This document shows positions 1 through 64,000 of a stretch of 64,000 nt of DNA, piece by piece. Under the pieces are notes generated by a model. It made no database searches and had not been told where the DNA came from. It saw nothing but the letters and a program-made list of their open reading frames with translations. Location of the stretch: contig NZ_FTNE01000002.1 in NCBI RefSeq assembly GCF_900156265.1, positions 62,001 to 126,000 of the forward strand, in the 5' to 3' direction. Position 1 is the first letter of the stretch; the number at the start of each line of letters is the position of its first letter. The DNA comes from Acidiphilium rubrum. Lineage in GTDB: Bacteria > Pseudomonadota > Alphaproteobacteria > Acetobacterales > Acetobacteraceae. A program made the translations under genes and the position numbers.

Positions 1-667
1 AGCACCACGGTTCGAGCTGTTCGCGTTCTGGCGGACCTCCGCGACCTATCGCGTACGGGTCGCGCTGAACCTCAAGGGCATCGCGGCCGAGGAGCGGATC
101 GTCGATATCGATGCGAACGAGCAGCGCGGTGCGGCGTTTCTGGCGATCAACCCGCTCGGCGCGATCCCGGCGCTGATCGATCGCGGTGCCGGGCAATCGC
201 GCGCACCGCTCACTCAGTCACTCGCGATCCTGGAGTTCCTCGACGAGGAATATCCCGAACCCGCGCTGCTGCCGCCTGATCCGCACGGGCGGGCGCGCGT
301 GCGTGCCATCGCGGCGATGCTGGCGGGCGACACCCATCCGCTGATCACGCCGCGGGTCAGGAAATACCTGACCGGCACCGGCGGCTTTGATGATGCGGCG
401 TGGCGCGCGTGGCAGATTCACTGGTTCACCACCGGCCTGCAGGCGGTGGAGCACCGGCTGGTGAGCGAGGCGGAGACCCGCGGTTTCTGCCACGGCGATG
501 CGGTGACCCTGGCTGATATCTGCCTCGCCAGCATCATCGCGGTGATGCGGATTTTCCGCATCGAAATCCCCGGTATTCCGACCATCGAGCGGATCATGCG
601 CGATTGTGAAGCGCATCCGGCGTTTGCGAAGGCCGATCCGATGATCCAGGTTGGTGCCCCACGCTGA
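1..667 (+). CDS. maiA: Maleylacetoacetate isomerase / zeta-class glutathione S-transferase, 3' part
   Basis: The reading frame is open from base 2 to a TGA at 665-667 (221 codons); the start lies before the window. The N-terminal thioredoxin-like fold carries the zeta-GST glutathione-binding signature: the segment reading WRTSATYRVRVALNLKG corresponds to the family S-S-x-x-x-R-V-R-x-A-L pattern. It is followed by a GST loop (NPLGAIPAL) and a helical C-terminal domain with the GD-x-x-T-L-A-D capping motif (HGDAVTLADICLA). Zeta GSTs isomerise maleylacetoacetate to fumarylacetoacetate in tyrosine/homogentisate breakdown; no other genes of that pathway are visible here. Its last 74 bases overlap the oppositely oriented acyltransferase gene. 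A generic GST is the alternative. Confidence 0.8.
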   Translation, partial: APRFELFAFWRTSATYRVRVALNLKGIAAEERIVDIDANEQRGAAFLAINPLGAIPALIDRGAGQSRAPLTQSLAILEFLDEEYPEPALLPPDPHGRARVRAIAAMLAGDTHPLITPRVRKYLTGTGGFDDAAWRAWQIHWFTTGLQAVEHRLVSEAETRGFCHGDAVTLADICLASIIAVMRIFRIEIPGIPTIERIMRDCEAHPAFAKADPMIQVGAPR

Positions 668-1415
668 TCGGTGCGGCGGCCGCCCCGAAAATCGGCACGC
701 GCTCACCGGCGATGAGGCCGTGATAGGCGGCATCGTCGGTGCTGATGCCGCGCAGGAATGGCAGGTTGTTGCGGGCCTGATCATAGCTGGTGCGAAAACA
801 TGCCATCAGGCCTGTTTTGAAAGTCAACCCCGGATATTGGCGCGGTGCCTCAAGCTGCCGGAAGCCGAAACGACGGTACGTCGGCATGTGGTGTGACCGG
901 ACCGCATTGAACACAACGTCGACATCTCGGTTGAGAATGAGGTACCCGACCGCCCGAAACAATGCGAAAAGAATATCCAAATCCTTGGCATATCCAGGCA
1001 GTCGGGCCAGTTTCCCGATCTCGACGGCACGGGGTTTCCGGCCGCCAGGACGCAATTGACCCAACGCCGATTTGATTTCGGTCTCAAAGATTTCCATCGC
1101 CTGAACGAAATGGTAGTCCGTGTTGAAACTTTCAGGGTCGTAGGAAGCGATTCGGATGGTTGCGGCGGCAACACCGTGTTTGAATACCAAAGCCGTCTGG
1201 CAGTTTGATCGTTCGTCGTACGCATCAGAAAAAATACCGTTCTGCCTCTGCGGCACAAATCCATAGGAGTTATAGGCCTCATATCGAATGCGATAAGCGG
1301 CGTCCTTGAGGTGAGAGCCAGAAGCAAGTTGCGCCTCGATTTGGTCTGTATGCTCGGGACATACTCTGTATTGCGGGGTCCCAAACGTCCGAGGCACGAA
1401 ATCGATACCGTCCAT
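594..1415 (-). CDS. FeeM-like / autoinducer-synthase-fold N-acyltransferase
   Basis: A 273-aa protein with a GNAT-like fold related to N-acyl amino acid synthases (FeeM) and acyl-homoserine-lactone synthases. Visible family features are YRIRYEAY followed by GFVP, an acidic D-A-Y-D-E-R segment, the strand GVAAATIRIAS, the segment EIGKLARLPGY, and the closing R-x-F-G-F motif (YRRFGF). Such enzymes join an acyl chain from acyl-ACP to an amino-acid-like acceptor. A related subfamily is annotated as PEP-CTERM/exosortase-associated acyltransferase, and a PEP-CTERM protein occurs in this window at 61.5-62.2 kb, but no exosortase is visible. The C-terminal 25 residues are encoded antisense to the end of the upstream GST gene. 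No LuxR-type partner is adjacent. The substrate cannot be assigned from sequence. Confidence 0.6.
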   Translation of the reverse strand: MDGIDFVPRTFGTPQYRVCPEHTDQIEAQLASGSHLKDAAYRIRYEAYNSYGFVPQRQNGIFSDAYDERSNCQTALVFKHGVAAATIRIASYDPESFNTDYHFVQAMEIFETEIKSALGQLRPGGRKPRAVEIGKLARLPGYAKDLDILFALFRAVGYLILNRDVDVVFNAVRSHHMPTYRRFGFRQLEAPRQYPGLTFKTGLMACFRTSYDQARNNLPFLRGISTDDAAYHGLIAGERVPIFGAAAAPISVGHQPGSSDRPSQTPDALHNRA

Positions 1416-1539
1416 CTTCGCTCACCAATGCTGGTTGTATGAGCGAACAATGATAGCCGGAAATGGATTGTTTGGGATAATTTAAGGGTACCTTAACTTG
1501 CAGGCGGGCCTATATAAGGAATGTTGGAAATAATAATCG

Positions 1540-3885
1540 ATGCAGCTTCTTAATTTTATTACAAATCTCGGTTATTCGTCTAAAAACTCCGACAGGGCCT
1601 CGAGTGATATCAGGCGCCAGATCGAGCTCTCCCAACTTGGCGTGCGTGCAACACTGGCACCACGGATGGGGCTCACCGGGTTTATTGTCGCAGCTGCGCT
1701 ATCATGGAGTTTCTGGGATCATCACGACGCGTTCGCGCTCCGCAGCGGTCTGATCGGCGTCTTTGCAAGCTATATCGGCCTGTTTGCCATTTCGGCATCA
1801 TGGTGGCGTGATCATCGCCGCAACGATCGCTTAAAACGCTATCAGTTTCTGTTTTGCCTGGTCGCGAGCCTGATCGGCGTGTTCTGGTCCGCTGTCATCA
1901 TGTTCGGGTTGCGCGACGCGAACCTCATTCAGACCAGCACATTATACGCCCTGGCTGTCGGATTGATGTCAGCACCCGCATTTTCCGGCCCCGCCCTCTA
2001 TGCGTTCGCCTTGTGGATTCCCATCACGATCGGCTCGTTTCTGGCGATCATGATCGATGCCGCGACCCCGCCCATCCCCAGTCTGATCGGGCTGCTCAGC
2101 TACGCCTTCCTCACCTTCACATCGATTCTGTCAGTTAACGCCAGCACAATCGATCGCGAACTCAAGCGCATCGAAGCCGAGCGCCAGAATGCGCTGATCG
2201 GGCTGCTGCTGCGCGATTTTCAGGAAGGCACCAGCGACTTCCTATGGGAAGCCGATGCCGACCTCGACCTCGTGCGCCCCTCGGCGCGGTTCGCCGAGGC
2301 TGCTTTCACGACCGAGGCCGCGCTCGACGGCACGTCGATCATCCGCTTTCTCACCGACCATCGCGCCCGCTGCGTCAACCAGACCAACGATGGCGTGATC
2401 GCAACCCTGATCGATCACGTCGGCCGCCGCCAACCCTTCCATGAACAGCGGGTCGAACTGAGTTTCGGCACCGAAATCCGTTGCTGGTCGATGACCGGCA
2501 AACCGATCCTCGGCGCGGATGGCCAATTCATCGGCTATCGTGGCGTCGGGTCCGACGTGACTGCGATCCGGCAGGCCGAGCGCCAGATCGACCATATCGC
2601 CCGCCACGACAATCTGACCGGCCTCGCCAACCGGATGAGCTTCGATGCCGCCCTCGCCAGCCTTTGCGCGACCCCCGGCGACGGGGCGGCCCTGCTCTGC
2701 ATCGATCTCGATCATTTCAAATCGGTCAACGACCGGTTCGGCCATCAAACGGGCGATGCGCTGCTGGTGGCGGCAGTGCAGCGTATTCTAGGCTGCGTGC
2801 GCGAGCACGACCGGCCGTTCCGGCTCGGCGGTGACGAATTCGGCATCATCCTGCCCACCACCGATCAAGCGACGGCCGAGCTCATCGCCGCCCGGATCGT
2901 CCACCATCTCGCTCAACCGTTCCGGATCGATCAGGTCAATCTCACGATCGGTGCCTGCGTCGGTATCGCGATGGTCACAGCCAACGATCAGAACCCGGCA
3001 GACGTCCATCACGCGGCAGACCTCGCGCTCTATCGCGCCAAAGCCGAAGGGCGCGGCACGCATCGTGCCTTCGCCGCCCAAGCGGAGACCGAGGCCCGGC
3101 AGACGCGTGACATCAAGTTCGCTCTGAACAACGACCTCGACCTTGGTGCGTTCTACCTGGAATATCAGCCGATCGTGGCCCTCGCGACCGGTCATGCGAC
3201 CTCGGTCGAAGCGCTGGTACGTTGGGATCACCCGCAATACGGCGTGTTACGACCCGATCTGTTCATCCCCGAGGCCGAACACAGCGGTGCCATCATCCCG
3301 ATCGGACGCCACGTCCTCGCGATCGCCTGCGACTTTGCGGCGACGTTGCCAGATGAAGTGTCCGTTGCGATCAACCTTTCGGCGGTGCAGGTGCACGATG
3401 CCGGGCTGATCGAGACGATTGCAAACAACCTCGCGCGCAACGCTCTGGCCCCTGGCCGCATCGTGTTCGAGCTGACCGAAACCGCCATCTTGAACATCAC
3501 GCCCGAGACGGTCGCGACACTCGATGGCATCAAGGCGCTGGGGTGCAGGTTGAGCCTCGATGATTTCGGCTCCGGCTTCTCATCGATCGCAACACTGTAC
3601 TACGTCCAGTTCGACCGGCTGAAAATCGACCGCACCCTGATCCACGATGCCATGGGCGATTGTCGCCGCCGGGCGATCCTGCGCAATATCACCCATCTCG
3701 CACGCGAGATCGGCATGCGCGTCACGGGCGAGGGCGTCGAGAGCGAACAGATGAAAACCGCGCTCACCGATCTCGGGTTCGACCATGGCCAGGGCAGCCT
3801 GTTTTCGCCGGCGCTGCGTGATGCTGCCTTGCATGATTGGTTGAACTACCGGACGCAGGCTTTGCCGGACGACACCGCCGCCTAA
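1540..3885 (+). CDS. Membrane-anchored PAS-GGDEF-EAL cyclic-di-GMP protein
   Basis: A 781-aa signalling protein. About five hydrophobic segments span residues 45-200, followed by a PAS-like sensor (about 220-345), a GGDEF diguanylate cyclase domain (about 350-510) and an EAL phosphodiesterase domain (about 525-770). The active-site motif GGDEF is at 430-434, preceded by an intact inhibitory I-site R-E-H-D at 421-424. The EAL domain keeps EALVRW (557 on), DDFGSGFSS, KIDR and EGVES, so both activities look possible. The gene starts 124 bp from the divergent acyltransferase gene. No partner gene is adjacent, so its input is unknown. No strong ribosome-binding site precedes the ATG; an AAGGA lies about 20 bases upstream. 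Confidence 0.9.
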   Translation: MQLLNFITNLGYSSKNSDRASSDIRRQIELSQLGVRATLAPRMGLTGFIVAAALSWSFWDHHDAFALRSGLIGVFASYIGLFAISASWWRDHRRNDRLKRYQFLFCLVASLIGVFWSAVIMFGLRDANLIQTSTLYALAVGLMSAPAFSGPALYAFALWIPITIGSFLAIMIDAATPPIPSLIGLLSYAFLTFTSILSVNASTIDRELKRIEAERQNALIGLLLRDFQEGTSDFLWEADADLDLVRPSARFAEAAFTTEAALDGTSIIRFLTDHRARCVNQTNDGVIATLIDHVGRRQPFHEQRVELSFGTEIRCWSMTGKPILGADGQFIGYRGVGSDVTAIRQAERQIDHIARHDNLTGLANRMSFDAALASLCATPGDGAALLCIDLDHFKSVNDRFGHQTGDALLVAAVQRILGCVREHDRPFRLGGDEFGIILPTTDQATAELIAARIVHHLAQPFRIDQVNLTIGACVGIAMVTANDQNPADVHHAADLALYRAKAEGRGTHRAFAAQAETEARQTRDIKFALNNDLDLGAFYLEYQPIVALATGHATSVEALVRWDHPQYGVLRPDLFIPEAEHSGAIIPIGRHVLAIACDFAATLPDEVSVAINLSAVQVHDAGLIETIANNLARNALAPGRIVFELTETAILNITPETVATLDGIKALGCRLSLDDFGSGFSSIATLYYVQFDRLKIDRTLIHDAMGDCRRRAILRNITHLAREIGMRVTGEGVESEQMKTALTDLGFDHGQGSLFSPALRDAALHDWLNYRTQALPDDTAA

Positions 3886-4011
3886 CCATCTGCCGCGACC
3901 GCGCCGCCTCGGGCCATAATGACAGTAAAGCAATGAATCACGGCTGGAAACGGCCGCGCCGGATTTTACATAACTGAACGCGATCGTGATAACACAAAAG
4001 GAGACTGGCGG

Positions 4012-4086
4012 ATGTTCTACTGGGGTGGTGGTCTAGGCACGGTTATTATTGTTCTGCTGATCCTCTGGCTGCTTGGGGTCATTTAA
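4012..4086 (+). CDS. 24-aa single-helix membrane peptide
   Basis: A very short ORF of 24 codons beginning MFYWGGGLG and continuing as one uninterrupted hydrophobic helix rich in I, V and L, ending GVI. A strong ribosome-binding site AAAAGGAGA lies at 3996-4004, seven bases before the ATG, and a hairpin (4133-4156) follows 47 bases after the stop. The composition resembles the tiny one-helix membrane peptides annotated in proteobacteria (DUF3309/Lmo0937-like), but the match is by general character only. It stands alone between the GGDEF-EAL gene and the convergent lipoprotein gene. Confidence 0.6.
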   Translation: MFYWGGGLGTVIIVLLILWLLGVI

Positions 4087-4132
4087 CCGTTGCTATGCGG
4101 GCCGGTCCGATGGTCCGGCAAGCATCGTCAGG

Positions 4133-4156
4133 TGCCGGATGCACAGGCATCCGGCA
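4133..4156 (+). terminator. Hairpin between convergent genes
   Basis: A perfect 9-bp inverted repeat, TGCCGGATG and CATCCGGCA, separated by a 6-base loop, followed on the plus strand by GTTCTGTTTT. It lies between the small peptide gene and the convergent lipoprotein gene, as expected for an intrinsic terminator of the peptide gene. The T run is interrupted, so efficiency is uncertain. Confidence 0.5.
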
Positions 4157-4165
4157 GTTCTGTTT

Positions 4166-4537
4166 TCAGCAATCGTTGCCCCGCAGCGCGAACGACTGAA
4201 CCACTTTATCCTTTAGCGTAAACGTCGTCGTACATTCGTTGGTGTAGGCCTCCGCCGGAAAGCCACCGCCGTAGAACGGACCATAGAACGGCCCGTAAAA
4301 CCCACCAAATCCGCCGTAGCCGAACGACCCCGATTGGTAATGGAATGATTTGTGGACATAGGCGAAATACGTCAGCCCGCCAACGTGGATCCGCCGATCC
4401 GGCACGCCGAGCTGGGCAACCAGCACCGATTCCGGACGACCGACATAGCCGGACATCTGCTCAGCCAGACTAGGCCCGACCGCGCAGCCAGCCAATGCAA
4501 TGGCCGCAAGCGGTGCAGCCAGGAACACATTACGCAT
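4166..4537 (-). CDS. Small glycine-rich lipoprotein
   Basis: A 123-aa protein. The ATG at 4537 is chosen because GGAG lies six bases upstream; an in-frame ATG at 4549 has no comparable site. It begins with a lipoprotein signal peptide (MRNVFLAAPLAAIALAGC) with lipobox LAGC, so the mature protein should be lipid-anchored at cysteine 18. A segment resembling small outer-membrane lipoproteins follows (GRPESVLVAQLGVPDRR), then a glycine/tyrosine/phenylalanine-rich stretch around residues 72-92, and a final segment with two cysteines (NECTTTFTL and GNDC) that could form a disulphide. The function is unknown. Confidence 0.65.
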   Translation of the reverse strand: MRNVFLAAPLAAIALAGCAVGPSLAEQMSGYVGRPESVLVAQLGVPDRRIHVGGLTYFAYVHKSFHYQSGSFGYGGFGGFYGPFYGPFYGGGFPAEAYTNECTTTFTLKDKVVQSFALRGNDC

Positions 4538-4613
4538 GAGGCGCTCCATCACGATGATATTATCAGCTACATATGGTAGCGATCTGGTGTAACCACAGCA
4601 TTTCGGAAGAGTT

Positions 4614-5618
4614 TTACATCCATAACACATCCGTGATGCGCGCCGCCCCGGTCGCGATCATCGCCAGCCGGTCGAAACCCAGCGCGATGCCGGTACAGGG
4701 CGGCATCATCGCCACGGCGTCCAGCAAATCCTGATCGAGCGGCCAATCCGCCACGCCGTTGATCGCGTGACGCCGCGCCCGATCATCCTCGAACCGGGCA
4801 CGCTGCTCAGCCGCATCGGTCAGTTCGACGAAGGCGTTGGCGAGTTCGATGCCGCACACGTAAAGCTCGAACCGCTCGGCCACCCGCGCATCGGCGGGAT
4901 CACGCCGCGCCAGTGCCGCCAGCGGCGCCGGCCAGCCGGTGAGCACGCTCGGCACATCGCGCCCAAGCCGCGGCTCGATATGGCCTAGCATCAGCCGGAA
5001 GAACAGATCCTCCCAGCTCTCGCCCGGCCGGCGCGGCGTGCGCGCATCAGCCGCCAGACGCTCTGCATCGTTCACACTCGCCAGCACGTCGATGCCGAGA
5101 TAGCGCTCGAACGCCGCCGCCACGCTGATCACCTCGACCCGATCGAGCCGCGTCGTCACGCCCCGGCAGGTGACGACCGGCGGCAGCACTGCACGGAGAA
5201 ACGCGATCGTCTCGGCGATCAGCTCAGCCATCGCAGCACCGGGTCGATACCATTCCAGCATGGTGAATTCCGGCGCGTGCGTCGCCGAACCCTCACCGTT
5301 GCGCCAGACCCGCGCCAGCTGGAAAATCCGCCCCGCCCCGCCGGCCAGCAGCTTCTTCATCGCAAATTCCGGGCTGGTGTGCAGCCATAACGGCTCGACC
5401 GCCCCATCTGGCGCGCTACGCGCGGTCGCGAACGCGGCGAGATGCACTTCTTCGCCCGGCACTGGCACAGCGTAAGGCGTTTCCACCTCCAGATAGCGGC
5501 GCGCGGTGAAAAAGGCCCGCGTCGCCTGGGTCAGCCCAGCGCGCCGGCGCAAATAGGGCATGCGCGCGGCCAATCGTTCGGGATGCCAGCGGCGTGAATG
5601 CGTGTCTTGTGCGGTCAT
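4614..5618 (-). CDS. epmA: EF-P--(R)-beta-lysine ligase EpmA (GenX/PoxA)
   Basis: A 334-aa class II lysyl-tRNA-synthetase-like protein without an anticodon-binding domain, the usual EpmA length. Seen motifs are LHTSPEFAMKKLL, RIFQLARVWRNGE (motif 2 region), HAPEFTMLEWYR and the C-terminal GIALGFDRLAM motif 3. EpmA attaches beta-lysine to a conserved lysine of elongation factor P, helping ribosomes through proline-rich stretches. The epmB aminomutase that makes the substrate is divergently placed 23 bp away, which supports the assignment over a true LysRS. The start at 5618 is the last ATG before the conserved core; earlier in-frame starts would run into epmB. No strong ribosome-binding site is seen. 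efp itself is not in the window. Confidence 0.9.
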   Translation of the reverse strand: MTAQDTHSRRWHPERLAARMPYLRRRAGLTQATRAFFTARRYLEVETPYAVPVPGEEVHLAAFATARSAPDGAVEPLWLHTSPEFAMKKLLAGGAGRIFQLARVWRNGEGSATHAPEFTMLEWYRPGAAMAELIAETIAFLRAVLPPVVTCRGVTTRLDRVEVISVAAAFERYLGIDVLASVNDAERLAADARTPRRPGESWEDLFFRLMLGHIEPRLGRDVPSVLTGWPAPLAALARRDPADARVAERFELYVCGIELANAFVELTDAAEQRARFEDDRARRHAINGVADWPLDQDLLDAVAMMPPCTGIALGFDRLAMIATGAARITDVLWM

Positions 5619-5641
5619 GCAGCAGCGGATAGCACCGCCGC

Positions 5642-6589
5642 ATGAGTTTGCGCACACTCCGCACCCCCGAAGACCTCATCGCGGCCGGCCTGGTCCCGCC
5701 GGCCGCGCGGGCAGCGCTCACCGCCGTCGCCGCGCGCTATGCCACCGCAATCCCGCCCGGCATGGCCGCGCTGATCGAGGATCGCACCGACCCGATCGGC
5801 CTGCAATTCATCCCCGATCCGGCAGAATTGACGCTGGCCGCCCATGAAAGCGCGGACCCGATCGGCGATGACGCGCTCTCGCCGATCAAGGGCATCGTCC
5901 ACCGCTACCCCGACCGCGCGCTGCTCAAACCAACCCTGGCCTGTCCGGTCTATTGCCGGTTCTGCTTTCGGCGCGAGCATGTCGGGCCGGACGGCGGTGT
6001 CCTGAACGACGCCGAACTCGATGCCGCGATCGGCTGGATCGCCGATCACCCGGCCATCGCCGAGGTCATCCTGACCGGCGGCGATCCGCTGATCCTGTCG
6101 CAACGGCGACTCGATGACATCCTCAGCCGCCTCACCGCCATCGCGCATGTCCGGCGCCTGCGCATCCACACCCGTGTGCCGGTGGTCGCGCCGGAACGCA
6201 TCACCGGCGCCCTGGTCGAGACCCTCGATACCGAAACCCCGCTGTTCATCGTGCTGCACGCCAACCACGCCAGCGAATTCACCGCAGCCGCGCAGGATGC
6301 GCTGGCCCGCCTGCGCTACGGCGGCATACCGGTCCTCGGCCAATCCGTGCTGCTGCGCGGCGTCAATGATTCCGAGGCCGCCCTGCGCGATCTGTTCGAA
6401 ACCATGCTGGCCTGCCGGGTGAAACCCTATTACCTCCACCAGCTCGACCCGGCACCCGGTACCGCCCGGTTTCATGTGCCGATCGCCGAAGGCCGCGCCC
6501 TGCTCGCCGCGCTGCGCGGCACGGTTTCGGGCACTGCTCTGCCGCATTACATCCTCGATGCGGCGGGCGGGAAGACCGTGTTGGGCTGA
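5642..6589 (+). CDS. epmB: EF-P lysine 2,3-aminomutase EpmB (radical SAM)
   Basis: A 315-aa KamA-family radical SAM enzyme. The iron-sulphur cluster motif C-x3-C-x2-C is at C101, C105 and C108 (CPVYCRFCF), followed by the family motifs EVILTGGDPL, RRLRIHTRVP and GQSVLLRGVND, and the PLP region near KPYYLHQLD. It converts L-lysine to (R)-beta-lysine for EpmA. The length and divergent pairing with epmA favour EpmB over the larger catabolic lysine 2,3-aminomutase. The gene is followed by the AT-rich paired hairpin repeat, which may act as its terminator. Confidence 0.9.
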   Translation: MSLRTLRTPEDLIAAGLVPPAARAALTAVAARYATAIPPGMAALIEDRTDPIGLQFIPDPAELTLAAHESADPIGDDALSPIKGIVHRYPDRALLKPTLACPVYCRFCFRREHVGPDGGVLNDAELDAAIGWIADHPAIAEVILTGGDPLILSQRRLDDILSRLTAIAHVRRLRIHTRVPVVAPERITGALVETLDTETPLFIVLHANHASEFTAAAQDALARLRYGGIPVLGQSVLLRGVNDSEAALRDLFETMLACRVKPYYLHQLDPAPGTARFHVPIAEGRALLAALRGTVSGTALPHYILDAAGGKTVLG

Positions 6590-6609
6590 GGAGGAGTAAG
6601 GAAGGAAGC

Positions 6610-6730
6610 GCTTCTTTTTTGAAAAAAAGAAGCAAAAAACTTTTTTTGATCTGGGGTACGGGTGTTGTCGCGGGCACGGGCCAGAATTAGCGAAGTTTTT
6701 TTTGCTTCTTTTTTGTTCACAAAAAAGAAG
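6610..6730. repeat. AT-rich paired-hairpin intergenic repeat, copy 1 (two arms)
   Basis: Two inverted copies of one hairpin motif flank a roughly 50-bp spacer. The left hairpin at 6610-6633 is GCTTCTTTTTT paired with AAAAAAGAAGC and is followed by AAAAAACTTTTTTT. The right one at 6705-6730 has arms CTTCTTTTTT and AAAAAAGAAG around a 6-base loop and is preceded by the mirrored GTTTTTTTTG. The spacer contains CTGGGGTACGGGTGTTGTCG, which recurs in inverted orientation in copy 2. The element lies between epmB and aroQ and could terminate epmB. Confidence 0.75.
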
Positions 6731-6813
6731 AGACCTCCTCTGCTGTCCCCTGCCTGTTCGTCCGCCAGCCCGGCACAGTTGGCCGACCCATCGCCTTGTG
6801 CTAGGCGCGGCGG

Positions 6814-7263
6814 ATGGCGGAACCCCTGATTGCCGTGCTCAACGGCCCTAACCTCAATCTGCTCGGCCTGCGCGAGCCGGAAATCTACGGCATCCAGACG
6901 CTCGACGATCTGGAGGCGGTGTGTGCCGAGGCGGCCGAGCCGTTGGGCCTCGCCATCGATTTCCGCCAGACCAACGGCGAGGGCGAGTTGATCACCTGGG
7001 TCCAGGAATGCCGCGGCCGGGCCGCCGGCATCATCATCAACCCGGCGGGCTATTCGCATACTTCGGTCGCCCTGATGGATGCACTGCACGCGGTCGATCT
7101 GCCGGTGATCGAGGTGCATCTGTCGAATATTTTCACCCGCGAGGCGTTTCGCCACCATTCCTATATATCGATGGCGGCGCGCGGCGTGATCTGCGGGCTT
7201 GGGTTCACCGGCTACCGGCTGGCCTTGCAGGCGATTGCCGACATTGTGGAGCAGGAAGCATGA
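6814..7263 (+). CDS. aroQ: Type II 3-dehydroquinate dehydratase
   Basis: A 149-aa protein of typical type II dehydroquinase length. It carries the N-terminal [11 protein letters not shown] motif, the catalytic tyrosine Y25 in EPEIYG, the substrate-binding [12 protein letters not shown] segment, the HLSN motif and the REAFRHHS segment with the essential arginine. It dehydrates 3-dehydroquinate in the shikimate pathway. The TGA overlaps the accB ATG by four bases (ATGA), so aroQ is translationally coupled to the acetyl-CoA carboxylase genes, an arrangement common in alphaproteobacteria. Confidence 0.95.
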
Positions 7264-7715
7264 GTTTATCCTTCGACCCCGAAGCGCTGCGCCAGTTGGC
7301 AGCCCTGTTGAACGAAAGCGGTCTCGGCGAGATCGAACTGGAAGAGGGCGACCGGCGGCTGCGCCTCGCCCGCGCGGTGGCCCAACCGGCAGCAATGATG
7401 CAACCGATGATGGCCGCGCCGGCCACCCCTGCCCCCGCACCGGCACCGCAGGTCGCGGCGGCGCAGGATATGGGCGTGCACCCTGGTGCGGTGAAATCGC
7501 CGATGGTCGGCGTCGCTTACCTCGCCCCCGAGCCGAGTGCCGCCCCGTTCATCACGGTTGGCGCCAGTGTCGAGGCCGGTCAGACGCTGCTGCTGATCGA
7601 GGCGATGAAAACCTTCAACCAGATCAAGGCACCTCGTGCCGGCACCGTGAAGCAGATTCTGGTCACCGGCGGCCAGCCGGTCGAATACGACGAACCGCTG
7701 GTGATCATTGAGTAA
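7260..7715 (+). CDS. accB: Biotin carboxyl carrier protein of acetyl-CoA carboxylase
   Basis: A 151-aa BCCP. An N-terminal helical segment leads into an Ala/Pro-rich flexible linker (about residues 45-75) and a C-terminal biotinyl domain. The biotin-accepting lysine is K117 in EAMKTFNQI, 34 residues from the end; the usual methionine after the lysine is threonine, a variant common in alphaproteobacteria. The P-rich thumb region [12 protein letters not shown] is present. The start overlaps aroQ (ATGA) and the stop overlaps accC (TAATG), so the three genes form one operon. It carries biotin between AccC and the carboxyltransferase, which is not in this window. Confidence 0.95.
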
Positions 7716-9061
7716 TGTTCAGTAAAATCCTGATTGCCAACCGCGGCGAAATCGCGCTCCGCGTCCAGCGCGCCTGCCGCGAAATGGGCATCGCCACCGT
7801 GGCCGTGCATTCCACCGCCGACGCCGATGCGATGCATGTCCGCCTGGCCGACGAAAGCCTGTGCATCGGCCCGCCGCTTGCGCGCGACTCCTATCTCAAT
7901 ATGCCGGCGCTGCTCTCCGCCGCGCTGATCACCGGCGCCGAGGCGATCCACCCTGGCTATGGCTTCCTGTCGGAAAACGCCGATTTCGCCGAAATGGTGG
8001 AGGCTCACGGTCTCACCTTCATTGGTCCCAGCCCCACCCACATTCGCATGATGGGCGATAAGATCACCGCCAAGACCACGATGGCCGAGCTTGGCGTGCC
8101 GCTGGTCCCCGGGTCGGACGGCGAAGTGCCGGATGTCGAGGCGGCGATCGAGGTTGCCCGCCAGATCGGCTGCCCGGTGCTGGTGAAGGCGGCGGCCGGT
8201 GGTGGCGGGCGCGGCATGAAAGTGGCCCGCACGCTCGATGAAGTGGCCGAGGCGTTTTCGACCGCGCGCGCCGAAGCCGCCGCCGCGTTCGGCAACAACG
8301 CCGTCTATATCGAAAAATACCTCGATCGGCCGCGCCATATCGAGTTGCAGGTGCTGGGCGACAATTACGGCAAGGTCGTGCATTTTGGCGAGCGCGACTG
8401 CTCGCTCCAGCGCCGCCATCAAAAACTGCTCGAAGAAGCCGGATCGCCCGGCATCACCGCTGCGGAACGCACCGCGTTGGGCGCCATCGCCACCCAGGCG
8501 CTCGAAAAATTCGGCTATCGCAACGCCGGCACGCTCGAATTCCTGTATCAGGAGGGCCAGTTCGCCTTCATCGAAATGAACACCCGCCTGCAGGTCGAGC
8601 ATCCGGTCACGGAAATGGTCACCGGCGTCGATCTGGTGCGCGAACAAATCCGCATCGCGTTCGGCGAACCGCTCGGCTACGACCAGTCCGACGTGAAAGT
8701 GTCCGGCCACGCGATCGAATGCCGGATCACCGCCGAAGACCCCGAAACCTTCGCGCCGTCGCCCGGAACGGTCACGATGTTCCATGCGCCCGGCGGCTTG
8801 GGCGTGCGCCTCGATTCGGCGCTGTATGCCGGCTATCGCGTGCCCTCGCATTATGACAGCCTGGTCGCCAAACTGATCGTCCATGGCCGCACCCGTCCCG
8901 AAGCGATCGCCCGGATGCGGCGCGCGCTGGAAGAATTCGCGATCGCGGGGATCAAGACCACGATTCCGTTGCATTTACGGATTCTGGATGATGCGGGATT
9001 TCAGAGTGGGGATTATACCATTCATTGGCTGGAGCAGTTTGTGGCGGCCCACAAGGTTTAA
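7715..9061 (+). CDS. accC: Biotin carboxylase subunit of acetyl-CoA carboxylase
   Basis: A 448-aa biotin carboxylase with an ATP-grasp fold. Motifs seen are [14 protein letters not shown] at the N-terminus, [18 protein letters not shown], the glycine-rich ATP loop [23 protein letters not shown] and the catalytic [16 protein letters not shown]. It carboxylates biotin on AccB using ATP and bicarbonate, the first step of malonyl-CoA formation. It is the last gene of aroQ-accB-accC and is followed within 10 bp by a hairpin of the AT-rich intergenic repeat, which may terminate the operon. Confidence 0.97.
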
Positions 9062-9068
9062 GTCAGCA

Positions 9069-9186
9069 CTTCTTTTTTTGTAAAAAAAGAAGCAAAAAAA
9101 CTTTTTGACGTTGAGCCCATGCCGGCGAAAACACCCGTGCCCCAAATTAAAAAAAGTTTTTTGCTTCTTTTTTACAAAAAAGAAGC
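9069..9186. repeat. AT-rich paired-hairpin intergenic repeat, copy 2 (two arms)
   Basis: The left hairpin is 9069-9092 (CTTCTTTTTTT with AAAAAAAGAAG) followed by CAAAAAAACTTTTT; the right hairpin is 9163-9186 (GCTTCTTTTTT with AAAAAAGAAGC) preceded by AAAAAAGTTTTTT. The spacer resembles the spacer of copy 1 read on the other strand (shared pattern GGGGxACGGGTGTTxTCG). The element sits between convergent accC and the LysR gene, and the stop codon of the LysR gene lies inside the right hairpin. Confidence 0.75.
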
Positions 9187-10086
9187 GCTTGCTTCCGCCG
9201 TCTTCAAAAACTCGATCAACCATCGACCGGCCGGCCCCGGCGGCAACGCGCTGGGATAGACCACCGCCATCGGCAGAGTAAGCCCACCCGCCGGCATATC
9301 CTCGACCATAAGCTGCACCAGCGCGCCGCTCGCCAGATCCGCCGTGACCGAATGCAGCGGCATGCCGCCGAAGCCCAGGCCGTGGCGGAGGAATTCGTGC
9401 TTTGCGTATAAATCCGCGAGCCGCCAGGTCTGCGGCGAAATCACACCGAACTCCCGCCCGGCCGACAGGTCGGACCGGTCGGTCAGCACCAGCTGAACAT
9501 GGCGCGCCAGCACGGCGCGCGGGATCGTACCCGTCAGCGACGCCAGCGGATGAGCGGGCGATGCCACCAGCACCATCTCGATTCCATCCAGCCGCTCGCT
9601 CGTCATTGTGGGTGGCAGCAGCGGCAATGAACTGCCGACCACGCCGAAGCTGCAACTGCCGTCGACTACTTTCAGGCCCGCCGCTCCCAGAGCTTCGACA
9701 TAGAGCCGCAGCGGCGTGCCGGGGAACTGGGCTCGAAACGCCCGTGCCGCGGCGGTAATCGCGGTCATCGGGAAAAACACGTCGATCACCGCGGATAATT
9801 CCGGCTCCAGCCCGCGCGCCATGCCCTTCGCCCGCGCTTTCAAACCATCGACGCCGCACATGATGGTGCGCGCATCGCCGAGCAGGGCCGTGCCCGCCCC
9901 GGTCAATTTCGGCGTGTGACCGGTGCGATCGAACAAAGTGACACCGATTTGCCCTTCCAGCGTGCTGACCATGTCGCTCACGACCGATTGCGCGCGGCGC
10001 AATTTGCGTCCCGCCGCTGAAAAACTGCCTTCGTCCGCCGCCGTGATGAACACCCGCAACTGGTCGAGTGAAATTCCGTCAAGCAT
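9172..10086 (-). CDS. LysR-family transcriptional regulator
   Basis: A 304-aa LysR regulator. The N-terminal winged helix-turn-helix is clear (LDQLRVFITAADEGSFSAAGRKLRRAQSVVSDMVSTLE), with a periplasmic-binding-protein-like effector domain from about residue 90. The ATG at 10086 is preferred because GGAG lies seven bases upstream; a GTG six bases earlier would sit inside that site. The gene is divergent from the azoreductase gene, the classic LysR layout, so azoR is its probable target. The last codons and stop are contributed by the AT-rich repeat, giving the C-terminus ASASFL. The effector is unknown. Confidence 0.88.
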   Translation of the reverse strand: MLDGISLDQLRVFITAADEGSFSAAGRKLRRAQSVVSDMVSTLEGQIGVTLFDRTGHTPKLTGAGTALLGDARTIMCGVDGLKARAKGMARGLEPELSAVIDVFFPMTAITAAARAFRAQFPGTPLRLYVEALGAAGLKVVDGSCSFGVVGSSLPLLPPTMTSERLDGIEMVLVASPAHPLASLTGTIPRAVLARHVQLVLTDRSDLSAGREFGVISPQTWRLADLYAKHEFLRHGLGFGGMPLHSVTADLASGALVQLMVEDMPAGGLTLPMAVVYPSALPPGPAGRWLIEFLKTAEASASFL

Positions 10087-10130
10087 CGCCACTCTCCGTC
10101 TATCGCTTCATCCGATGGATAGGATCGGAA

Positions 10131-10143
10131 TATACCGGGTATG
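10131..10143. promoter_or_regulatory. Candidate LysR operator in the azoR/LysR divergent region
   Basis: A small palindrome ATACC-G-GGTAT at 10132-10142 lies in the 152-bp region between the LysR-type gene and azoR. A short dyad of this kind fits the T-N11-A type LysR site in general form. The assignment is by position and symmetry only. Confidence 0.3.
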
Positions 10144-10238
10144 CAGATAGTCAATAACCATGCATCAAGCCGTGAACCGGCGCCTCGCCGCAACCTTTGC
10201 CACGCCGGCACCCACGCCGCCGGCCGGAGTTTCAAACC

Positions 10239-10853
10239 ATGAAGTTATTGCACATCGATTCCAGCATCCTCGGCCCCCACTCGGTCAGCCGAACCCTCAC
10301 CGCCGAAATCGTCGCCAAGGAGGCCGCACTGCATCCTGACCTCGACATCGTCTACCGCGACCTGGCCGCGACGCCGATGATGCATCTGTCGGGCGCGCAC
10401 ATGGCCGCCTGGCAGGGCAGCACGGTGAGCGATGCCGCTCTCGGCGCCGATCTCGCCACCGGCAGCGCGTTCATCGACGAATTGTTTGCCGCCGATATTA
10501 TCGTGATCGGCGCGCCGATGTATAATTTCGGGATTCCCAGCCAGCTCAAGGCCTGGATCGATCGCGTCGTCGTCGCCGGCAAGACCTTCCGCTACGGCGA
10601 AGGCGGCATGCCGGAGAGCCTGCTGCCCAAAGGCAAGAAAATCCTGATCGCCTCGACCCGCGGCGGCGTCTATTCCGCCGGCAGCCCCGCCGCCGGCCTC
10701 GAGCACCAGGAAACCTACCTGACCGCCGTGCTCTCGTTCATCGGCCTGACCGATATCACCTTCATCCGCGCCGAAGGCATCGCGTTCGGACCGGAGGCCC
10801 GCGAGGGTGCAATCGGCAAAGCCCAAGCCGAAATTGCGGCATTGGCGGCCTGA
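10239..10853 (+). CDS. azoR: FMN-dependent NADH-azoreductase
   Basis: A 204-aa flavodoxin-fold protein. The N-terminus [18 protein letters not shown] is the FMN-phosphate-binding segment of AzoR. It is followed by the family motif [20 protein letters not shown] and TRGGVYSAG near the flavin. These enzymes reduce quinones and azo compounds with NADH and usually protect against thiol and quinone stress. The start at 10239 has GGAG nine bases upstream. The divergent LysR gene is the likely regulator. Confidence 0.92.
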
Positions 10854-10928
10854 CCTCGCAAAGCGGGACGCCCCGACCGCACAGGTTCAGCCGCCCGCAT
10901 CGCGTTTTACATCAAGGAACGACATCTC

Positions 10929-11540
10929 ATGAAACTATCGTTTGCTGCTCTTGCCGTAACGGCGTTGATCGCTGCGGCGCCGTCCGCGCTCGCGCAAATC
11001 GCCTCGAAAAACCCGGCAGCGGTCAAGGCGGGCACATACAAGGTCGACCCCTATCATACCCAGGTGGTCTTCACCCTGTCCCATTTCGGGTTCACCGAGT
11101 TTTCCGGCATGTTCGGCGATGCCTCGGGCAGCCTGGTGCTGAATACCGCCAAGCCGGCGGCCGACAAGCTCGATGTCACGATCGGGATGAAGTCGGTGAT
11201 GACGACGGTGCCTGCATTGACCACCGAGTTGAACAACAACCAATGGTTCGACACCGCCAAATATCCGACCGCGACGTTCACATCGACCAAGGTGATCCGC
11301 ACCGGCAAGACCACCGCGACGATCGACGGCAATTTGACGCTGCATGGCGTGACCCGACCGATCGTGCTGAAGGCGCGGTTCATCGGCACCGGCATCAACC
11401 CGATCGACAAGGCCGATACTGTCGGGTTTTCCGCGACCGGCGTGGTCAAGCGCAGTGAATTCGGCGTCAAGGCCTATGTGCCGATGGTGGGCGACGATGT
11501 CACGCTGACGCTGGCCGGCGCGTTCGAACTGCAGAAGTAA
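10929..11540 (+). CDS. YceI-family periplasmic lipid-binding protein (first copy)
   Basis: A 203-aa protein with a Sec signal peptide (about residues 1-22, ending ALA) and a YceI lipocalin-like domain. Family features are YKVDPYHTQVVFTLSHFGFTEFSGMF, the segment WFDTAKYPTATFTST and LTLHGVTRPIVLKA. YceI proteins bind isoprenoid or fatty-acyl ligands in the periplasm. The stop TAA overlaps the ATG of the cytochrome b561 gene, and a second yceI follows that gene, so the three form one operon. AAGGA lies ten bases before the ATG. Confidence 0.92.
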   Translation: MKLSFAALAVTALIAAAPSALAQIASKNPAAVKAGTYKVDPYHTQVVFTLSHFGFTEFSGMFGDASGSLVLNTAKPAADKLDVTIGMKSVMTTVPALTTELNNNQWFDTAKYPTATFTSTKVIRTGKTTATIDGNLTLHGVTRPIVLKARFIGTGINPIDKADTVGFSATGVVKRSEFGVKAYVPMVGDDVTLTLAGAFELQK

Positions 11541-12145
11541 TGCCGGTGGCGATGCCGATTCCGGCCGAGCGCTACACGCTGGTCGCCATCATCCTGCACT
11601 GGGTGATGGCGCTCGGCATCGTGGCGCTTGCAATCATCGGGCTGGTGATGACGCATGTGAAACTGCCGCCGCAATCGCTGTTTCAACTATATCAGCTGCA
11701 CAAGTCGATCGGCATCACAATCCTGCTCGCCGCATTTTTGCGGATCGGCTGGAAGCTGCGCCATCGCCCGCCGATCCTGCGCGAGGCGATGCCGCCGTGG
11801 CAGCGGGCAGCGGCGACGTGGAGCCATCGGCTACTATATGTTGCGCTGTTCGCCTTGCCGCTGACCGGTTGGGCGGCGGTTTCCGCCTCGCCGTTCGATA
11901 TTCCGACCGTGCTGTACGGCGTCATCCCCTGGCCCGATCTGCCAATTCTGCCGACGCTTGCGCATAAAAAACAGGCCGAGGCGGTGCTCGAAAATATCCA
12001 CGACTACGGCGCCTTTGCGTTGATCGCGCTGATCTGCGCCCATGCGGGGGCGGCCCTGCATCATCATTTCATCAAGCGCGACACGGTGCTACGGCGCATG
12101 TTGCCCGGCCGGCGTGCTGCGCAAACGAAGGATAGTGCTCCATGA
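11540..12145 (+). CDS. Cytochrome b561 family membrane protein
   Basis: A 201-aa integral membrane protein with four predicted helices. Candidate haem-ligand histidines are in IILHWVMA (helix 1), YQLHKSIG (helix 2) and in the last helix ICAHAGAALHHH. The fold is that of bacterial cytochrome b561/CybB, which passes electrons between quinol and periplasmic partners, including superoxide. It is embedded between two yceI genes with one-base and four-base overlaps, suggesting the YceI proteins carry a quinone-like ligand for it; that functional link is inference. Confidence 0.92.
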   Translation: MPVAMPIPAERYTLVAIILHWVMALGIVALAIIGLVMTHVKLPPQSLFQLYQLHKSIGITILLAAFLRIGWKLRHRPPILREAMPPWQRAAATWSHRLLYVALFALPLTGWAAVSASPFDIPTVLYGVIPWPDLPILPTLAHKKQAEAVLENIHDYGAFALIALICAHAGAALHHHFIKRDTVLRRMLPGRRAAQTKDSAP

Positions 12146-12717
12146 ACTCGTTCACGCGTTTCTCGATCGCCGCTGCCACCCTGCTGGCTTCACCCTTGGC
12201 CGCGCACGCTGCCGGTGCGCCACGATGGACGGTGGATGCCGCGAAAAGCAGCCTTGGTTTCACAGGTACCCAAACCGGCACGAAGTTCCATGGAACGTTC
12301 AAGACATTCACCGCCGACATCGCGTTCAGCCCCGACGATCTCGCGGACTCACATATCGACGTCACGGTCGATCTGGCGAGCGCCAGCACCGGCGATTCGC
12401 AGCGCGATACCGCATTGCCGGGCAAGGATTGGTTCGACGTATCGAAATCGCCGCAGGCGGTGTTCACCTCGAATCGCATCACGAAAACCGGGGCGAACAC
12501 CTACCAGGCGATCGGCACGCTGCAGTTGCGCGGGGTGACCAAGCCGCTGACCCTGCCCTTCACCGTCACGATCGCCGGCGACACCGCCCATGCGACGGCT
12601 AGCGCCAATCTGCTGCGCACCGCCTTCGGCGTCGGCCAAGGCCCCTGGCAGAGCGGCCAATGGGTCGCGCTGAACGTAGACGTCACCATCGACCTGACAG
12701 CAACCAAGATGAAATAG
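12142..12717 (+). CDS. YceI-family periplasmic lipid-binding protein (second copy)
   Basis: A 191-aa YceI protein with a signal peptide ending near AAHAAG (residues 1-24). It keeps the YceI core: WTVDAAKSSLGFTGTQTGTKFHGTF, WFDVSKSPQAVFTSNRI and LQLRGVTKPLTLPFTV. It diverges strongly from the first copy in this operon, so the pair is not a recent duplication. The start overlaps the cytochrome b561 stop by four bases. A variant hairpin of the AT-rich repeat follows 48 bp after the stop. Confidence 0.92.
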   Translation: MNSFTRFSIAAATLLASPLAAHAAGAPRWTVDAAKSSLGFTGTQTGTKFHGTFKTFTADIAFSPDDLADSHIDVTVDLASASTGDSQRDTALPGKDWFDVSKSPQAVFTSNRITKTGANTYQAIGTLQLRGVTKPLTLPFTVTIAGDTAHATASANLLRTAFGVGQGPWQSGQWVALNVDVTIDLTATKMK

Positions 12718-12751
12718 CGCGACGATCCACCCACAACCGCAATACCAAACA

Positions 12752-12789
12752 ACAAAAAATTTTTTGGTTCTTTTTTACAAAAAAGAACC
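12752..12789. repeat. AT-rich hairpin repeat, copy 3, with compensatory arm change
   Basis: A single hairpin at 12766-12789 in which GGTTCTTTTTT pairs with AAAAAAGAACC, preceded by CAAAAAATTTTTT. Other copies read GCTTC with GAAGC; here both arms have changed together, so pairing is kept. It lies between the second yceI and pyruvate carboxylase, where it could terminate the yceI operon. Confidence 0.7.
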
Positions 12790-12900
12790 CTTCCTTCCTC
12801 CAAGCCTACCGCACCGCACAATTCGCTTGCCAGCAAGTTTATGTCACCATAGCTTGAAGCTGCACGTGATACGCGACGCAAAAACGGATCGGAGCGAAAC

Positions 12901-15900
12901 TTGAAAAAATTCAGTCGGCTATTGGTGGCGAATCGGTCCGAAATCGCCATTCGCGTGTTTCGGGCGGCCGCTGAATTGGGGATTCGGACGATCGGCGTCT
13001 ATGCCGAACAGGACAAATTATCGCTGCATCGCTTCAAGGCCGACGAGGCCTATCTGATCGGCAAGGGAATGGGCCCGATCGAGGCTTATTTGTCGATCGA
13101 GGAGGTGTTGCGCGTCGCGATCGAGGCGCGGGCGGATGCGATTCATCCGGGATATGGGTTCCTGTCGGAAAATCCGGATTTCGCGGATGCCTGCGCGGAT
13201 GCCGGCATCGTGTTCATCGGGCCGCTGCCGGCGACCATGCGCACCTTGGGCAACAAGGTTGCCGCGCGTAACCTCGCGGTTTCGGTCGGCGTGCCGGTGA
13301 TGCCGGCGAGTCCGCCGTTGGGCGATGATGATGCGGCGACGCGCGCGATTGCGGCGGAAATCGGCTATCCGGTGATGCTCAAGGCGTCCTGGGGTGGCGG
13401 CGGGCGCGGTATGCGGCCGATTGCCGCGGCGGATACGCTGATCGACGAATTGGGCACCGCGCGGCGCGAGGCGAAGGCGGCGTTCGGCAATGATGAAGTC
13501 TATATCGAAAAACTCGTCCAGCGCGCACGCCATGTCGAGGTGCAGTTGCTCGGCGATGCGCATGGCAATCTGGTGCATCTGTTCGAGCGTGATTGCACCA
13601 TCCAGCGGCGTCATCAGAAAGTGGTGGAACGCGCGCCGGCGCCGTATCTCGATGATGCGACGCGGGCTGCGCTGTGCGAGGCAGCACTCGCGATCGGCCG
13701 GGCGACCGATTATCGCAACGCCGGCACGGTCGAGTTTCTGCTCGATCGCGATACCAACAAATTCTATTTCATCGAAGTCAATCCACGGATTCAGGTCGAG
13801 CACACGGTGACCGAAATGGTCACCGGCATCGACATCGTCAAAGCCCAGATCAAGGTGGCCGAGGGCGGGCATATCGGCGAAGTCGGCGAGACCGGCGTGC
13901 CACCGCAATCGGGCATCGTGCTCGATGGCCACGCGTTGCAATGCCGGATCACCACCGAGAATCCGGAGAATAATTTCATCCCCGATTACGGCAGGATTTC
14001 GGCCTATCGCGGCGCGTTCGGCTTCGGCATCCGCCTTGACGGCGGCACCGCCTATTCGGGCGCGGTGGTGACGCGGTTCTACGATGCGCTGCTGGAAAAA
14101 GTGACGGCCTGGGCGCCCTCGCCCGGCGAGGCGACGGCGCGGATGTTGCGCGCGCTCCGCGAATATCGCATTCGCGGCGTCACCACCAACCTGCCGTTCC
14201 TCGAAGCGTTGCTGACCCATCAATCGTTCCAGGCGGGCGATTACACCACGCGGTTTATCGATACCACACCCGAACTGTTCGCTCTGCCGAAGCGGCGCGA
14301 CCGGGCGACCAGGCTGCTGCGCTATGTCGCGGATGTGACGGTGAACGGCCATCCGGATGTCAGGGGCAAGCGCAAGCCGCTGGCCTCGGCCCGCACGCCC
14401 GATGCGCCGCGCATCGCCGGCAAACCCGCCGACGGCACCAAACAACTGCTCGATCAGCTCGGGCCGGTGGGGTTTGCCGCCTGGATGCGCCAGCAATCGC
14501 GCGTGCTGATCACCGACACGACGATGCGCGATGCGCATCAGTCGCTGCTGGCGACCCGGATGCGCAGCTACGACATCATTGCCGCGGCCCCCGCCTACGC
14601 GGTGGGACTGCCCGGCCTGTTCTCGCTGGAATGCTGGGGTGGGGCGACGTTCGATGTCTCGATGCGGTTTCTGACCGAAAGCCCGTGGGAGCGCCTCGCC
14701 GCGATCCGCGCGGCCGCGCCCAACATTCTGCTGCAGATGCTGCTGCGTGGTGCGAACGGCGTGGGGTACACCAATTATCCTGATAATATCGTGCGGTTCT
14801 TCGTCAAGCGCGCGGCGGCGAACGGCATCGATCTGTTCCGGATTTTCGACTGCCTCAACTGGGTCGAGAACATGCGCGTCGCGATCGATGCGGTGCTGGA
14901 AACCGGCAAGCTCGCCGAGGGTGCGATTTGTTACACCGGCGATATTCTCGACCCCGCGCGGGCGAAGTATTCGCTGAATTATTACGTCGATCTGGCGAAG
15001 CAACTCGAAGCGGCGGGCTGCCATATCCTCGCGATCAAGGACATGGCCGGCGTGCTGAAACCCTCGGCCGCCGGCGTGCTGGTGCGGGCGTTGAAGGATG
15101 CGGTCGGGCTGCCGATTCATCTGCATACGCACGATACCTCCGGCATTTCGGGAGCAACCGTGCTCGCCGCGGTCGAGGCCGGGGTGGATGCGGTGGATGC
15201 GGCGATGGACCCGATGTCCGGCCTGACCTCGCAGCCCTGCCTGGGCTCGCTGGTCGAGGCGTGGCGGCATACCTATCGCGACACCGGGCTCGATCCGGAT
15301 GTGATCCGGGATTTGAGTTTCTATTGGGAGGCGGTGCGCGCGCAATACGCGGCGTTCGAGAGCGATCTGCAATCCGGCGCGTCGGAAGTCTATCTGCATG
15401 AAATGCCGGGCGGGCAGTTCACCAATCTGCGCGAACAGGCCGGCTCGCTGGGCCTGGCCGAGCGCTGGCACGAAATCTCGCGCACCTATCGCGATGTCAA
15501 CATGATGTTCGGCGATATCGTGAAGGTCACGCCCTCGTCGAAAGTGGTGGGCGACATGGCGCTGATGATGGTCAGCCAGGGGCTGACGGTGGGCGATGTG
15601 CTCGACCCCGCCAAGGAGATCGCGTTTCCGGCCTCCGCCGTGGAAATGCTGCGCGGCGATCTGGGCCAGCCGCCCGGCGGGTGGCCGGGGTTGTTGCAGG
15701 CCAAGGCGCTGCGCGATGAGGAGCCCTATATCGTGCGGCCGGGGTCGCTGCTGCCGATGGCGGATCTCGAGGCATTGCGCGCCACCGCGACCGAACAATG
15801 CGCCGGGCCGATCGATGACGATGGTCTGGCGGCCTATGTGATGTATCCGCAGGTCTACGCCGGCTATTGCGCGGCGCGGCGGACCTATGGGCCGGTCGGC

Positions 15901-16344
15901 GTTTTGCCGACGCCGGTGTATTTTTACGGCATGCAGCCGGGCGATGAAATCGCGATTGAAATGGAACCCGGCAAGACCCTGATCCTGCGCCTGCAAACCA
16001 TGAGCGAGACCGATGAGGACGGCAATGTCCGGGTGTTTTTCGAACTCAACGGCCAGCCGCGCGTGGTGGTGGTGCCGAACCGCGCGGTGACTCCCACCCG
16101 CGCCGCGCGGCGCAAGGCGGATGATACCAAGGATGGCGAGATTGGCGCGCCCATGCCGGGCACCGTCGCCACCATCATGGTGCGCGAGGGGCAGTCCGTC
16201 AGCCAGGGCGACGCGCTGGTCGCGATCGAGGCGATGAAGATGCAGACGCGCATCGCCGCACCGCGCGATGGCAGCGTCAAGGCGCTGCATGTGAAGCCGG
16301 GTGAGGCGGTGGAGGCTAAGGATTTGTTGGTGGAAATGGCGTGA
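12901..16344 (+). CDS. pyc: Pyruvate carboxylase
   Basis: A 1147-aa single-chain pyruvate carboxylase. Domains in order: biotin carboxylase (about 1-455; [51 protein letters not shown]), carboxyltransferase (about 530-800; DTTMRDAHQSLLATRMR, metal and substrate site), PYC/OADA conserved domain (about 830-1030), and biotinyl domain with biotin lysine K1113 in EAMKMQ. It makes oxaloacetate from pyruvate for the TCA cycle and gluconeogenesis. The start is TTG at 12901, chosen because GGAG lies at 12891-12894, six bases upstream, and the protein begins with the expected KKFSRLLVANRSEIAIR. It is flanked by copies 3 and 4 of the AT-rich repeat. Confidence 0.96.
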   Translation: MKKFSRLLVANRSEIAIRVFRAAAELGIRTIGVYAEQDKLSLHRFKADEAYLIGKGMGPIEAYLSIEEVLRVAIEARADAIHPGYGFLSENPDFADACADAGIVFIGPLPATMRTLGNKVAARNLAVSVGVPVMPASPPLGDDDAATRAIAAEIGYPVMLKASWGGGGRGMRPIAAADTLIDELGTARREAKAAFGNDEVYIEKLVQRARHVEVQLLGDAHGNLVHLFERDCTIQRRHQKVVERAPAPYLDDATRAALCEAALAIGRATDYRNAGTVEFLLDRDTNKFYFIEVNPRIQVEHTVTEMVTGIDIVKAQIKVAEGGHIGEVGETGVPPQSGIVLDGHALQCRITTENPENNFIPDYGRISAYRGAFGFGIRLDGGTAYSGAVVTRFYDALLEKVTAWAPSPGEATARMLRALREYRIRGVTTNLPFLEALLTHQSFQAGDYTTRFIDTTPELFALPKRRDRATRLLRYVADVTVNGHPDVRGKRKPLASARTPDAPRIAGKPADGTKQLLDQLGPVGFAAWMRQQSRVLITDTTMRDAHQSLLATRMRSYDIIAAAPAYAVGLPGLFSLECWGGATFDVSMRFLTESPWERLAAIRAAAPNILLQMLLRGANGVGYTNYPDNIVRFFVKRAAANGIDLFRIFDCLNWVENMRVAIDAVLETGKLAEGAICYTGDILDPARAKYSLNYYVDLAKQLEAAGCHILAIKDMAGVLKPSAAGVLVRALKDAVGLPIHLHTHDTSGISGATVLAAVEAGVDAVDAAMDPMSGLTSQPCLGSLVEAWRHTYRDTGLDPDVIRDLSFYWEAVRAQYAAFESDLQSGASEVYLHEMPGGQFTNLREQAGSLGLAERWHEISRTYRDVNMMFGDIVKVTPSSKVVGDMALMMVSQGLTVGDVLDPAKEIAFPASAVEMLRGDLGQPPGGWPGLLQAKALRDEEPYIVRPGSLLPMADLEALRATATEQCAGPIDDDGLAAYVMYPQVYAGYCAARRTYGPVGVLPTPVYFYGMQPGDEIAIEMEPGKTLILRLQTMSETDEDGNVRVFFELNGQPRVVVVPNRAVTPTRAARRKADDTKDGEIGAPMPGTVATIMVREGQSVSQGDALVAIEAMKMQTRIAAPRDGSVKALHVKPGEAVEAKDLLVEMA

Positions 16345-16361
16345 GGGAAGGTAAGGAAGCA

Positions 16362-16477
16362 CTACTTTTTTGAAAAAAAGTAGCAAAAAACTTTTTTTAA
16401 TTTGGGTCCCCGGCGCCTGAACGCCGGGGACCTAGCGAGTAGAAGTTTTTTTGCTTCTTTTTTTACAAAAAAAGAAG
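16362..16477. repeat. AT-rich paired-hairpin intergenic repeat, copy 4 (two arms)
   Basis: The left hairpin at 16362-16383 reads CTACTTTTTT paired with AAAAAAGTAG, again a paired change relative to CTTC/GAAG in other copies, followed by CAAAAAACTTTTTTT. The right hairpin at 16454-16477 has arms CTTCTTTTTTT and AAAAAAAGAAG. The spacer holds an extra GC-rich perfect stem, GGTCCCCGGCG and CGCCGGGGACC (16405-16432, 6-base loop). The element lies between convergent pyc and folE and probably terminates both. Confidence 0.75.
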
Positions 16478-16484
16478 TGCTCGC

Positions 16485-17198
16485 TTAACTCTCAAACCCC
16501 GTACACCGCCGCCCCTGAATCATCGACAAAAACTCCCGCCGCGTCGAGGGATCATCGCGGAACGCGCCGAGCATGCGGCTTGTGACCATGGCGACACCGG
16601 TTTTATGGACGCCGCGGGTGGACATGCATTCGTGCCCAGCCTCGATCACCACGGCGACGCCGCGCGGTTGCAGCACTTCGTTGATCGTGTTGGCGATCTG
16701 GGCGGTAAGCTTTTCCTGGATCTGCAGGCGCTTGGCATAGGCATCGACCACGCGGGCGAGTTTGCTGATGCCGACCACCCGGCGGTTCGGCAGGTAGGCG
16801 ACGTGGGCGACGCCGATGATCGGCACCATGTGATGTTCGCAATGGGATTCGAGGCGAATGTCGCGCAAAATCACCATCTCGTCATAGCCTTCGATTTCCT
16901 CGAAGGTACGGGTCAGGATGGCTTCGGGGTCCTCGGCATAGCCGCGAAAGAAATCCTCGTAGGACCGCGCAACCCGGGCCGGTGTATCGAGCAGCCCCTC
17001 ACGCGCCGGGTCGTCACCGGCCCATTGGATCAGGGTACGGATCGCGGCCTCGGCTTCGGCGCGGCTCGGACGATCAGGATGTCCCGCGTTATCCAAGTGA
17101 TCGAGCGGGGTATGAATATCCACCGGCAGTCTCCCATCATTGACTTGCGGGATGTTTTCAACAGCCCGCTCTGAACGGCATATGGTCGGCACTTGCAA
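16485..17198 (-). CDS. folE: GTP cyclohydrolase I
   Basis: A 237-aa FolE. The zinc ligands are visible in [12 protein letters not shown] and GHECMSTRG, and the substrate site in [25 protein letters not shown]. The enzyme converts GTP to dihydroneopterin triphosphate, the first step of folate and pterin synthesis. The chosen start gives an N-terminal extension of about 45 residues over the conserved core; a shorter start is possible. It follows apaG on the same strand with a 42-bp gap and ends beside repeat copy 4. Confidence 0.93.
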
Positions 17199-17240
17199 CC
17201 CCGCAACCCGATGATGTTGCCATGATTTGTGGGCTGATCA

Positions 17241-17669
17241 TCAGTGCAGCCGCTGATCGCCATGCGGACTGTCGAGGCTGAACGCGGGGATCGCGACGTC
17301 GAACGGTTCGCCGCTGTCCACCGCGATCATGTGGAACAGCCCCGTCATGAACCCGCTGGGCGTCTCGAGCGGCGTGCCCGAGGTGTATTCGAAGCTATCG
17401 CCCGGATCGAGCACCGGTTGCTCGCCGACCACGCCCGGGCCGTGAACCTGCTGGATATGGCCGTTACCATCGGTGATCATCCAGGTGCGGCGGAGCAATT
17501 TCATGGTGACGATGCCGATGTTCTCGATCTTGATCTGATAGGCCCAGACAAAATGCCGCTCGTCCGGCCGGGACTGGTCTTCCAGAAAAATCACGCGGAC
17601 CGAAACGCGGATGCCGGATGTTTCGCGTTGGTAGAGGTTGTTGGCGGTTTGCGGGCGGCTCGGTGCCAT
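17241..17669 (-). CDS. apaG: ApaG-family protein (Co2+/Mg2+ efflux-associated)
   Basis: A 142-aa ApaG domain protein, close to the usual 125-130 aa. Seen are GIRVSVRVIFLEDQS, FVWAYQIKIENIG, the segment LLRRTWMITDGNGHIQQVHGPGVVGEQP and the strand YTSGTPLETPSGFMTG. ApaG has an immunoglobulin-like fold and unclear biochemical function. The ATG at 17669 has AGGA about eight bases upstream; an in-frame ATG at 17684 has poorer spacing. It is probably co-transcribed with folE downstream. Confidence 0.9.
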   Translation of the reverse strand: MAPSRPQTANNLYQRETSGIRVSVRVIFLEDQSRPDERHFVWAYQIKIENIGIVTMKLLRRTWMITDGNGHIQQVHGPGVVGEQPVLDPGDSFEYTSGTPLETPSGFMTGLFHMIAVDSGEPFDVAIPAFSLDSPHGDQRLH

Positions 17670-17842
17670 CGTTGCTATCCTCATAGGCCTCGAAAGCGCA
17701 AGCTCCGGAGGGGTACCGCATCCAATGGCGATCGGTGCGGGGTCATTTGCTGTAATCCCGCAGCGCGCTGGAAACAAGCCGGCTGCCGTTCCCTGGGTGT
17801 CGCGGGGGGCGTGACCGGCACGGTGATCCGGGTTAGGAAACC

Positions 17843-19522
17843 ATGATGATCCCAGCTTCGAAGGCGCTGCGGCGCGCGGCCTGTTCGTTGGTTCTGCTGC
17901 TCTCGTCCTGCGCCGGCGGCGTGGCCGGCTCCGCACCCGCCACCGCCGGGCCGGGCACGATGTCGCTGTACGGTGCGTTCATGGCCGGCAACTACGCCGC
18001 CGGCACCGGGCATGAAGCAGCCGCGGCACGGTTGTTCGCGCAGGCGATTGCGCTCGATCCCGGCAATCAGGCCTTGTTGCGCCAGGGGTTCGTGACCGCC
18101 CTGCTCGCCGGTAGCCCGAATGCGCCGGCACTCGCCGCGAAACTCGGGACCGATCCGCTCGCGATCATGGTGCGCGGCAATGCGATGATGCAGGCCGGGG
18201 ACGATGCCAAGGCGGCGGCCATCTTCGCGACGATGGCACCCGATGGCGTGACCGGCCTGATCCGCCCCCTGCTGGTCGCCTGGGCCGAAACCGGCGCGGG
18301 CGAGACGGATCGGGCGATCGAACTGCTGCAGGGGCTCGAAACCACGCCGCCGTTCGGGCCGGTCTACGCGCTGAATGCCGGGCTGATCGCCGATCTGGCG
18401 GGGCGGGCGGTGCAGGCGGCGCCGTTCTATGCCCAGGCGGAGCAGGCGTTCCAGGCGCCCAATCTGCGCCTTGCCGAGGCGATCGCGAGTTTTCAGGCAC
18501 GCCAGGGCCATCGCGACCGCGCCGATGCGCTGCTGGTCCGCATGGTTGCCAGCCATCCCGACCTGTCACTGGCGCTGCGGGCGCTCGAGCAGGACGCGGC
18601 GAACCCGATGATCGGATCGGCCAAGGATGGCGTGGCGGAGGCCTATCTGACGCTGGCGGGATCGATCAATCAGCCGCAACAAGTGCTGCTGCGCCAGATT
18701 CTGCTGGGATTCGCGCTCGGCCTGCGACCCGATCTGACGGCCGCACGCCTGGTACGGGCCGACCTCGACATCGCACTGAAGCATCCTGAAAATGCCGCCG
18801 CCGATCTGGCGAAAATCGGGCCGGATGATCCGCTCTACGGCCCGGCCGTGATGCAGCGCGGCCAGATCCTCGATGGGCTGGGCCAGGGCGCGCCCCTGCT
18901 GCCGGCGCTCGCCGCCCTGGCAAAGGCGCATCCACACAACACGGCGCCGCTGACCCTGGCCGCCGATATCGAGCGCGATGCGGGCCATTTCCAGGCGGCG
19001 CGCAGTTTATACTCCCGCGCGCTGGCGCGGCTGGGGCCAAACCCGCCGGGCAATGCCTGGGCGCTGTATTACGGCCGGGCGATCGCCGAGGATAAGCTGA
19101 ACGACTGGCCCGCCGCCGAGGCCGATCTGCACCGCGCACTCGCCCTGCAACCGGGCCAGCCGTTCGTGCTGAACTATCTGGGCTATTCGGATGCGCTCCA
19201 CGGCGTTCATCTGGCGCAGGCGCAGGCCATGATCGAGCAGGCGTTGCAGGTCGATCCGAACGAGGGCGCGATCATCGACAGCCTGGGCTATGTGCTGCTC
19301 CGGCGCGGCAAGATCGCCGAAGCGATGAAGGTGCAGATCCGCGCGGTGCAGGCCGCACCGGACGACGCCGAGGTCAATGCGCATCTGGCCGATATTTTCG
19401 CCGCCGCCGGCAATCGGTTGGCGGCGCGCAACCAATGGGCGCGCGCGCTGGCGCTGCACCCGGACAAGGCGGAGGCCGCAAAGATCGAGGCTCATCTGAA
19501 ACATGAAGCGGCAGGGTCGTGA
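17843..19522 (+). CDS. Tetratricopeptide-repeat lipoprotein
   Basis: A 559-aa protein with a lipoprotein-type signal (RAACSLVLLLSSC, lipobox LSSC at about residue 23) followed by TPR-like helical pairs throughout. The clearest repeats are near residues 55-80, 380-445 and 450-550 (DWPAAEADLHRALALQPGQP, DEGxIxDSLGYVLLRRGKIAEAM type). The GYVLLRRG pattern is frequent in alphaproteobacterial TPR proteins encoded next to ispE. The gene lies four bases upstream of ispE, so the two are co-transcribed. The specific partner or role is not known; scaffold function in the envelope is inference. Confidence 0.85.
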   Translation: MMIPASKALRRAACSLVLLLSSCAGGVAGSAPATAGPGTMSLYGAFMAGNYAAGTGHEAAAARLFAQAIALDPGNQALLRQGFVTALLAGSPNAPALAAKLGTDPLAIMVRGNAMMQAGDDAKAAAIFATMAPDGVTGLIRPLLVAWAETGAGETDRAIELLQGLETTPPFGPVYALNAGLIADLAGRAVQAAPFYAQAEQAFQAPNLRLAEAIASFQARQGHRDRADALLVRMVASHPDLSLALRALEQDAANPMIGSAKDGVAEAYLTLAGSINQPQQVLLRQILLGFALGLRPDLTAARLVRADLDIALKHPENAAADLAKIGPDDPLYGPAVMQRGQILDGLGQGAPLLPALAALAKAHPHNTAPLTLAADIERDAGHFQAARSLYSRALARLGPNPPGNAWALYYGRAIAEDKLNDWPAAEADLHRALALQPGQPFVLNYLGYSDALHGVHLAQAQAMIEQALQVDPNEGAIIDSLGYVLLRRGKIAEAMKVQIRAVQAAPDDAEVNAHLADIFAAAGNRLAARNQWARALALHPDKAEAAKIEAHLKHEAAGS

Positions 19523-19526
19523 GCCG

Positions 19527-20372
19527 ATGAGCACGATCCTGACCGAATTGGCGCGCGCCAAGGTGAATTTATTCCTCCACGTGGTCGGACGGCGGGCGGA
19601 TGGGTTTCATCTGCTCGACAGCCTCGCGGTGTTTCCCGGCGTGGGCGACCGCTTGAGCATGACTCCGGCCTCGGCGCTGAGCATCGCGGTGACCGGACCG
19701 TTCAGCGATGGGCTGGCCGCGGAGCCGAACAATCTGGTGCTGCGGGCGGCACGGGGATTCGGCGCGTCCATGGGGCGATCGGCGAATTTCGCGTTCCGGC
19801 TGACCAAGAATCTGCCAGTGGCATCGGGCATCGGCGGTGGCTCGGCCGATGCCGCGGCAGCGTGCCGGTTGATCGCGCGGCACTGGAATTGCCCAATGCC
19901 CGATTTCCTGGCCGAACCGCTGGGGGCGGATGTGCCGGTGTGCATCGCCAGCGAACCGGCGCGGATGGGCGGGATCGGCGAGGTACTGACCGTGGCACCA
20001 AAACTGCCTGCATTCGGCATGGTGCTGGTGAACCCCGGTGTGGCGGTGGCGACTCCAGAGATTTTCAAGGCGCGCAGCGGCGCGTTCTCAACCGTGGCGG
20101 CACTGCCGGGCGGGTGGGACGACGCGGCGACGATGGCGCACGACCTCGGGCGACTGTCGAACGATCTGGAAACGCCGGCAATGGCGATCGCACCCGCCAT
20201 CGGCACCGTGCTGGACGCGCTGCGCGCCGACCCCGCCTGCCTGCTGGCGCGGATGAGCGGATCGGGCGCGACCTGCTTTGGCCTCTACTCCGACCGCACG
20301 GTGGCGGCACGGGCGGCCGAACGCGTGGCCCGGCCGGGATGGTGGAGCTGGGGCGGCGATGCGGCCAGCTAG
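19527..20372 (+). CDS. ispE: 4-diphosphocytidyl-2-C-methyl-D-erythritol kinase
   Basis: A 281-aa GHMP kinase. The start MSTILTELARAKVNLFLHVVGRRADGFH is the typical IspE opening with catalytic lysine and LHVVGxRxDG, and the ATP-binding motif is PVASGIGGGSADAAAA. C-terminal MSGSGATCFGLY is also conserved. It phosphorylates CDP-methylerythritol in the MEP isoprenoid pathway, which feeds the carotenoids and the phytyl tail of bacteriochlorophyll made by the genes further right. The start follows the TPR gene stop by four bases. Confidence 0.95.
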   Translation: MSTILTELARAKVNLFLHVVGRRADGFHLLDSLAVFPGVGDRLSMTPASALSIAVTGPFSDGLAAEPNNLVLRAARGFGASMGRSANFAFRLTKNLPVASGIGGGSADAAAACRLIARHWNCPMPDFLAEPLGADVPVCIASEPARMGGIGEVLTVAPKLPAFGMVLVNPGVAVATPEIFKARSGAFSTVAALPGGWDDAATMAHDLGRLSNDLETPAMAIAPAIGTVLDALRADPACLLARMSGSGATCFGLYSDRTVAARAAERVARPGWWSWGGDAAS

Positions 20373-20414
20373 CCGCGGTTTTATGTGAAATCCGGTTTCG
20401 ATGCGGGAGCATTC

Positions 20415-20867
20415 ATGATCGATCTCCGCAATCCCTTGTGCGATCCGGCGGCGGTGCGGCAGGCGCTCGATCTCGCACCCCACCCCGAAGGCGGCCATTA
20501 CCGGGAGGTCTGGCGCGATCGGCCGGCAGCCGGCGGGCGTGGCGCGGCGACCAGCATTCTGTTCCTGCTGGAGTCCGGCGAACGCTCGCGCTGGCATCGG
20601 GTCGATGCGGCGGAGCTGTGGCTGTGGCAGGCGGGAGCGCCCTTGGCGCTCGGGGTTTGTGCGGCGGAAGGGGTGCCGTATCAGGTGCGGCTCGGCCCCG
20701 ATCTGGCGCAGGGCGAGACCCTGCAGCATACGGTGCCGGTCAGCGCCTGGCAGGATGCGAGAAGCCTGGGGCGCTGGACCCTGGTCAGTTGCGTGGTGGC
20801 TCCCGCATTCGAATTCGCCGGTTTCGAAATGGCACCCGAGGGCTGGGCGCCCGGCGGTTCGCGCTGA
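20415..20867 (+). CDS. DUF985 cupin-family protein
   Basis: A 150-aa cupin_5/DUF985 protein. The recognisable elements are LAPHPEGGHYREVWRD, ILFLLESGERSRWHRVDAAELWLWQAGAPLAL, VSAWQDARSLGRWTLVSCVVAPAFEFAGFEMA, a beta-barrel with histidine and acidic residues that could bind metal. The chosen ATG has GGAG five bases upstream. The function of the family is unknown. The gene converges on phoB with only a 12-bp gap and no visible terminator. Confidence 0.88.
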   Translation: MIDLRNPLCDPAAVRQALDLAPHPEGGHYREVWRDRPAAGGRGAATSILFLLESGERSRWHRVDAAELWLWQAGAPLALGVCAAEGVPYQVRLGPDLAQGETLQHTVPVSAWQDARSLGRWTLVSCVVAPAFEFAGFEMAPEGWAPGGSR

Positions 20868-20879
20868 GCCCGGTTCGCG

Positions 20880-21590
20880 TTAGGCCGCGACCATGTCGGT
20901 GTCGAGCGCGTAGCCGGCGGCGCGCACGGTGCGGACCAGATCGAGTTCGTTTTCACCGTTGATGGCTTTGCGCAGGCGGCGGATGTGCACATCGACCGTG
21001 CGCGGTTCGACATGGATATCGCGCCCCCACACCGCGTTCAGCACATCCTCGCGCGAGAACACCCGGCGCGGGTGGCGCATGAAGAATTCGAGCAAGCGGA
21101 ATTCGGTCGGCCCGAGGTGCAGCACCTTGCCGGCGCGGGTCACTTTATGGGTGGTCGGGTCAAGTTCCATATCGGCGAACTGCAACGGCGCCTTGGCGGG
21201 GGCGGCGCCGGTGCGGCGGAGCAGGGCGCGGATGCGCGCGACCAGCGCTTCGGGCGAGAACGGCTTGGTGATGTAATCATCGGCGCCGGTTTCGAGGCCG
21301 CGTACCGCGTCCTGATCCTCGGCGCGGGCGGTGAGCATGATCACCGGCAGGCTGCGCGTGGCCGGGCGGCGGCGGAGCTGGCGGCAGAGCTCGATGCCGG
21401 ACAGGGTCGGCAGCATCCAGTCCAGCAGCACGAGGTCGGGCGGCGACTCGGTGATTTTGGTCAAAGCCTCGTTACCGTCGCCGGCTTCATCGACCCGGAA
21501 GCCGCTCTTTTCCAAATTATAGCGCAGCAGCGTGACCAGCGGCGCCTCGTCTTCGACCACGAGCACCAGCGGGCGGTTGGATTCACTCAC
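20880..21590 (-). CDS. phoB: Phosphate regulon response regulator PhoB
   Basis: A 236-aa OmpR-type response regulator. The receiver domain (about residues 5-120) has the acidic pocket VVEDE, phosphoacceptor D in LLDWMLP, and K in YITKPFS; the winged-helix DNA-binding domain (about 140-235) has HLGPTEFRLLEFFMRHPRRVFSREDVLNAVWG and RTVDVHIRRLRKAI. A GTG start at 21590 with GGAG six bases upstream is preferred; an in-frame ATG at 21602 has no ribosome-binding site. The position directly after phoU and pstB identifies it as PhoB. phoR is not in the window. Confidence 0.93.
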   Translation of the reverse strand: MSESNRPLVLVVEDEAPLVTLLRYNLEKSGFRVDEAGDGNEALTKITESPPDLVLLDWMLPTLSGIELCRQLRRRPATRSLPVIMLTARAEDQDAVRGLETGADDYITKPFSPEALVARIRALLRRTGAAPAKAPLQFADMELDPTTHKVTRAGKVLHLGPTEFRLLEFFMRHPRRVFSREDVLNAVWGRDIHVEPRTVDVHIRRLRKAINGENELDLVRTVRAAGYALDTDMVAA

Positions 21591-21615
21591 GACAGACTCC
21601 ATCGGTAAAGCGCGC

Positions 21616-22335
21616 TCACGTGTCGGTACGCGGCATGTAGGTGGCGGACAGATCGCCCTTGGGCCGGTTGTCCGGCAGGGTTTCGCCGGTCGCCGCGTAA
21701 TACGTGAGTTCGGCCACGTTGGTCGCGTGATCGCCGATCCGCTCCAGGTTTTTCGCGATGAACAGCAAATGGGTACATGCGCTGATGTTGCGCGGATCTT
21801 CCATCATGTAGGTGATCAGCTCGCGAAAGATCGTGGTGTAGAGATCATCGATCATCTGATCCGCGCGCCAGACCGCCATGGCTTTCTGCGGATCGGCCTC
21901 GCCGATCGCATCGATCGTCGATTTCAGGTTCTCCTGCACCAGGCGCGACATCTGCGCGAGGCTTGCGAGCGGATAGGCCGGCACCGCCTCGTTCAGAATG
22001 ATCGTGCGCTTGGCAACATTGGCGGCGTAATCGCCGATGCGCTCCAGATCGGTGGTGACTTTCAGCGCCGCGACCACCTGGCGCAGATCATCCGCGACCG
22101 GCTGGCGCAGGGCGAGCACGCGGATCGCGAATTGCTCGATCGCGCGCTCCTCGGCATCGACCCGAGCATCGAACTCGACGACGCGGGCGGCCATTACCGC
22201 ATCGCGCGAGAGCAGGGCTGCGGTGGCGTCGGCCAGTTCGGTCTCGACCAGCCCGCCCATCGCCGCGATCATGTCGCGCAGACGGCCGAGATCGGCTTCG
22301 AAGCTGGTCAGGATATGGCGGGATTCGTCAGGCAT
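21616..22335 (-). CDS. phoU: Phosphate transport regulator PhoU
   Basis: A 239-aa two-repeat helical-bundle protein. The metal-binding E/D-x3-D-x3 motifs are seen in the pattern DLERIGDYAANVAKR and NLERIGDHATNVAEL, one per repeat. PhoU dampens PhoR signalling when phosphate is plentiful and binds PstB. The ATG at 22335 has GAGGAG upstream. The gene lies 11 bp after pstB and 25 bp before phoB. Confidence 0.95.
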   Translation of the reverse strand: MPDESRHILTSFEADLGRLRDMIAAMGGLVETELADATAALLSRDAVMAARVVEFDARVDAEERAIEQFAIRVLALRQPVADDLRQVVAALKVTTDLERIGDYAANVAKRTIILNEAVPAYPLASLAQMSRLVQENLKSTIDAIGEADPQKAMAVWRADQMIDDLYTTIFRELITYMMEDPRNISACTHLLFIAKNLERIGDHATNVAELTYYAATGETLPDNRPKGDLSATYMPRTDT

Positions 22336-22346
22336 GGCGATGCTCC

Positions 22347-23150
22347 TCAACCGAACCGGCCGGTGATGTATTCCTGGGTGCGGCGTTCGCGCGGGGCGGT
22401 GAACATTTGCGTCGCGTCGGCCACTTCGACCACTTCGCCGAGATAGAAAAACGCCACCCGATCGGCGCAGCGGCCGGCCTGCTGCATATTGTGCGTGACG
22501 ATGATGATGGTGAAATCGCGCTTCAATTCCTCGATCAGCTGCTCGATTTTCAGGGTCGAAATCGGGTCGAGCGCGCTGGTCGGCTCATCGAGCAGGATGA
22601 CCTGGGGTTTTACCGCGATGGTGCGGGCAATGCACAGGCGCTGTTGCTGCCCGCCCGACAGGGCAAGCGCCGAATTGTTCAACTTGTCCTTCACCTCACC
22701 CCACAGGGCGGCGCGCACCAGGGATGATTCCACCCGTTCGTCCATCGCGCTGCGCGAGAGGCGTTCGTGCAGACGCACCCCGAAGGCGACGTTCTCGTAG
22801 ATCGACTTCGGAAACGGCGTCGGTTTCTGGAACACCATGCCGACGCGGCGGCGCAGGCGGTTGATGTCCATGCCGGGGGCGATGATGTTTTCGCCATCGA
22901 GCATGACCTCGCCCTCGGCGCGCTGACCGGGGTAAAGATCGTACATGCGGTTGAGCACGCGCAGCAGCGTTGATTTGCCGCAACCGGACGGGCCGATCAT
23001 CGCGGTGGTCTGGCGGTCGAGAAAATCGATCGAGACCGATTTCAGCGCCTTGGTGGCACCGTAATAGAAATCGAGATTGCGGATGGCGATCCGCGGCTCC
23101 TCGGACGCGGACTGCGCCATCGGTGCGAGGCGGGCGGCGGCTTCGGGCAT
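22347..23150 (-). CDS. pstB: Phosphate ABC transporter ATP-binding protein PstB
   Basis: A 267-aa ABC ATPase with Walker [11 protein letters not shown]-loop [21 protein letters not shown], signature LSGGQQQR and Walker [14 protein letters not shown]. The [10 protein letters not shown] segment is diagnostic of PstB. It would power the PstSCA phosphate permease, but those genes are absent from this locus: the next gene on this side is a peroxiredoxin. The ATG at 23150 has GGAG seven bases upstream and overlaps the stop of a 17-codon leader ORF. Confidence 0.95.
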
Positions 23151-23203
23151 CAACAGGCTCCGTCTTGGTGCGACAGCGTGGGAAGGAGCAATGTCAGGAT
23201 CAT
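23150..23203 (-). CDS. 17-codon leader ORF coupled to pstB
   Basis: A short ORF encoding [17 protein letters not shown]. Its ATG has a perfect AAGGAG seven bases upstream (plus-strand CTCCTT at 23211-23216), and its TGA overlaps the pstB ATG as TGATG. It lies between the Pho box and pstB, so it would be the first translated frame of the pstB-phoU-phoB mRNA. It may be a leader peptide or a remnant left after loss of pstA; sequence alone does not decide. Confidence 0.5.
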
Positions 23204-23227
23204 GACACCGCTCCTTAAGCCCCTATC

Positions 23228-23267
23228 ATGCCATGGTTATGACAGTGCGATGAAGCTTTTATGACAG
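23228..23267 (-). promoter_or_regulatory. Pho box upstream of pstB
   Basis: On the minus strand, CTGTCAT half-sites start at an exact 11-bp period: CTGTCAT (23267-23261), GCTTCAT (23256-23250), CTGTCAT (23245-23239), with a weaker fourth unit at 23234-23228. Two outer units are perfect matches to the PhoB consensus half-site. The array lies about 80 bp upstream of pstB and immediately beyond the peroxiredoxin stop codon, so phosphate starvation should induce pstB-phoU-phoB through PhoB. Confidence 0.8.
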
Positions 23268-23277
23268 ATGTGCCGGG

Positions 23278-23925
23278 TCAGCCCGCGCTCGGCAGCTTCG
23301 GCTGCTTCACCAGACGCAGATAGGGCTTCAACGTCTTGAAACCGGCCGGATAACGCTTGTGCGCCTCTTCATCCGACACCGACGTGACGATAATGACGTC
23401 ATCGCCGTCCTTCCAATTGGCCGGGGTGGCGAGCTTGTCGGAATCGGTAAGCTGCAAGGAGTCGATCACCCGCAGGATCTCATCGAAATTGCGCCCGGTC
23501 GCCATCGGATAGGTCAGGATCAGCCGGATCTTTTTGGCCGGGTCGATGATGAACACCGAACGCACCGTCGCCGTCGTGCTGGCGTTCGGGTGGATCATTT
23601 CATACAGCCGGCTGACCTTGTGGTCGTGATCCGCAAGGATCGGGAAATTCACGGTCTGGCCCTGGGTCTCCTGAATATCCTTCGCCCAGCCGACGTGGTT
23701 CTCCCCGGTATCGACCGACAGGCCGACCGGCTTGACGTTGCGCTTGTCCCATTCCGGCTTGAGCCGCGCGACCACACCAAGCTCGGTCGTGCAGACCGGC
23801 GTGTAATCGGCCGGGTGGCTGAACAGGATGCCCCAGGAATGACCGAGGTACTCATGGAATTTGATCCGGCCCTCTGAGCTGTCCTGCTCGAAATCCGGGG
23901 CGGTATCGCCGAGTTGCAATGACAT
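23278..23925 (-). CDS. 1-Cys peroxiredoxin (Prx6 family)
   Basis: A 215-aa peroxiredoxin with the peroxidatic cysteine in HPADYTPVCTTELG, the conserved GLSVDTGENHVGWAKDI segment and the Prx6-type C-terminal domain (RVIDSLQLTDSDKLATPANWK). No resolving cysteine is seen at the usual 2-Cys position, so it fits the 1-Cys class that reduces peroxides with an external thiol donor. The ATG at 23925 is preferred with GGAG eight bases upstream. It is not obviously part of the Pho operon, although the Pho box abuts its 3' end. Confidence 0.93.
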   Translation of the reverse strand: MSLQLGDTAPDFEQDSSEGRIKFHEYLGHSWGILFSHPADYTPVCTTELGVVARLKPEWDKRNVKPVGLSVDTGENHVGWAKDIQETQGQTVNFPILADHDHKVSRLYEMIHPNASTTATVRSVFIIDPAKKIRLILTYPMATGRNFDEILRVIDSLQLTDSDKLATPANWKDGDDVIIVTSVSDEEAHKRYPAGFKTLKPYLRLVKQPKLPSAG

Positions 23926-24055
23926 GGGCATGGCTCCGATCATCAGTTGTGCACTGCACATAATACTTCGGTCCCGAATCGCCAACCGGACCGGTCCCGA
24001 TGCACCGGCGACCGCACGACCTTATATACCGGCCTTGATTTCAATGAGGATCATC

Positions 24056-24241
24056 ATGAAACTGCGCGTCATCCTGCTGTTCTGCCTTACCGCCGTGGCG
24101 CTGTCCGGGTGCGGACTCTTTGCCGCACCCTGCCGGGTGACGTCGGCGGGGCTTAAAATCGTGCCGCTGGTCGGCCCGGTCGCCGCCGCGCCGACCGATG
24201 CCTGCGCCAATGTGATCGACCCGACACCGACCCGCAGCTGA
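24056..24241 (+). CDS. Small lipoprotein of 61 aa
   Basis: A 61-aa protein with a lipoprotein signal peptide (MKLRVILLFCLTAVALSGC) and lipobox LSGC. The mature part is only about 43 residues: CGLFAAPCRVTSAGLKIVPLV, then an alanine/proline region and a final cysteine. Small lipoproteins with the GLFAAPCRVTSA pattern are found in alphaproteobacteria (I recall the family as DUF6726, not checked). GAGGA lies five bases before the ATG. The gene converges on the photosynthesis operon's last gene with a 9-bp gap. Confidence 0.7.
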   Translation: MKLRVILLFCLTAVALSGCGLFAAPCRVTSAGLKIVPLVGPVAAAPTDACANVIDPTPTRS

Positions 24242-24250
24242 TCGGCGCCT

Positions 24251-24403
24251 CTACTCCCGCTGATCTTTCGCCGCCTCCGCCGCGCGGTCCCGCTTCAGGC
24301 TCCGCCGCACCGAAACCAGCGACCAGACCGCGCCGGCCAGCACGACGAGTTCCAGGCCACCGAATTCCAGGAACGTCGCGTAATGGCCGAACAGTTTCAG
24401 CAT
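24251..24403 (-). CDS. Small one-helix membrane protein at the end of the crt/bch operon
   Basis: A 50-aa protein beginning MLKLFGHYATFLEFGGLELV, with one hydrophobic helix (about residues 12-32) and a strongly charged tail of Arg, Lys, Glu and Asp. The ATG lies five bases after the stop of the 145-aa membrane gene, so translation is probably coupled. It is the last gene of the leftward photosynthesis operon. I do not recognise the family. Its size and topology would suit an accessory subunit of a membrane complex, but that is speculation. Confidence 0.55.
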   Translation of the reverse strand: MLKLFGHYATFLEFGGLELVVLAGAVWSLVSVRRSLKRDRAAEAAKDQRE

Positions 24404-24408
24404 GCGGC

Positions 24409-24846
24409 TCAGTCGATCAGTTCAAGCGCCCGCGCCGGTTCGCGCTGCGTGGCCGCCGGCTGGGGTATCAGCTCAGGCGGCAGCGCCGGCAGCTGCGGCG
24501 CGGGCGGTGGTGCCGGTTCGCTGCTGCCTTGGTTGGGCTCGGCGACCGGCTGCATCTTGAGCTGAATCCAGATGCCATAGGCCGCGATCACCGCGAGCAA
24601 CCCGCCGAAATCGACCAGCGGAAAAATCCGCGGGCCGCCGAGCGCGTAATACATGAAACTGGTCTTCACCGCCGCATAGGCCGCGGCGATCTGCAAGATC
24701 GGCCGCATGATCTCGCCGGCGGCGAAAATCATCGGGTTGATCGGCTCATACGCCTCCAGCCGCTTCAGCCGGCGGGCGCGAATCCCGTGCAGCACGAAGG
24801 CCGCAGCGGTCAGATAGAGCGAAAGTCCGATGGCGGTATCCAACAT
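24409..24846 (-). CDS. Membrane protein of unknown function after crtB
   Basis: A 145-aa protein with three likely transmembrane helices (about residues 3-21, 46-66 and 74-98) and a 45-residue C-terminal tail rich in Pro, Ala and Gln. A strong ribosome-binding site GAGGAGG precedes the ATG, and the gap to the crtB stop is 23 bp, so it belongs to the leftward crt/bch operon. The position suggests a link with photosynthetic membranes or carotenoid synthesis, but no family motif was recognised. Confidence 0.7.
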   Translation of the reverse strand: MLDTAIGLSLYLTAAAFVLHGIRARRLKRLEAYEPINPMIFAAGEIMRPILQIAAAYAAVKTSFMYYALGGPRIFPLVDFGGLLAVIAAYGIWIQLKMQPVAEPNQGSSEPAPPPAPQLPALPPELIPQPAATQREPARALELID

Positions 24847-24869
24847 GGGTTGATCCTCCTCGCACGGAT

Positions 24870-25922
24870 TTAGGGTGGACAGGCGAAATCGCCAGACAGG
24901 GCAGACAATTCGGCACGTACGCCCGGCGCGAGACGATCGATCCGCTCCAGCCGGTCGATCAGCATGATCACCCGCGTCCCGGGCCCGATCGACTCGCGCA
25001 CCGGCAACGCCGCCGCCTCGATCAGAAATTGCGTCTCGGCACAGGTCAGGGCCGGCAGCCGCAGCGCCGGCAGCAGGGTGCGCGTGACCGCCAGGGCGGC
25101 CAGACCCAGCTTGCGCGGCGCCGAAACCCGCGCGCGCCGCGTGATCGAATCATAACCCCCGCGCGCCAGCCCCCGCCCGATCGCGCGATAGATCATGCGC
25201 GCCGCCTGGATCCCCGGTCGGCAATCGAACGGCAGGCACGCAATGCCCGGCCGCGCCCGATCGTAGAAACGCTCTGCCTCGTCGAGCAATTGCGCGATCA
25301 CCTGCGCCAGATCGGGCGAAAACCGTGGTGCCGCCAGAAACGCCTCGGCATCGATGCCACGCGCCGCCAGCCAGTCGAGCGGCAGATACAGGCGCCCGGC
25401 GCGGGCATCCTCGCCCACATCGCGCGCGATATTGGTGAACTGCATCGCAATGCCGAGGTCGCAGGCCGCACCCAGGCTCTCCGCATCGCGCCTGCCCATG
25501 ATCAGCGTCATCATGGCGCCGACCGAACCGGCCACCCGCGCGGCATAGGCACGCGCATCGGCAATGGTCTCGTGGCGCCGACCGGCGGCATCCCAGGCGA
25601 GGCCCTCGATCAACGCATCCGGCAGCGTGCGCGGAATCGCATGGGTCTCGATCATCCGGGCGAAGGCGCGATCGACCGGCGTATTCTCCGGCCGGCCGTG
25701 ATAGGCCCGGTCGAGCCGCTGCGCGAGACGCGCCACCGCTGCCCCCTTGTCCGCACCGTCATCCACCGCGTCATCCGCGACGCGGCAGAACGCGTAGAGC
25801 GCGGTGGCCGGATGGCGGATGCGCGCCGGCAGCAGGCGCGAGGCGGCATGAAAACTCAGCGAACCGCCACGCAGCATCGCGGCACAGGCGGCCATATCCG
25901 GATCGGCGATCCGCTCAGACAT
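24870..25922 (-). CDS. crtB: 15-cis-phytoene synthase
   Basis: A 350-aa squalene/phytoene synthase. The two aspartate-rich motifs are FCRVADDAVDD and NIARDVGEDARAGRLYLPLDWL, which bind the Mg-diphosphate of geranylgeranyl-PP. It makes phytoene, the first committed carotenoid. The start at 25922 overlaps the crtI stop by eight bases, as in crtIB operons of other purple phototrophs. The final segment PVRESIGPGTRVIMLIDRLERI is an extension past the catalytic core. Confidence 0.95.
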   Translation of the reverse strand: MSERIADPDMAACAAMLRGGSLSFHAASRLLPARIRHPATALYAFCRVADDAVDDGADKGAAVARLAQRLDRAYHGRPENTPVDRAFARMIETHAIPRTLPDALIEGLAWDAAGRRHETIADARAYAARVAGSVGAMMTLIMGRRDAESLGAACDLGIAMQFTNIARDVGEDARAGRLYLPLDWLAARGIDAEAFLAAPRFSPDLAQVIAQLLDEAERFYDRARPGIACLPFDCRPGIQAARMIYRAIGRGLARGGYDSITRRARVSAPRKLGLAALAVTRTLLPALRLPALTCAETQFLIEAAALPVRESIGPGTRVIMLIDRLERIDRLAPGVRAELSALSGDFACPP

Positions 25923-27474
25923 GCTGGCCAACCTCCCGCCCCGCCGCCGACGACATGACGGTCGAAACCGCCGGCACGAGACCATCGAGCACCCGCGCGG
26001 TCGACAGCACCCCCGGCACCCCGGCACCCGGATGCGTCCCGGCGCCGACCAGAAACAAGTTCCGCAATTCCTCGCTCGCATTATGCGGCCGAAACCATGC
26101 GCTCTGCGTCAGCACAGGCTCCATGCCGAACCCGGCCCCCAGGGTCGAGGCGTAGCGGCTCTCGAAATCCGCTGGCGTCATGATGCGCGAGGTCACCACA
26201 TGCCCCGCGAGCCCGGGCAGCATGGTCTCGGCCAGCCGCCGTTCCAGCGCCTGGCGATACGGCTCGGCCTGCGTTGCCCAATCGATATCACCGCCGAGAT
26301 GCGGCACCGGTGCGAGCGCATAGAACCCATCGCACCCCGGCGGTGCCAATGAAGGATCGGTTGCGGTCGGTCGGTGCAGGTAAATGCTCATGTCGGTCGC
26401 AAGTGTCTTGTGTTCAAAAATATCATCGAGCAGCCCGCGGTAGCGCGGCCCCATGATGATCGCGTGATGCGGCACATCGGGAAACTTGATGTCGGTGCCA
26501 AAATACCAGACGAACAGACCCATCGAATACCGGGTCGCTTTCAGTTTGCGGTCGGTCCAGCGCCGGCGCGGCGCATCGCGCAGCAGATGACGATAGGTAT
26601 GCGCGGTGCATGCGTTGGACACCACGATATCCGCCGCGATCCGCGTGCCGTCATCGAGCGCCACCCCGGTCGCCGCGCCATCCGCAATGGTGATCCGGTC
26701 GATATTGGTATTCAGCCGGATGCTGCCGCCCTGCCCGGCAATCAGCCCGGCCATACCCTCGACGATCCGCCCGGTGCCGCCCATTGCGAAATGCACGCCG
26801 TGCGCGCGCTCCAGATGCAGGATCATCGCATAGATCGCGCTCACCTTGAACGGATTGCCGCCGACCAGCAGCGGGTGAAAACTCAGCGCCGCGCGAATTC
26901 GTTCGTCGCGCACATGGCGCGCCGCCAGCGCATAGACGCTGCGATGGCCGGACAGCCGCAACAAATCCGGCAGGATCCGCGCCATGTCGGTCCACGAACC
27001 GAACGGCACATGGCCGAGCTGCTCGAAGCCGATTTGATAAATCCGCTCGGTCAGCGCGATGAACCGCTCATACCCCGCCAGATCACCCGGCGCGAGCCGC
27101 TGGATTTCGGCGCGCATGAACGCGGGATCGGCCGAACAATCGATATACGATCCGGTATCGAACCGGATGCGATAGAACGGGTCGATCGGCACCAGCGTCA
27201 CGTCATCGGCAAACCGCCTTCCCGCCAGCGTCCAGAGTTCTTCCAGCAGAAACGGCGCGGTGATGATGGTCGGTCCGGCATCGAAGGTAAACCCGTCCTG
27301 GCGGAACACCGCGGCGCGCCCGCCCGCCTGCTCGCAGCGTTCCAGCACACTCACCCGCCAGCCCCGCGCGCCGAGCCGGATGGCGGCGGCCAGACCGCCG
27401 ATCCCCGCGCCGATCACGATCGCATGCGGCCGCTGCGGATCATCCAGCGCGCCACGCTCCGGCATCGCGTTCAT
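25915..27474 (-). CDS. crtI: Phytoene desaturase
   Basis: A 519-aa FAD-dependent desaturase. The dinucleotide-binding motif is VIGAGIGGLAAAIRLGARGWRVSVLE, with the substrate-region GGRAAVFRQDGFTFDAGPTIITAP and the C-terminal signature LFLVGAGTHPGAGVPGV typical of bacterial CrtI. It introduces the conjugated double bonds of neurosporene/lycopene. crtC, crtD and crtF for spirilloxanthin are not in this window. The ATG overlaps the bchO stop by four bases. Confidence 0.95.
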   Translation of the reverse strand: MNAMPERGALDDPQRPHAIVIGAGIGGLAAAIRLGARGWRVSVLERCEQAGGRAAVFRQDGFTFDAGPTIITAPFLLEELWTLAGRRFADDVTLVPIDPFYRIRFDTGSYIDCSADPAFMRAEIQRLAPGDLAGYERFIALTERIYQIGFEQLGHVPFGSWTDMARILPDLLRLSGHRSVYALAARHVRDERIRAALSFHPLLVGGNPFKVSAIYAMILHLERAHGVHFAMGGTGRIVEGMAGLIAGQGGSIRLNTNIDRITIADGAATGVALDDGTRIAADIVVSNACTAHTYRHLLRDAPRRRWTDRKLKATRYSMGLFVWYFGTDIKFPDVPHHAIIMGPRYRGLLDDIFEHKTLATDMSIYLHRPTATDPSLAPPGCDGFYALAPVPHLGGDIDWATQAEPYRQALERRLAETMLPGLAGHVVTSRIMTPADFESRYASTLGAGFGMEPVLTQSAWFRPHNASEELRNLFLVGAGTHPGAGVPGVLSTARVLDGLVPAVSTVMSSAAGREVGQHV

Positions 27475-28424
27475 GCGCCGAGCACCCCGATCTCGCGCGC
27501 GAATTCCGCAATGATCGCAGCGGTCTCGGCCGGTGCCTCCTCATGCGCGAGATGACCGAGCCCCGGCATCGACACCAGCCGCGCGCCCGGCACGATGCGC
27601 GCGATCCGCTCCGCCTCGCGCGGCGGGATCGAGCGATCGTTCGCACCGGTCACCAGCAACAGCCTCGGCGCCAGATTGGGCAGATTGGCCTCGATCGGGT
27701 CCAGATCCCAGTTCGCCATCATGGTCAGCGCCGCGGCGGCATGGCCGCTGCGACGCACCAGCGTCGCGTAATGCGCCTCGCCGGCCGAATCGATCGTCGA
27801 ACCGGTGCCGGCGAGCAGGCGGCGCACGATGCTCGGGTTCTTCGCGCGCCAGGCGAACAGCCGCGGCACCAGCGGGTTCATCGCGAACATTTTGGCGATC
27901 GGCGAAAACACTTTGGTCAGATTGCCGCGATACGGCAGCAACGCGCCGTTCAGGCTGACCAGCCCGGACGGTGCGACCTGCCCGCTGCGGCACAGATCGA
28001 TCCCGATCGCGGCGCCCGCCGAATGGCCGACGATCAGCGCCGGCGCGATATCGAGCACGCCGATCAGCGAGGCCACCGCCCCCGCCATGCCCGGCAGCGA
28101 CATGCGCGGCCAGACCGGCGCCTCGGTGAACCCATGGCCGGGCAGGTCGGGTGCCACCACCGTAAAATCCGCTGCCAGCGCCGGTGCCAGGTCGCGCCAG
28201 GAATGCGTCGCCGCGCCGGTGCCGTGCAGCAGCAGCGCCACCGGCCCCTTGCCCATGATCTGCACATGAAACCGCAGTCCGCCCGCCTCGATGAAGCGGC
28301 TGGCCGCCCGGTTCGGCCAATTGGTGCCGTCGCGCTGCCAGTTCGGCGCGCCATCGCCCAGCAGCGCCTGCCACAGCGAGGTGTCTTCAGTCGTTATCAC
28401 AGGCTCGGACATCTCGATGGCCAT
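27471..28424 (-). CDS. bchO: Alpha/beta hydrolase BchO, putative Mg-chelatase accessory protein
   Basis: A 317-aa alpha/beta-hydrolase with nucleophile elbow GHSAGAA, oxyanion-region LLHGTGAATHSW, catalytic-acid region GANDRSIPP and histidine in GLGHLAHEEAP. Its place directly after bchD matches bchO in other purple bacteria; its function is not established, and a role with Mg-chelatase is only suggested by gene order. The start at 28424 is preferred over 28433, which would place AGGGGA directly against the start codon. Confidence 0.9.
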   Translation of the reverse strand: MAIEMSEPVITTEDTSLWQALLGDGAPNWQRDGTNWPNRAASRFIEAGGLRFHVQIMGKGPVALLLHGTGAATHSWRDLAPALAADFTVVAPDLPGHGFTEAPVWPRMSLPGMAGAVASLIGVLDIAPALIVGHSAGAAIGIDLCRSGQVAPSGLVSLNGALLPYRGNLTKVFSPIAKMFAMNPLVPRLFAWRAKNPSIVRRLLAGTGSTIDSAGEAHYATLVRRSGHAAAALTMMANWDLDPIEANLPNLAPRLLLVTGANDRSIPPREAERIARIVPGARLVSMPGLGHLAHEEAPAETAAIIAEFAREIGVLGA

Positions 28425-28437
28425 TCTGGTCATTCCC

Positions 28438-30243
28438 CTAGGCCGCCTGGGCGCGGACGGCGTTGCTGAGTGCGGCGGCATCGGCGTAGGGCAGCGGCAA
28501 GTAACGCCCGTTCATCAGGCGCGCGAGTTCCGCCGCGAACCCGCTGCGGCGCGGCGCGGTGTCGATCACCATGCCCGCCAGCCCTGCGGCGGCGCAGGCC
28601 TGGGCGGCGGCGCGGGCATCGCGCCCGGCGGCCTCGCGCCCCGGCTTGCCGTCACGCCCGATATTGGCCCCCCCGTCGGTTAACAGCACGATCAACGGGC
28701 TGGCCCCGCGCCGACGTTCGGCAATCCCCATGGCGCAGGCGGCATCGATGCCCAGGGCCAGCGGCGTCGCGCCACCGCCCGGCAAGGCGGCCAGGCTGCG
28801 CCGTGCCCGCGCCAGCGCTCCGGTCGGCGGCAGCAGCAATTCGGCGGTGCGGTTCCGAAACGCGATCAGCGCAACCTGATCGCGCCGAACATAGCAATCC
28901 GCCAACAAAATCTGAATCGCGCCCTTGGCCTCGGCGAGCCGGTTGAGCGCGGAGGAACCCGAAGCATCGACGGCGAAAATCGCGACCGTGCGTACCGGCG
29001 CAATGAACCGCTTGATCCGGAAATCCTCGGCGCGCACCAGCACGCGCGGCATCGGCCCAGGGTTTTGCGCCGCGCGCTCACGCCGGCGCAGCGGCTGCAT
29101 CGGCGCTGCGGCGCGCAGCGTGTCGATCAAGGCGAGCCGCGCGCCATTGCCGGGCCGGCCGGGCCGCACGCCCGCCGGGCGGCCACGCACGCCACCCTGC
29201 GCGATCGGTGTCTTGCCGCTGGCGGCGCTCGCGGCGCGGCGTGGGCCGCCCAGCATCGCCAGCGCCGCCAGCAGATCGAGCGGCAAGGCGCTGCGGGCCG
29301 CATCGAGCACGCGCTCGGCCAGCTCCTCCGAGGCATCACCCGGCGGCGGTTCATCCTGGGGCTGGTCATCCGCCTGAGCCTCGCGCGCCTCGGGCGGCGG
29401 CTCGTCCGGCTCGTTCTGTGATTCGGTTGGCGGCTCGGATGGCGGCTCGGGCGGCGGTTCGGGCGCCGGCAGCGTCGTCGCGCGCGGCGCCAGGATCAGC
29501 CGCGCCGCCAGAATCGCATCTGCCTCATCGATGCTGCGCCGCCCGGCCAATGCCGCGGCCGCCCGGGCCGCGCGCAACGCCAGAATCGGCGCGCGCAACG
29601 AATCGATCCCCAGGGCCGCCGCCGTCCGGCACAGCGCAATCGCGGTATCATCGCCTGCCACAATCCCCGCCAGCCGCCCGCGCGCCCGGGCAATCGCGCG
29701 TGCCCCCGGCCAGACGAAATCATCATTGAGCATCGTCTCGTCGAGCACGAAGGCCAGCCGGTCGCACAGCGCACCCGGTGCCGCCTCGTCATCGCCGATC
29801 CCTTCATCCAGCGCGACGACGCCGAACCGTGCATCCCGCTCGCTCATCACGCCATCGCGCGCCACGCTGACCACGCCACGATCGAGCGCCGCCGCCAGCT
29901 TGCCGACCAACGCGCGATCCAGCCGTTCGGCCATCGGAATCACGACGACTCCGCCATCGACCTCGGCCAACAAGCCGGTAGCCACAATCCTGGACCCAAA
30001 AGACAGAGTCCCCGCGAGATCGAGCCCGCCGAGCAGCCGATCATCGGTGATATGCGTGGGCAAGCGCCGCACCGGCGTGGCGCTGGGCAGCAGGCCGCGC
30101 AACCGGCTCAAAAACCCGTCCCGCGCCGGCCCGATCCGGCTGCGGATCACCATGCCGCCCAGCCCGACCGGATCAATGGCGAACAGGCAGGCGGCCAGGC
30201 CGGCGTCGCGGGTCGGTTTGCGCGGCGCCGGCAACGGGCTCAT
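28438..30243 (-). CDS. bchD: Magnesium chelatase subunit D
   Basis: A 601-aa protein with an N-terminal degenerate AAA+ domain, a long Pro/Glu-rich acidic linker (about residues 255-320), and a C-terminal von Willebrand A domain with MIDAS motif DASGSSA and the second metal-site residues in GGATPLA and LLTDGGAN. BchD couples the BchI ATPase to the BchH catalytic subunit during Mg insertion into protoporphyrin IX. It overlaps bchI by four bases. Confidence 0.95.
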   Translation of the reverse strand: MSPLPAPRKPTRDAGLAACLFAIDPVGLGGMVIRSRIGPARDGFLSRLRGLLPSATPVRRLPTHITDDRLLGGLDLAGTLSFGSRIVATGLLAEVDGGVVVIPMAERLDRALVGKLAAALDRGVVSVARDGVMSERDARFGVVALDEGIGDDEAAPGALCDRLAFVLDETMLNDDFVWPGARAIARARGRLAGIVAGDDTAIALCRTAAALGIDSLRAPILALRAARAAAALAGRRSIDEADAILAARLILAPRATTLPAPEPPPEPPSEPPTESQNEPDEPPPEAREAQADDQPQDEPPPGDASEELAERVLDAARSALPLDLLAALAMLGGPRRAASAASGKTPIAQGGVRGRPAGVRPGRPGNGARLALIDTLRAAAPMQPLRRRERAAQNPGPMPRVLVRAEDFRIKRFIAPVRTVAIFAVDASGSSALNRLAEAKGAIQILLADCYVRRDQVALIAFRNRTAELLLPPTGALARARRSLAALPGGGATPLALGIDAACAMGIAERRRGASPLIVLLTDGGANIGRDGKPGREAAGRDARAAAQACAAAGLAGMVIDTAPRRSGFAAELARLMNGRYLPLPYADAAALSNAVRAQAA

Positions 30244-31277
30244 GCGGCGATCGCCGCCTGGCTGAACAGCGCAGCCATGGCGCGCTCGACCCGCGCACCC
30301 GCCAGCGATTCATCGAGCGGATCACGCCGCAACCGATGCCGCAGCGCCGCCGGCGCCACCGCGCGCAGATGGCTCTCGGTCACCACGGTATCGCCCTCCA
30401 ACGCCGCCTCGGCGCGTGCGGCACGCAGCAGGGTGAGTTCGCCGCGCAGACCATCGGTGCCGAGTTCGATGCAGAGCTTCGCCGCCAGCCGTAAAATCGC
30501 CTCCGGCACGCTGACCAGCGGCAGCAGTTTCATCGCCGTCACCAACTGCCGCCGCAACGCCGCCTCATCGGCCGCAAACCGGCGCGTGAATCCCGCCTGG
30601 TCGTGCTCGAACGCATCACGCCGCCGCACCACCTCGATCCGCTGGTCGAGATCGGTGGGCGTCTTCACCTCGACGCACAGGCCGAACCGGTCGAGCAACT
30701 GCGGCCGCAACTCGCCCTCCTCGGGGTTGCCGCTGCCGATCAGCACGAACCGTGCCGGGTGGCGCAGGCTGAGCCCCTCGCGCTCCACCACGTTCTCGCC
30801 CGACGCCGCGACATCGAGCAGCAGATCGACCAGATGATCCTCGAGCAGGTTGATCTCGTCGATATACAAAAACCCCCGATGCGCGCGCGCCAGCAGGCCG
30901 GGCTCGAACGCCTTCACCCCATCGGCCAGAGCCCGCTCGAGATCGAGCGCGCCGACCACCCGGTCCTCGGTCGCGCCGAGCGGCAGATCGACCACGGGGA
31001 TCCGCACCCGTTCCGATGCCAGCCGCCCCGCCGCCCGGCGGTTGCGGCATTCTGGGCACAGCGCGCTGCGCGCCGCAGGATCGCAATGATACCGGCAGCC
31101 GGCCACCGCGCGCATGGTCGGCAGCAGCGCCGCCAGGGCGCGCACCGCGGTCGATTTACCGGTCCCGCGATCACCGAACGCGAGCACCCCACCTAGCGTT
31201 GGCTCGACCGTCGCGATCAGCATCGCGCGGATCATCTCGGTCTGGCCGACGATCGCGGTGAACGGATACAGCGCCAT
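30240..31277 (-). CDS. bchI: Magnesium chelatase ATPase subunit I
   Basis: A 345-aa AAA+ ATPase opening MALYPFTAIVGQTEMIRAML, with Walker A GDRGTGKSTAVRAL, the BchI-specific cysteine-bearing insertion (YHCDP and CPECR), Walker B region GFLYIDEINLLEDHLVDLLLD and GSGNPEEGELRPQLLDRFG. It drives Mg-chelatase with BchD. The start overlaps the tspO stop by one base (TGATG). Confidence 0.97.
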   Translation of the reverse strand: MALYPFTAIVGQTEMIRAMLIATVEPTLGGVLAFGDRGTGKSTAVRALAALLPTMRAVAGCRYHCDPAARSALCPECRNRRAAGRLASERVRIPVVDLPLGATEDRVVGALDLERALADGVKAFEPGLLARAHRGFLYIDEINLLEDHLVDLLLDVAASGENVVEREGLSLRHPARFVLIGSGNPEEGELRPQLLDRFGLCVEVKTPTDLDQRIEVVRRRDAFEHDQAGFTRRFAADEAALRRQLVTAMKLLPLVSVPEAILRLAAKLCIELGTDGLRGELTLLRAARAEAALEGDTVVTESHLRAVAPAALRHRLRRDPLDESLAGARVERAMAALFSQAAIAA

Positions 31278-31783
31278 CACTCGGCCTGCGCGGTTACGGT
31301 GAACGGCGCGTTCAGCCGCACGATCACAAGGTTCAGGTAGCCGGCAAACGTCACCCAGAGCAGATACGGCATCAGCAGCAGCGCCGCGGTGCCGGCGAAT
31401 TGCGCGGTGGTGACGACCAGCGCCAGAATCGTCAGCCAGAGCGGTGCGATATCGATCAACGCCCAATCCGGCCGGCGCATGGTGAAGAACAGCACGCTCC
31501 ACGCGACATTGAACACCGCATTAATGCCGAACAACACCAGCAGGAACGTCGCGCTCGTCACACTCGGCGCGGCTTCCCAGCCGATCACCCCAGCCCCGGC
31601 GATCAGGGCAAAAATCAAGGTCCAGACCGGTCCGAACAGCCAGGGCGGCGGCTGCCACGAGGGTTTGCGCAAGCCCCGATACCACGGCCCGATCGTGCTG
31701 GCGGCACCGCCGGCACCGGCCACCACCGTCGCGGTCACCGCCGCGACCAGAACCGGTCCCCAATGGCCGCCGAACCAACTCAT
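31277..31783 (-). CDS. tspO: Tryptophan-rich sensory protein TspO
   Basis: A 168-aa TspO/MBR protein with five transmembrane helices. It shows the family patterns PWYRGLRKPSWQPPPWLFGPVWT, NAVFNVAWSVLFFTMRRPDWALIDI and PYLLWVTFAGYLN. In Rhodobacter TspO exports or senses porphyrin intermediates and damps photosynthesis gene expression; here it lies inside the bch operon. I chose the ATG at 31783 because an AGGAG lies upstream (spacing about 11) and the encoded start is like that of other TspO proteins. An in-frame ATG at 31840 overlapping the bchP stop is an alternative that would add 19 residues. Confidence 0.93.
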   Translation of the reverse strand: MSWFGGHWGPVLVAAVTATVVAGAGGAASTIGPWYRGLRKPSWQPPPWLFGPVWTLIFALIAGAGVIGWEAAPSVTSATFLLVLFGINAVFNVAWSVLFFTMRRPDWALIDIAPLWLTILALVVTTAQFAGTAALLLMPYLLWVTFAGYLNLVIVRLNAPFTVTAQAE

Positions 31784-31836
31784 ATGATTGCGATCTCCTG
31801 TCCGCGTGTCACGAAACTGCCCGACCGCCAGCGCCG

Positions 31837-33024
31837 TCATGCCTGCATCAGCCGGGTCAGCCGTATCATGTTCTTGGCAAAGATGCGTGCATGCACGATC
31901 GGCTTGGCCCGCACCAGCGCCTTGTTCATATAGGCCTGCCAGGTCATCGCCTGCACATCGGAATCCCCGCAGATGGCGACGAACAATTCCCGCCGCTTGT
32001 CGCTGGAATACCAGAAATCCTGCATGAACCCGAGTACGAAAAACACCATGCCATGCGTCTTCATGAAGCGTTTGCGCGCGGTTTTCAGCGCCTTGGCATC
32101 GCCGGTCCGGCAGAATTCGTCCACCGCCTCGCCCGCCAACTGCCCGCCGAGCATGGCGTAATAGATCCCCTCGCCCGAAGCCGGCGCCACCACCCCGGCG
32201 GCATCGCCCGCGAGCAGCACGTTGATCCCGTCATCCCAGCGCGGCAGCGGCTTGAGCGGCAGCGGCGCGCCTTCCGAGCGGATCGTCTCGGCACCGGTCA
32301 ACCCCGCCGTGCTCCGCAGATCACCCACCGCGCCGCGTAGCGAAAACCCCTTGACCGCGCTGCCAGTGCCGATGCTCGCGGTCTCGCCATGCGGGAAAAT
32401 CCAGGCGTAGAAATCCGGCGATACCTTGGCATCGTAATAAATCTCGCATTGCTGCGGGTTCCACCCCGGCGTGCCGGCCGGCGGCGCCTTGATCACCTCA
32501 TGATAGGCGAACACCCGCTTGTGCTTGTCCGCCCCGGGAATCGTCTGCCGCGCCACCGCCGAAACCGCGCCATCCGCGCCGATCACCGCGCGCGCCACCA
32601 CGGCACCCATGCCATCCTTGGTCTTGTAGTGGATGATGGTGCGGCCCGTGGCATCGCGCTCGATCCGCTCGAACCGCCCGGTGCGCCGCTCGGCCCCCGC
32701 CGCCGCCGCCCGGTCGCGCAAGAACGCATCGAACACATCACGATCGACCATGCCGACATAGCCACCGTCATCGATCGGCATCGCGACCTTCTTCGCCTTC
32801 GGCGACACGATATTCGCGCCGCGCGCCTTCGCCACGATCAGATGCTCGGGGATATCATAGTCGCGGATCAGCCGCGGCGGCACGGCGCCGCCGCAAGGCT
32901 TGATCCGCCCGTCCCGATCCAGCAGCAGCACGGTGCGCCCGGCGCGCGCCAGCGTCTCCGCCGCGGTCGCACCCGCCGGGCCGCCGCCGACCACCACCAC
33001 GTCGTATTCGGTCATCTGTGTCAT
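31837..33024 (-). CDS. bchP: Geranylgeranyl diphosphate / bacteriochlorophyll reductase
   Basis: A 395-aa flavoprotein of the geranylgeranyl reductase family, with N-terminal FAD motif DVVVVGGGPAGATAAETLARAGR, GGAVPPRLI and the later LLAGDAAGVVAPASGEGI. It reduces the geranylgeranyl tail of bacteriochlorophyll to phytyl. Its start directly follows the bchG stop (TAAATG), so translation is coupled with the pigment tail-attaching enzyme. Confidence 0.95.
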   Translation of the reverse strand: MTQMTEYDVVVVGGGPAGATAAETLARAGRTVLLLDRDGRIKPCGGAVPPRLIRDYDIPEHLIVAKARGANIVSPKAKKVAMPIDDGGYVGMVDRDVFDAFLRDRAAAAGAERRTGRFERIERDATGRTIIHYKTKDGMGAVVARAVIGADGAVSAVARQTIPGADKHKRVFAYHEVIKAPPAGTPGWNPQQCEIYYDAKVSPDFYAWIFPHGETASIGTGSAVKGFSLRGAVGDLRSTAGLTGAETIRSEGAPLPLKPLPRWDDGINVLLAGDAAGVVAPASGEGIYYAMLGGQLAGEAVDEFCRTGDAKALKTARKRFMKTHGMVFFVLGFMQDFWYSSDKRRELFVAICGDSDVQAMTWQAYMNKALVRAKPIVHARIFAKNMIRLTRLMQA

Positions 33025-33951
33025 TTAAACCCCCGTCGCGGCGAGCGCGAACGCGCTGACCAGCATGCCCAGAACATAAAGCGTCGTGCCCGTGGCATTG
33101 TACCAGGGCGCGCGTTCGCGCGGCTTTTCGAGCAAGCGGCGCATCAGAAACAATTGAACCAGCAGCGAAACCCCGATCAGTGTGGCCGCCAGCGGATGAT
33201 GCCAGCCGATCATGAACTCGATCACGCACACCTGCGGCACCGCCATGATGATGCACGCCACGATCGAGGCGCGCAGCACACCGAGTTGCGCCGGCAACGA
33301 GCGGACCCCGATTTTCAAATCACCCTCGATCGATTTGAAATCGTTCAAGGTCATGATGCCGTGCGCCCCGGCGCTATAGAGCGCCGCGATGATCAGAATA
33401 TGCGGCGAAGGCAGCGCATTGCGCATCACCGCCGCCCCGGTGAACCACGGCACACCCTCGTAGCAGAGCGCCACGGCGGCATTGCCCCACCAGCCGTTCA
33501 TCTTGAAGCGGAACGGCGGCGCGCTGTAGCCCCAGGCCGCCGCCAACGCGAACATCGTGGCACCGACGCCCCATGGCCCCAGCGGCAGCGCCACCAGCAG
33601 CGAGGCGCCCGACCAGATGATCGCGATATACAACCCCCAGCGCCCCGGCATCCGGCCCGAGGGAATCGGGCGATCCGGCTCGTTGATCGCATCGACATGC
33701 CGATCGAACCAGTCGTTCACCGCCTGCGAGGTGCCGCACACCATCGGGCCCGCCAGCACCATGCCCAGCACCAGCTCCGGCCACCGTGCCGCGAGCGGCG
33801 CACCGGACGATACCACCCCGCACATGAAAGCCCAGATCGCGGCAAACCAGGTGACCGGTTTGAGCAGTTCGATACAGACCTTGAGATCGGGCAGACGCAC
33901 CGAGGCCGCGGGCTGATCGAAGGTAATGCTGGGCTTGTCGGCTGGCGTCAT
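33025..33951 (-). CDS. bchG: Bacteriochlorophyll synthase (prenyltransferase)
   Basis: A 308-aa UbiA-type prenyltransferase with about eight membrane helices. The substrate motif is NDWFDRHVDAINEPDRPIPSG and the second aspartate-rich region lies around LNDFKSIEGDLKIG. It esterifies bacteriochlorophyllide with the geranylgeranyl/phytyl alcohol. It is followed by bchP and preceded by ppsR, the order seen in other alphaproteobacterial clusters. Confidence 0.96.
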   Translation of the reverse strand: MTPADKPSITFDQPAASVRLPDLKVCIELLKPVTWFAAIWAFMCGVVSSGAPLAARWPELVLGMVLAGPMVCGTSQAVNDWFDRHVDAINEPDRPIPSGRMPGRWGLYIAIIWSGASLLVALPLGPWGVGATMFALAAAWGYSAPPFRFKMNGWWGNAAVALCYEGVPWFTGAAVMRNALPSPHILIIAALYSAGAHGIMTLNDFKSIEGDLKIGVRSLPAQLGVLRASIVACIIMAVPQVCVIEFMIGWHHPLAATLIGVSLLVQLFLMRRLLEKPRERAPWYNATGTTLYVLGMLVSAFALAATGV

Positions 33952-33969
33952 CCGGTCTCCGGTCCTGGG

Positions 33970-35415
33970 TTATGCGACTCCCAGCGCCTCGGCATCCATC
34001 ATGCCGTAACGCCGGAGTTTCACGTAAAGGCTCTGGCGCGACAGACCGAGCATCTCGGCCGCCGACGCGCGATTATCGCCGGTGATCTTCAGCGCCGCCT
34101 CAATCGACAGGCGCTCGATCACCTCGGTCGCTTCGCGCACGATTTCCTTGAGCGAAACGCGCCCGATCAACTCGCTGATCTGTTCGAGCGAACGCGGCAC
34201 CGCACGCGTCGTCGTCGCCGGCGGAATGAACTCGGGCGCGGTCCGTCGGCCGATGTTGCGAATCGCAAACCCGAAACACGGCTTGCCGCCGTTCATCACC
34301 GTCACCGCCGAAATCTCGACCTCGGTCTGGGTGCCGAACTCATCGCGCAGGAACGTCGGGTACAACCGCACCGAACCATGCTGGCGCAGGTTGGCGCTCA
34401 GCACATTCAAATCCACCCCCGGCCGGCCGAGCCAGCGATCCAGCGTCTGGCCATGCGCCTGTTCCTCGGAACCCAGCTGCGTCATATCCAGAAACGCGGC
34501 GTTGGCCGCAAGCAGCCGCCCGTCATTGCCGGTCACGACGAAGCCATCCGGCGCGCTCTCGATCAGTTTGAGCAGCTTGGCCTTGCTGTCGGACAACAGA
34601 TTATGCGGATCGACCGGGCTGACCGGCGACAGACGCAGCAGATAATTCTGCCCCTCGCCCTGACGCAGCAAAAACGCGGAAATCCGCATTTCGCTATCAT
34701 GATCGGTCAGCCGGATTCGCACGTCATCCATCCGACCGGCAGCGCGGATGCTGCCGAGCAACTGCTCAAGCGCCCCCCGGCTTTCCGGTTCGACCAGCCC
34801 GGCAAACGCCAACCCGGCCAATTTGTCCCGATCCCCGAACAACCGCTGCGCGGCCGGATTGGCCTCGACGATCTTCTGCGACTGGCCATCGAGCACCAGC
34901 ACCGGCTCGGCCGACATCTGAAACAAAATCCGGTAGCGCGTCTCGACATGGCGCAGCCGCGAATAATCCCGCTCCAACGATTGCTGCACATCCACCAGGC
35001 GCTGCTGCAACGAGGCGAGCGCCCGCAGATCCCGCCCGAAGGCAATCGCCCGCCCGCTATGGCCGACCGGAATCGTTGAAAACAAAATCGGCACGTCCTT
35101 GCCCTCACGGGCCGGGTAATTCACATGCCGCCCCAGCGGGTTGGGCCGGTCATCCGCCTTGCCCGCCATGTCGTGCAGCATCTCGGTCACCTTGGTCCGG
35201 CTTTCGACCGTTACGGTGTCCGCCCACGGTCGCCCGATCCAGGTCTCGCTCTGATCGAACTCATTGGCAAAACTCGCACTCTGAAACGCGACATCGCGCA
35301 CGATGCCCTTGCGGTCCACGATCAGGGCGATATCGGCAGCCGCGGCGATCAGCATGCCTGCAGCGTCGGCATCGACATCGGCAAGCCATTTCGCTGGCGA
35401 TTTGAAGGCTTTCAT
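33970..35415 (-). CDS. ppsR: PpsR/CrtJ-type photosynthesis repressor
   Basis: A 481-aa regulator with tandem PAS domains (about residues 15-130, 155-270 and 280-395) and a C-terminal Fis-type helix-turn-helix (AALKITGDNRASAAEMLGL followed by SRQSLYVKLRRYGM). PpsR/CrtJ represses bch, crt and puf genes under oxygen or light by binding TGT-N12-ACA sites. The only cysteine here is C380 in the last PAS domain; where I recall the classical proteins having a redox cysteine beside the helix-turn-helix (E-R-x-C-I-E-A), this sequence has serine (S437). The chosen start is the last methionine before the PAS core, with a weak ribosome-binding site. Confidence 0.93.
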   Translation of the reverse strand: MKAFKSPAKWLADVDADAAGMLIAAAADIALIVDRKGIVRDVAFQSASFANEFDQSETWIGRPWADTVTVESRTKVTEMLHDMAGKADDRPNPLGRHVNYPAREGKDVPILFSTIPVGHSGRAIAFGRDLRALASLQQRLVDVQQSLERDYSRLRHVETRYRILFQMSAEPVLVLDGQSQKIVEANPAAQRLFGDRDKLAGLAFAGLVEPESRGALEQLLGSIRAAGRMDDVRIRLTDHDSEMRISAFLLRQGEGQNYLLRLSPVSPVDPHNLLSDSKAKLLKLIESAPDGFVVTGNDGRLLAANAAFLDMTQLGSEEQAHGQTLDRWLGRPGVDLNVLSANLRQHGSVRLYPTFLRDEFGTQTEVEISAVTVMNGGKPCFGFAIRNIGRRTAPEFIPPATTTRAVPRSLEQISELIGRVSLKEIVREATEVIERLSIEAALKITGDNRASAAEMLGLSRQSLYVKLRRYGMMDAEALGVA

Positions 35416-35544
35416 AGACGACCACACTTTCGAATATATAAGTATCTGCAGATGTAACCTTGCCACCTCTCCGTCAACTCGTTTTGCCTCGTTTCGCAAT
35501 CGCCACATGACAGACCATCATGCGCCGACATCGCCGGGCCGTTG

Positions 35545-36510
35545 CTATCGGATCGCCGCGTGGGCACGCTCAACCATGGTATCCGCCTCGAACAACGCCG
35601 CCTGGCCATCGCGCGCCGTTGCATCCGCACCCACGAACTGTGCCCGCTCCGGATGATCGGCAAACGCCTTGCCGCCCACCATCACGCCCAGCGCCGGGTT
35701 CAGCGCGGTGCGCCGCAGGGCGCGGATCACCGCTGGCAGACCCTTCAGCCCTCCCTCGCCGCTCACCGAAAGCCCTACCACATCGAACCAGTTGCGCCGC
35801 ACCATCGACATCAGCGACGCCCGCGTCAGCAACGCCTCGGTCTGCACGATCCACCCGGCCCGCCGGAACAGGTCGGATAACACCGCGATCCCGAAACTAT
35901 GCTGCTCACCCGGCGCCGCCGCGATCAAAAAATGCCGCTCACGACCACGCAACATCGGCGCGTCACTGACCGGATCGGCAGTGTCGCGCAGGATTTGGTT
36001 GAGCCGGATCATCGCGAGCGTGACCGCCGCGAAATCGGTGCGGTCCTCATCCCATAAATCACCCAGCCGCCGCGCCGCCGGGGCCAACAACCCCTGCAGA
36101 ACCGCATCGCGTGTAGCACCGGACACCACGAACCGTGCCAGCGTGGCATGCGCCTCGGCGATGTTCTCGGCCAGGATCAGATCGACGAACCGCTCCACCT
36201 CGCCCCGCGTCGGCATCGGCGCCGCGCCCGATGGTGCCGCCGCGCGATCGGGCCGGTTGGCCAGCATGCGCGGCAGCACCTCGGTCGCGATCGTGCGCTC
36301 CAGCAGGCCGGACCACGGCCGGATCACGGTCTGGCGATGCAACTCATCGGCGATCGCTTCATATATATGTGGTTTGCTCGGAGCCGCCCCGCGCGGCGCG
36401 TTACCTGCCACGGGGCCGCTCGCGTTGCCGCCCGAGGATAAGGCGGCACGGTCGAGTTCGGACCGGCCGGATTGGCCTCGCGATCCCTGGTGCTGTGTGG
36501 CGTCTCTCAT
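35545..36510 (-). CDS. ppaA: Cobalamin-binding photosynthesis regulator PpaA/AerR
   Basis: A 321-aa protein with a helical region followed by a B12-binding Rossmann domain. The cobalamin-ligand area reads APGEQHSFGIAVLSDLFRRAGW, in line with AerR/PpaA proteins where a histidine coordinates cobalamin, and the downstream strand-loop VGLSVSGEGGL and VMVGGKAF are present. AerR forms a light-dependent antirepressor complex with CrtJ/PpsR. It lies upstream of ppsR and opposite bchF. A very strong ribosome-binding site GAGGAGG precedes the ATG at 36510. The N-terminal 40 residues are low-complexity. Confidence 0.9.
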   Translation of the reverse strand: MRDATQHQGSRGQSGRSELDRAALSSGGNASGPVAGNAPRGAAPSKPHIYEAIADELHRQTVIRPWSGLLERTIATEVLPRMLANRPDRAAAPSGAAPMPTRGEVERFVDLILAENIAEAHATLARFVVSGATRDAVLQGLLAPAARRLGDLWDEDRTDFAAVTLAMIRLNQILRDTADPVSDAPMLRGRERHFLIAAAPGEQHSFGIAVLSDLFRRAGWIVQTEALLTRASLMSMVRRNWFDVVGLSVSGEGGLKGLPAVIRALRRTALNPALGVMVGGKAFADHPERAQFVGADATARDGQAALFEADTMVERAHAAIR

Positions 36511-36560
36511 CGATAGGCCTCCTCAACTCTTCAACGAACATGCACCCGAACCGCGTCGAG

Positions 36561-36594
36561 TGTCAAGTTTGATTGACGTAAATAAAGGTTGACA
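36561..36594. promoter_or_regulatory. Composite PpsR-like operator between ppaA and bchF
   Basis: A 34-bp inverted arrangement bounded by TGTCAA at 36561-36566 and TTGACA at 36589-36594. Read on the plus strand, 36561-36578 fits TGT-N12-ACG; read on the minus strand, 36594-36577 also fits TGT-N12-ACG. Each is one base off the PpsR/CrtJ consensus TGT-N12-ACA, and they share the central CG. The outer hexamers double as -35-like TTGACA boxes of the rightward promoter and of a possible leftward one, so bound PpsR could control both operons. Confidence 0.55.
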
Positions 36595-36617
36595 GTCGAT
36601 ATTCAGCGGGGCTAGTT
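36589..36617 (+). promoter_or_regulatory. Candidate sigma-70 promoter of the bchF operon
   Basis: A perfect -35 TTGACA (36589-36594) is followed after 17 bp by CTAGTT (36612-36617), which keeps the most conserved T, A and T of the -10 consensus. The 54-codon ORF with its GAGGA site begins 37 bp further on. The -35 lies in the candidate PpsR operator. Confidence 0.5.
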
Positions 36618-36654
36618 TTCGTCTCGTCGCTGACCCGCGACAGAGGAAACTCTG

Positions 36655-36799
36655 ATGAACCAAGCTACCGAATTCTACGATTCCCATGGTCGTCTCCCGT
36701 TGATCTGGCGCGGTGCCGCAAGCGAAATAGCCGGGCACACATTAACCAATGCTTATTTAGCGACGGGATCGAACGCCTCCTTTCAGGACATGTCAAGCG

Positions 36800-36819
<20 letters not shown>
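36655..36819 (+). CDS. 54-aa ORF between the promoter and bchF
   Basis: A 54-codon ORF beginning MNQATEFYDSHGRLPLIWRG. It has an excellent ribosome-binding site (GAGGA at 36643-36647, seven bases before the ATG). Its 3' end overlaps the bchF start by 20 bases (36800-36819) in another frame. Several codons are rare for this genome (TTA twice, ATA, ACA, GGA), unlike the neighbouring bch genes. The sequence is not like LH or Puf polypeptides and I recognise no family. It may be a leader that couples translation of bchF, or a small photosynthesis protein. Confidence 0.5.
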
Positions 36820-38643
<1,824 letters not shown>

Positions 38644-38647
38644 CGCC

Positions 38648-40136
38648 ATGCAGCTGACCCTCTGGACCTATGAAGGCCCCCCCCATATCGGCGCGATGCG
38701 TATCGCCACCGCGATGCAGGGCGTGCACTACGTGCTGCACGCACCGCAAGGCGACACATACGCTGATCTGCTGTTCACCATGATCGAACGGCGCGACCGC
38801 CGCCCGCCGGTCACCTACACCACGTTCCAGGCGCGCGACCTCGGCTCGGACACCGCAACCTTGTTCAAAAACGCGGTGCGCGACGCCTATGACCGTTTCA
38901 AACCCGAAGCCATGATCGTCGGCGCCTCCTGCACCGCCGAACTGATCCAGGACGATCCAGGCGGCCTCGCCGCGGCACTCGGCCTGCCGATCCCGGTGAT
39001 ACCGCTCGAGCTGCCCGCCTATCAGCGCAAGGAAAACTGGGGCGCGGCGGAAACCCTCTATCATCTGGTCCGCGCCGCAACCAACGGCGTCGCAACACCG
39101 GATCGCACCGGCCGCCCGGTCGCGGTCAACATCCTCGGCCCAGCGGCACTCGGCTTTCGCCACCGCGACGATCTGATCGAAGTGACCGACCTGCTGGGCA
39201 AACTCGGTGTCTCGATCAACGTGATCGCCCCGCTCGGCGCCCGCTTCGCCGATCTCGCGCGCATCCCCGCGGCCGATGCCAATATCGTGCTCTACCCGGA
39301 AATCGCCGGCACCGCCGCCGCCTATCTTGCCCGCAAATTCGGCCAGAAGACCATCACCACCGTGCCGATCGGGCTGAACGCCACGCGCGACTTCGCAGCC
39401 GAAATCGCGGCCCTCACCGGCAGCACGGTGCCGGACGATCTGGAAAGCCAGGCCCGCTCGTCCTGGTACGCCCGCTCGATCGACAGCACCTATCTCACCG
39501 GCAAGCGCGTCTTCATTTTCGGCGATGCCAGCCACGCCATCGCCCTCGCCCGCATCGCCGCCACCGAAATCGGCTTCACCATCGCCGGCCTCGGCACCTA
39601 CAGCCGCGAGTTTGCCCGCGAAGTGAAATCCGCCGCCGCACTCTACAATGTCGAAGCCCTGATCAGCGACGATTACCTGACCGTCGAAGCCGCCATCGCC
39701 GCCGCCCAGCCCGAGCTGGTGCTCGGCACACAAATGGAACGCCACATCGCCAAACGCCTCGGCATTCCCTGCGCCGTGATTTCCGCCCCCACCCATGTGC
39801 AGGATTTCCCGGCCCGCCATTCGCCCTTCGCCGGCTTCGAAGGGGCCAATGTGCTGTTCGACACGCTGACCCACCCGCTGATGATGGGTCTCGAAGAGCA
39901 TCTGCTCGGCATGTTCCGCGAGGATTTCGAATTCAACGATCAGGCTGCCCCCTCGCATCTTGGCGCCGAAGCCGCGGCACCGGTAGCAACCGCACCCATC
40001 CTCACCGGCTGGGAGCCGTCAGCCGAGGCCGAACTCAAGAAAATCCCGTTCTTCGTGCGCGGCAAGGCGCGGAAGAACACCGAACTTTTTGCCGCCGAGC
40101 ATGGCGTGACCCTCATCACGATTGAGACGATTTACG

Positions 40137-40162
<26 letters not shown>
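38648..40162 (+). CDS. bchB: Light-independent protochlorophyllide reductase subunit B
   Basis: A 504-aa NifK-like protein opening [20 protein letters not shown]. The aspartate that serves as the unusual fourth ligand of the NB [4Fe-4S] cluster is at D36 (APQGDTYAD). Conserved segments include [15 protein letters not shown] and the C-terminal [13 protein letters not shown], a small domain with the P-F-F-x-R motif seen in BchB. It overlaps bchH by 26 bp. Confidence 0.97.
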
Positions 40163-44661
<4,499 letters not shown>

Positions 44662-44662
<1 letters not shown>

Positions 44663-45360
44663 TGGCAGGCGAGACCTATCAACTCCGGCGCGGCGAAATC
44701 GAGACCTATTTCGATCGCACCGCCGCCGCCGCCTGGGCACGCCTGACCTCGGATGCCCCGGTCAGCGGCATCCGTGCGAAGGTCCGCGCCGGGCGCGACG
44801 CGATGCGCGCCACCCTGCTCGGCTATCTGCCCGACGATCTGACCGGCGCCCGCGTGCTCGATGCCGGCTGCGGCACCGGCGCACTCGCCATCGAAGTCGC
44901 CCGCCGCGGCGCCGATGTCGTCGCGGTCGATCTCTCGCCCACCTTGGTCGATCTCGCCCGCGAACGCGCGGCGAGCGACCCCGCCGCCTCCCGCATCGAT
45001 TTCCGTGCCGGCGACATGCTCGATGCCGCGCATGGTGATTTCGATTACATGGTCGCAATGGATTCCCTGATCCATTACCAGCGTGACGATGTGGTGGCGT
45101 CCCTCGCCCGCATCGCCCCCCGCGTCCGCCACGGTATGATGTTCACCTTCGCCCCGGGCACGCCGCTGTTGATCACCGCCCGCGTGATCGGCCGCCTGTT
45201 CCCCCGCAGTGACCGCTCACCGGCGATCGAGCCGCAGCCCGAGCGCAAACTCCGCCGCGCCATCCAGCAAAATCCGGCGCTCGCCGGTTTCGCGCCCCGC
45301 CGCACCACGCGGATTTCGCGCAGCTTCTACATCTCCCAGGCCCTGGAGTTGTCCCGATGA
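44662..45360 (+). CDS. bchM: Mg-protoporphyrin IX O-methyltransferase
   Basis: A 232-aa SAM-dependent methyltransferase with motif I VLDAGCGTGALAIEVARRGADVVAVDLS and the BchM-typical HYQRDDVVASLARIAP and SRSFYISQALEL at the C-terminus. It methylates the ring-C propionate of Mg-protoporphyrin IX, producing the substrate of AcsF. It overlaps bchL and lhaA. Confidence 0.96.
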
Positions 45361-46826
45361 GCCAACACATCAAAACCAAAGGCCGTGCGATCGAACGCAC
45401 GATGACCCCCTTCTGGATGAAGCTCGACACCAGCTGGCTCCCCTTCGCCGATGCCGCGACGCCCGAACTGCCGATGCGCCGCCTGCTCCGCCTGTCGCTG
45501 TTCCAGCTCACTGTCGGCATGTCGGCGGCGCTGATGATCGGCACGCTCAACCGGGTGATGATCGTGGAGCTGCACGTCTCGGCCGCCCTGGTCTCGTTCA
45601 TGATCGCCCTGCCTTTGCTGCTTGCCCCGGTGCGCGCCCTGATCGGTTTCCGCTCGGATGGCTATCGCTCGGTATTCGGCTGGCGCCGGGTGCCGTTCAT
45701 CTGGTTCGGCACCATGGCGCAGTTCGGCGGCCTCGCGGTGATGCCCTTCGCGCTGATCATCCTCAGCGGCCATGCCGTCGGCCTGCCGATCTGGGGTAAA
45801 ATCGGCGGCGCGCTCTCCTTCCTGCTGGTCGGTGCCGGCATGCACACCACGCAAACCGCCGGCCTCGCGCTCGCGACCGATCTGGCACCCGAGCACGCCC
45901 GCCCGCGCGTGGTTGCCATGCTCTGCGCCATGCTGCTCGCCGGCATGATCGGCGGCGCGCTGCTGTTCGGCTGGCTGCTCACCCCCTACAACCAGTTCCA
46001 CATGATCCAGGTGATCCAGACCACCGCGCTGATCACCATCGTTCTCAACAGCATCGCCCTCTGGAAACAGGAACCCCGCCGCCGCTACGCGGATGACGAG
46101 GAACTGCCCGCCCGCCGCGCGGGGATGGAAACCCTCTCGGCCGCCTGGGCGCTGTTTCGCGCCCAGCCGCTCGCGATGCGCCGCCTCGTCACCATCGGGC
46201 TCGGCACCCTCGCCTTCTCGATGCAGGATATTCTGCTCGAACCCTATGGCGGTCAGGTGCTGCACCTGCCGGTCGGTGAAACCACCGCGCTCACCGCCCT
46301 GCTCGCCGCCGGTGCCGGTGCCGCCGCGCTGGTCGCGCGCTGGCGCCTGACCCGCAACGGCGATCCCTACCGCATCGCCGCCGCCGGCACGCTGGTCGGC
46401 TTGCTCGCGTTCAGCTGCGTCATCTTCGCCGCCCCGCTGCATTCGGGCCTGATCTTCGGCGCCGGCGTCGGCCTGATCGGCTTCGGCGGCGGCCTGTTCC
46501 TGGTCGGTACCCTGTCCGATGCCATGGGCCGCGTGATTGGCGACATGAGCGGCCTCGCCCTCGGTGCCTGGGGTGCGGTGCAGGTGCTCGCTTCGGGCAT
46601 CGCCATCGCCATCGCCGGCACGCTGCGCGGCACCATCGCCACACTCGCCGCGCACGGCACCTTCGGCCCCAGCTTCACCGGCCCCGCCGTCGGTTACGAT
46701 GCCGTCTATCACGTCGAAATCTACCTGCTGTTCGCCACGCTGATCGCGATCGGGCCGCTGGTCCGCCGCTCCTCCACCCCAACCAACGCGCTGACGCAGC
46801 AGGACGCTGCGTTCGGCCTGAAATAA
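45357..46826 (+). CDS. lhaA: Light-harvesting complex assembly protein LhaA (PucC family)
   Basis: A 489-aa protein of the BCD/PucC major-facilitator family with about twelve membrane helices. Features are RLSLFQLTVGMSAALMIGTLNRVMIVEL, APVRALIGFRSDGYRSVFGWRRVPFIWFG and DLAPEHARPRVVAMLCAMLL. LhaA is needed for LH1 assembly in Rhodobacter. The LH1 genes themselves (pufBA) are outside the window. GGAG precedes the start, which overlaps bchM by four bases. Confidence 0.94.
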   Translation: MSQHIKTKGRAIERTMTPFWMKLDTSWLPFADAATPELPMRRLLRLSLFQLTVGMSAALMIGTLNRVMIVELHVSAALVSFMIALPLLLAPVRALIGFRSDGYRSVFGWRRVPFIWFGTMAQFGGLAVMPFALIILSGHAVGLPIWGKIGGALSFLLVGAGMHTTQTAGLALATDLAPEHARPRVVAMLCAMLLAGMIGGALLFGWLLTPYNQFHMIQVIQTTALITIVLNSIALWKQEPRRRYADDEELPARRAGMETLSAAWALFRAQPLAMRRLVTIGLGTLAFSMQDILLEPYGGQVLHLPVGETTALTALLAAGAGAAALVARWRLTRNGDPYRIAAAGTLVGLLAFSCVIFAAPLHSGLIFGAGVGLIGFGGGLFLVGTLSDAMGRVIGDMSGLALGAWGAVQVLASGIAIAIAGTLRGTIATLAAHGTFGPSFTGPAVGYDAVYHVEIYLLFATLIAIGPLVRRSSTPTNALTQQDAAFGLK

Positions 46827-46840
46827 CCACGAGGTCCGTC

Positions 46841-47695
46841 ATGCAAACCGGTGCAATCACTCCCTATATCGATGTCGCTCAGTTGGTGCTCTACGCATTC
46901 TGGATCTTCTTTTTCGGCCTCGTGTTCTACCTCCAGCGCGAGAGCAAGCGCGAAGGCTACCCGCTGGTCACCGGCCACAAGGGCGAACGCCTCGAAGGTT
47001 TTCCCTTCCTGCCGACCCCGAAAACCTTCATCCTGCCGGATGGCACGACCAAATCCGTGCCCTGGAACGAGCCGATCGAGGTGATCAACGCCCGTTCCAG
47101 CGCACCGTGGGATGGCGCGCCGATCATCCCGCTCGGCAACCCGATGCTCGATGGCATCGGCCCGGCCTCCTACACCCAGCGCTCCACCCACCCCGAGATG
47201 ATGCCCGAAGGTGAAGTCCGCATCGCCCCGCTCCGTGTCGCGACCGACCATTGGGTCGCCGCCGAAGACCCCGATCCACGTGGCGCCCCGGTGATCTGCT
47301 GCGATGGCGTGATCGGCGGCACCGTCGTCGATATCTGGATCGACCGCGCCGACCAGATGCCGCTCTGGCTCGAAGCCAGCGTCGCCTCCGATCCCGCGCG
47401 ACGCGTGATGTTCCCGATCGCGCTATGCCGGGTCATCGCCAACAGCAACCCGTTCGACAATGCCTGGGTCAGCTTCGGCAGCATCGTCAGCGGCAGCCGT
47501 GGCACCGCCGGCCTGCCCCGCTCGGCCAGCGGCGTCTCGGTGAAACTCGCCTCGGTCACCGCGGCGCAATTCGCCATCGCCCCGCCCATCGCCATGCCCG
47601 ACATCATCACCCCGCGCGAGGAAGATCGCCTGATGGCCTATTTCGCCTCCGGCCATCTCTACGCGACGCCGCAGCGTTCGGAGCCGCTGCTATGA
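46841..47695 (+). CDS. puhA: Photosynthetic reaction centre H subunit
   Basis: A 284-aa PuhA protein. It has one transmembrane helix near the N-terminus (LVLYAFWIFFFGLVFYLQRESKREGYPL), then the cytoplasmic PRC-barrel domain with LPTPKTFILPDGTTKSVPW and DPRGAPVICCDGVIGGTVVDIWIDRADQ. It caps the L-M complex and helps proton delivery to QB. Compared with Rhodobacter the C-terminus is slightly longer. GAGG precedes the start, and the stop overlaps puhB. Confidence 0.96.
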   Translation: MQTGAITPYIDVAQLVLYAFWIFFFGLVFYLQRESKREGYPLVTGHKGERLEGFPFLPTPKTFILPDGTTKSVPWNEPIEVINARSSAPWDGAPIIPLGNPMLDGIGPASYTQRSTHPEMMPEGEVRIAPLRVATDHWVAAEDPDPRGAPVICCDGVIGGTVVDIWIDRADQMPLWLEASVASDPARRVMFPIALCRVIANSNPFDNAWVSFGSIVSGSRGTAGLPRSASGVSVKLASVTAAQFAIAPPIAMPDIITPREEDRLMAYFASGHLYATPQRSEPLL

Positions 47696-48369
47696 GCACA
47701 CCCGATCGCCGTGAGGGGCGCGGCCTGCCGCACGCGCTGCCAGCGGGTGAAACCCTGCTGTGGCAGGGCTCGCCCACCTTCCGCGCCCTCGCGGTCGGCG
47801 CCTTCCACGTCAAGGCGTGGAGCATCTACGTCGCGATCATGCTGGCCTGGGGCATCGTCAGCGCGCTGATCTCGCATCACTCGCTGCGCGTCGCCGAAGC
47901 CGCCGGCTTCTGGTCGCTGTTCCTCGGCGTGCTCGCACTGGCCATGGTGCTCGGCTTCGCCTTCCTCACCGCCCGCACCACCATTTACACCATCACCAGC
48001 AAGCGCATCGTGATCCGCTACGGTGCGGCGATCCAGAAACACGTCAACCTGCCGTTCCGCGCCATCCAGGCCGTCGGCCTGCGCACCGCGCCCGATGGCA
48101 CGGGCGACATCGTGATGACGCCGGAAGCCGACCGCAACCTGTCTTACCTGCTGCTCTGGCCGCATGTGCGCGCCGGCAAGCGCGGCCGGGTCGAACCCGT
48201 GCTGCGCGGCATCCCCGATGCCGCCGGCGCCGCCCGCGTGCTCGCCGCCGCGCTCGATCCGTCGCGCGCACCGGCCGCGATCATGCCGATCGCCGCCAGT
48301 CCGCAGCGCGACAGAAGCCAGGATAGCGATGCGATGGACGCGCTGGCCTCGGGCGGTCACGCGGCATGA
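47692..48369 (+). CDS. puhB: Photosynthetic complex assembly protein PuhB
   Basis: A 225-aa membrane protein with a bacterial PH-like domain. It shows the PuhB pattern LPHALPAGETLLWQGSPTFR, two or three hydrophobic helices (about 45-105), and TARTTIYTITSKRIVIRYGAAI. PuhB is required for reaction centre assembly in R. capsulatus. Its start overlaps puhA (ATGA) and its end overlaps puhC. Confidence 0.93.
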   Translation: MSTPDRREGRGLPHALPAGETLLWQGSPTFRALAVGAFHVKAWSIYVAIMLAWGIVSALISHHSLRVAEAAGFWSLFLGVLALAMVLGFAFLTARTTIYTITSKRIVIRYGAAIQKHVNLPFRAIQAVGLRTAPDGTGDIVMTPEADRNLSYLLLWPHVRAGKRGRVEPVLRGIPDAAGAARVLAAALDPSRAPAAIMPIAASPQRDRSQDSDAMDALASGGHAA

Positions 48370-48836
48370 GCGGCGCCGCACCCTATCATGACGACGACGC
48401 ACCGCCGCATGTGCCGCGCTGGGCGGTGATCGCGGCGGGGTGCCTCATGCTCGGCACCGTCGCCCTCGCGACAATTTCGCGCCTGACCACGCCTGATTAC
48501 AGCCTGCCCGCGGCCACCGCGCCGATCATGGCGGTCCGCTTCATCCAGACCGAGGCGCAGGCCCTGCTGGTGCAGAACGCCGCCACCGGCAAGCCCATCA
48601 CCACCATCGCGCCCAGCGCCGATGCCTTCCTGCGCACCACCCTGCGCACCATGATCGAGGCCCGCCTGGCCGATGGCTTCTCGCGCACCGCCCCGTTCCT
48701 GCTGATCCCCGCCGCCCACCATGTCCTGATCCTCGATGACCCCACCACCGGTGAGCACATCGACCTGCAGGCGTTCGGCCCCAGCAATTCCGGCCAGTTC
48801 AAGGCCCTGATGCTTCACAACGGAGACCGCTCATGA
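48366..48836 (+). CDS. puhC: Photosynthetic complex assembly protein PuhC
   Basis: A 156-aa protein with one transmembrane helix (about residues 20-38) and a periplasmic domain: after the anchor, RFIQTEAQALLVQNAATGKPI, SADAFLRTTLRTMIEARLADG and the C-terminal LQAFGPSNSGQFKALM. It matches PuhC in position, size and topology. PuhC promotes formation of the reaction centre/LH1 core. It overlaps both neighbours by four bases. Confidence 0.88.
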   Translation: MSGAAPYHDDDAPPHVPRWAVIAAGCLMLGTVALATISRLTTPDYSLPAATAPIMAVRFIQTEAQALLVQNAATGKPITTIAPSADAFLRTTLRTMIEARLADGFSRTAPFLLIPAAHHVLILDDPTTGEHIDLQAFGPSNSGQFKALMLHNGDRS

Positions 48837-49150
48837 TCGGCACCAAGCAACGCATCGATCTGCGCTGCCAGATCGACTTCGAACAGACTCCACAAAGCCT
48901 GCACGCCCACGCGATTCCGCAGGATGTCGAAATCTGGCCCGGCGATGAAATCCTGCTGCACGACGCGCCCGAAATGGTCGGCTTCGGCGAACGCCTGACC
49001 GGCGAATGCACCGCAACACTGCTCCGCGCCGGCCGCCTCGAACGCGCCTGGACGCAGTTCCGCTCGCTGTTCGAAATCGGCGAGCTCTACGAAGTCGGCT
49101 TCCAGCCGCTCGCAGACTTCAACATCGCCCCGACCCATACCGGAGTCTGA
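48833..49150 (+). CDS. Conserved hypothetical protein between puhC and acsF
   Basis: A 105-aa soluble protein, [20 protein letters not shown] at the start, followed by a predicted beta-rich segment ([23 protein letters not shown]) and a helical one ([23 protein letters not shown]). It overlaps puhC by four bases and lies four bases upstream of acsF. Genes of similar size are found at this point in other alphaproteobacterial clusters by my recollection, but I know of no assigned function. A role with the cyclase AcsF is a guess from coupling. Confidence 0.75.
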
Positions 49151-49154
49151 GATC

Positions 49155-50240
49155 ATGAACGCCATGACCAGCACGATCGCAGCACCCGGCGCCCACAGCG
49201 CGCCGAACGCCCAGACCGAAGCCGCGCAGAACAGCACCATGCTGAGCCCGCGTTTCTACACCACCGATTTCGCTGCCCTCGACAAGATCGACGTCGGCCC
49301 GATCCGCGATCAGTGGGAAACCCTGATGGCCGAGTTGAAGGCCGACCCCAACAAGGGTCACTTCGCCCGCACCGATGAATTCAAGGTCGACATCTCCGGC
49401 ATGCCCGAAGCGCTCCGCCGCGAGTTCCTCGATTTCCTGGTCAGCTCGGTCACCGCCGAATTCTCCGGCTGCGTGCTCTACGCCGAAATCAAGAAACGCT
49501 GCGGCAACGAAGATCTCCGCCGCCTGTTCGGCTACATGAGCCGCGATGAAGCCCGCCACGCCGGCTTCATCAACGAGGCGCTGCGCGACCTCAACACCCG
49601 TGTCGACCTCGGCTTTCTCACACGGGCGAAAAAATACCATTTCTTCAAGCCGAAATTCATTTTCTACGCGACCTATCTGTCGGAAAAGATCGGCTACGCC
49701 CGCTACATCACCATCTACCGCCAGCTCGAAGCCCATCCCGAACTGCGCATCCACCCGATCTTCAAATGGTTTCGCGAGTGGTGCAACGATGAATTCCGCC
49801 ACGGCGAAGCCTTCGCTCTGCTGATGCGCGCCAACCCGTGGATGCTGACCGGCATGAACAAGCTCTGGGTGCGGTTTTTCCAGCTCGCCGTGTTCGCCAC
49901 CATGTATGTGCGCGACCACGCGCGGCCCAATTTCCACGCCGCCCTCGGGCTCGACCCCACCGCGTACGACATGCAGGTGTTCCGCATCACCAGCAAAATC
50001 GCCCAGCAGGTGTTCCCGATCACGCTCGACATCGAAAACCCCGCCTTCCTCGCCGGGCTCGAACGCCTGCGGAAAATCGACGTCGCGAATCAGGCGATCC
50101 GCGACGTGCCGGGCATCGGTGCGAAACTCAAACGCGCCTCCTACGCCGTCCGCGCTGCCGCCAGCTTCGCGCGGCTCTATCTCATGCGCACCAAGGCCCA
50201 GGCACTGCCGGCCGACGTGCGCCTGCAACCCACCTGGTAA
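49155..50240 (+). CDS. acsF: Aerobic Mg-protoporphyrin IX monomethyl ester cyclase
   Basis: A 361-aa di-iron oxygenase. The iron-ligand pattern is visible: E102 and E111 in [17 protein letters not shown]132 and H135 in [10 protein letters not shown], and the second site in [17 protein letters not shown] (about 210-226). AcsF closes the isocyclic ring E using O2, in place of the oxygen-independent BchE, which is absent here, matching aerobic photosynthesis. It has a GGAG site and lies immediately upstream of the puhE-cobW gene. Confidence 0.96.
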
Positions 50241-50255
50241 GCCCAAGGACCCATC

Positions 50256-52199
50256 ATGAGCAACTACATCATCCCTGGACTGTTCGCCCTGTTCATCTGG
50301 TGGTTCAGCACCGGCGCGATCATTTTCCTCGATGGCCTGCCCCGGCCGACCTTCAAATGGAGCATGCTGGGTGCCACCACCGTTTTCGCCATCTGCGTGA
50401 TCGGGCTGGTGAAGGTCAGCGGCGAACAAACCGTCGCCGCCGCCTACTGGGCCTTCGGTTTTGGCCTGTTCGCCTGGGGCTGGCAGGAAATCAGCTTCTA
50501 CATGGGCTTCGTCACCGGCCCGCGCACCGCATCCTGCCCGGAAAACTGCAAGGGCTGGAAACATTTCGGCCACGCCATCCAGACCAGCCTGTGGCATGAA
50601 CTCGCCATCATCGGCTCGGCGGTCATCATCGTCGTCGCCACCTGGGGCCAGCCGAACCAGATCGGCGTCTGGACCTTCATGGTGCTGTGGTGGATGCACC
50701 AGAGTGCGAAGCTCAACGTCTTCCTCGGCGTGCGCAACCTGAACGAAGAGTTCCTGCCGGAACATCTGAACTTCCTGAAGAGCTTCCTCAAGCGCAAGCC
50801 GATGAACCTGCTGTTCCCGTTCTCGATCACCATCTCCACCGTGATCGGCACCATCATGTTCGAACACGCCGGCCGCGCCACCACGGGCTTTGCCCGCGCC
50901 GGCGATACCTTCATCGGCGTGATGATGGCGCTCGCCATCCTCGAACATTGGTTCCTCGTGCTGCCGCTGCCGGCCGCGAAACTCTGGAACTGGGGCCTGA
51001 AATCCCACAAGCCCGCACGCGCGTTCGACGTCGAAATCGTCGCCGGCTTCCTCGGCGCCGGCAAGACCACCTTCATGCGCCGCCGGCTCGACATGCTGGG
51101 CAATGTTCCGGTGGAAACCCGTGAAAAAACCGTCGTCCTGGTCAATGATTTCAGCACCGTCGGCATCGATGGCTCGCTGCTCCGCGGCCAGGGGGCGGAT
51201 GTGGTGGAACTGCCGAACGGCTGCATCTGCTGCACCCTGAAAAACGACCTCGCCAGCCAGTTGGAAGAAGTTGTCGGCAAATTCGCCCCCGACCGCGTGC
51301 TGATCGAACCCTCCGGCGTCGCCGATCTTGCTTCGCTGATCGGCGTGCTGGAACGCCCGGCCATCGCCCCGTTCAAGCGCAGCCTCTCGGTCATCACCAT
51401 GATCGATGCCAGCGCCTTCCTCGGCGATTTCGCTGAAATGCAGGGACATTTCACCGCCCAGGCCAAACTCGCCTCGCTGCTGATCGTCAACAAGACCGAT
51501 CTGGTCAGCGCCGCCGAACGCGACCTGGTCGAGGAAACCCTGCAACGCCTGAACCCGGATGTGCGGATCATCACCGCCCGCTACGGCTCGGTACCGGCCG
51601 AGGTTTTCGCGGCGACCACCAAAGCCCGCAAAGACCCCACCGCCGCCGATGACGAACGCGCCGCCACCCCCACGCCAACCGTGCGCCACGTGCAGGAATA
51701 CGAGGCCAAACCCGCACCGGTTCTCACCCCCAGCCCCGCAGCGGCCCCAACGCCGGCGCCGCAGCAAGTCAACCACGCCCCGCAGGCGCATAACCACGAT
51801 CACGCCCACGACCATGCCGCGCACGACCACGCGGCCTGCACCGATACCGGCTGCGACCACCCCGATCATCACCACGATCACGACCACGCCCACCAGGACG
51901 CACTCGGCTTCAGCTCATGGGCCGGCACGCTCGATAACATCTGCGACGCCGACGCCCTTCGCCACGTGCTCGATGCCGCAGCCGCCGGCAATTTCGGCAG
52001 CATCGCCCGGCTCAAAGGCCTCGCCCGCATCGGCCGCGGCTGGGTCCAGTTCGACATCGCCGGCCACCGCGCCAGCATGGGTGCCTTCGCCGCCCCGGCC
52101 GATGAGGAACCCCGCGTCATCGCAATCGGCCGCAACCTCGATGAAGCCGGCCTCGCCGCCGCCTTCGCCGGCTGCTCCATGCGCCTCGCGGCCGAATAA
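50256..52199 (+). CDS. puhE: PuhE fused to a CobW/COG0523 G3E GTPase metallochaperone
   Basis: One uninterrupted 647-codon frame. Residues 1-252 are a full-length PuhE (DUF3623) membrane protein with about seven helices, a photosynthetic complex assembly factor. Residues about 257-647 are a complete COG0523 GTPase: Walker A GFLGAGKTT (264-272), CICC metal motif (C323, C325, C326), EPSG (351-354), NKTD (412-415), then a linker with 15 His and 2 Cys between 506 and 546, and a C-terminal CobW_C domain. The fusion has no linker and no stop or start at the join, so it is not a simple gene overlap. COG0523 proteins deliver or insert Zn, Co, Ni or Fe with GTP. It has AAGGA upstream and lies between acsF and hemA. 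The metal and client are unknown; a role in Zn/Mg pigment metallation or Fe supply is inference. Confidence 0.9.
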   Translation: MSNYIIPGLFALFIWWFSTGAIIFLDGLPRPTFKWSMLGATTVFAICVIGLVKVSGEQTVAAAYWAFGFGLFAWGWQEISFYMGFVTGPRTASCPENCKGWKHFGHAIQTSLWHELAIIGSAVIIVVATWGQPNQIGVWTFMVLWWMHQSAKLNVFLGVRNLNEEFLPEHLNFLKSFLKRKPMNLLFPFSITISTVIGTIMFEHAGRATTGFARAGDTFIGVMMALAILEHWFLVLPLPAAKLWNWGLKSHKPARAFDVEIVAGFLGAGKTTFMRRRLDMLGNVPVETREKTVVLVNDFSTVGIDGSLLRGQGADVVELPNGCICCTLKNDLASQLEEVVGKFAPDRVLIEPSGVADLASLIGVLERPAIAPFKRSLSVITMIDASAFLGDFAEMQGHFTAQAKLASLLIVNKTDLVSAAERDLVEETLQRLNPDVRIITARYGSVPAEVFAATTKARKDPTAADDERAATPTPTVRHVQEYEAKPAPVLTPSPAAAPTPAPQQVNHAPQAHNHDHAHDHAAHDHAACTDTGCDHPDHHHDHDHAHQDALGFSSWAGTLDNICDADALRHVLDAAAAGNFGSIARLKGLARIGRGWVQFDIAGHRASMGAFAAPADEEPRVIAIGRNLDEAGLAAAFAGCSMRLAAE

Positions 52200-52223
52200 G
52201 CCATCGATCTGGGAGATCATCCA

Positions 52224-53435
52224 ATGAACTACGAAACTTTCTTCACGTCCGGGCTCGACCAACTCCGAAAGGAAGGCCGCTACCGCGTGTTTGCCGACAT
52301 CGAACGCCACGCCGGCAACTTCCCGCACGCCACCCAGTACGGCGAAGGCGGCGAACGCCCCGTCACCGTCTGGTGCTCGAACGACTACCTCGGCATGGGC
52401 CAGCACCCCACCGTGCTCAGCGCGATGCACGCAGCCCTCGACAAATGCGGCGCCGGCGCCGGCGGCACCCGCAACATCGCCGGCACCAACCACTACCATA
52501 CCGTGCTCGAACACGAACTCGCCGATCTGCACGGCAAAGACGCCGCCCTGCTGTTCAACTCGGGCTATATGTCGAACTGGGCCTCGCTCTGCACCCTCGC
52601 CCATAAACTGCCCAACTGCGTCGTCCTGTCCGACGCGCTCAACCACGCCTCGATGATCGAAGGCATCCGCCACAGCCGCGCCCAATGCGAGGTTTTCGCC
52701 CATAACGACCCCGCCGACCTCGCCCGCAAACTCGCGGCCATCGATCCCGCGCGCCCCAAACTGATCGCCTTCGAATCAGTCTACTCAATGGACGGCGACG
52801 TCGCGCCGATCGCCGATATCTGCGATGTCGCCGACCAATACGGTGCGATGACCTACCTCGATGAAGTCCACGCCGTCGGCCTGTACGGCCCGCGCGGCGG
52901 CGGCATCTCTGAACGCGACAACAACGCCCACCGCCTCACCGTGATCGAAGGCACCCTCGCCAAAGGCTTCGGCGTCATCGGCGGCTACATCACGGGCTCG
53001 ACCGCGCTGTGCGACTTTGTCCGCAGCTACGCCTCCGGCTTCATCTTCACCACCGCGCTGCCACCCATGGTCGCCGCCGGCGCGCTCGCCAGCATCCGTC
53101 ACCTGAAGTCCAGCAGCGCCGAACGCGACCGCATGCACGACCGCGTCGCCCGCCTGCGCGCCAAACTCACCCGCGCCGGGCTGCCCCACCTCGAAAACCC
53201 CAGCCATATCGTCCCCGTCATGGTCGGCGACCCGGTCCAGTGCAAAACCATCAGCGATACCCTGCTCGATCGCTTCGGCATCTACGTCCAACCCATCAAC
53301 TACCCCACCGTCCCCCGCGGCACCGAACGCCTGCGCCTCACCCCCTCACCCCTGCACACCGACGCCGATATCGACCACCTGGTCGACGCCCTGGCCACCA
53401 TCTGGCACGAAATGTCGATCCAGTTGGCGGCTTGA
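52224..53435 (+). CDS. hemA: 5-aminolevulinate synthase
   Basis: A 403-aa PLP enzyme of the alpha-oxoamine synthase family. The PLP lysine is K247 in [14 protein letters not shown]; other motifs are [43 protein letters not shown] and [17 protein letters not shown]. It condenses glycine and succinyl-CoA to ALA, the entry to haem and bacteriochlorophyll synthesis. A second copy for housekeeping haem may exist elsewhere. It is the last gene of the rightward bch/puh operon and has GGGAG upstream; a nested palindromic element follows. Confidence 0.97.
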
Positions 53436-53460
53436 TGAGTGGCGCTGGGAGTAGGGAAGG

Positions 53461-53641
53461 CCAGGGGCTCTGCCCCTGGACCCCGTTAAAGGCGGAGCCT
53501 TTAAAATCCATTAGTTTTAGGCAAGGGGAGGGCGACCCAGGCCAGATCGACGGAAAGTCCTAGGCAGCGCCCTCCCCTTGCCTAAAACTAGCGGGTTCTA
53601 AGGGCTAAGCCCTTAGTGGGGGTCGAGGGGGCAAAGCCCCC
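53461..53641. repeat. Nested palindromic element after hemA
   Basis: Five stem-loops in 181 bp. A long perfect 23-bp inverted repeat pairs 53512-53534 with 53568-53590 (33-base loop). On its left are CCAGGGGC/GCCCCTGG (53461-53479) and TTAAAGGC/GCCTTTAA (53486-53504); on its right CTAAGGGC/GCCCTTAG (53598-53616) and GGGGGC/GCCCCC (53627-53641). Outside these, GCTGGGAG near 53443 pairs with CTCCCAGC near 53652. It lies between convergent hemA and the DUF190 gene, so it can terminate both, but the symmetry suggests a repeat element. Confidence 0.75.
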
Positions 53642-53661
53642 CGCCTTGCTCGCTCCCAGCC

Positions 53662-53979
53662 TCACCCACCATGCCGCACAACCGGCCACGACATCACGTG
53701 GCCGGCGGGGACCATGGGCACCAACGTGGCGATGATGGCATCGACGGTGTCGGTGTCGGTGCAGAATTCGATGGCGAGGGGCAGGTCGACGTCGAAGTGC
53801 AGCATGTCGGCGGCGTGGATGATGCCTTTGGCGGAGAGTCCGGCGATGCCGCGCAGCACGGAGGCGCCGGTGATGCCTTGGGATTGCAGGGATTTGAGGA
53901 TGTCATCCATCAGGGATTTGCGTTTGCCGTGATCGGATTCGTGGATGGCGATGCGGATCATGGTGGCTGGCTGGGTCAT
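53662..53979 (-). CDS. DUF190 family protein downstream of crcB
   Basis: A 105-aa DUF190 protein: MIRIAIHESDHGKRKSLMDD, the segment LQSQGITGASVLRGIAGLSAKG and LPLAIEFCTDTDTVDAIIATLVPMV, a ferredoxin-like GlnB-type fold. DUF190 genes are often next to crcB (fluC). AAGGAAG lies seven bases before the start and 12 bp separate it from the crcB stop, so they are one operon, probably under the upstream fluoride riboswitch. A fluoride-related role is inferred from context. Confidence 0.88.
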   Translation of the reverse strand: MTQPATMIRIAIHESDHGKRKSLMDDILKSLQSQGITGASVLRGIAGLSAKGIIHAADMLHFDVDLPLAIEFCTDTDTVDAIIATLVPMVPAGHVMSWPVVRHGG

Positions 53980-53991
53980 GGTTGAGCTTCC

Positions 53992-54366
53992 TTACAGGTT
54001 GCGGGCGGCGTAGGCGCCGAGGAACACGCCGGCGAAGCCGAGTCCGACCGAGAGTGCGACGTACAGGGCGGCTTTCATTGCTTCGCCGTTTTCGACCAGC
54101 AGCAGGGTTTCGAGTTCGAAGGTCGAGAAGGTGGTATAGCCGCCGAGGAAGCCGGTGAGCACGCCGGTCCGGATTGCGGGTCCGAGGTCGAAGCGTTCGA
54201 GGGTTGCGAAGAACAGGAAGCCGATCAGCAGGGAGCCGAGCAGGTTGATGCTGAGCACGGCGAACGGAAAATCGCGTCCCAGGGTGTTCTGCACGGCGAT
54301 GGTCTGGCCGTAGCGCGCCCAGCAGCCGAGCGTGCCGAAGACGGCGATGGCGAGGAGTGTTTTCAT
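53992..54366 (-). CDS. crcB: Fluoride channel CrcB/FluC
   Basis: A 124-aa four-helix membrane protein with the FluC family motifs GTLGCWARYG, NLLGSLLIGFLF, GVLTGFLGGYTTFSTFELE and a final glycine-rich helix. Dual-topology dimers export fluoride. AAAGGAC precedes the ATG. A fluoride riboswitch aptamer lies about 130 bases upstream on the same strand, independently supporting the call. Confidence 0.95.
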   Translation of the reverse strand: MKTLLAIAVFGTLGCWARYGQTIAVQNTLGRDFPFAVLSINLLGSLLIGFLFFATLERFDLGPAIRTGVLTGFLGGYTTFSTFELETLLLVENGEAMKAALYVALSVGLGFAGVFLGAYAARNL

Positions 54367-54390
54367 ATCTGTCCTTTCGTGATGGCAACC

Positions 54391-54423
54391 AAAAACGCGC
54401 GTACGCCGCCCGGTTGGGGGCGG
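54391..54423 (-). terminator. Putative expression-platform terminator of the fluoride riboswitch
   Basis: On the minus strand a GC-rich stem CCGCCC/GGGCGG (plus-strand arms 54418-54423 and 54406-54411, 6-base loop) is followed after ten bases by TTTTT (plus-strand AAAAA at 54391-54395). It lies between the aptamer and crcB, as expected for ligand-controlled transcription termination. The spacing between stem and T run is longer than ideal. Confidence 0.4.
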
Positions 54424-54497
54424 TGTCGCGGGCGTTGGGCTTGGGGTGGAGTTGCGGGCACGGCCTGATCCTTCCGAACGACGGATTTGCAAGGAAC

Positions 54498-54543
54498 AGG
54501 AGTCATCAGCCCCGCGGGCGGTTACATGGCGAACTCCATCGCC
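54498..54543 (-). ncRNA. Fluoride riboswitch (crcB motif) aptamer
   Basis: On the minus strand the sequence opens GGCGATGGAGTTCGCC, continues through AACCGCCCGCGGGGCTGATG and closes with ACTCCT. This matches the fluoride riboswitch consensus as I remember it: the GGNGAUGGNGUUCGCC start, an AACCGCC segment that pairs with the GGGGCUGAUG segment, and the CUCCU that pairs back with the GGAG. Fluoride-bound RNA permits expression of crcB-type genes. It lies about 130 bases before crcB in the same direction. Confidence 0.88.
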
Positions 54544-54582
54544 GCAGGCAGATTGTTGGCTCACGCAAATTTTGTCAAACCA

Positions 54583-54617
54583 AAAAGTTTTCTGCTTCTT
54601 TTTTACAAAAAAGAAGC
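54583..54617. repeat. AT-rich hairpin repeat, copy 5
   Basis: A single hairpin at 54594-54617 (GCTTCTTTTTT with AAAAAAGAAGC) preceded by AAAAAGTTTTCT. Unlike other copies it lies between divergent genes: the crcB leader on the left and the DUF1003 gene on the right, so it is not downstream of any visible coding gene. Confidence 0.7.
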
Positions 54618-54663
54618 GCTTCCCTGTCCGCCCGCGACCCGGCCAAACCCTTGGAATCTGCAC

Positions 54664-55179
54664 ATGCCCACCGCCCCGATCCCCGACCTTTCCAAGCCCC
54701 CGCTCTCACTGCGTCAGCTGCGCACCCGGCGCCAGCCGTTGCGCGACGTGCTGGCGCCCTCCCCGGCGCCGATCAAGCCGTTCGACAATCTGGCGGTCTG
54801 GATCACCAGCCGGGTCGGCACCATGGGGTTTTTTCTGGTCATTTTCACCTGGACGGTCACCTGGCTCGGCTGGAACGTGCTGGCGCCGAAGCCCTTGCAG
54901 TTCGACCCGCCGATGGCTTTCGTGTTCTGGCTGTTCATTTCCAACGTCATTCAGCTCCTGCTGATGCCGCTGATCATGGTGGGGCAGAACATTCAGGGCC
55001 GGCAGGCCGAATTGCGGGCCGAGCACGATCTCGACATCAATGTCCGCGCCGAGGAGGAAATCGAGGTTATTCTGAACCATCTGGAATATCAGAACGCCCT
55101 GCTGATCGCGATGCTGCGCAAGCTCGACATCAATATCGACGAGGTTCTGGCCAACACCGCGCCGGATGCCGATGCCTGA
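54664..55179 (+). CDS. DUF1003 family membrane protein
   Basis: A 171-aa protein with an extended N-terminus rich in Pro and Arg, two transmembrane helices (about residues 53-70 and 84-105: FFLVIFTWTVTWLGWNVL and FWLFISNVIQLLLMPLIM) and a charged cytoplasmic tail (ERD-type pattern RAEEEIEVILNHLEYQNALLI). The pattern fits DUF1003, whose function is unknown. Its stop is one base from that of the convergent mntR gene. Confidence 0.85.
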   Translation: MPTAPIPDLSKPPLSLRQLRTRRQPLRDVLAPSPAPIKPFDNLAVWITSRVGTMGFFLVIFTWTVTWLGWNVLAPKPLQFDPPMAFVFWLFISNVIQLLLMPLIMVGQNIQGRQAELRAEHDLDINVRAEEEIEVILNHLEYQNALLIAMLRKLDINIDEVLANTAPDADA

Positions 55180-55180
55180 G

Positions 55181-55627
55181 TTAGCCGCGCGCCTGCAGAA
55201 ACCGGCTGAACGCGCGCAATGAGATATCCGACACGTGATGCTCGATGCCCTCGGCATCCGCCTCGGCGGTGTCCGCCGGCACGCCGATCGCTTCGAGCAC
55301 CTGCACCACCAGCCGATGGCGCGTGCGCACCCGCTCGGCCAGGGCCAGCCCGGCCGCGGTCAGGAACACGCCGCGATAGGGTTTCGCGGTCGCTAGCCCC
55401 TCACGCTTCAAGCGGTTGATGCTTTTCGCCGCGGTCGGGTGGGAAACGCCGAGTCGGCGGGCAATGTCGATCGGCCGTGCCTCGCCATTGGCGGCCAGCA
55501 GATCGGCGATCAGTTCGACATAATCTTCGAGCAGCGCGGTTGATTGCGCCGTCCGCGCCCGGCCGAACCGCTCGGCCTGGGTCGGTTCGGCGGGTAGGCC
55601 ATCATCGCGTGCGGGGGCGGCGGTCAT
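55181..55627 (-). CDS. mntR: Manganese-responsive DtxR-family regulator MntR
   Basis: A 148-aa DtxR/MntR protein. A winged helix-turn-helix (YVELIADLLAANGEARPIDIARRLGVSHPTAAKSINRLKREGLA) is followed by the metal-binding dimerisation helices with H-R-L-V-V-x-V-L-E-A-I-G and EGIEHHVSD. This short form without an SH3 domain is typical of proteobacterial MntR. GGAG lies five bases before the start. The MFS gene upstream on the same strand may be co-transcribed; a Mn transporter is not seen. Confidence 0.88.
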   Translation of the reverse strand: MTAAPARDDGLPAEPTQAERFGRARTAQSTALLEDYVELIADLLAANGEARPIDIARRLGVSHPTAAKSINRLKREGLATAKPYRGVFLTAAGLALAERVRTRHRLVVQVLEAIGVPADTAEADAEGIEHHVSDISLRAFSRFLQARG

Positions 55628-55686
55628 GATGTCTCCGTAGGCATCCACTACCCATAGCCGCGCCGGCGGCAAACGCCAATTTTTGG

Positions 55687-56868
55687 CTATTTGATCCGCT
55701 TGGGCAACCACAACGCCGCAAGTCCCAGCACGGGCAGGAAGGCGCAGATGCGGTAGACGGTGGTGATGCTGGTCCAATCCGCCACCACGCCGAGCCCTGC
55801 GGCACCCAGCCCGGCGACACCGAAGGCGAGGCCGAAAAACAGGCCGGAAACGGCGCCGACGCGCCCGGGCATCAGATCGTTGGCAAACACCACGATCGCG
55901 GAGAACGCCGAGGACAGGACCAGGCCGATCACCACGCTGAGCGCGACCGTCGCGTTCAGCCCGACATAGGGCAGCAGGAGGGTGAACGGCAGGACGCCGA
56001 GGATCGAGCCGATGATCACCGCGCGCCGCCCGATGCGATCGCCGATCGGCCCGCCGATCATGGTGCCGGCCGCCGCCGCCGCGAGGAACACGAACAGATC
56101 GATCTGCGCCTGCTGCACGGTGATGTGGAACCGGTGGATCAGGTAGAAAATGTAATAGGAATTGATGCTGGCGAGATAGACGAATTTCGACATCATCAGC
56201 ACGCCGAGCAGCACCAGCGGCACCACGACGCTGGCCGGCTTGGCACCCGCGACCGCCGCGCGCACCCGCGGCTTGGCGTGGCCGCTGGCGCGGAACCAGA
56301 CGCCGACCGCGGTCAGGATCGCCATGGCCAGCAACGCCGCCAGCGAAAACCACGCCATGCTCGCCCGCCCGCGCGGCAGGATGAAAAACGCGGCCAGCAA
56401 CGGGCCGAGCGACTGGCCGAAATTGCCGCCGACCTGAAAGATCGACTGGGCAAACCCATGTGCCCCGCCGGACGCAACGCGCGCGATCCGCGAGGATTCG
56501 GGATGAAAGATCGACGAGCCGACGCCGAGCAGCGCCGCGGCGCCCAGCAATTCCAGATAGGTGCCGGCAAAGGCGAGACCGACCAGGCCGATCAGGGTGA
56601 AGCCCATGCCGAACGGCAGGGAAAACGGCTGGGGCCGTGCATCGGTATAGAGGCCGATCATGGGTTGGAGGATCGACGCCGTCACCTGATAGACCAGCGT
56701 GATCAGGCCGATCTGCGCGAAATTCAGGTGGAATCCGCCTTTCAGCAGCGGATAGATCGCGGGCAGGAGGACCTGCATCATGTCGTTCAGCATGTGGCAG
56801 ATGCTGATCGCGATCAGGACCGCAAACGTCGTTCGCGCCGCCGCGGACCGCCGCGTTTCAACCACCAT
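55687..56868 (-). CDS. MFS transporter, fosmidomycin-resistance (Fsr)-like
   Basis: A 393-aa major-facilitator protein with twelve predicted helices. The opening ISICHMLNDMMQVLLPAIYPLLKGGFHLNFAQIGLITLVYQVTASILQP is the hallmark of the Fsr-like subfamily, as is GVGSSIFHPESSRIARVASGGAHGFAQSIFQVGGN. Substrates are usually unknown; fosmidomycin resistance is known only for some members. The ATG at 56868 starts at the conserved core; the ribosome-binding site is weak. Confidence 0.88.
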   Translation of the reverse strand: MVVETRRSAAARTTFAVLIAISICHMLNDMMQVLLPAIYPLLKGGFHLNFAQIGLITLVYQVTASILQPMIGLYTDARPQPFSLPFGMGFTLIGLVGLAFAGTYLELLGAAALLGVGSSIFHPESSRIARVASGGAHGFAQSIFQVGGNFGQSLGPLLAAFFILPRGRASMAWFSLAALLAMAILTAVGVWFRASGHAKPRVRAAVAGAKPASVVVPLVLLGVLMMSKFVYLASINSYYIFYLIHRFHITVQQAQIDLFVFLAAAAAGTMIGGPIGDRIGRRAVIIGSILGVLPFTLLLPYVGLNATVALSVVIGLVLSSAFSAIVVFANDLMPGRVGAVSGLFFGLAFGVAGLGAAGLGVVADWTSITTVYRICAFLPVLGLAALWLPKRIK

Positions 56869-56978
56869 GCTCACGACAGACTGCCCCCGGGCCGGATTTG
56901 GATACCGTTCGCAAATAAGGCAAATCACGGCCTCGTGCACCTTTGTTCTCCGCAACGAAGCCATGCTAACCAGCCGGG

Positions 56979-58325
56979 ATGAACGCCAGCTCCCCGCATG
57001 TCCGTTTCGCGCCCTCACCCACCGGCTATCTGCACGCCGGCAACGCCCGGCAGGCGATCGTTAATTATCTGTTCGCGCGGGCGCAGGGCGGGCGGTTCAC
57101 GCTGCGGATCGATGATACCGACGCTGAACGATCCCGCCCCGAGTACGAAGCCGCGATCGAGCAGGACCTCGCCTGGCTCGGGCTGACGTGGGATGACAAA
57201 TTCAACCAATCCGCCCGGCTCGCCCGCTATGCCGAGGCGGCCGAGACGCTGAAGCGGGCGGGCCGGCTGTATCCCTGCTTTGAATCCGAAGAGGAACTCG
57301 CGGCCAAACGCGCGCTGCGGGCCAAGCGCAAACTGCCGCCGATCTATGATCGGGCCATGCTGTCGCTGACGCCGGCGCAGCGCGCCGCCGCCGAGGCCAA
57401 CGGCAAGACGCCGTACTGGCGGTTCAGGCTTTCGGATGGTGCGGCCCTCTGGGAGGATCTGGTGCTCGGCGAGCGGACCATCCGGTTCAATACGCTGTCC
57501 GACCCCGTGCTGATCCGCGCCGACGGCACGCCGCTTTATACTTTCACCTCGGTCGTCGATGATCTGGATACCGGCATCACCCATGTGATTCGCGGTGAGG
57601 ACCATACGACCAATACCGCTGTGCAGATCGATCTGTGGCGCGCGCTGGCGCCGAAAAAGCCGCTGCCGGCGTTTGCGCATCTGCCGCTGATTTCGGATAT
57701 CGCGGGCGATAAACTCTCGAAACGCTCGGGCAGCGTCTCGTTGCGGACGTTCCGGCGCGATGGGATCGAACCCATGGCGCTGGCGGCCTATCTTGCCCGG
57801 CTCGGCTCGCGCCGGGACCCGGAGCCGCTGACGCTGGCCGAACTCGGGCCGAGTTTCAACCTCGATGCGTTTTCGCGCGGCGCGCCGCGGTTCGATGCGA
57901 AGCAATTGCTCAGCCTCAACCGCCGCATCCTGCACAATGTTGCGTTCGATTTCGTGGCCGACCGGCTGCCCGAGGGGGCGAGCCCGGCGTTCTGGCAGGC
58001 GATTCGCGGCAATATCGATCTGCTTTCCGAGGCCCGGCACTGGTGGGAGATTACCCACGGGCCGATCGATCCGCCCGAGATTCCCGAAGCAAGGTCGATC
58101 CTGCAGGCCGCACTGGGCAGCCTGCCCGAGGCGCCCTGGGATGAGACGACGTGGAAATCCTGGACCACGATGATCGCCGCTGCGACCGATACGCGCGGCA
58201 AGGCGTTGTTCATGCCGCTGCGGCTCGCGCTGACCGGCGAACCGCACGGGCCGGATCTTGCGGCGCTGCTGCCTCTCATCACACGTGAACTGGTGATCGA
58301 ACGGCTGGAACGCGCAGCGCGGTAA
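56979..58325 (+). CDS. gltX: Glutamyl-tRNA synthetase
   Basis: A 448-aa class I aminoacyl-tRNA synthetase. The HIGH-type motif is in APSPTGYLHAGNARQA, KMSKS in DKLSKRSGSV, and the substrate region in RGEDHTTNTAVQIDLWRAL. The C-terminal anticodon-binding domain is present, so it is a full GluRS rather than GluQ-RS. Alphaproteobacteria often carry two gltX genes, one of which can charge tRNA-Gln; which type this is cannot be told here. The start precedes the conserved core by 10 residues. Confidence 0.94.
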   Translation: MNASSPHVRFAPSPTGYLHAGNARQAIVNYLFARAQGGRFTLRIDDTDAERSRPEYEAAIEQDLAWLGLTWDDKFNQSARLARYAEAAETLKRAGRLYPCFESEEELAAKRALRAKRKLPPIYDRAMLSLTPAQRAAAEANGKTPYWRFRLSDGAALWEDLVLGERTIRFNTLSDPVLIRADGTPLYTFTSVVDDLDTGITHVIRGEDHTTNTAVQIDLWRALAPKKPLPAFAHLPLISDIAGDKLSKRSGSVSLRTFRRDGIEPMALAAYLARLGSRRDPEPLTLAELGPSFNLDAFSRGAPRFDAKQLLSLNRRILHNVAFDFVADRLPEGASPAFWQAIRGNIDLLSEARHWWEITHGPIDPPEIPEARSILQAALGSLPEAPWDETTWKSWTTMIAAATDTRGKALFMPLRLALTGEPHGPDLAALLPLITRELVIERLERAAR

Positions 58326-58505
58326 ACGAGGCGTGCTTTGCGTTTTGCGATCCGATTTCGAACGGAAGGACTGTCGCGCGGATCGCCGTTAAGTAATGAG
58401 TAATGTCTATCGCGTATTCGTGAGTGGCGAGAGGTCGAAAAACGTCCCGCCCCCCGCATTCGATCGACGACCGGGCGACGATGCGTGAGCAAACGTTAGG
58501 CTGAG

Positions 58506-60602
58506 ATGCTTTGGGCCGCAGCGACGGCAGAAAGGAGCGATGTGGTGGCGTATTCTGCCCGGTTCGGGAGCGCTGGCAGAGCAATGCCGCCTCATCCGTT
58601 CGCACCACCTGCGGAACACGCCGCCCGGCACGGGATCGGCACGCGCCTCGCCGCGTTTCGAACGATGTTCGGCCTGCCCTATCACGATCTGGACCTGGCG
58701 CACGCCCAATTGACGGCTCTGGCCCGACAGATTCCGATGCTGTTCATCATCCTGACCGCCAATGCTCTGGCGCTCGCCGCGACCCATATCGAAACCGCGC
58801 CGCCGTTCCTGACCATCGTGATGCCGATCGTGTTCTGTTTGATCTGTGCCCATCGGGTCAGGTTCTGGCGCCGGCTGTCGCTGCGATCGGTGGATGGGGT
58901 TGGTGCGCTGCATTTTTTGAAAACGATTACTTTCGCGGTCGCCGTATTGGGTGCGGTTTTCACCGCCTGGTCGCTGGCGCTCTACCCTTATGGCGATGCC
59001 TACGCGCGCTGCCATGTTGCCTTTTATATGTCGATCACCGTGATCAGCTGCATTCTGTGCCTAACGCAACACCGCAGCGCTGCCCTGCTGCTCACGTTTC
59101 TTGTGCTGATCCCCTTCACCATTTTTTTCCTGATTACCGAAAACCTGGTGCTGATCGCCATGGTTGCCAATGTTGTTGTTGTTACCTGGGGTTTGATCAT
59201 TATCATGCTCCGCAACAACCATAGTTTCGACACGTTGGTCGTCGCGCAGCGCAGCGCGCAGCGATTGTCGGATGAAAATCTGCGCCTGGCGCAGCAGGAT
59301 GGGCTGACCGGTCTGCCCAACCGGCGCCGCTTCATCGCGGAGCTCGATGATACCCTCGCCGCCGCCCAGCAATCCGGCACGTGTTTTGCCGTCGCGATGA
59401 TCGATCTGGACCGGTTCAAAGCCGTCAATGACAGTTACGGCCATGGCGCCGGCGATCGGCTGCTGGAACAGATCGGCGGGCGGTTGGGCACCATTGCCGG
59501 GGCGGATCGGTTCATTGCCCGGCTCGGCGGCGATGAATTCGGCGCGATCCTGAAGGACACGGCGGATGAAGCTGCAATTCTGGCGTTCGGCGCCCGGCTG
59601 CAAGAGCTGCTCGAAGCGCCGTTTGCGCTCAACGCTACCGCTTTGGCGACCATCGGCTGTTCGATCGGTGTTGCGACCTATCCGCAAACCGGCCAGACGG
59701 CGGAGGATTTATTCGAGCGCGCGGATTACGCGCTGTATGACGGCAAACAGCATCGCAAGGGCGAGATCGTGCTGTTTTCGCAAGCGCTGGAGACCCAGAT
59801 TCGCACATCGAGCCAGATCGAACAGGCGCTGCGCAACGCCGACCTTGAAAGCGAGCTATGGCTCGCCTTTCAGCCGATCGTCGATGCGACGACCAACCGA
59901 ATCCACGCGTTCGAAGCGCTTGCCCGCTGGGAGAGCCCAGAACTTGGCGCGGTATCGCCCGGCGTGTTCATCCCGATCGCCGAACACGCCCAGCTGATCA
60001 ACCACATCACGCTCGTGCTGTTCGCGAAATATCTCGACGCCCTAAGTCTGGTGCCGGCAACGGCGCTGGTCGGTTTCAATCTTTCGGCCCACGACCTGAA
60101 TTCGCGCGCCACCATAACGAAAATTCAGGAGATGCTGCGCGGCTCCGGCGTCAATCCGTCACGCATCGTGTTCGAAATCACCGAGACGGCGCTGCTGCGG
60201 GATTTCGACCTTGCCGCGGAGACGATCGAGACGTTGCACGACATGGGGACGAGCATCGCGCTCGATGATTTCGGTGCGGGGTTTTCGAGCCTTGGTTATG
60301 TGCATCGTCTGAAACTGGATAAGATCAAGATCGACCGCGGTTTCGTCAGTGATATCGAACACAGCGACACCGCGCCGAAAATCATCCGCTCGCTGATCGA
60401 TCTTTGCCGAAACCTCGAAGTCTCTTGCGTCGTCGAGGGGGTTGAAACGCCGGCTCAGCTGACGCTGTTGCTCAGCTTAGGTGCCAAACTCATCCAGGGC
60501 TATTTGTTCGCAAAACCAATGCGGATCGAAGCCGTCGCCGCGTGGTGTGAACGCACCAACCCGTTAGCGTCGCTGATGTATCCCGATCGGTTGTGTGGGT
60601 GA
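58506..60602 (+). CDS. Membrane GGDEF-EAL cyclic-di-GMP protein (second copy)
   Basis: A 698-aa protein with about six hydrophobic segments (residues 75-240), a GGDEF domain (about 260-430, motif LGGDEFGAI) and an EAL domain (about 440-690, FEALARW, DDFGAGFSS, KIDRGFV, EGVET). The I-site R-x-x-D five residues before GGDEF is not intact, unlike the first copy at 1.5 kb, so product inhibition may be weaker. No PAS domain is seen. I kept the ATG at 58506; a GTG at 58545 has a better ribosome-binding site (AAAGGAG, seven bases upstream) and may be the true start. Confidence 0.9.
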   Translation: MLWAAATAERSDVVAYSARFGSAGRAMPPHPFAPPAEHAARHGIGTRLAAFRTMFGLPYHDLDLAHAQLTALARQIPMLFIILTANALALAATHIETAPPFLTIVMPIVFCLICAHRVRFWRRLSLRSVDGVGALHFLKTITFAVAVLGAVFTAWSLALYPYGDAYARCHVAFYMSITVISCILCLTQHRSAALLLTFLVLIPFTIFFLITENLVLIAMVANVVVVTWGLIIIMLRNNHSFDTLVVAQRSAQRLSDENLRLAQQDGLTGLPNRRRFIAELDDTLAAAQQSGTCFAVAMIDLDRFKAVNDSYGHGAGDRLLEQIGGRLGTIAGADRFIARLGGDEFGAILKDTADEAAILAFGARLQELLEAPFALNATALATIGCSIGVATYPQTGQTAEDLFERADYALYDGKQHRKGEIVLFSQALETQIRTSSQIEQALRNADLESELWLAFQPIVDATTNRIHAFEALARWESPELGAVSPGVFIPIAEHAQLINHITLVLFAKYLDALSLVPATALVGFNLSAHDLNSRATITKIQEMLRGSGVNPSRIVFEITETALLRDFDLAAETIETLHDMGTSIALDDFGAGFSSLGYVHRLKLDKIKIDRGFVSDIEHSDTAPKIIRSLIDLCRNLEVSCVVEGVETPAQLTLLLSLGAKLIQGYLFAKPMRIEAVAAWCERTNPLASLMYPDRLCG

Positions 60603-60682
60603 TGTGAGGCGGAGGTGCGGCACGGGATTCTGTGTTTTTTGTTATGATATCGTAACGATATGGGCGTGCGAAGGCGCTTGGG

Positions 60683-61267
60683 TCAGGCGGGTTGAATTTT
60701 GAAATCGGGGGTTGGGGTGGGGGATTCGGATTGGGTGGGGTCTGGGGTGCCGAAGATGATGTGGCGGCGGGAGTCTGGTGGTGGGTCGGGGGCGAAGGGG
60801 GGTTCGGTGGGCAGGTCGATGCCCATGGCGTTGTAGAGCGGGGTCAGGATGCGGATGAGTCTGGGGTTGGCTACTAGGAACCCTGCGAATTCGGGGTCGG
60901 CGAGGATGTGTTGCAGGGTGAAGCGGGTGAAGCCGGTTTCGGGGATCAGGCGGTAGAGCCAGGCTTCGCGGCACGGCAGGGTGAGGCGTTTGCGGCGGGC
61001 GCGGGGTGGCTGGGGGTCGGGTTGGGCTTCGGGGTTGGGTTCGGGGGTTGGTTTGGCGGCTGGTTTGGCGCGCGGTTGGATGGGGCCGCGGGCGAGGGCG
61101 GCGAGGAAGCGGGTGGTGAGGTTTTGCAGGCGGGTCCAGATCCGGTTGACCATGGGGATGGGGACGTAGCCGGCGGGTCCGTGTTCGGCCACGGCGTCGC
61201 ACAGGGCGTTCATCATGACGATGAAGCAGCGGATGACGAAGGGGGGATTGGTTGGGGTTGCGCGCAC
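60683..61267 (-). CDS. Hypothetical protein with Pro-rich linkers
   Basis: A 194-aa protein with two recognisable helical segments, CDAVAEHGPAGYVPIPMVNR and the block PCREAWLYRLIPETGFTRFT followed by LQHILADPEFAGFLVANPRLIRILTPL, joined by a Pro/Lys/Arg-rich linker (about residues 65-92) and ending in a Pro-rich tail. I believe similar proteins recur in Acetobacteraceae but know no function. The start could also be the ATG at 61216. Codon composition is unusual, with long G-runs on the plus strand. It lies between the second GGDEF-EAL gene and repeat copy 6. Confidence 0.6.
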   Translation of the reverse strand: MRATPTNPPFVIRCFIVMMNALCDAVAEHGPAGYVPIPMVNRIWTRLQNLTTRFLAALARGPIQPRAKPAAKPTPEPNPEAQPDPQPPRARRKRLTLPCREAWLYRLIPETGFTRFTLQHILADPEFAGFLVANPRLIRILTPLYNAMGIDLPTEPPFAPDPPPDSRRHIIFGTPDPTQSESPTPTPDFKIQPA

Positions 61268-61370
61268 GCAGGCATGATAGGCGGCAGGCCGGGGGGTGAG
61301 AAAGCGTTTTGTTAGGGCAGCCGTTAGTTTTCAGTGAGGCAACCAGCCGCCCCCACCCCAGTCCCAGATC

Positions 61371-61407
61371 AAAAAAGTTTTTTGCTTCTTTTTTACAAAA
61401 AAGAAGC
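61371..61407. repeat. AT-rich hairpin repeat, copy 6
   Basis: A single hairpin at 61384-61407 (GCTTCTTTTTT with AAAAAAGAAGC) preceded by CCCAGATCAAAAAAGTTTTT, which matches the inverted left flank of copy 1. It lies downstream of the leftward PEP-CTERM gene and may terminate it. Confidence 0.7.
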
Positions 61408-61516
61408 CTTACGCCGCTCCCCCATCCAATCCGCCCGAGCCATGACCCGTTGGTCGCTGCGATGCGGGCCGGGCGGTGCGACCCGATGATTGGGACGCAC
61501 CGCGCGGAGGGGCGGA

Positions 61517-62197
61517 TCAGGCGGTTTTGCGGCGGCGGCGGAGCACCACGCCGAGACCGATCAGGCCGGTGCCAAGCAAGGCGAGCGAGCCGGGTTCCGG
61601 GACGTTCACCTTGTTGTCCACTTCGGCCAGCAGGATGTTGCCGCTGAGGGCGGTGACGTCGAGATAGCGGTAGGTGCCGATGATGTTGCCGGCGAGATTG
61701 CCGATCAGGTTGTCGTTGGTGCCGGTGGCGAGTTGGTGCGTGCTCAGTTTTCCGGCGACGTTGGAGCCGTAGACCGCCCATTCGTCGTTGCCGCTCGTGC
61801 TGCCGGCCTGGAAGCTGAGCGCCATGCTGGTGATCTGTGAGGAACTGGCCAGATTGATCAGGTCTAGCTGGATGAAGCTGCCGGGCGTGATTTCGTGATC
61901 ACCGGAGGGATCGTTGGTCAGGCCGACGCCTTGTTCGCCCGACCCCTGGTCTTTGCCGTAGAGATCCTGGAACTTATAGCGGTTGCCGTCGGCCTTGGTA
62001 TAGCCGGTCGCGGTGATGTCGATCGGCGGGTTGAGGACGGGGGTGCTTGCGTAGGTATGAGTGTGTCCAAGGCTGCCGTTGCTACCGACAAAGTTCCAGA
62101 CCACATCGATCGTTCCGGCCTGAGCGGCGCCGAGGCTGACGACGGCCATCGACATTGACGTGGCCGTCAGGAGAAGCAGTTTTTTCAAATTTCGCAT
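61517..62197 (-). CDS. PEP-CTERM sorting-domain protein
   Basis: A 226-aa exported protein. A signal peptide ends at AAQA (about residue 27), a beta-rich extracellular region follows (Gly/Ser/Thr/Asn-rich, about 28-190), and the C-terminus has the PEP-CTERM signal: VPEPGSLALLGTGLIGLG, then RRRR. PEP-CTERM proteins are sorted by exosortases to the surface or exopolysaccharide matrix; no exosortase is in the window. Only two tryptophans and no cysteines are visible in the mature domain. The gene is more AT-rich than its neighbours, which suggests transfer or surface-protein composition. Confidence 0.92.
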   Translation of the reverse strand: MRNLKKLLLLTATSMSMAVVSLGAAQAGTIDVVWNFVGSNGSLGHTHTYASTPVLNPPIDITATGYTKADGNRYKFQDLYGKDQGSGEQGVGLTNDPSGDHEITPGSFIQLDLINLASSSQITSMALSFQAGSTSGNDEWAVYGSNVAGKLSTHQLATGTNDNLIGNLAGNIIGTYRYLDVTALSGNILLAEVDNKVNVPEPGSLALLGTGLIGLGVVLRRRRKTA

Positions 62198-62523
62198 TCA
62201 ATTAACCTTTCGTTGTATCGAGCATGCAATTATGCACAACCGTAATCGGATTATTGCAATTTACGTGCCAATTTTTCATTTCAGTAAAAACAATGACATA
62301 AGCGCGTACAATAATTTAGATGTAAAAGATTCCGACACTCCAGGGCGTATCGGGGGCCGTTGTCGTCGACCAACGACAATGAGGTGCAGACTGGTTTCGC
62401 TGCCGAGGCCGCGCCGGGCGTTATACAGGCTCGCGGCGAGGGTAGCGGTGATGGTGGGCGGCGCCATGCGCGGACTACCGGATGAAGCTGTTTGTGCCTC
62501 CACCCCGGTTCCTGATCACCCAA
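62198..62523. other. Gene-poor region upstream of the PEP-CTERM gene
   Basis: This stretch holds no convincing gene. The first 120 bases beside the PEP-CTERM start are AT-rich and probably carry its promoter; GAAAGG lies just before the ATG on the minus strand. A perfect 7-bp stem TTGTCGT/ACGACAA with a 6-base loop lies at 62360-62379. The remainder is GC-rich with a 75-codon minus-strand ORF (62276-62503) that lacks a ribosome-binding site and family features. Confidence 0.5.
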
Positions 62524-62555
62524 AGTTTTTTGCTTCTTTTTTACAAAAAAGAAGC
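62524..62555. repeat. AT-rich hairpin repeat, copy 7
   Basis: A single hairpin at 62532-62555 (GCTTCTTTTTT with AAAAAAGAAGC) preceded by AAAGTTTTT. It lies 11 bp past the purB stop in the direction of purB transcription and is a likely terminator for it. Confidence 0.72.
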
Positions 62556-62565
62556 CTTACTTTCC

Positions 62566-63900
62566 CTATTCCTGAAACACCCGCTCGAAAATCGTGTCGA
62601 TCCGGGCGAGGTGCAGGTTCGGGTTCATGGCGGTGTCGATGGCTTCGGGGGTGATGCGGCCGGCGACCTCGGGGTCGGCGAGGAGGTGGTCGCGGAAGCG
62701 TTTCGCGTCGGGGTGGCCGAGGGTGGTCCAGGTGGCCATGGCGTTGCGCTGGATGATTTTATAGGAATCTTCGCGCGAGATGCCGGAGCGGGCGAGGAGG
62801 AGGAGGATTTCGCCGGAGTGGACGACGCCGCCGAGGCTTTCGAGGTTTTCGGTCATGCGGTCGGGGTAGATGGTGAGTTTGTCGATCATGCCGGCGAGGC
62901 GGTTGAGGGCGAAGTCGAGTGTGATGGTGGCGTCGGGGGCGATCACGCGTTCGACCGAGGAGTGGCTGATGTCGCGCTCGTGCCAGAGGGCGACGTTTTC
63001 GAGCGCGGGGAGTGCGTAGCCGCGTACGATGCGGGCGAGGCCGGTGAGGTTTTCCGACAGGACCGGATTGCGCTTGTGCGGCATGGCCGACGAGCCTTTC
63101 TGGCCGGGGTGGAAGAACTCTTCGGCTTCGCGGACTTCCGAGCGCTGGAGGTGGCGGATTTCGGTGGCGAGGCGTTCGATGCCGGAGGCGATGACCGCGA
63201 GGGTGCAGAAATAGGCGGCGTGGCGGTCGCGCGGGATGATCTGGGTCGAGACCGGTTCGACCGCGAGGCCGAGATGGGCGGCGACGTGGGCTTCGATGCG
63301 CGGGTCGAGATGGGCGAAGGTGCCGACGGCGCCGGAGATGGCGCAGGTGGCGATTTCGGTGCGGGCGGTGAGCAGGCGGGCGCGATTGCGGGCGAATTCG
63401 GCGTAGTGGCCGGCGAGTTTGAGGCCGAAGCTGGTGGGTTCGGCGTGGATGCCGTGGCTGCGGCCGATGGTGGGGGTGAGTTTGTGTTCGAGCGCGCGTT
63501 TTTTCAGCGCCGCCATGACGGCATCGATGCCCTGGAGGAGGAGGTCGGTCGCCTGGGTGAGCTGGACGGCGAGACAGGTGTCCAGCACGTCCGAGCTGGT
63601 CATGCCGAGGTGGACGAAGCGGCTGTCCGGCCCGATCGGTTCTGCGAGCCAGGTGAGGAAGGCGATGACGTCGTGGCGGGTGACGGCTTCGATGTCGGCG
63701 ATTTTGGTGACATCGGCCTCGGTCATCGCGGCGATCGCGGCGCCGCCGTGGGTGCGGATGGCGGCGGCGGCTTCGGCCGGGACATCGCCGGTGGCGACCA
63801 TGGCTTCGGCGGCCAGCGCCTCGATTTCGAACCAGATGCGGTAGCGGTTCAGATCCTGCCAGATCGCCACCATGAGGGGGCGGGAATAACGCGGTACCAT
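62566..63900 (-). CDS. purB: Adenylosuccinate lyase
   Basis: A 444-aa fumarase/aspartase superfamily enzyme opening MVPRYSRPLMVAIWQDLNRY. The signature loop is KGSSAMPHKRNPVLSENLTG, with GMTSSDVLDTC and TIGRSHGIHAEPTSFG also visible. It cleaves SAICAR and adenylosuccinate in purine synthesis. AGGAG lies upstream of the ATG at 63900. It is flanked by AT-rich repeat copies 7 and 8. Confidence 0.97.
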   Translation of the reverse strand: MVPRYSRPLMVAIWQDLNRYRIWFEIEALAAEAMVATGDVPAEAAAAIRTHGGAAIAAMTEADVTKIADIEAVTRHDVIAFLTWLAEPIGPDSRFVHLGMTSSDVLDTCLAVQLTQATDLLLQGIDAVMAALKKRALEHKLTPTIGRSHGIHAEPTSFGLKLAGHYAEFARNRARLLTARTEIATCAISGAVGTFAHLDPRIEAHVAAHLGLAVEPVSTQIIPRDRHAAYFCTLAVIASGIERLATEIRHLQRSEVREAEEFFHPGQKGSSAMPHKRNPVLSENLTGLARIVRGYALPALENVALWHERDISHSSVERVIAPDATITLDFALNRLAGMIDKLTIYPDRMTENLESLGGVVHSGEILLLLARSGISREDSYKIIQRNAMATWTTLGHPDAKRFRDHLLADPEVAGRITPEAIDTAMNPNLHLARIDTIFERVFQE

Positions 63901-63977
63901 CGGGGTCTCCTTGCTCGCGCGGCGGTTTTGGGCGGGGGCGGTTGGGTTGGCAAGGGGAGGGCGCGGGAAAAGGGAAG

Positions 63978-64000
63978 GCTTCTTTTTTGGAAAAAAGAAG
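63978..64000. repeat. AT-rich hairpin repeat, copy 8, cut by the window end
   Basis: A hairpin with arms CTTCTTTTTT (63979-63988) and AAAAAAGAAG (63991-64000), two-base loop GG. It is preceded at 63949-63963 by GGCAAGGGGAGGGCG, identical to 15 bases of the long inverted-repeat arm after hemA (53520-53534). The rest of the element lies outside the window. Confidence 0.65.

Follow-up and report, generated by a model that had tools for sequence, protein, structure and literature searches.

A single polypeptide encoded in the photosynthesis gene cluster of Acidiphilium rubrum joins PuhE, a photosystem assembly factor, to a complete GTPase of the COG0523 family, and we propose, with a probability of roughly 0.6, that this fusion works as a metallochaperone anchored in the membrane and devoted to aerobic anoxygenic phototrophy. 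According to this proposal PuhE, with its seven transmembrane helices and cytoplasmic C-terminus, would be the anchor or adaptor at the place where bacteriochlorophyll is made and the reaction centre is assembled. The G domain would bind a divalent transition metal at its CICC motif in the GTP state and, after GTP hydrolysis, the metal would pass to a client on the cytoplasmic side of the membrane, with the His-rich linker feeding or buffering the metal and the CobW_C domain docking the client. Our tentative candidate for this client is the diiron cyclase AcsF, with Fe(II) as the metal. PuhE and COG0523 proteins are both known kinds, and it is their joined, photosynthesis-dedicated membrane form that we did not find described: the preliminary description of this DNA knew of no such fusion, and a literature search, whose coverage mostly excluded subscription papers, likewise found none.

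The fusion gene and its neighbourhood

The features discussed below are collected in Table 1, with positions given in the window, that is, the whole stretch of 64,000 nucleotides that was analysed. The open reading frame of the fusion begins with ATG and has no internal stop codon. Pfam profiles recognized, in its product, DUF3623 at residues 1-253 (6.8e-110, 366.7 bits), cobW (4.9e-40) and CobW_C (4.7e-10), and the NCBIfam model for PuhE, TIGR03055, matched residues 7-248 with a score of 324 bits, where the cutoff is 164. All three G-domain motifs, namely Walker A, CxCC and NKxD, lie inside a single G domain. Thus, the presence of a complete PuhE and a complete COG0523 GTPase in one frame, as first noticed from the sequence, is confirmed, and the motifs and the His and Cys counts given at that time proved exact. 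No in-frame ATG, GTG or TTG occurs in the window within the 19 codons preceding Walker A, which makes it unlikely that a complete G domain is translated on its own. Chance and a frameshift or assembly artefact were also ruled out, since about 40 other loci show the same architecture in a single open frame and the fusion is under purifying selection.

Table 1. Features of the fusion gene and its neighbours in the window.
Feature	Position	Strand	Basis
Small conserved orf between puhC and acsF	48833..49150	+	conserved position
acsF, aerobic Mg-protoporphyrin ester cyclase	49155..50240	+	TIGR02029, 473 bits (cutoff 192.5)
puhE-cobW fusion gene, 647 aa	50256..52199	+	ORF, Pfam/NCBIfam; architecture repeated in about 40 other loci
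PuhE (DUF3623) domain, residues 1-254, predicted 7 TM, N-out/C-in	50256..51017	+	Pfam, NCBIfam, positive-inside count
C94-x3-C98-x4-H103-x2-H106 motif, third loop of PuhE, GTPase (cytoplasmic) side	50535..50573	+	
G3E/COG0523 GTPase domain (cobW), residues 259-439	51030..51572	+	Pfam, AlphaFold2, Foldseek
Walker A GFLGAGKTT, residues 264-272	51045..51071	+	
CICC metal motif, residues 323-326, predicted	51222..51233	+	
NKTD guanine-specificity motif, residues 412-415	51489..51500	+	
His/Cys-rich disordered linker, residues 506-546, 15 His and 2 Cys	51771..51893	+	count; low pLDDT
CobW_C domain, residues 552-640	51909..52175	+	Pfam; kept alone in L081 and L100
hemA (5-aminolevulinate synthase), downstream of the fusion	52224..53435	+	

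The AlphaFold2 model of the fusion (mean pLDDT of 81) consists of seven membrane helices, the G domain, a mostly disordered linker (residues 467-547, with pLDDT below 50 across most of it) and CobW_C. Together with positive-inside counts, the seven helices give an N-out/C-in topology, which would place the GTPase on the cytoplasmic side of the membrane. When PuhE was modelled alone (pLDDT of 91), a fold search returned no significant match in the PDB. DUF3623 was once grouped by Pfam in the TmAT acyltransferase clan and has been removed from it (PMC12423673); we also reject this assignment, given seven helices against the ten of the TmAT fold and the absence of a PDB fold match. Residues E78, H114, E115, N134, E230 and H231 of PuhE are invariant in every covering row examined, fused or unfused, and might form a metal or pigment site within the membrane.

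The genes around the fusion form the series bchM-lhaA-puhABC-orf-acsF-puhE-hemA, in which the fusion sits between acsF and hemA, in the standard place of PuhE after acsF within the puhABC-orf-acsF-puhE cluster. The small orf that precedes acsF, which had no Pfam or NCBIfam match, is possibly bciE, the alphaproteobacterial cyclase subunit, judging by its position; it was not detected at the Pelagibius, Roseospira and betaproteobacterial loci. The downstream gene was rejected as an obligatory partner, as hemA was not found beside the fusion in Aurantimonadaceae. Two cases, L088 and Lichenibacterium, have an acsF that does not neighbour the fusion. In Lichenibacterium minor (L083) the fusion stands isolated, with no puh gene or acsF within 10 kb; the same contig does carry acsF, at a distance of about 350 kb.

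Distribution, probable single origin and stepwise decay

Approximately 40 intact single-frame fusions were found at distinct loci in Acetobacteraceae, Aurantimonadaceae and other alphaproteobacteria. Many genera of Acetobacteraceae have the fusion, at least ten coded genera in its intact form, and many are without it. In a scan of named genomes the carriers were Acidiphilium, Acidocella MAGs, Lichenicoccus roseus, Jiella, Aurantimonas, Fulvimarina, Pararhizobium mangrovi, Lichenibacterium minor and several MAGs; within Acidiphilium, all seven PuhE-bearing genomes have it. The fusion is also present on contigs assigned to Ferrovum, Kouleothrix and Croceicoccus, which may be mis-binned. One genome (G065/G747) has two copies, on contigs C86 and C107.

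Both halves of the protein fit a single fusion event followed by stepwise decay, as suggested by three lines of evidence. First, a single subclade of the PuhE tree, in which many branches are weakly supported, contains all fused and decayed forms. Second, the 43 fused GTPases lie on one side of a branch with SH-aLRT support of 99, opposite 18 unfused COG0523 proteins. Third, a search of 385 alphaproteobacterial genomes at E<=1e-30 recovered members of this GTPase subfamily only when fused to PuhE, with no close unfused kin.

The steps of decay observed are loss of the CxCC motif (L030/L032/L098, L112 and L086, the last from Roseospira marina), loss of the G domain with retention of the linker and CobW_C (L081 and L100), and reduction to a remnant (L068 and L072). 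In three rhizobial loci inside the fusion clade (L095, L101 and L104) PuhE has a short His-rich tail alone, which looks like the residue left after loss of the GTPase. In Jiella pelagia (L080), whose genome is complete, the fusion is interrupted by a frameshift that falls within the G domain. As four intact fusions have a linker poor in His, the His-rich character of the linker is dispensable.

Estimates of selection are in agreement with a role for the metal motif. In pairs with an intact CxCC, dN/dS of the G domain ranged from 0.02 to 0.22, close to the value for PuhE, and the linker was relaxed. In the single CxCC-less pair on the other side of this contrast (L030/L032), dN/dS reached 0.42 in the G domain, against 0.16 in PuhE and 0.18 in CobW_C. 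We read this combination, constraint with CxCC and relaxation in the one pair lacking it, as suggesting that the G domain is retained for the sake of its metal motif.

Candidate clients of the fused GTPase

The top Foldseek match of the GTPase part was a COG0523 protein, the Zn-bound YjiA of E. coli. All curated equivalog cutoffs of the family in NCBIfam lie above the scores of the fused GTPase, which reached 104.4 bits for the cobalamin-related CobW (TIGR02475, cutoff of 332.1) and 94.2 for ZigA (NF038288, cutoff of 600). Profile scores left its nearest kin in the family unresolved, although CobW is not the nearest. The same genome also encodes a true CobW, scoring 517 bits, and a YjiA-like paralog; therefore, the fusion was rejected as the B12 CobW of this organism. 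By analogy with the family, the fused GTPase is expected to bind metal and to switch with GTP.

To our knowledge, no account exists of iron supply to AcsF, of the insertion of iron into the reaction centre or of the function of PuhE. A single chain that joins photosystem assembly to a GTPase for metal delivery offers a candidate for each of these roles, and for the zinc of Acidiphilium. The choice of AcsF, a membrane-bound diiron protein (PMC7319587), draws on gene content. Wherever an intact fusion could be checked, acsF was present, either beside it or at another site of the genome, and Roseospira marina, alone among the fusion genomes in having no acsF, has lost CxCC. Iron supply to AcsF, which the preliminary description had offered as an alternative, survives on these grounds. 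The anaerobic cyclase BchE was found with 8 of 36 intact and 6 of 8 degraded fusions (raw Fisher p of 0.008, not significant in independent pairs), a pattern that weakly favours a role where AcsF is the sole cyclase. Against the proposal, no BchE was detected with the CxCC-less L112 or the G-domain-less L100, and acsF stands apart from the fusion in the two cases given above. The GTPase would also not be essential, since it is missing from many relatives that have AcsF and presumably still make bacteriochlorophyll.

Alternatively, the GTPase could act in cis, loading Zn or Fe into the C94-C98-H103-H106 loop of its own PuhE in the manner of IcmF, which we consider rather unlikely. The loop and the GTPase share one side of the membrane, and its four residues are intact in all 40 intact fusions with data and disrupted in one of the two G-domain-less forms (L100) and one of the two remnants (L072). 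In unfused PuhE, C98, H103 and H106 tend to come and go together (22 with all, 28 with none and 16 partial). However, all four residues are also intact in 22 of 66 unfused PuhE proteins, and are common in unfused relatives like Magnetospirillum, Rhodoplanes and Rhodopila; the motif predates the fusion, and we reject it as a fusion-specific site; moreover, CxCC-less fusions retain it, and independent pairs were uninformative.

We give less credit to the idea that the GTPase is a chaperone or guard of the Mg-chelatase subunit BchH, excluding wrong metals or presenting the metal as CobW may do for CobN. The BchH of the superoperon matches CobN models, and cobW usually adjoins cobN and bears a His stretch (PMC2770081), as most fusions do. 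Nevertheless, the fused GTPase is no CobW orthologue by the scores given above, a thiol site is ill-suited to Mg, and BchH is present with or without the fusion. Similarly improbable is assembly of the non-haem iron of the reaction centre, or generic zinc buffering at the membrane, in place of service to a pigment enzyme. PuhE is named as a photosynthetic complex assembly protein in TIGR03055, and CobW_C and the His linker outlast the G domain in L100, which would suit such functions; yet every reaction centre needs that iron, and most PuhE proteins are unfused.

The preliminary description had linked the fusion to zinc-bacteriochlorophyll, and we followed its relationship with zinc producers through residue 168 of PufL, Glu in Acidiphilium and His elsewhere, which we take to be a marker of the zinc pigment. 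Glu168 was found in all six Acidiphilium fusion genomes checked and was limited to this genus. Every other fusion genus checked has His168, except Pelagibius, where Met occupies the position in the MAGs whose loci carry a decayed CobW tail (L068, L072 and L081). His168 together with an intact fusion occurs in at least ten genera other than Acidiphilium (G104, G074, G092, G024, G055, G068, G226, G098, Aurantimonas and Fulvimarina), and therefore the fusion does not track the zinc pigment and is present in Mg-bacteriochlorophyll phototrophs as well, an outcome that the preliminary description had itself named as counting against the link. Acidisphaera sp. L21 lacks the fusion in the named-genome scan, and its genus is reported to make zinc-bacteriochlorophyll conditionally (PMC12654162). 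Thus, although the route by which zinc enters the bacteriochlorophyll of Acidiphilium is stated to be unknown (PMC7242693), delivery or exchange of zinc by the fusion is very unlikely, and any role of this kind must have been co-opted late, within Acidiphilium. Least probable of all is a neutral hitch-hiker, a GTPase without photosynthetic role on its way out. Repeated decay and loss in several lineages could suggest this, but the G domain is widely retained and, in CxCC-bearing lineages, under strong purifying selection.

What stands from the original suggestion is the tethering of metal handling to the membrane site of pigment synthesis or reaction-centre assembly, still the best reading given the joint decay of CxCC and the G domain and the cytoplasmic GTPase predicted by topology; its zinc-pigment component does not stand as a general account. 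A more specific version, in which the fused proteins are a COG0523 subfamily tethered to the membrane and exclusive to photosynthesis, supplying the metal of AcsF, or of PuhE or the reaction centre, with possible co-option for zinc pigments in Acidiphilium, is one we hold only tentatively. If true, no metallochaperone dedicated to the biogenesis of a bacterial photosystem would have come before it. The fusion points to an undescribed metal-delivery step in the building of the aerobic photosystem, and it would give a chaperone family with few known clients a branch that is anchored in the membrane and serves one pathway.

Comparison with known systems

The fusion shares with standard PuhE (TIGR03055/DUF3623) its full length, a score well above the cutoff and the place after acsF; standard PuhE extends no more than some tens of residues beyond its last helix, whereas about 390 residues follow the PuhE part in the fusion. 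With COG0523 proteins, such as YjiA, ZigA/ZagA, CobW, Nha3 and ZNG1, it has in common Walker A, CxCC, NKxD and CobW_C and, in most members, a His-rich stretch as in the metallochaperones of this family, unlike which the fused GTPase follows a seven-helix photosynthesis assembly protein. One of these relatives, Nha3, acts as an iron chaperone (PMC9164220). The CobW of aerobic cobalamin synthesis is likewise a GTPase with CxCC and a His stretch, and a chelatase homologue, BchH, is encoded in the operon of the fusion. Lastly, IcmF, in which the G3E chaperone MeaB is fused to its client enzyme, a mutase (PMC9164220), is an earlier example of a G3E chaperone in covalent linkage with its client; unlike the fusion described here, it is soluble, and its MeaB handles adenosylcobalamin instead of metal ions.
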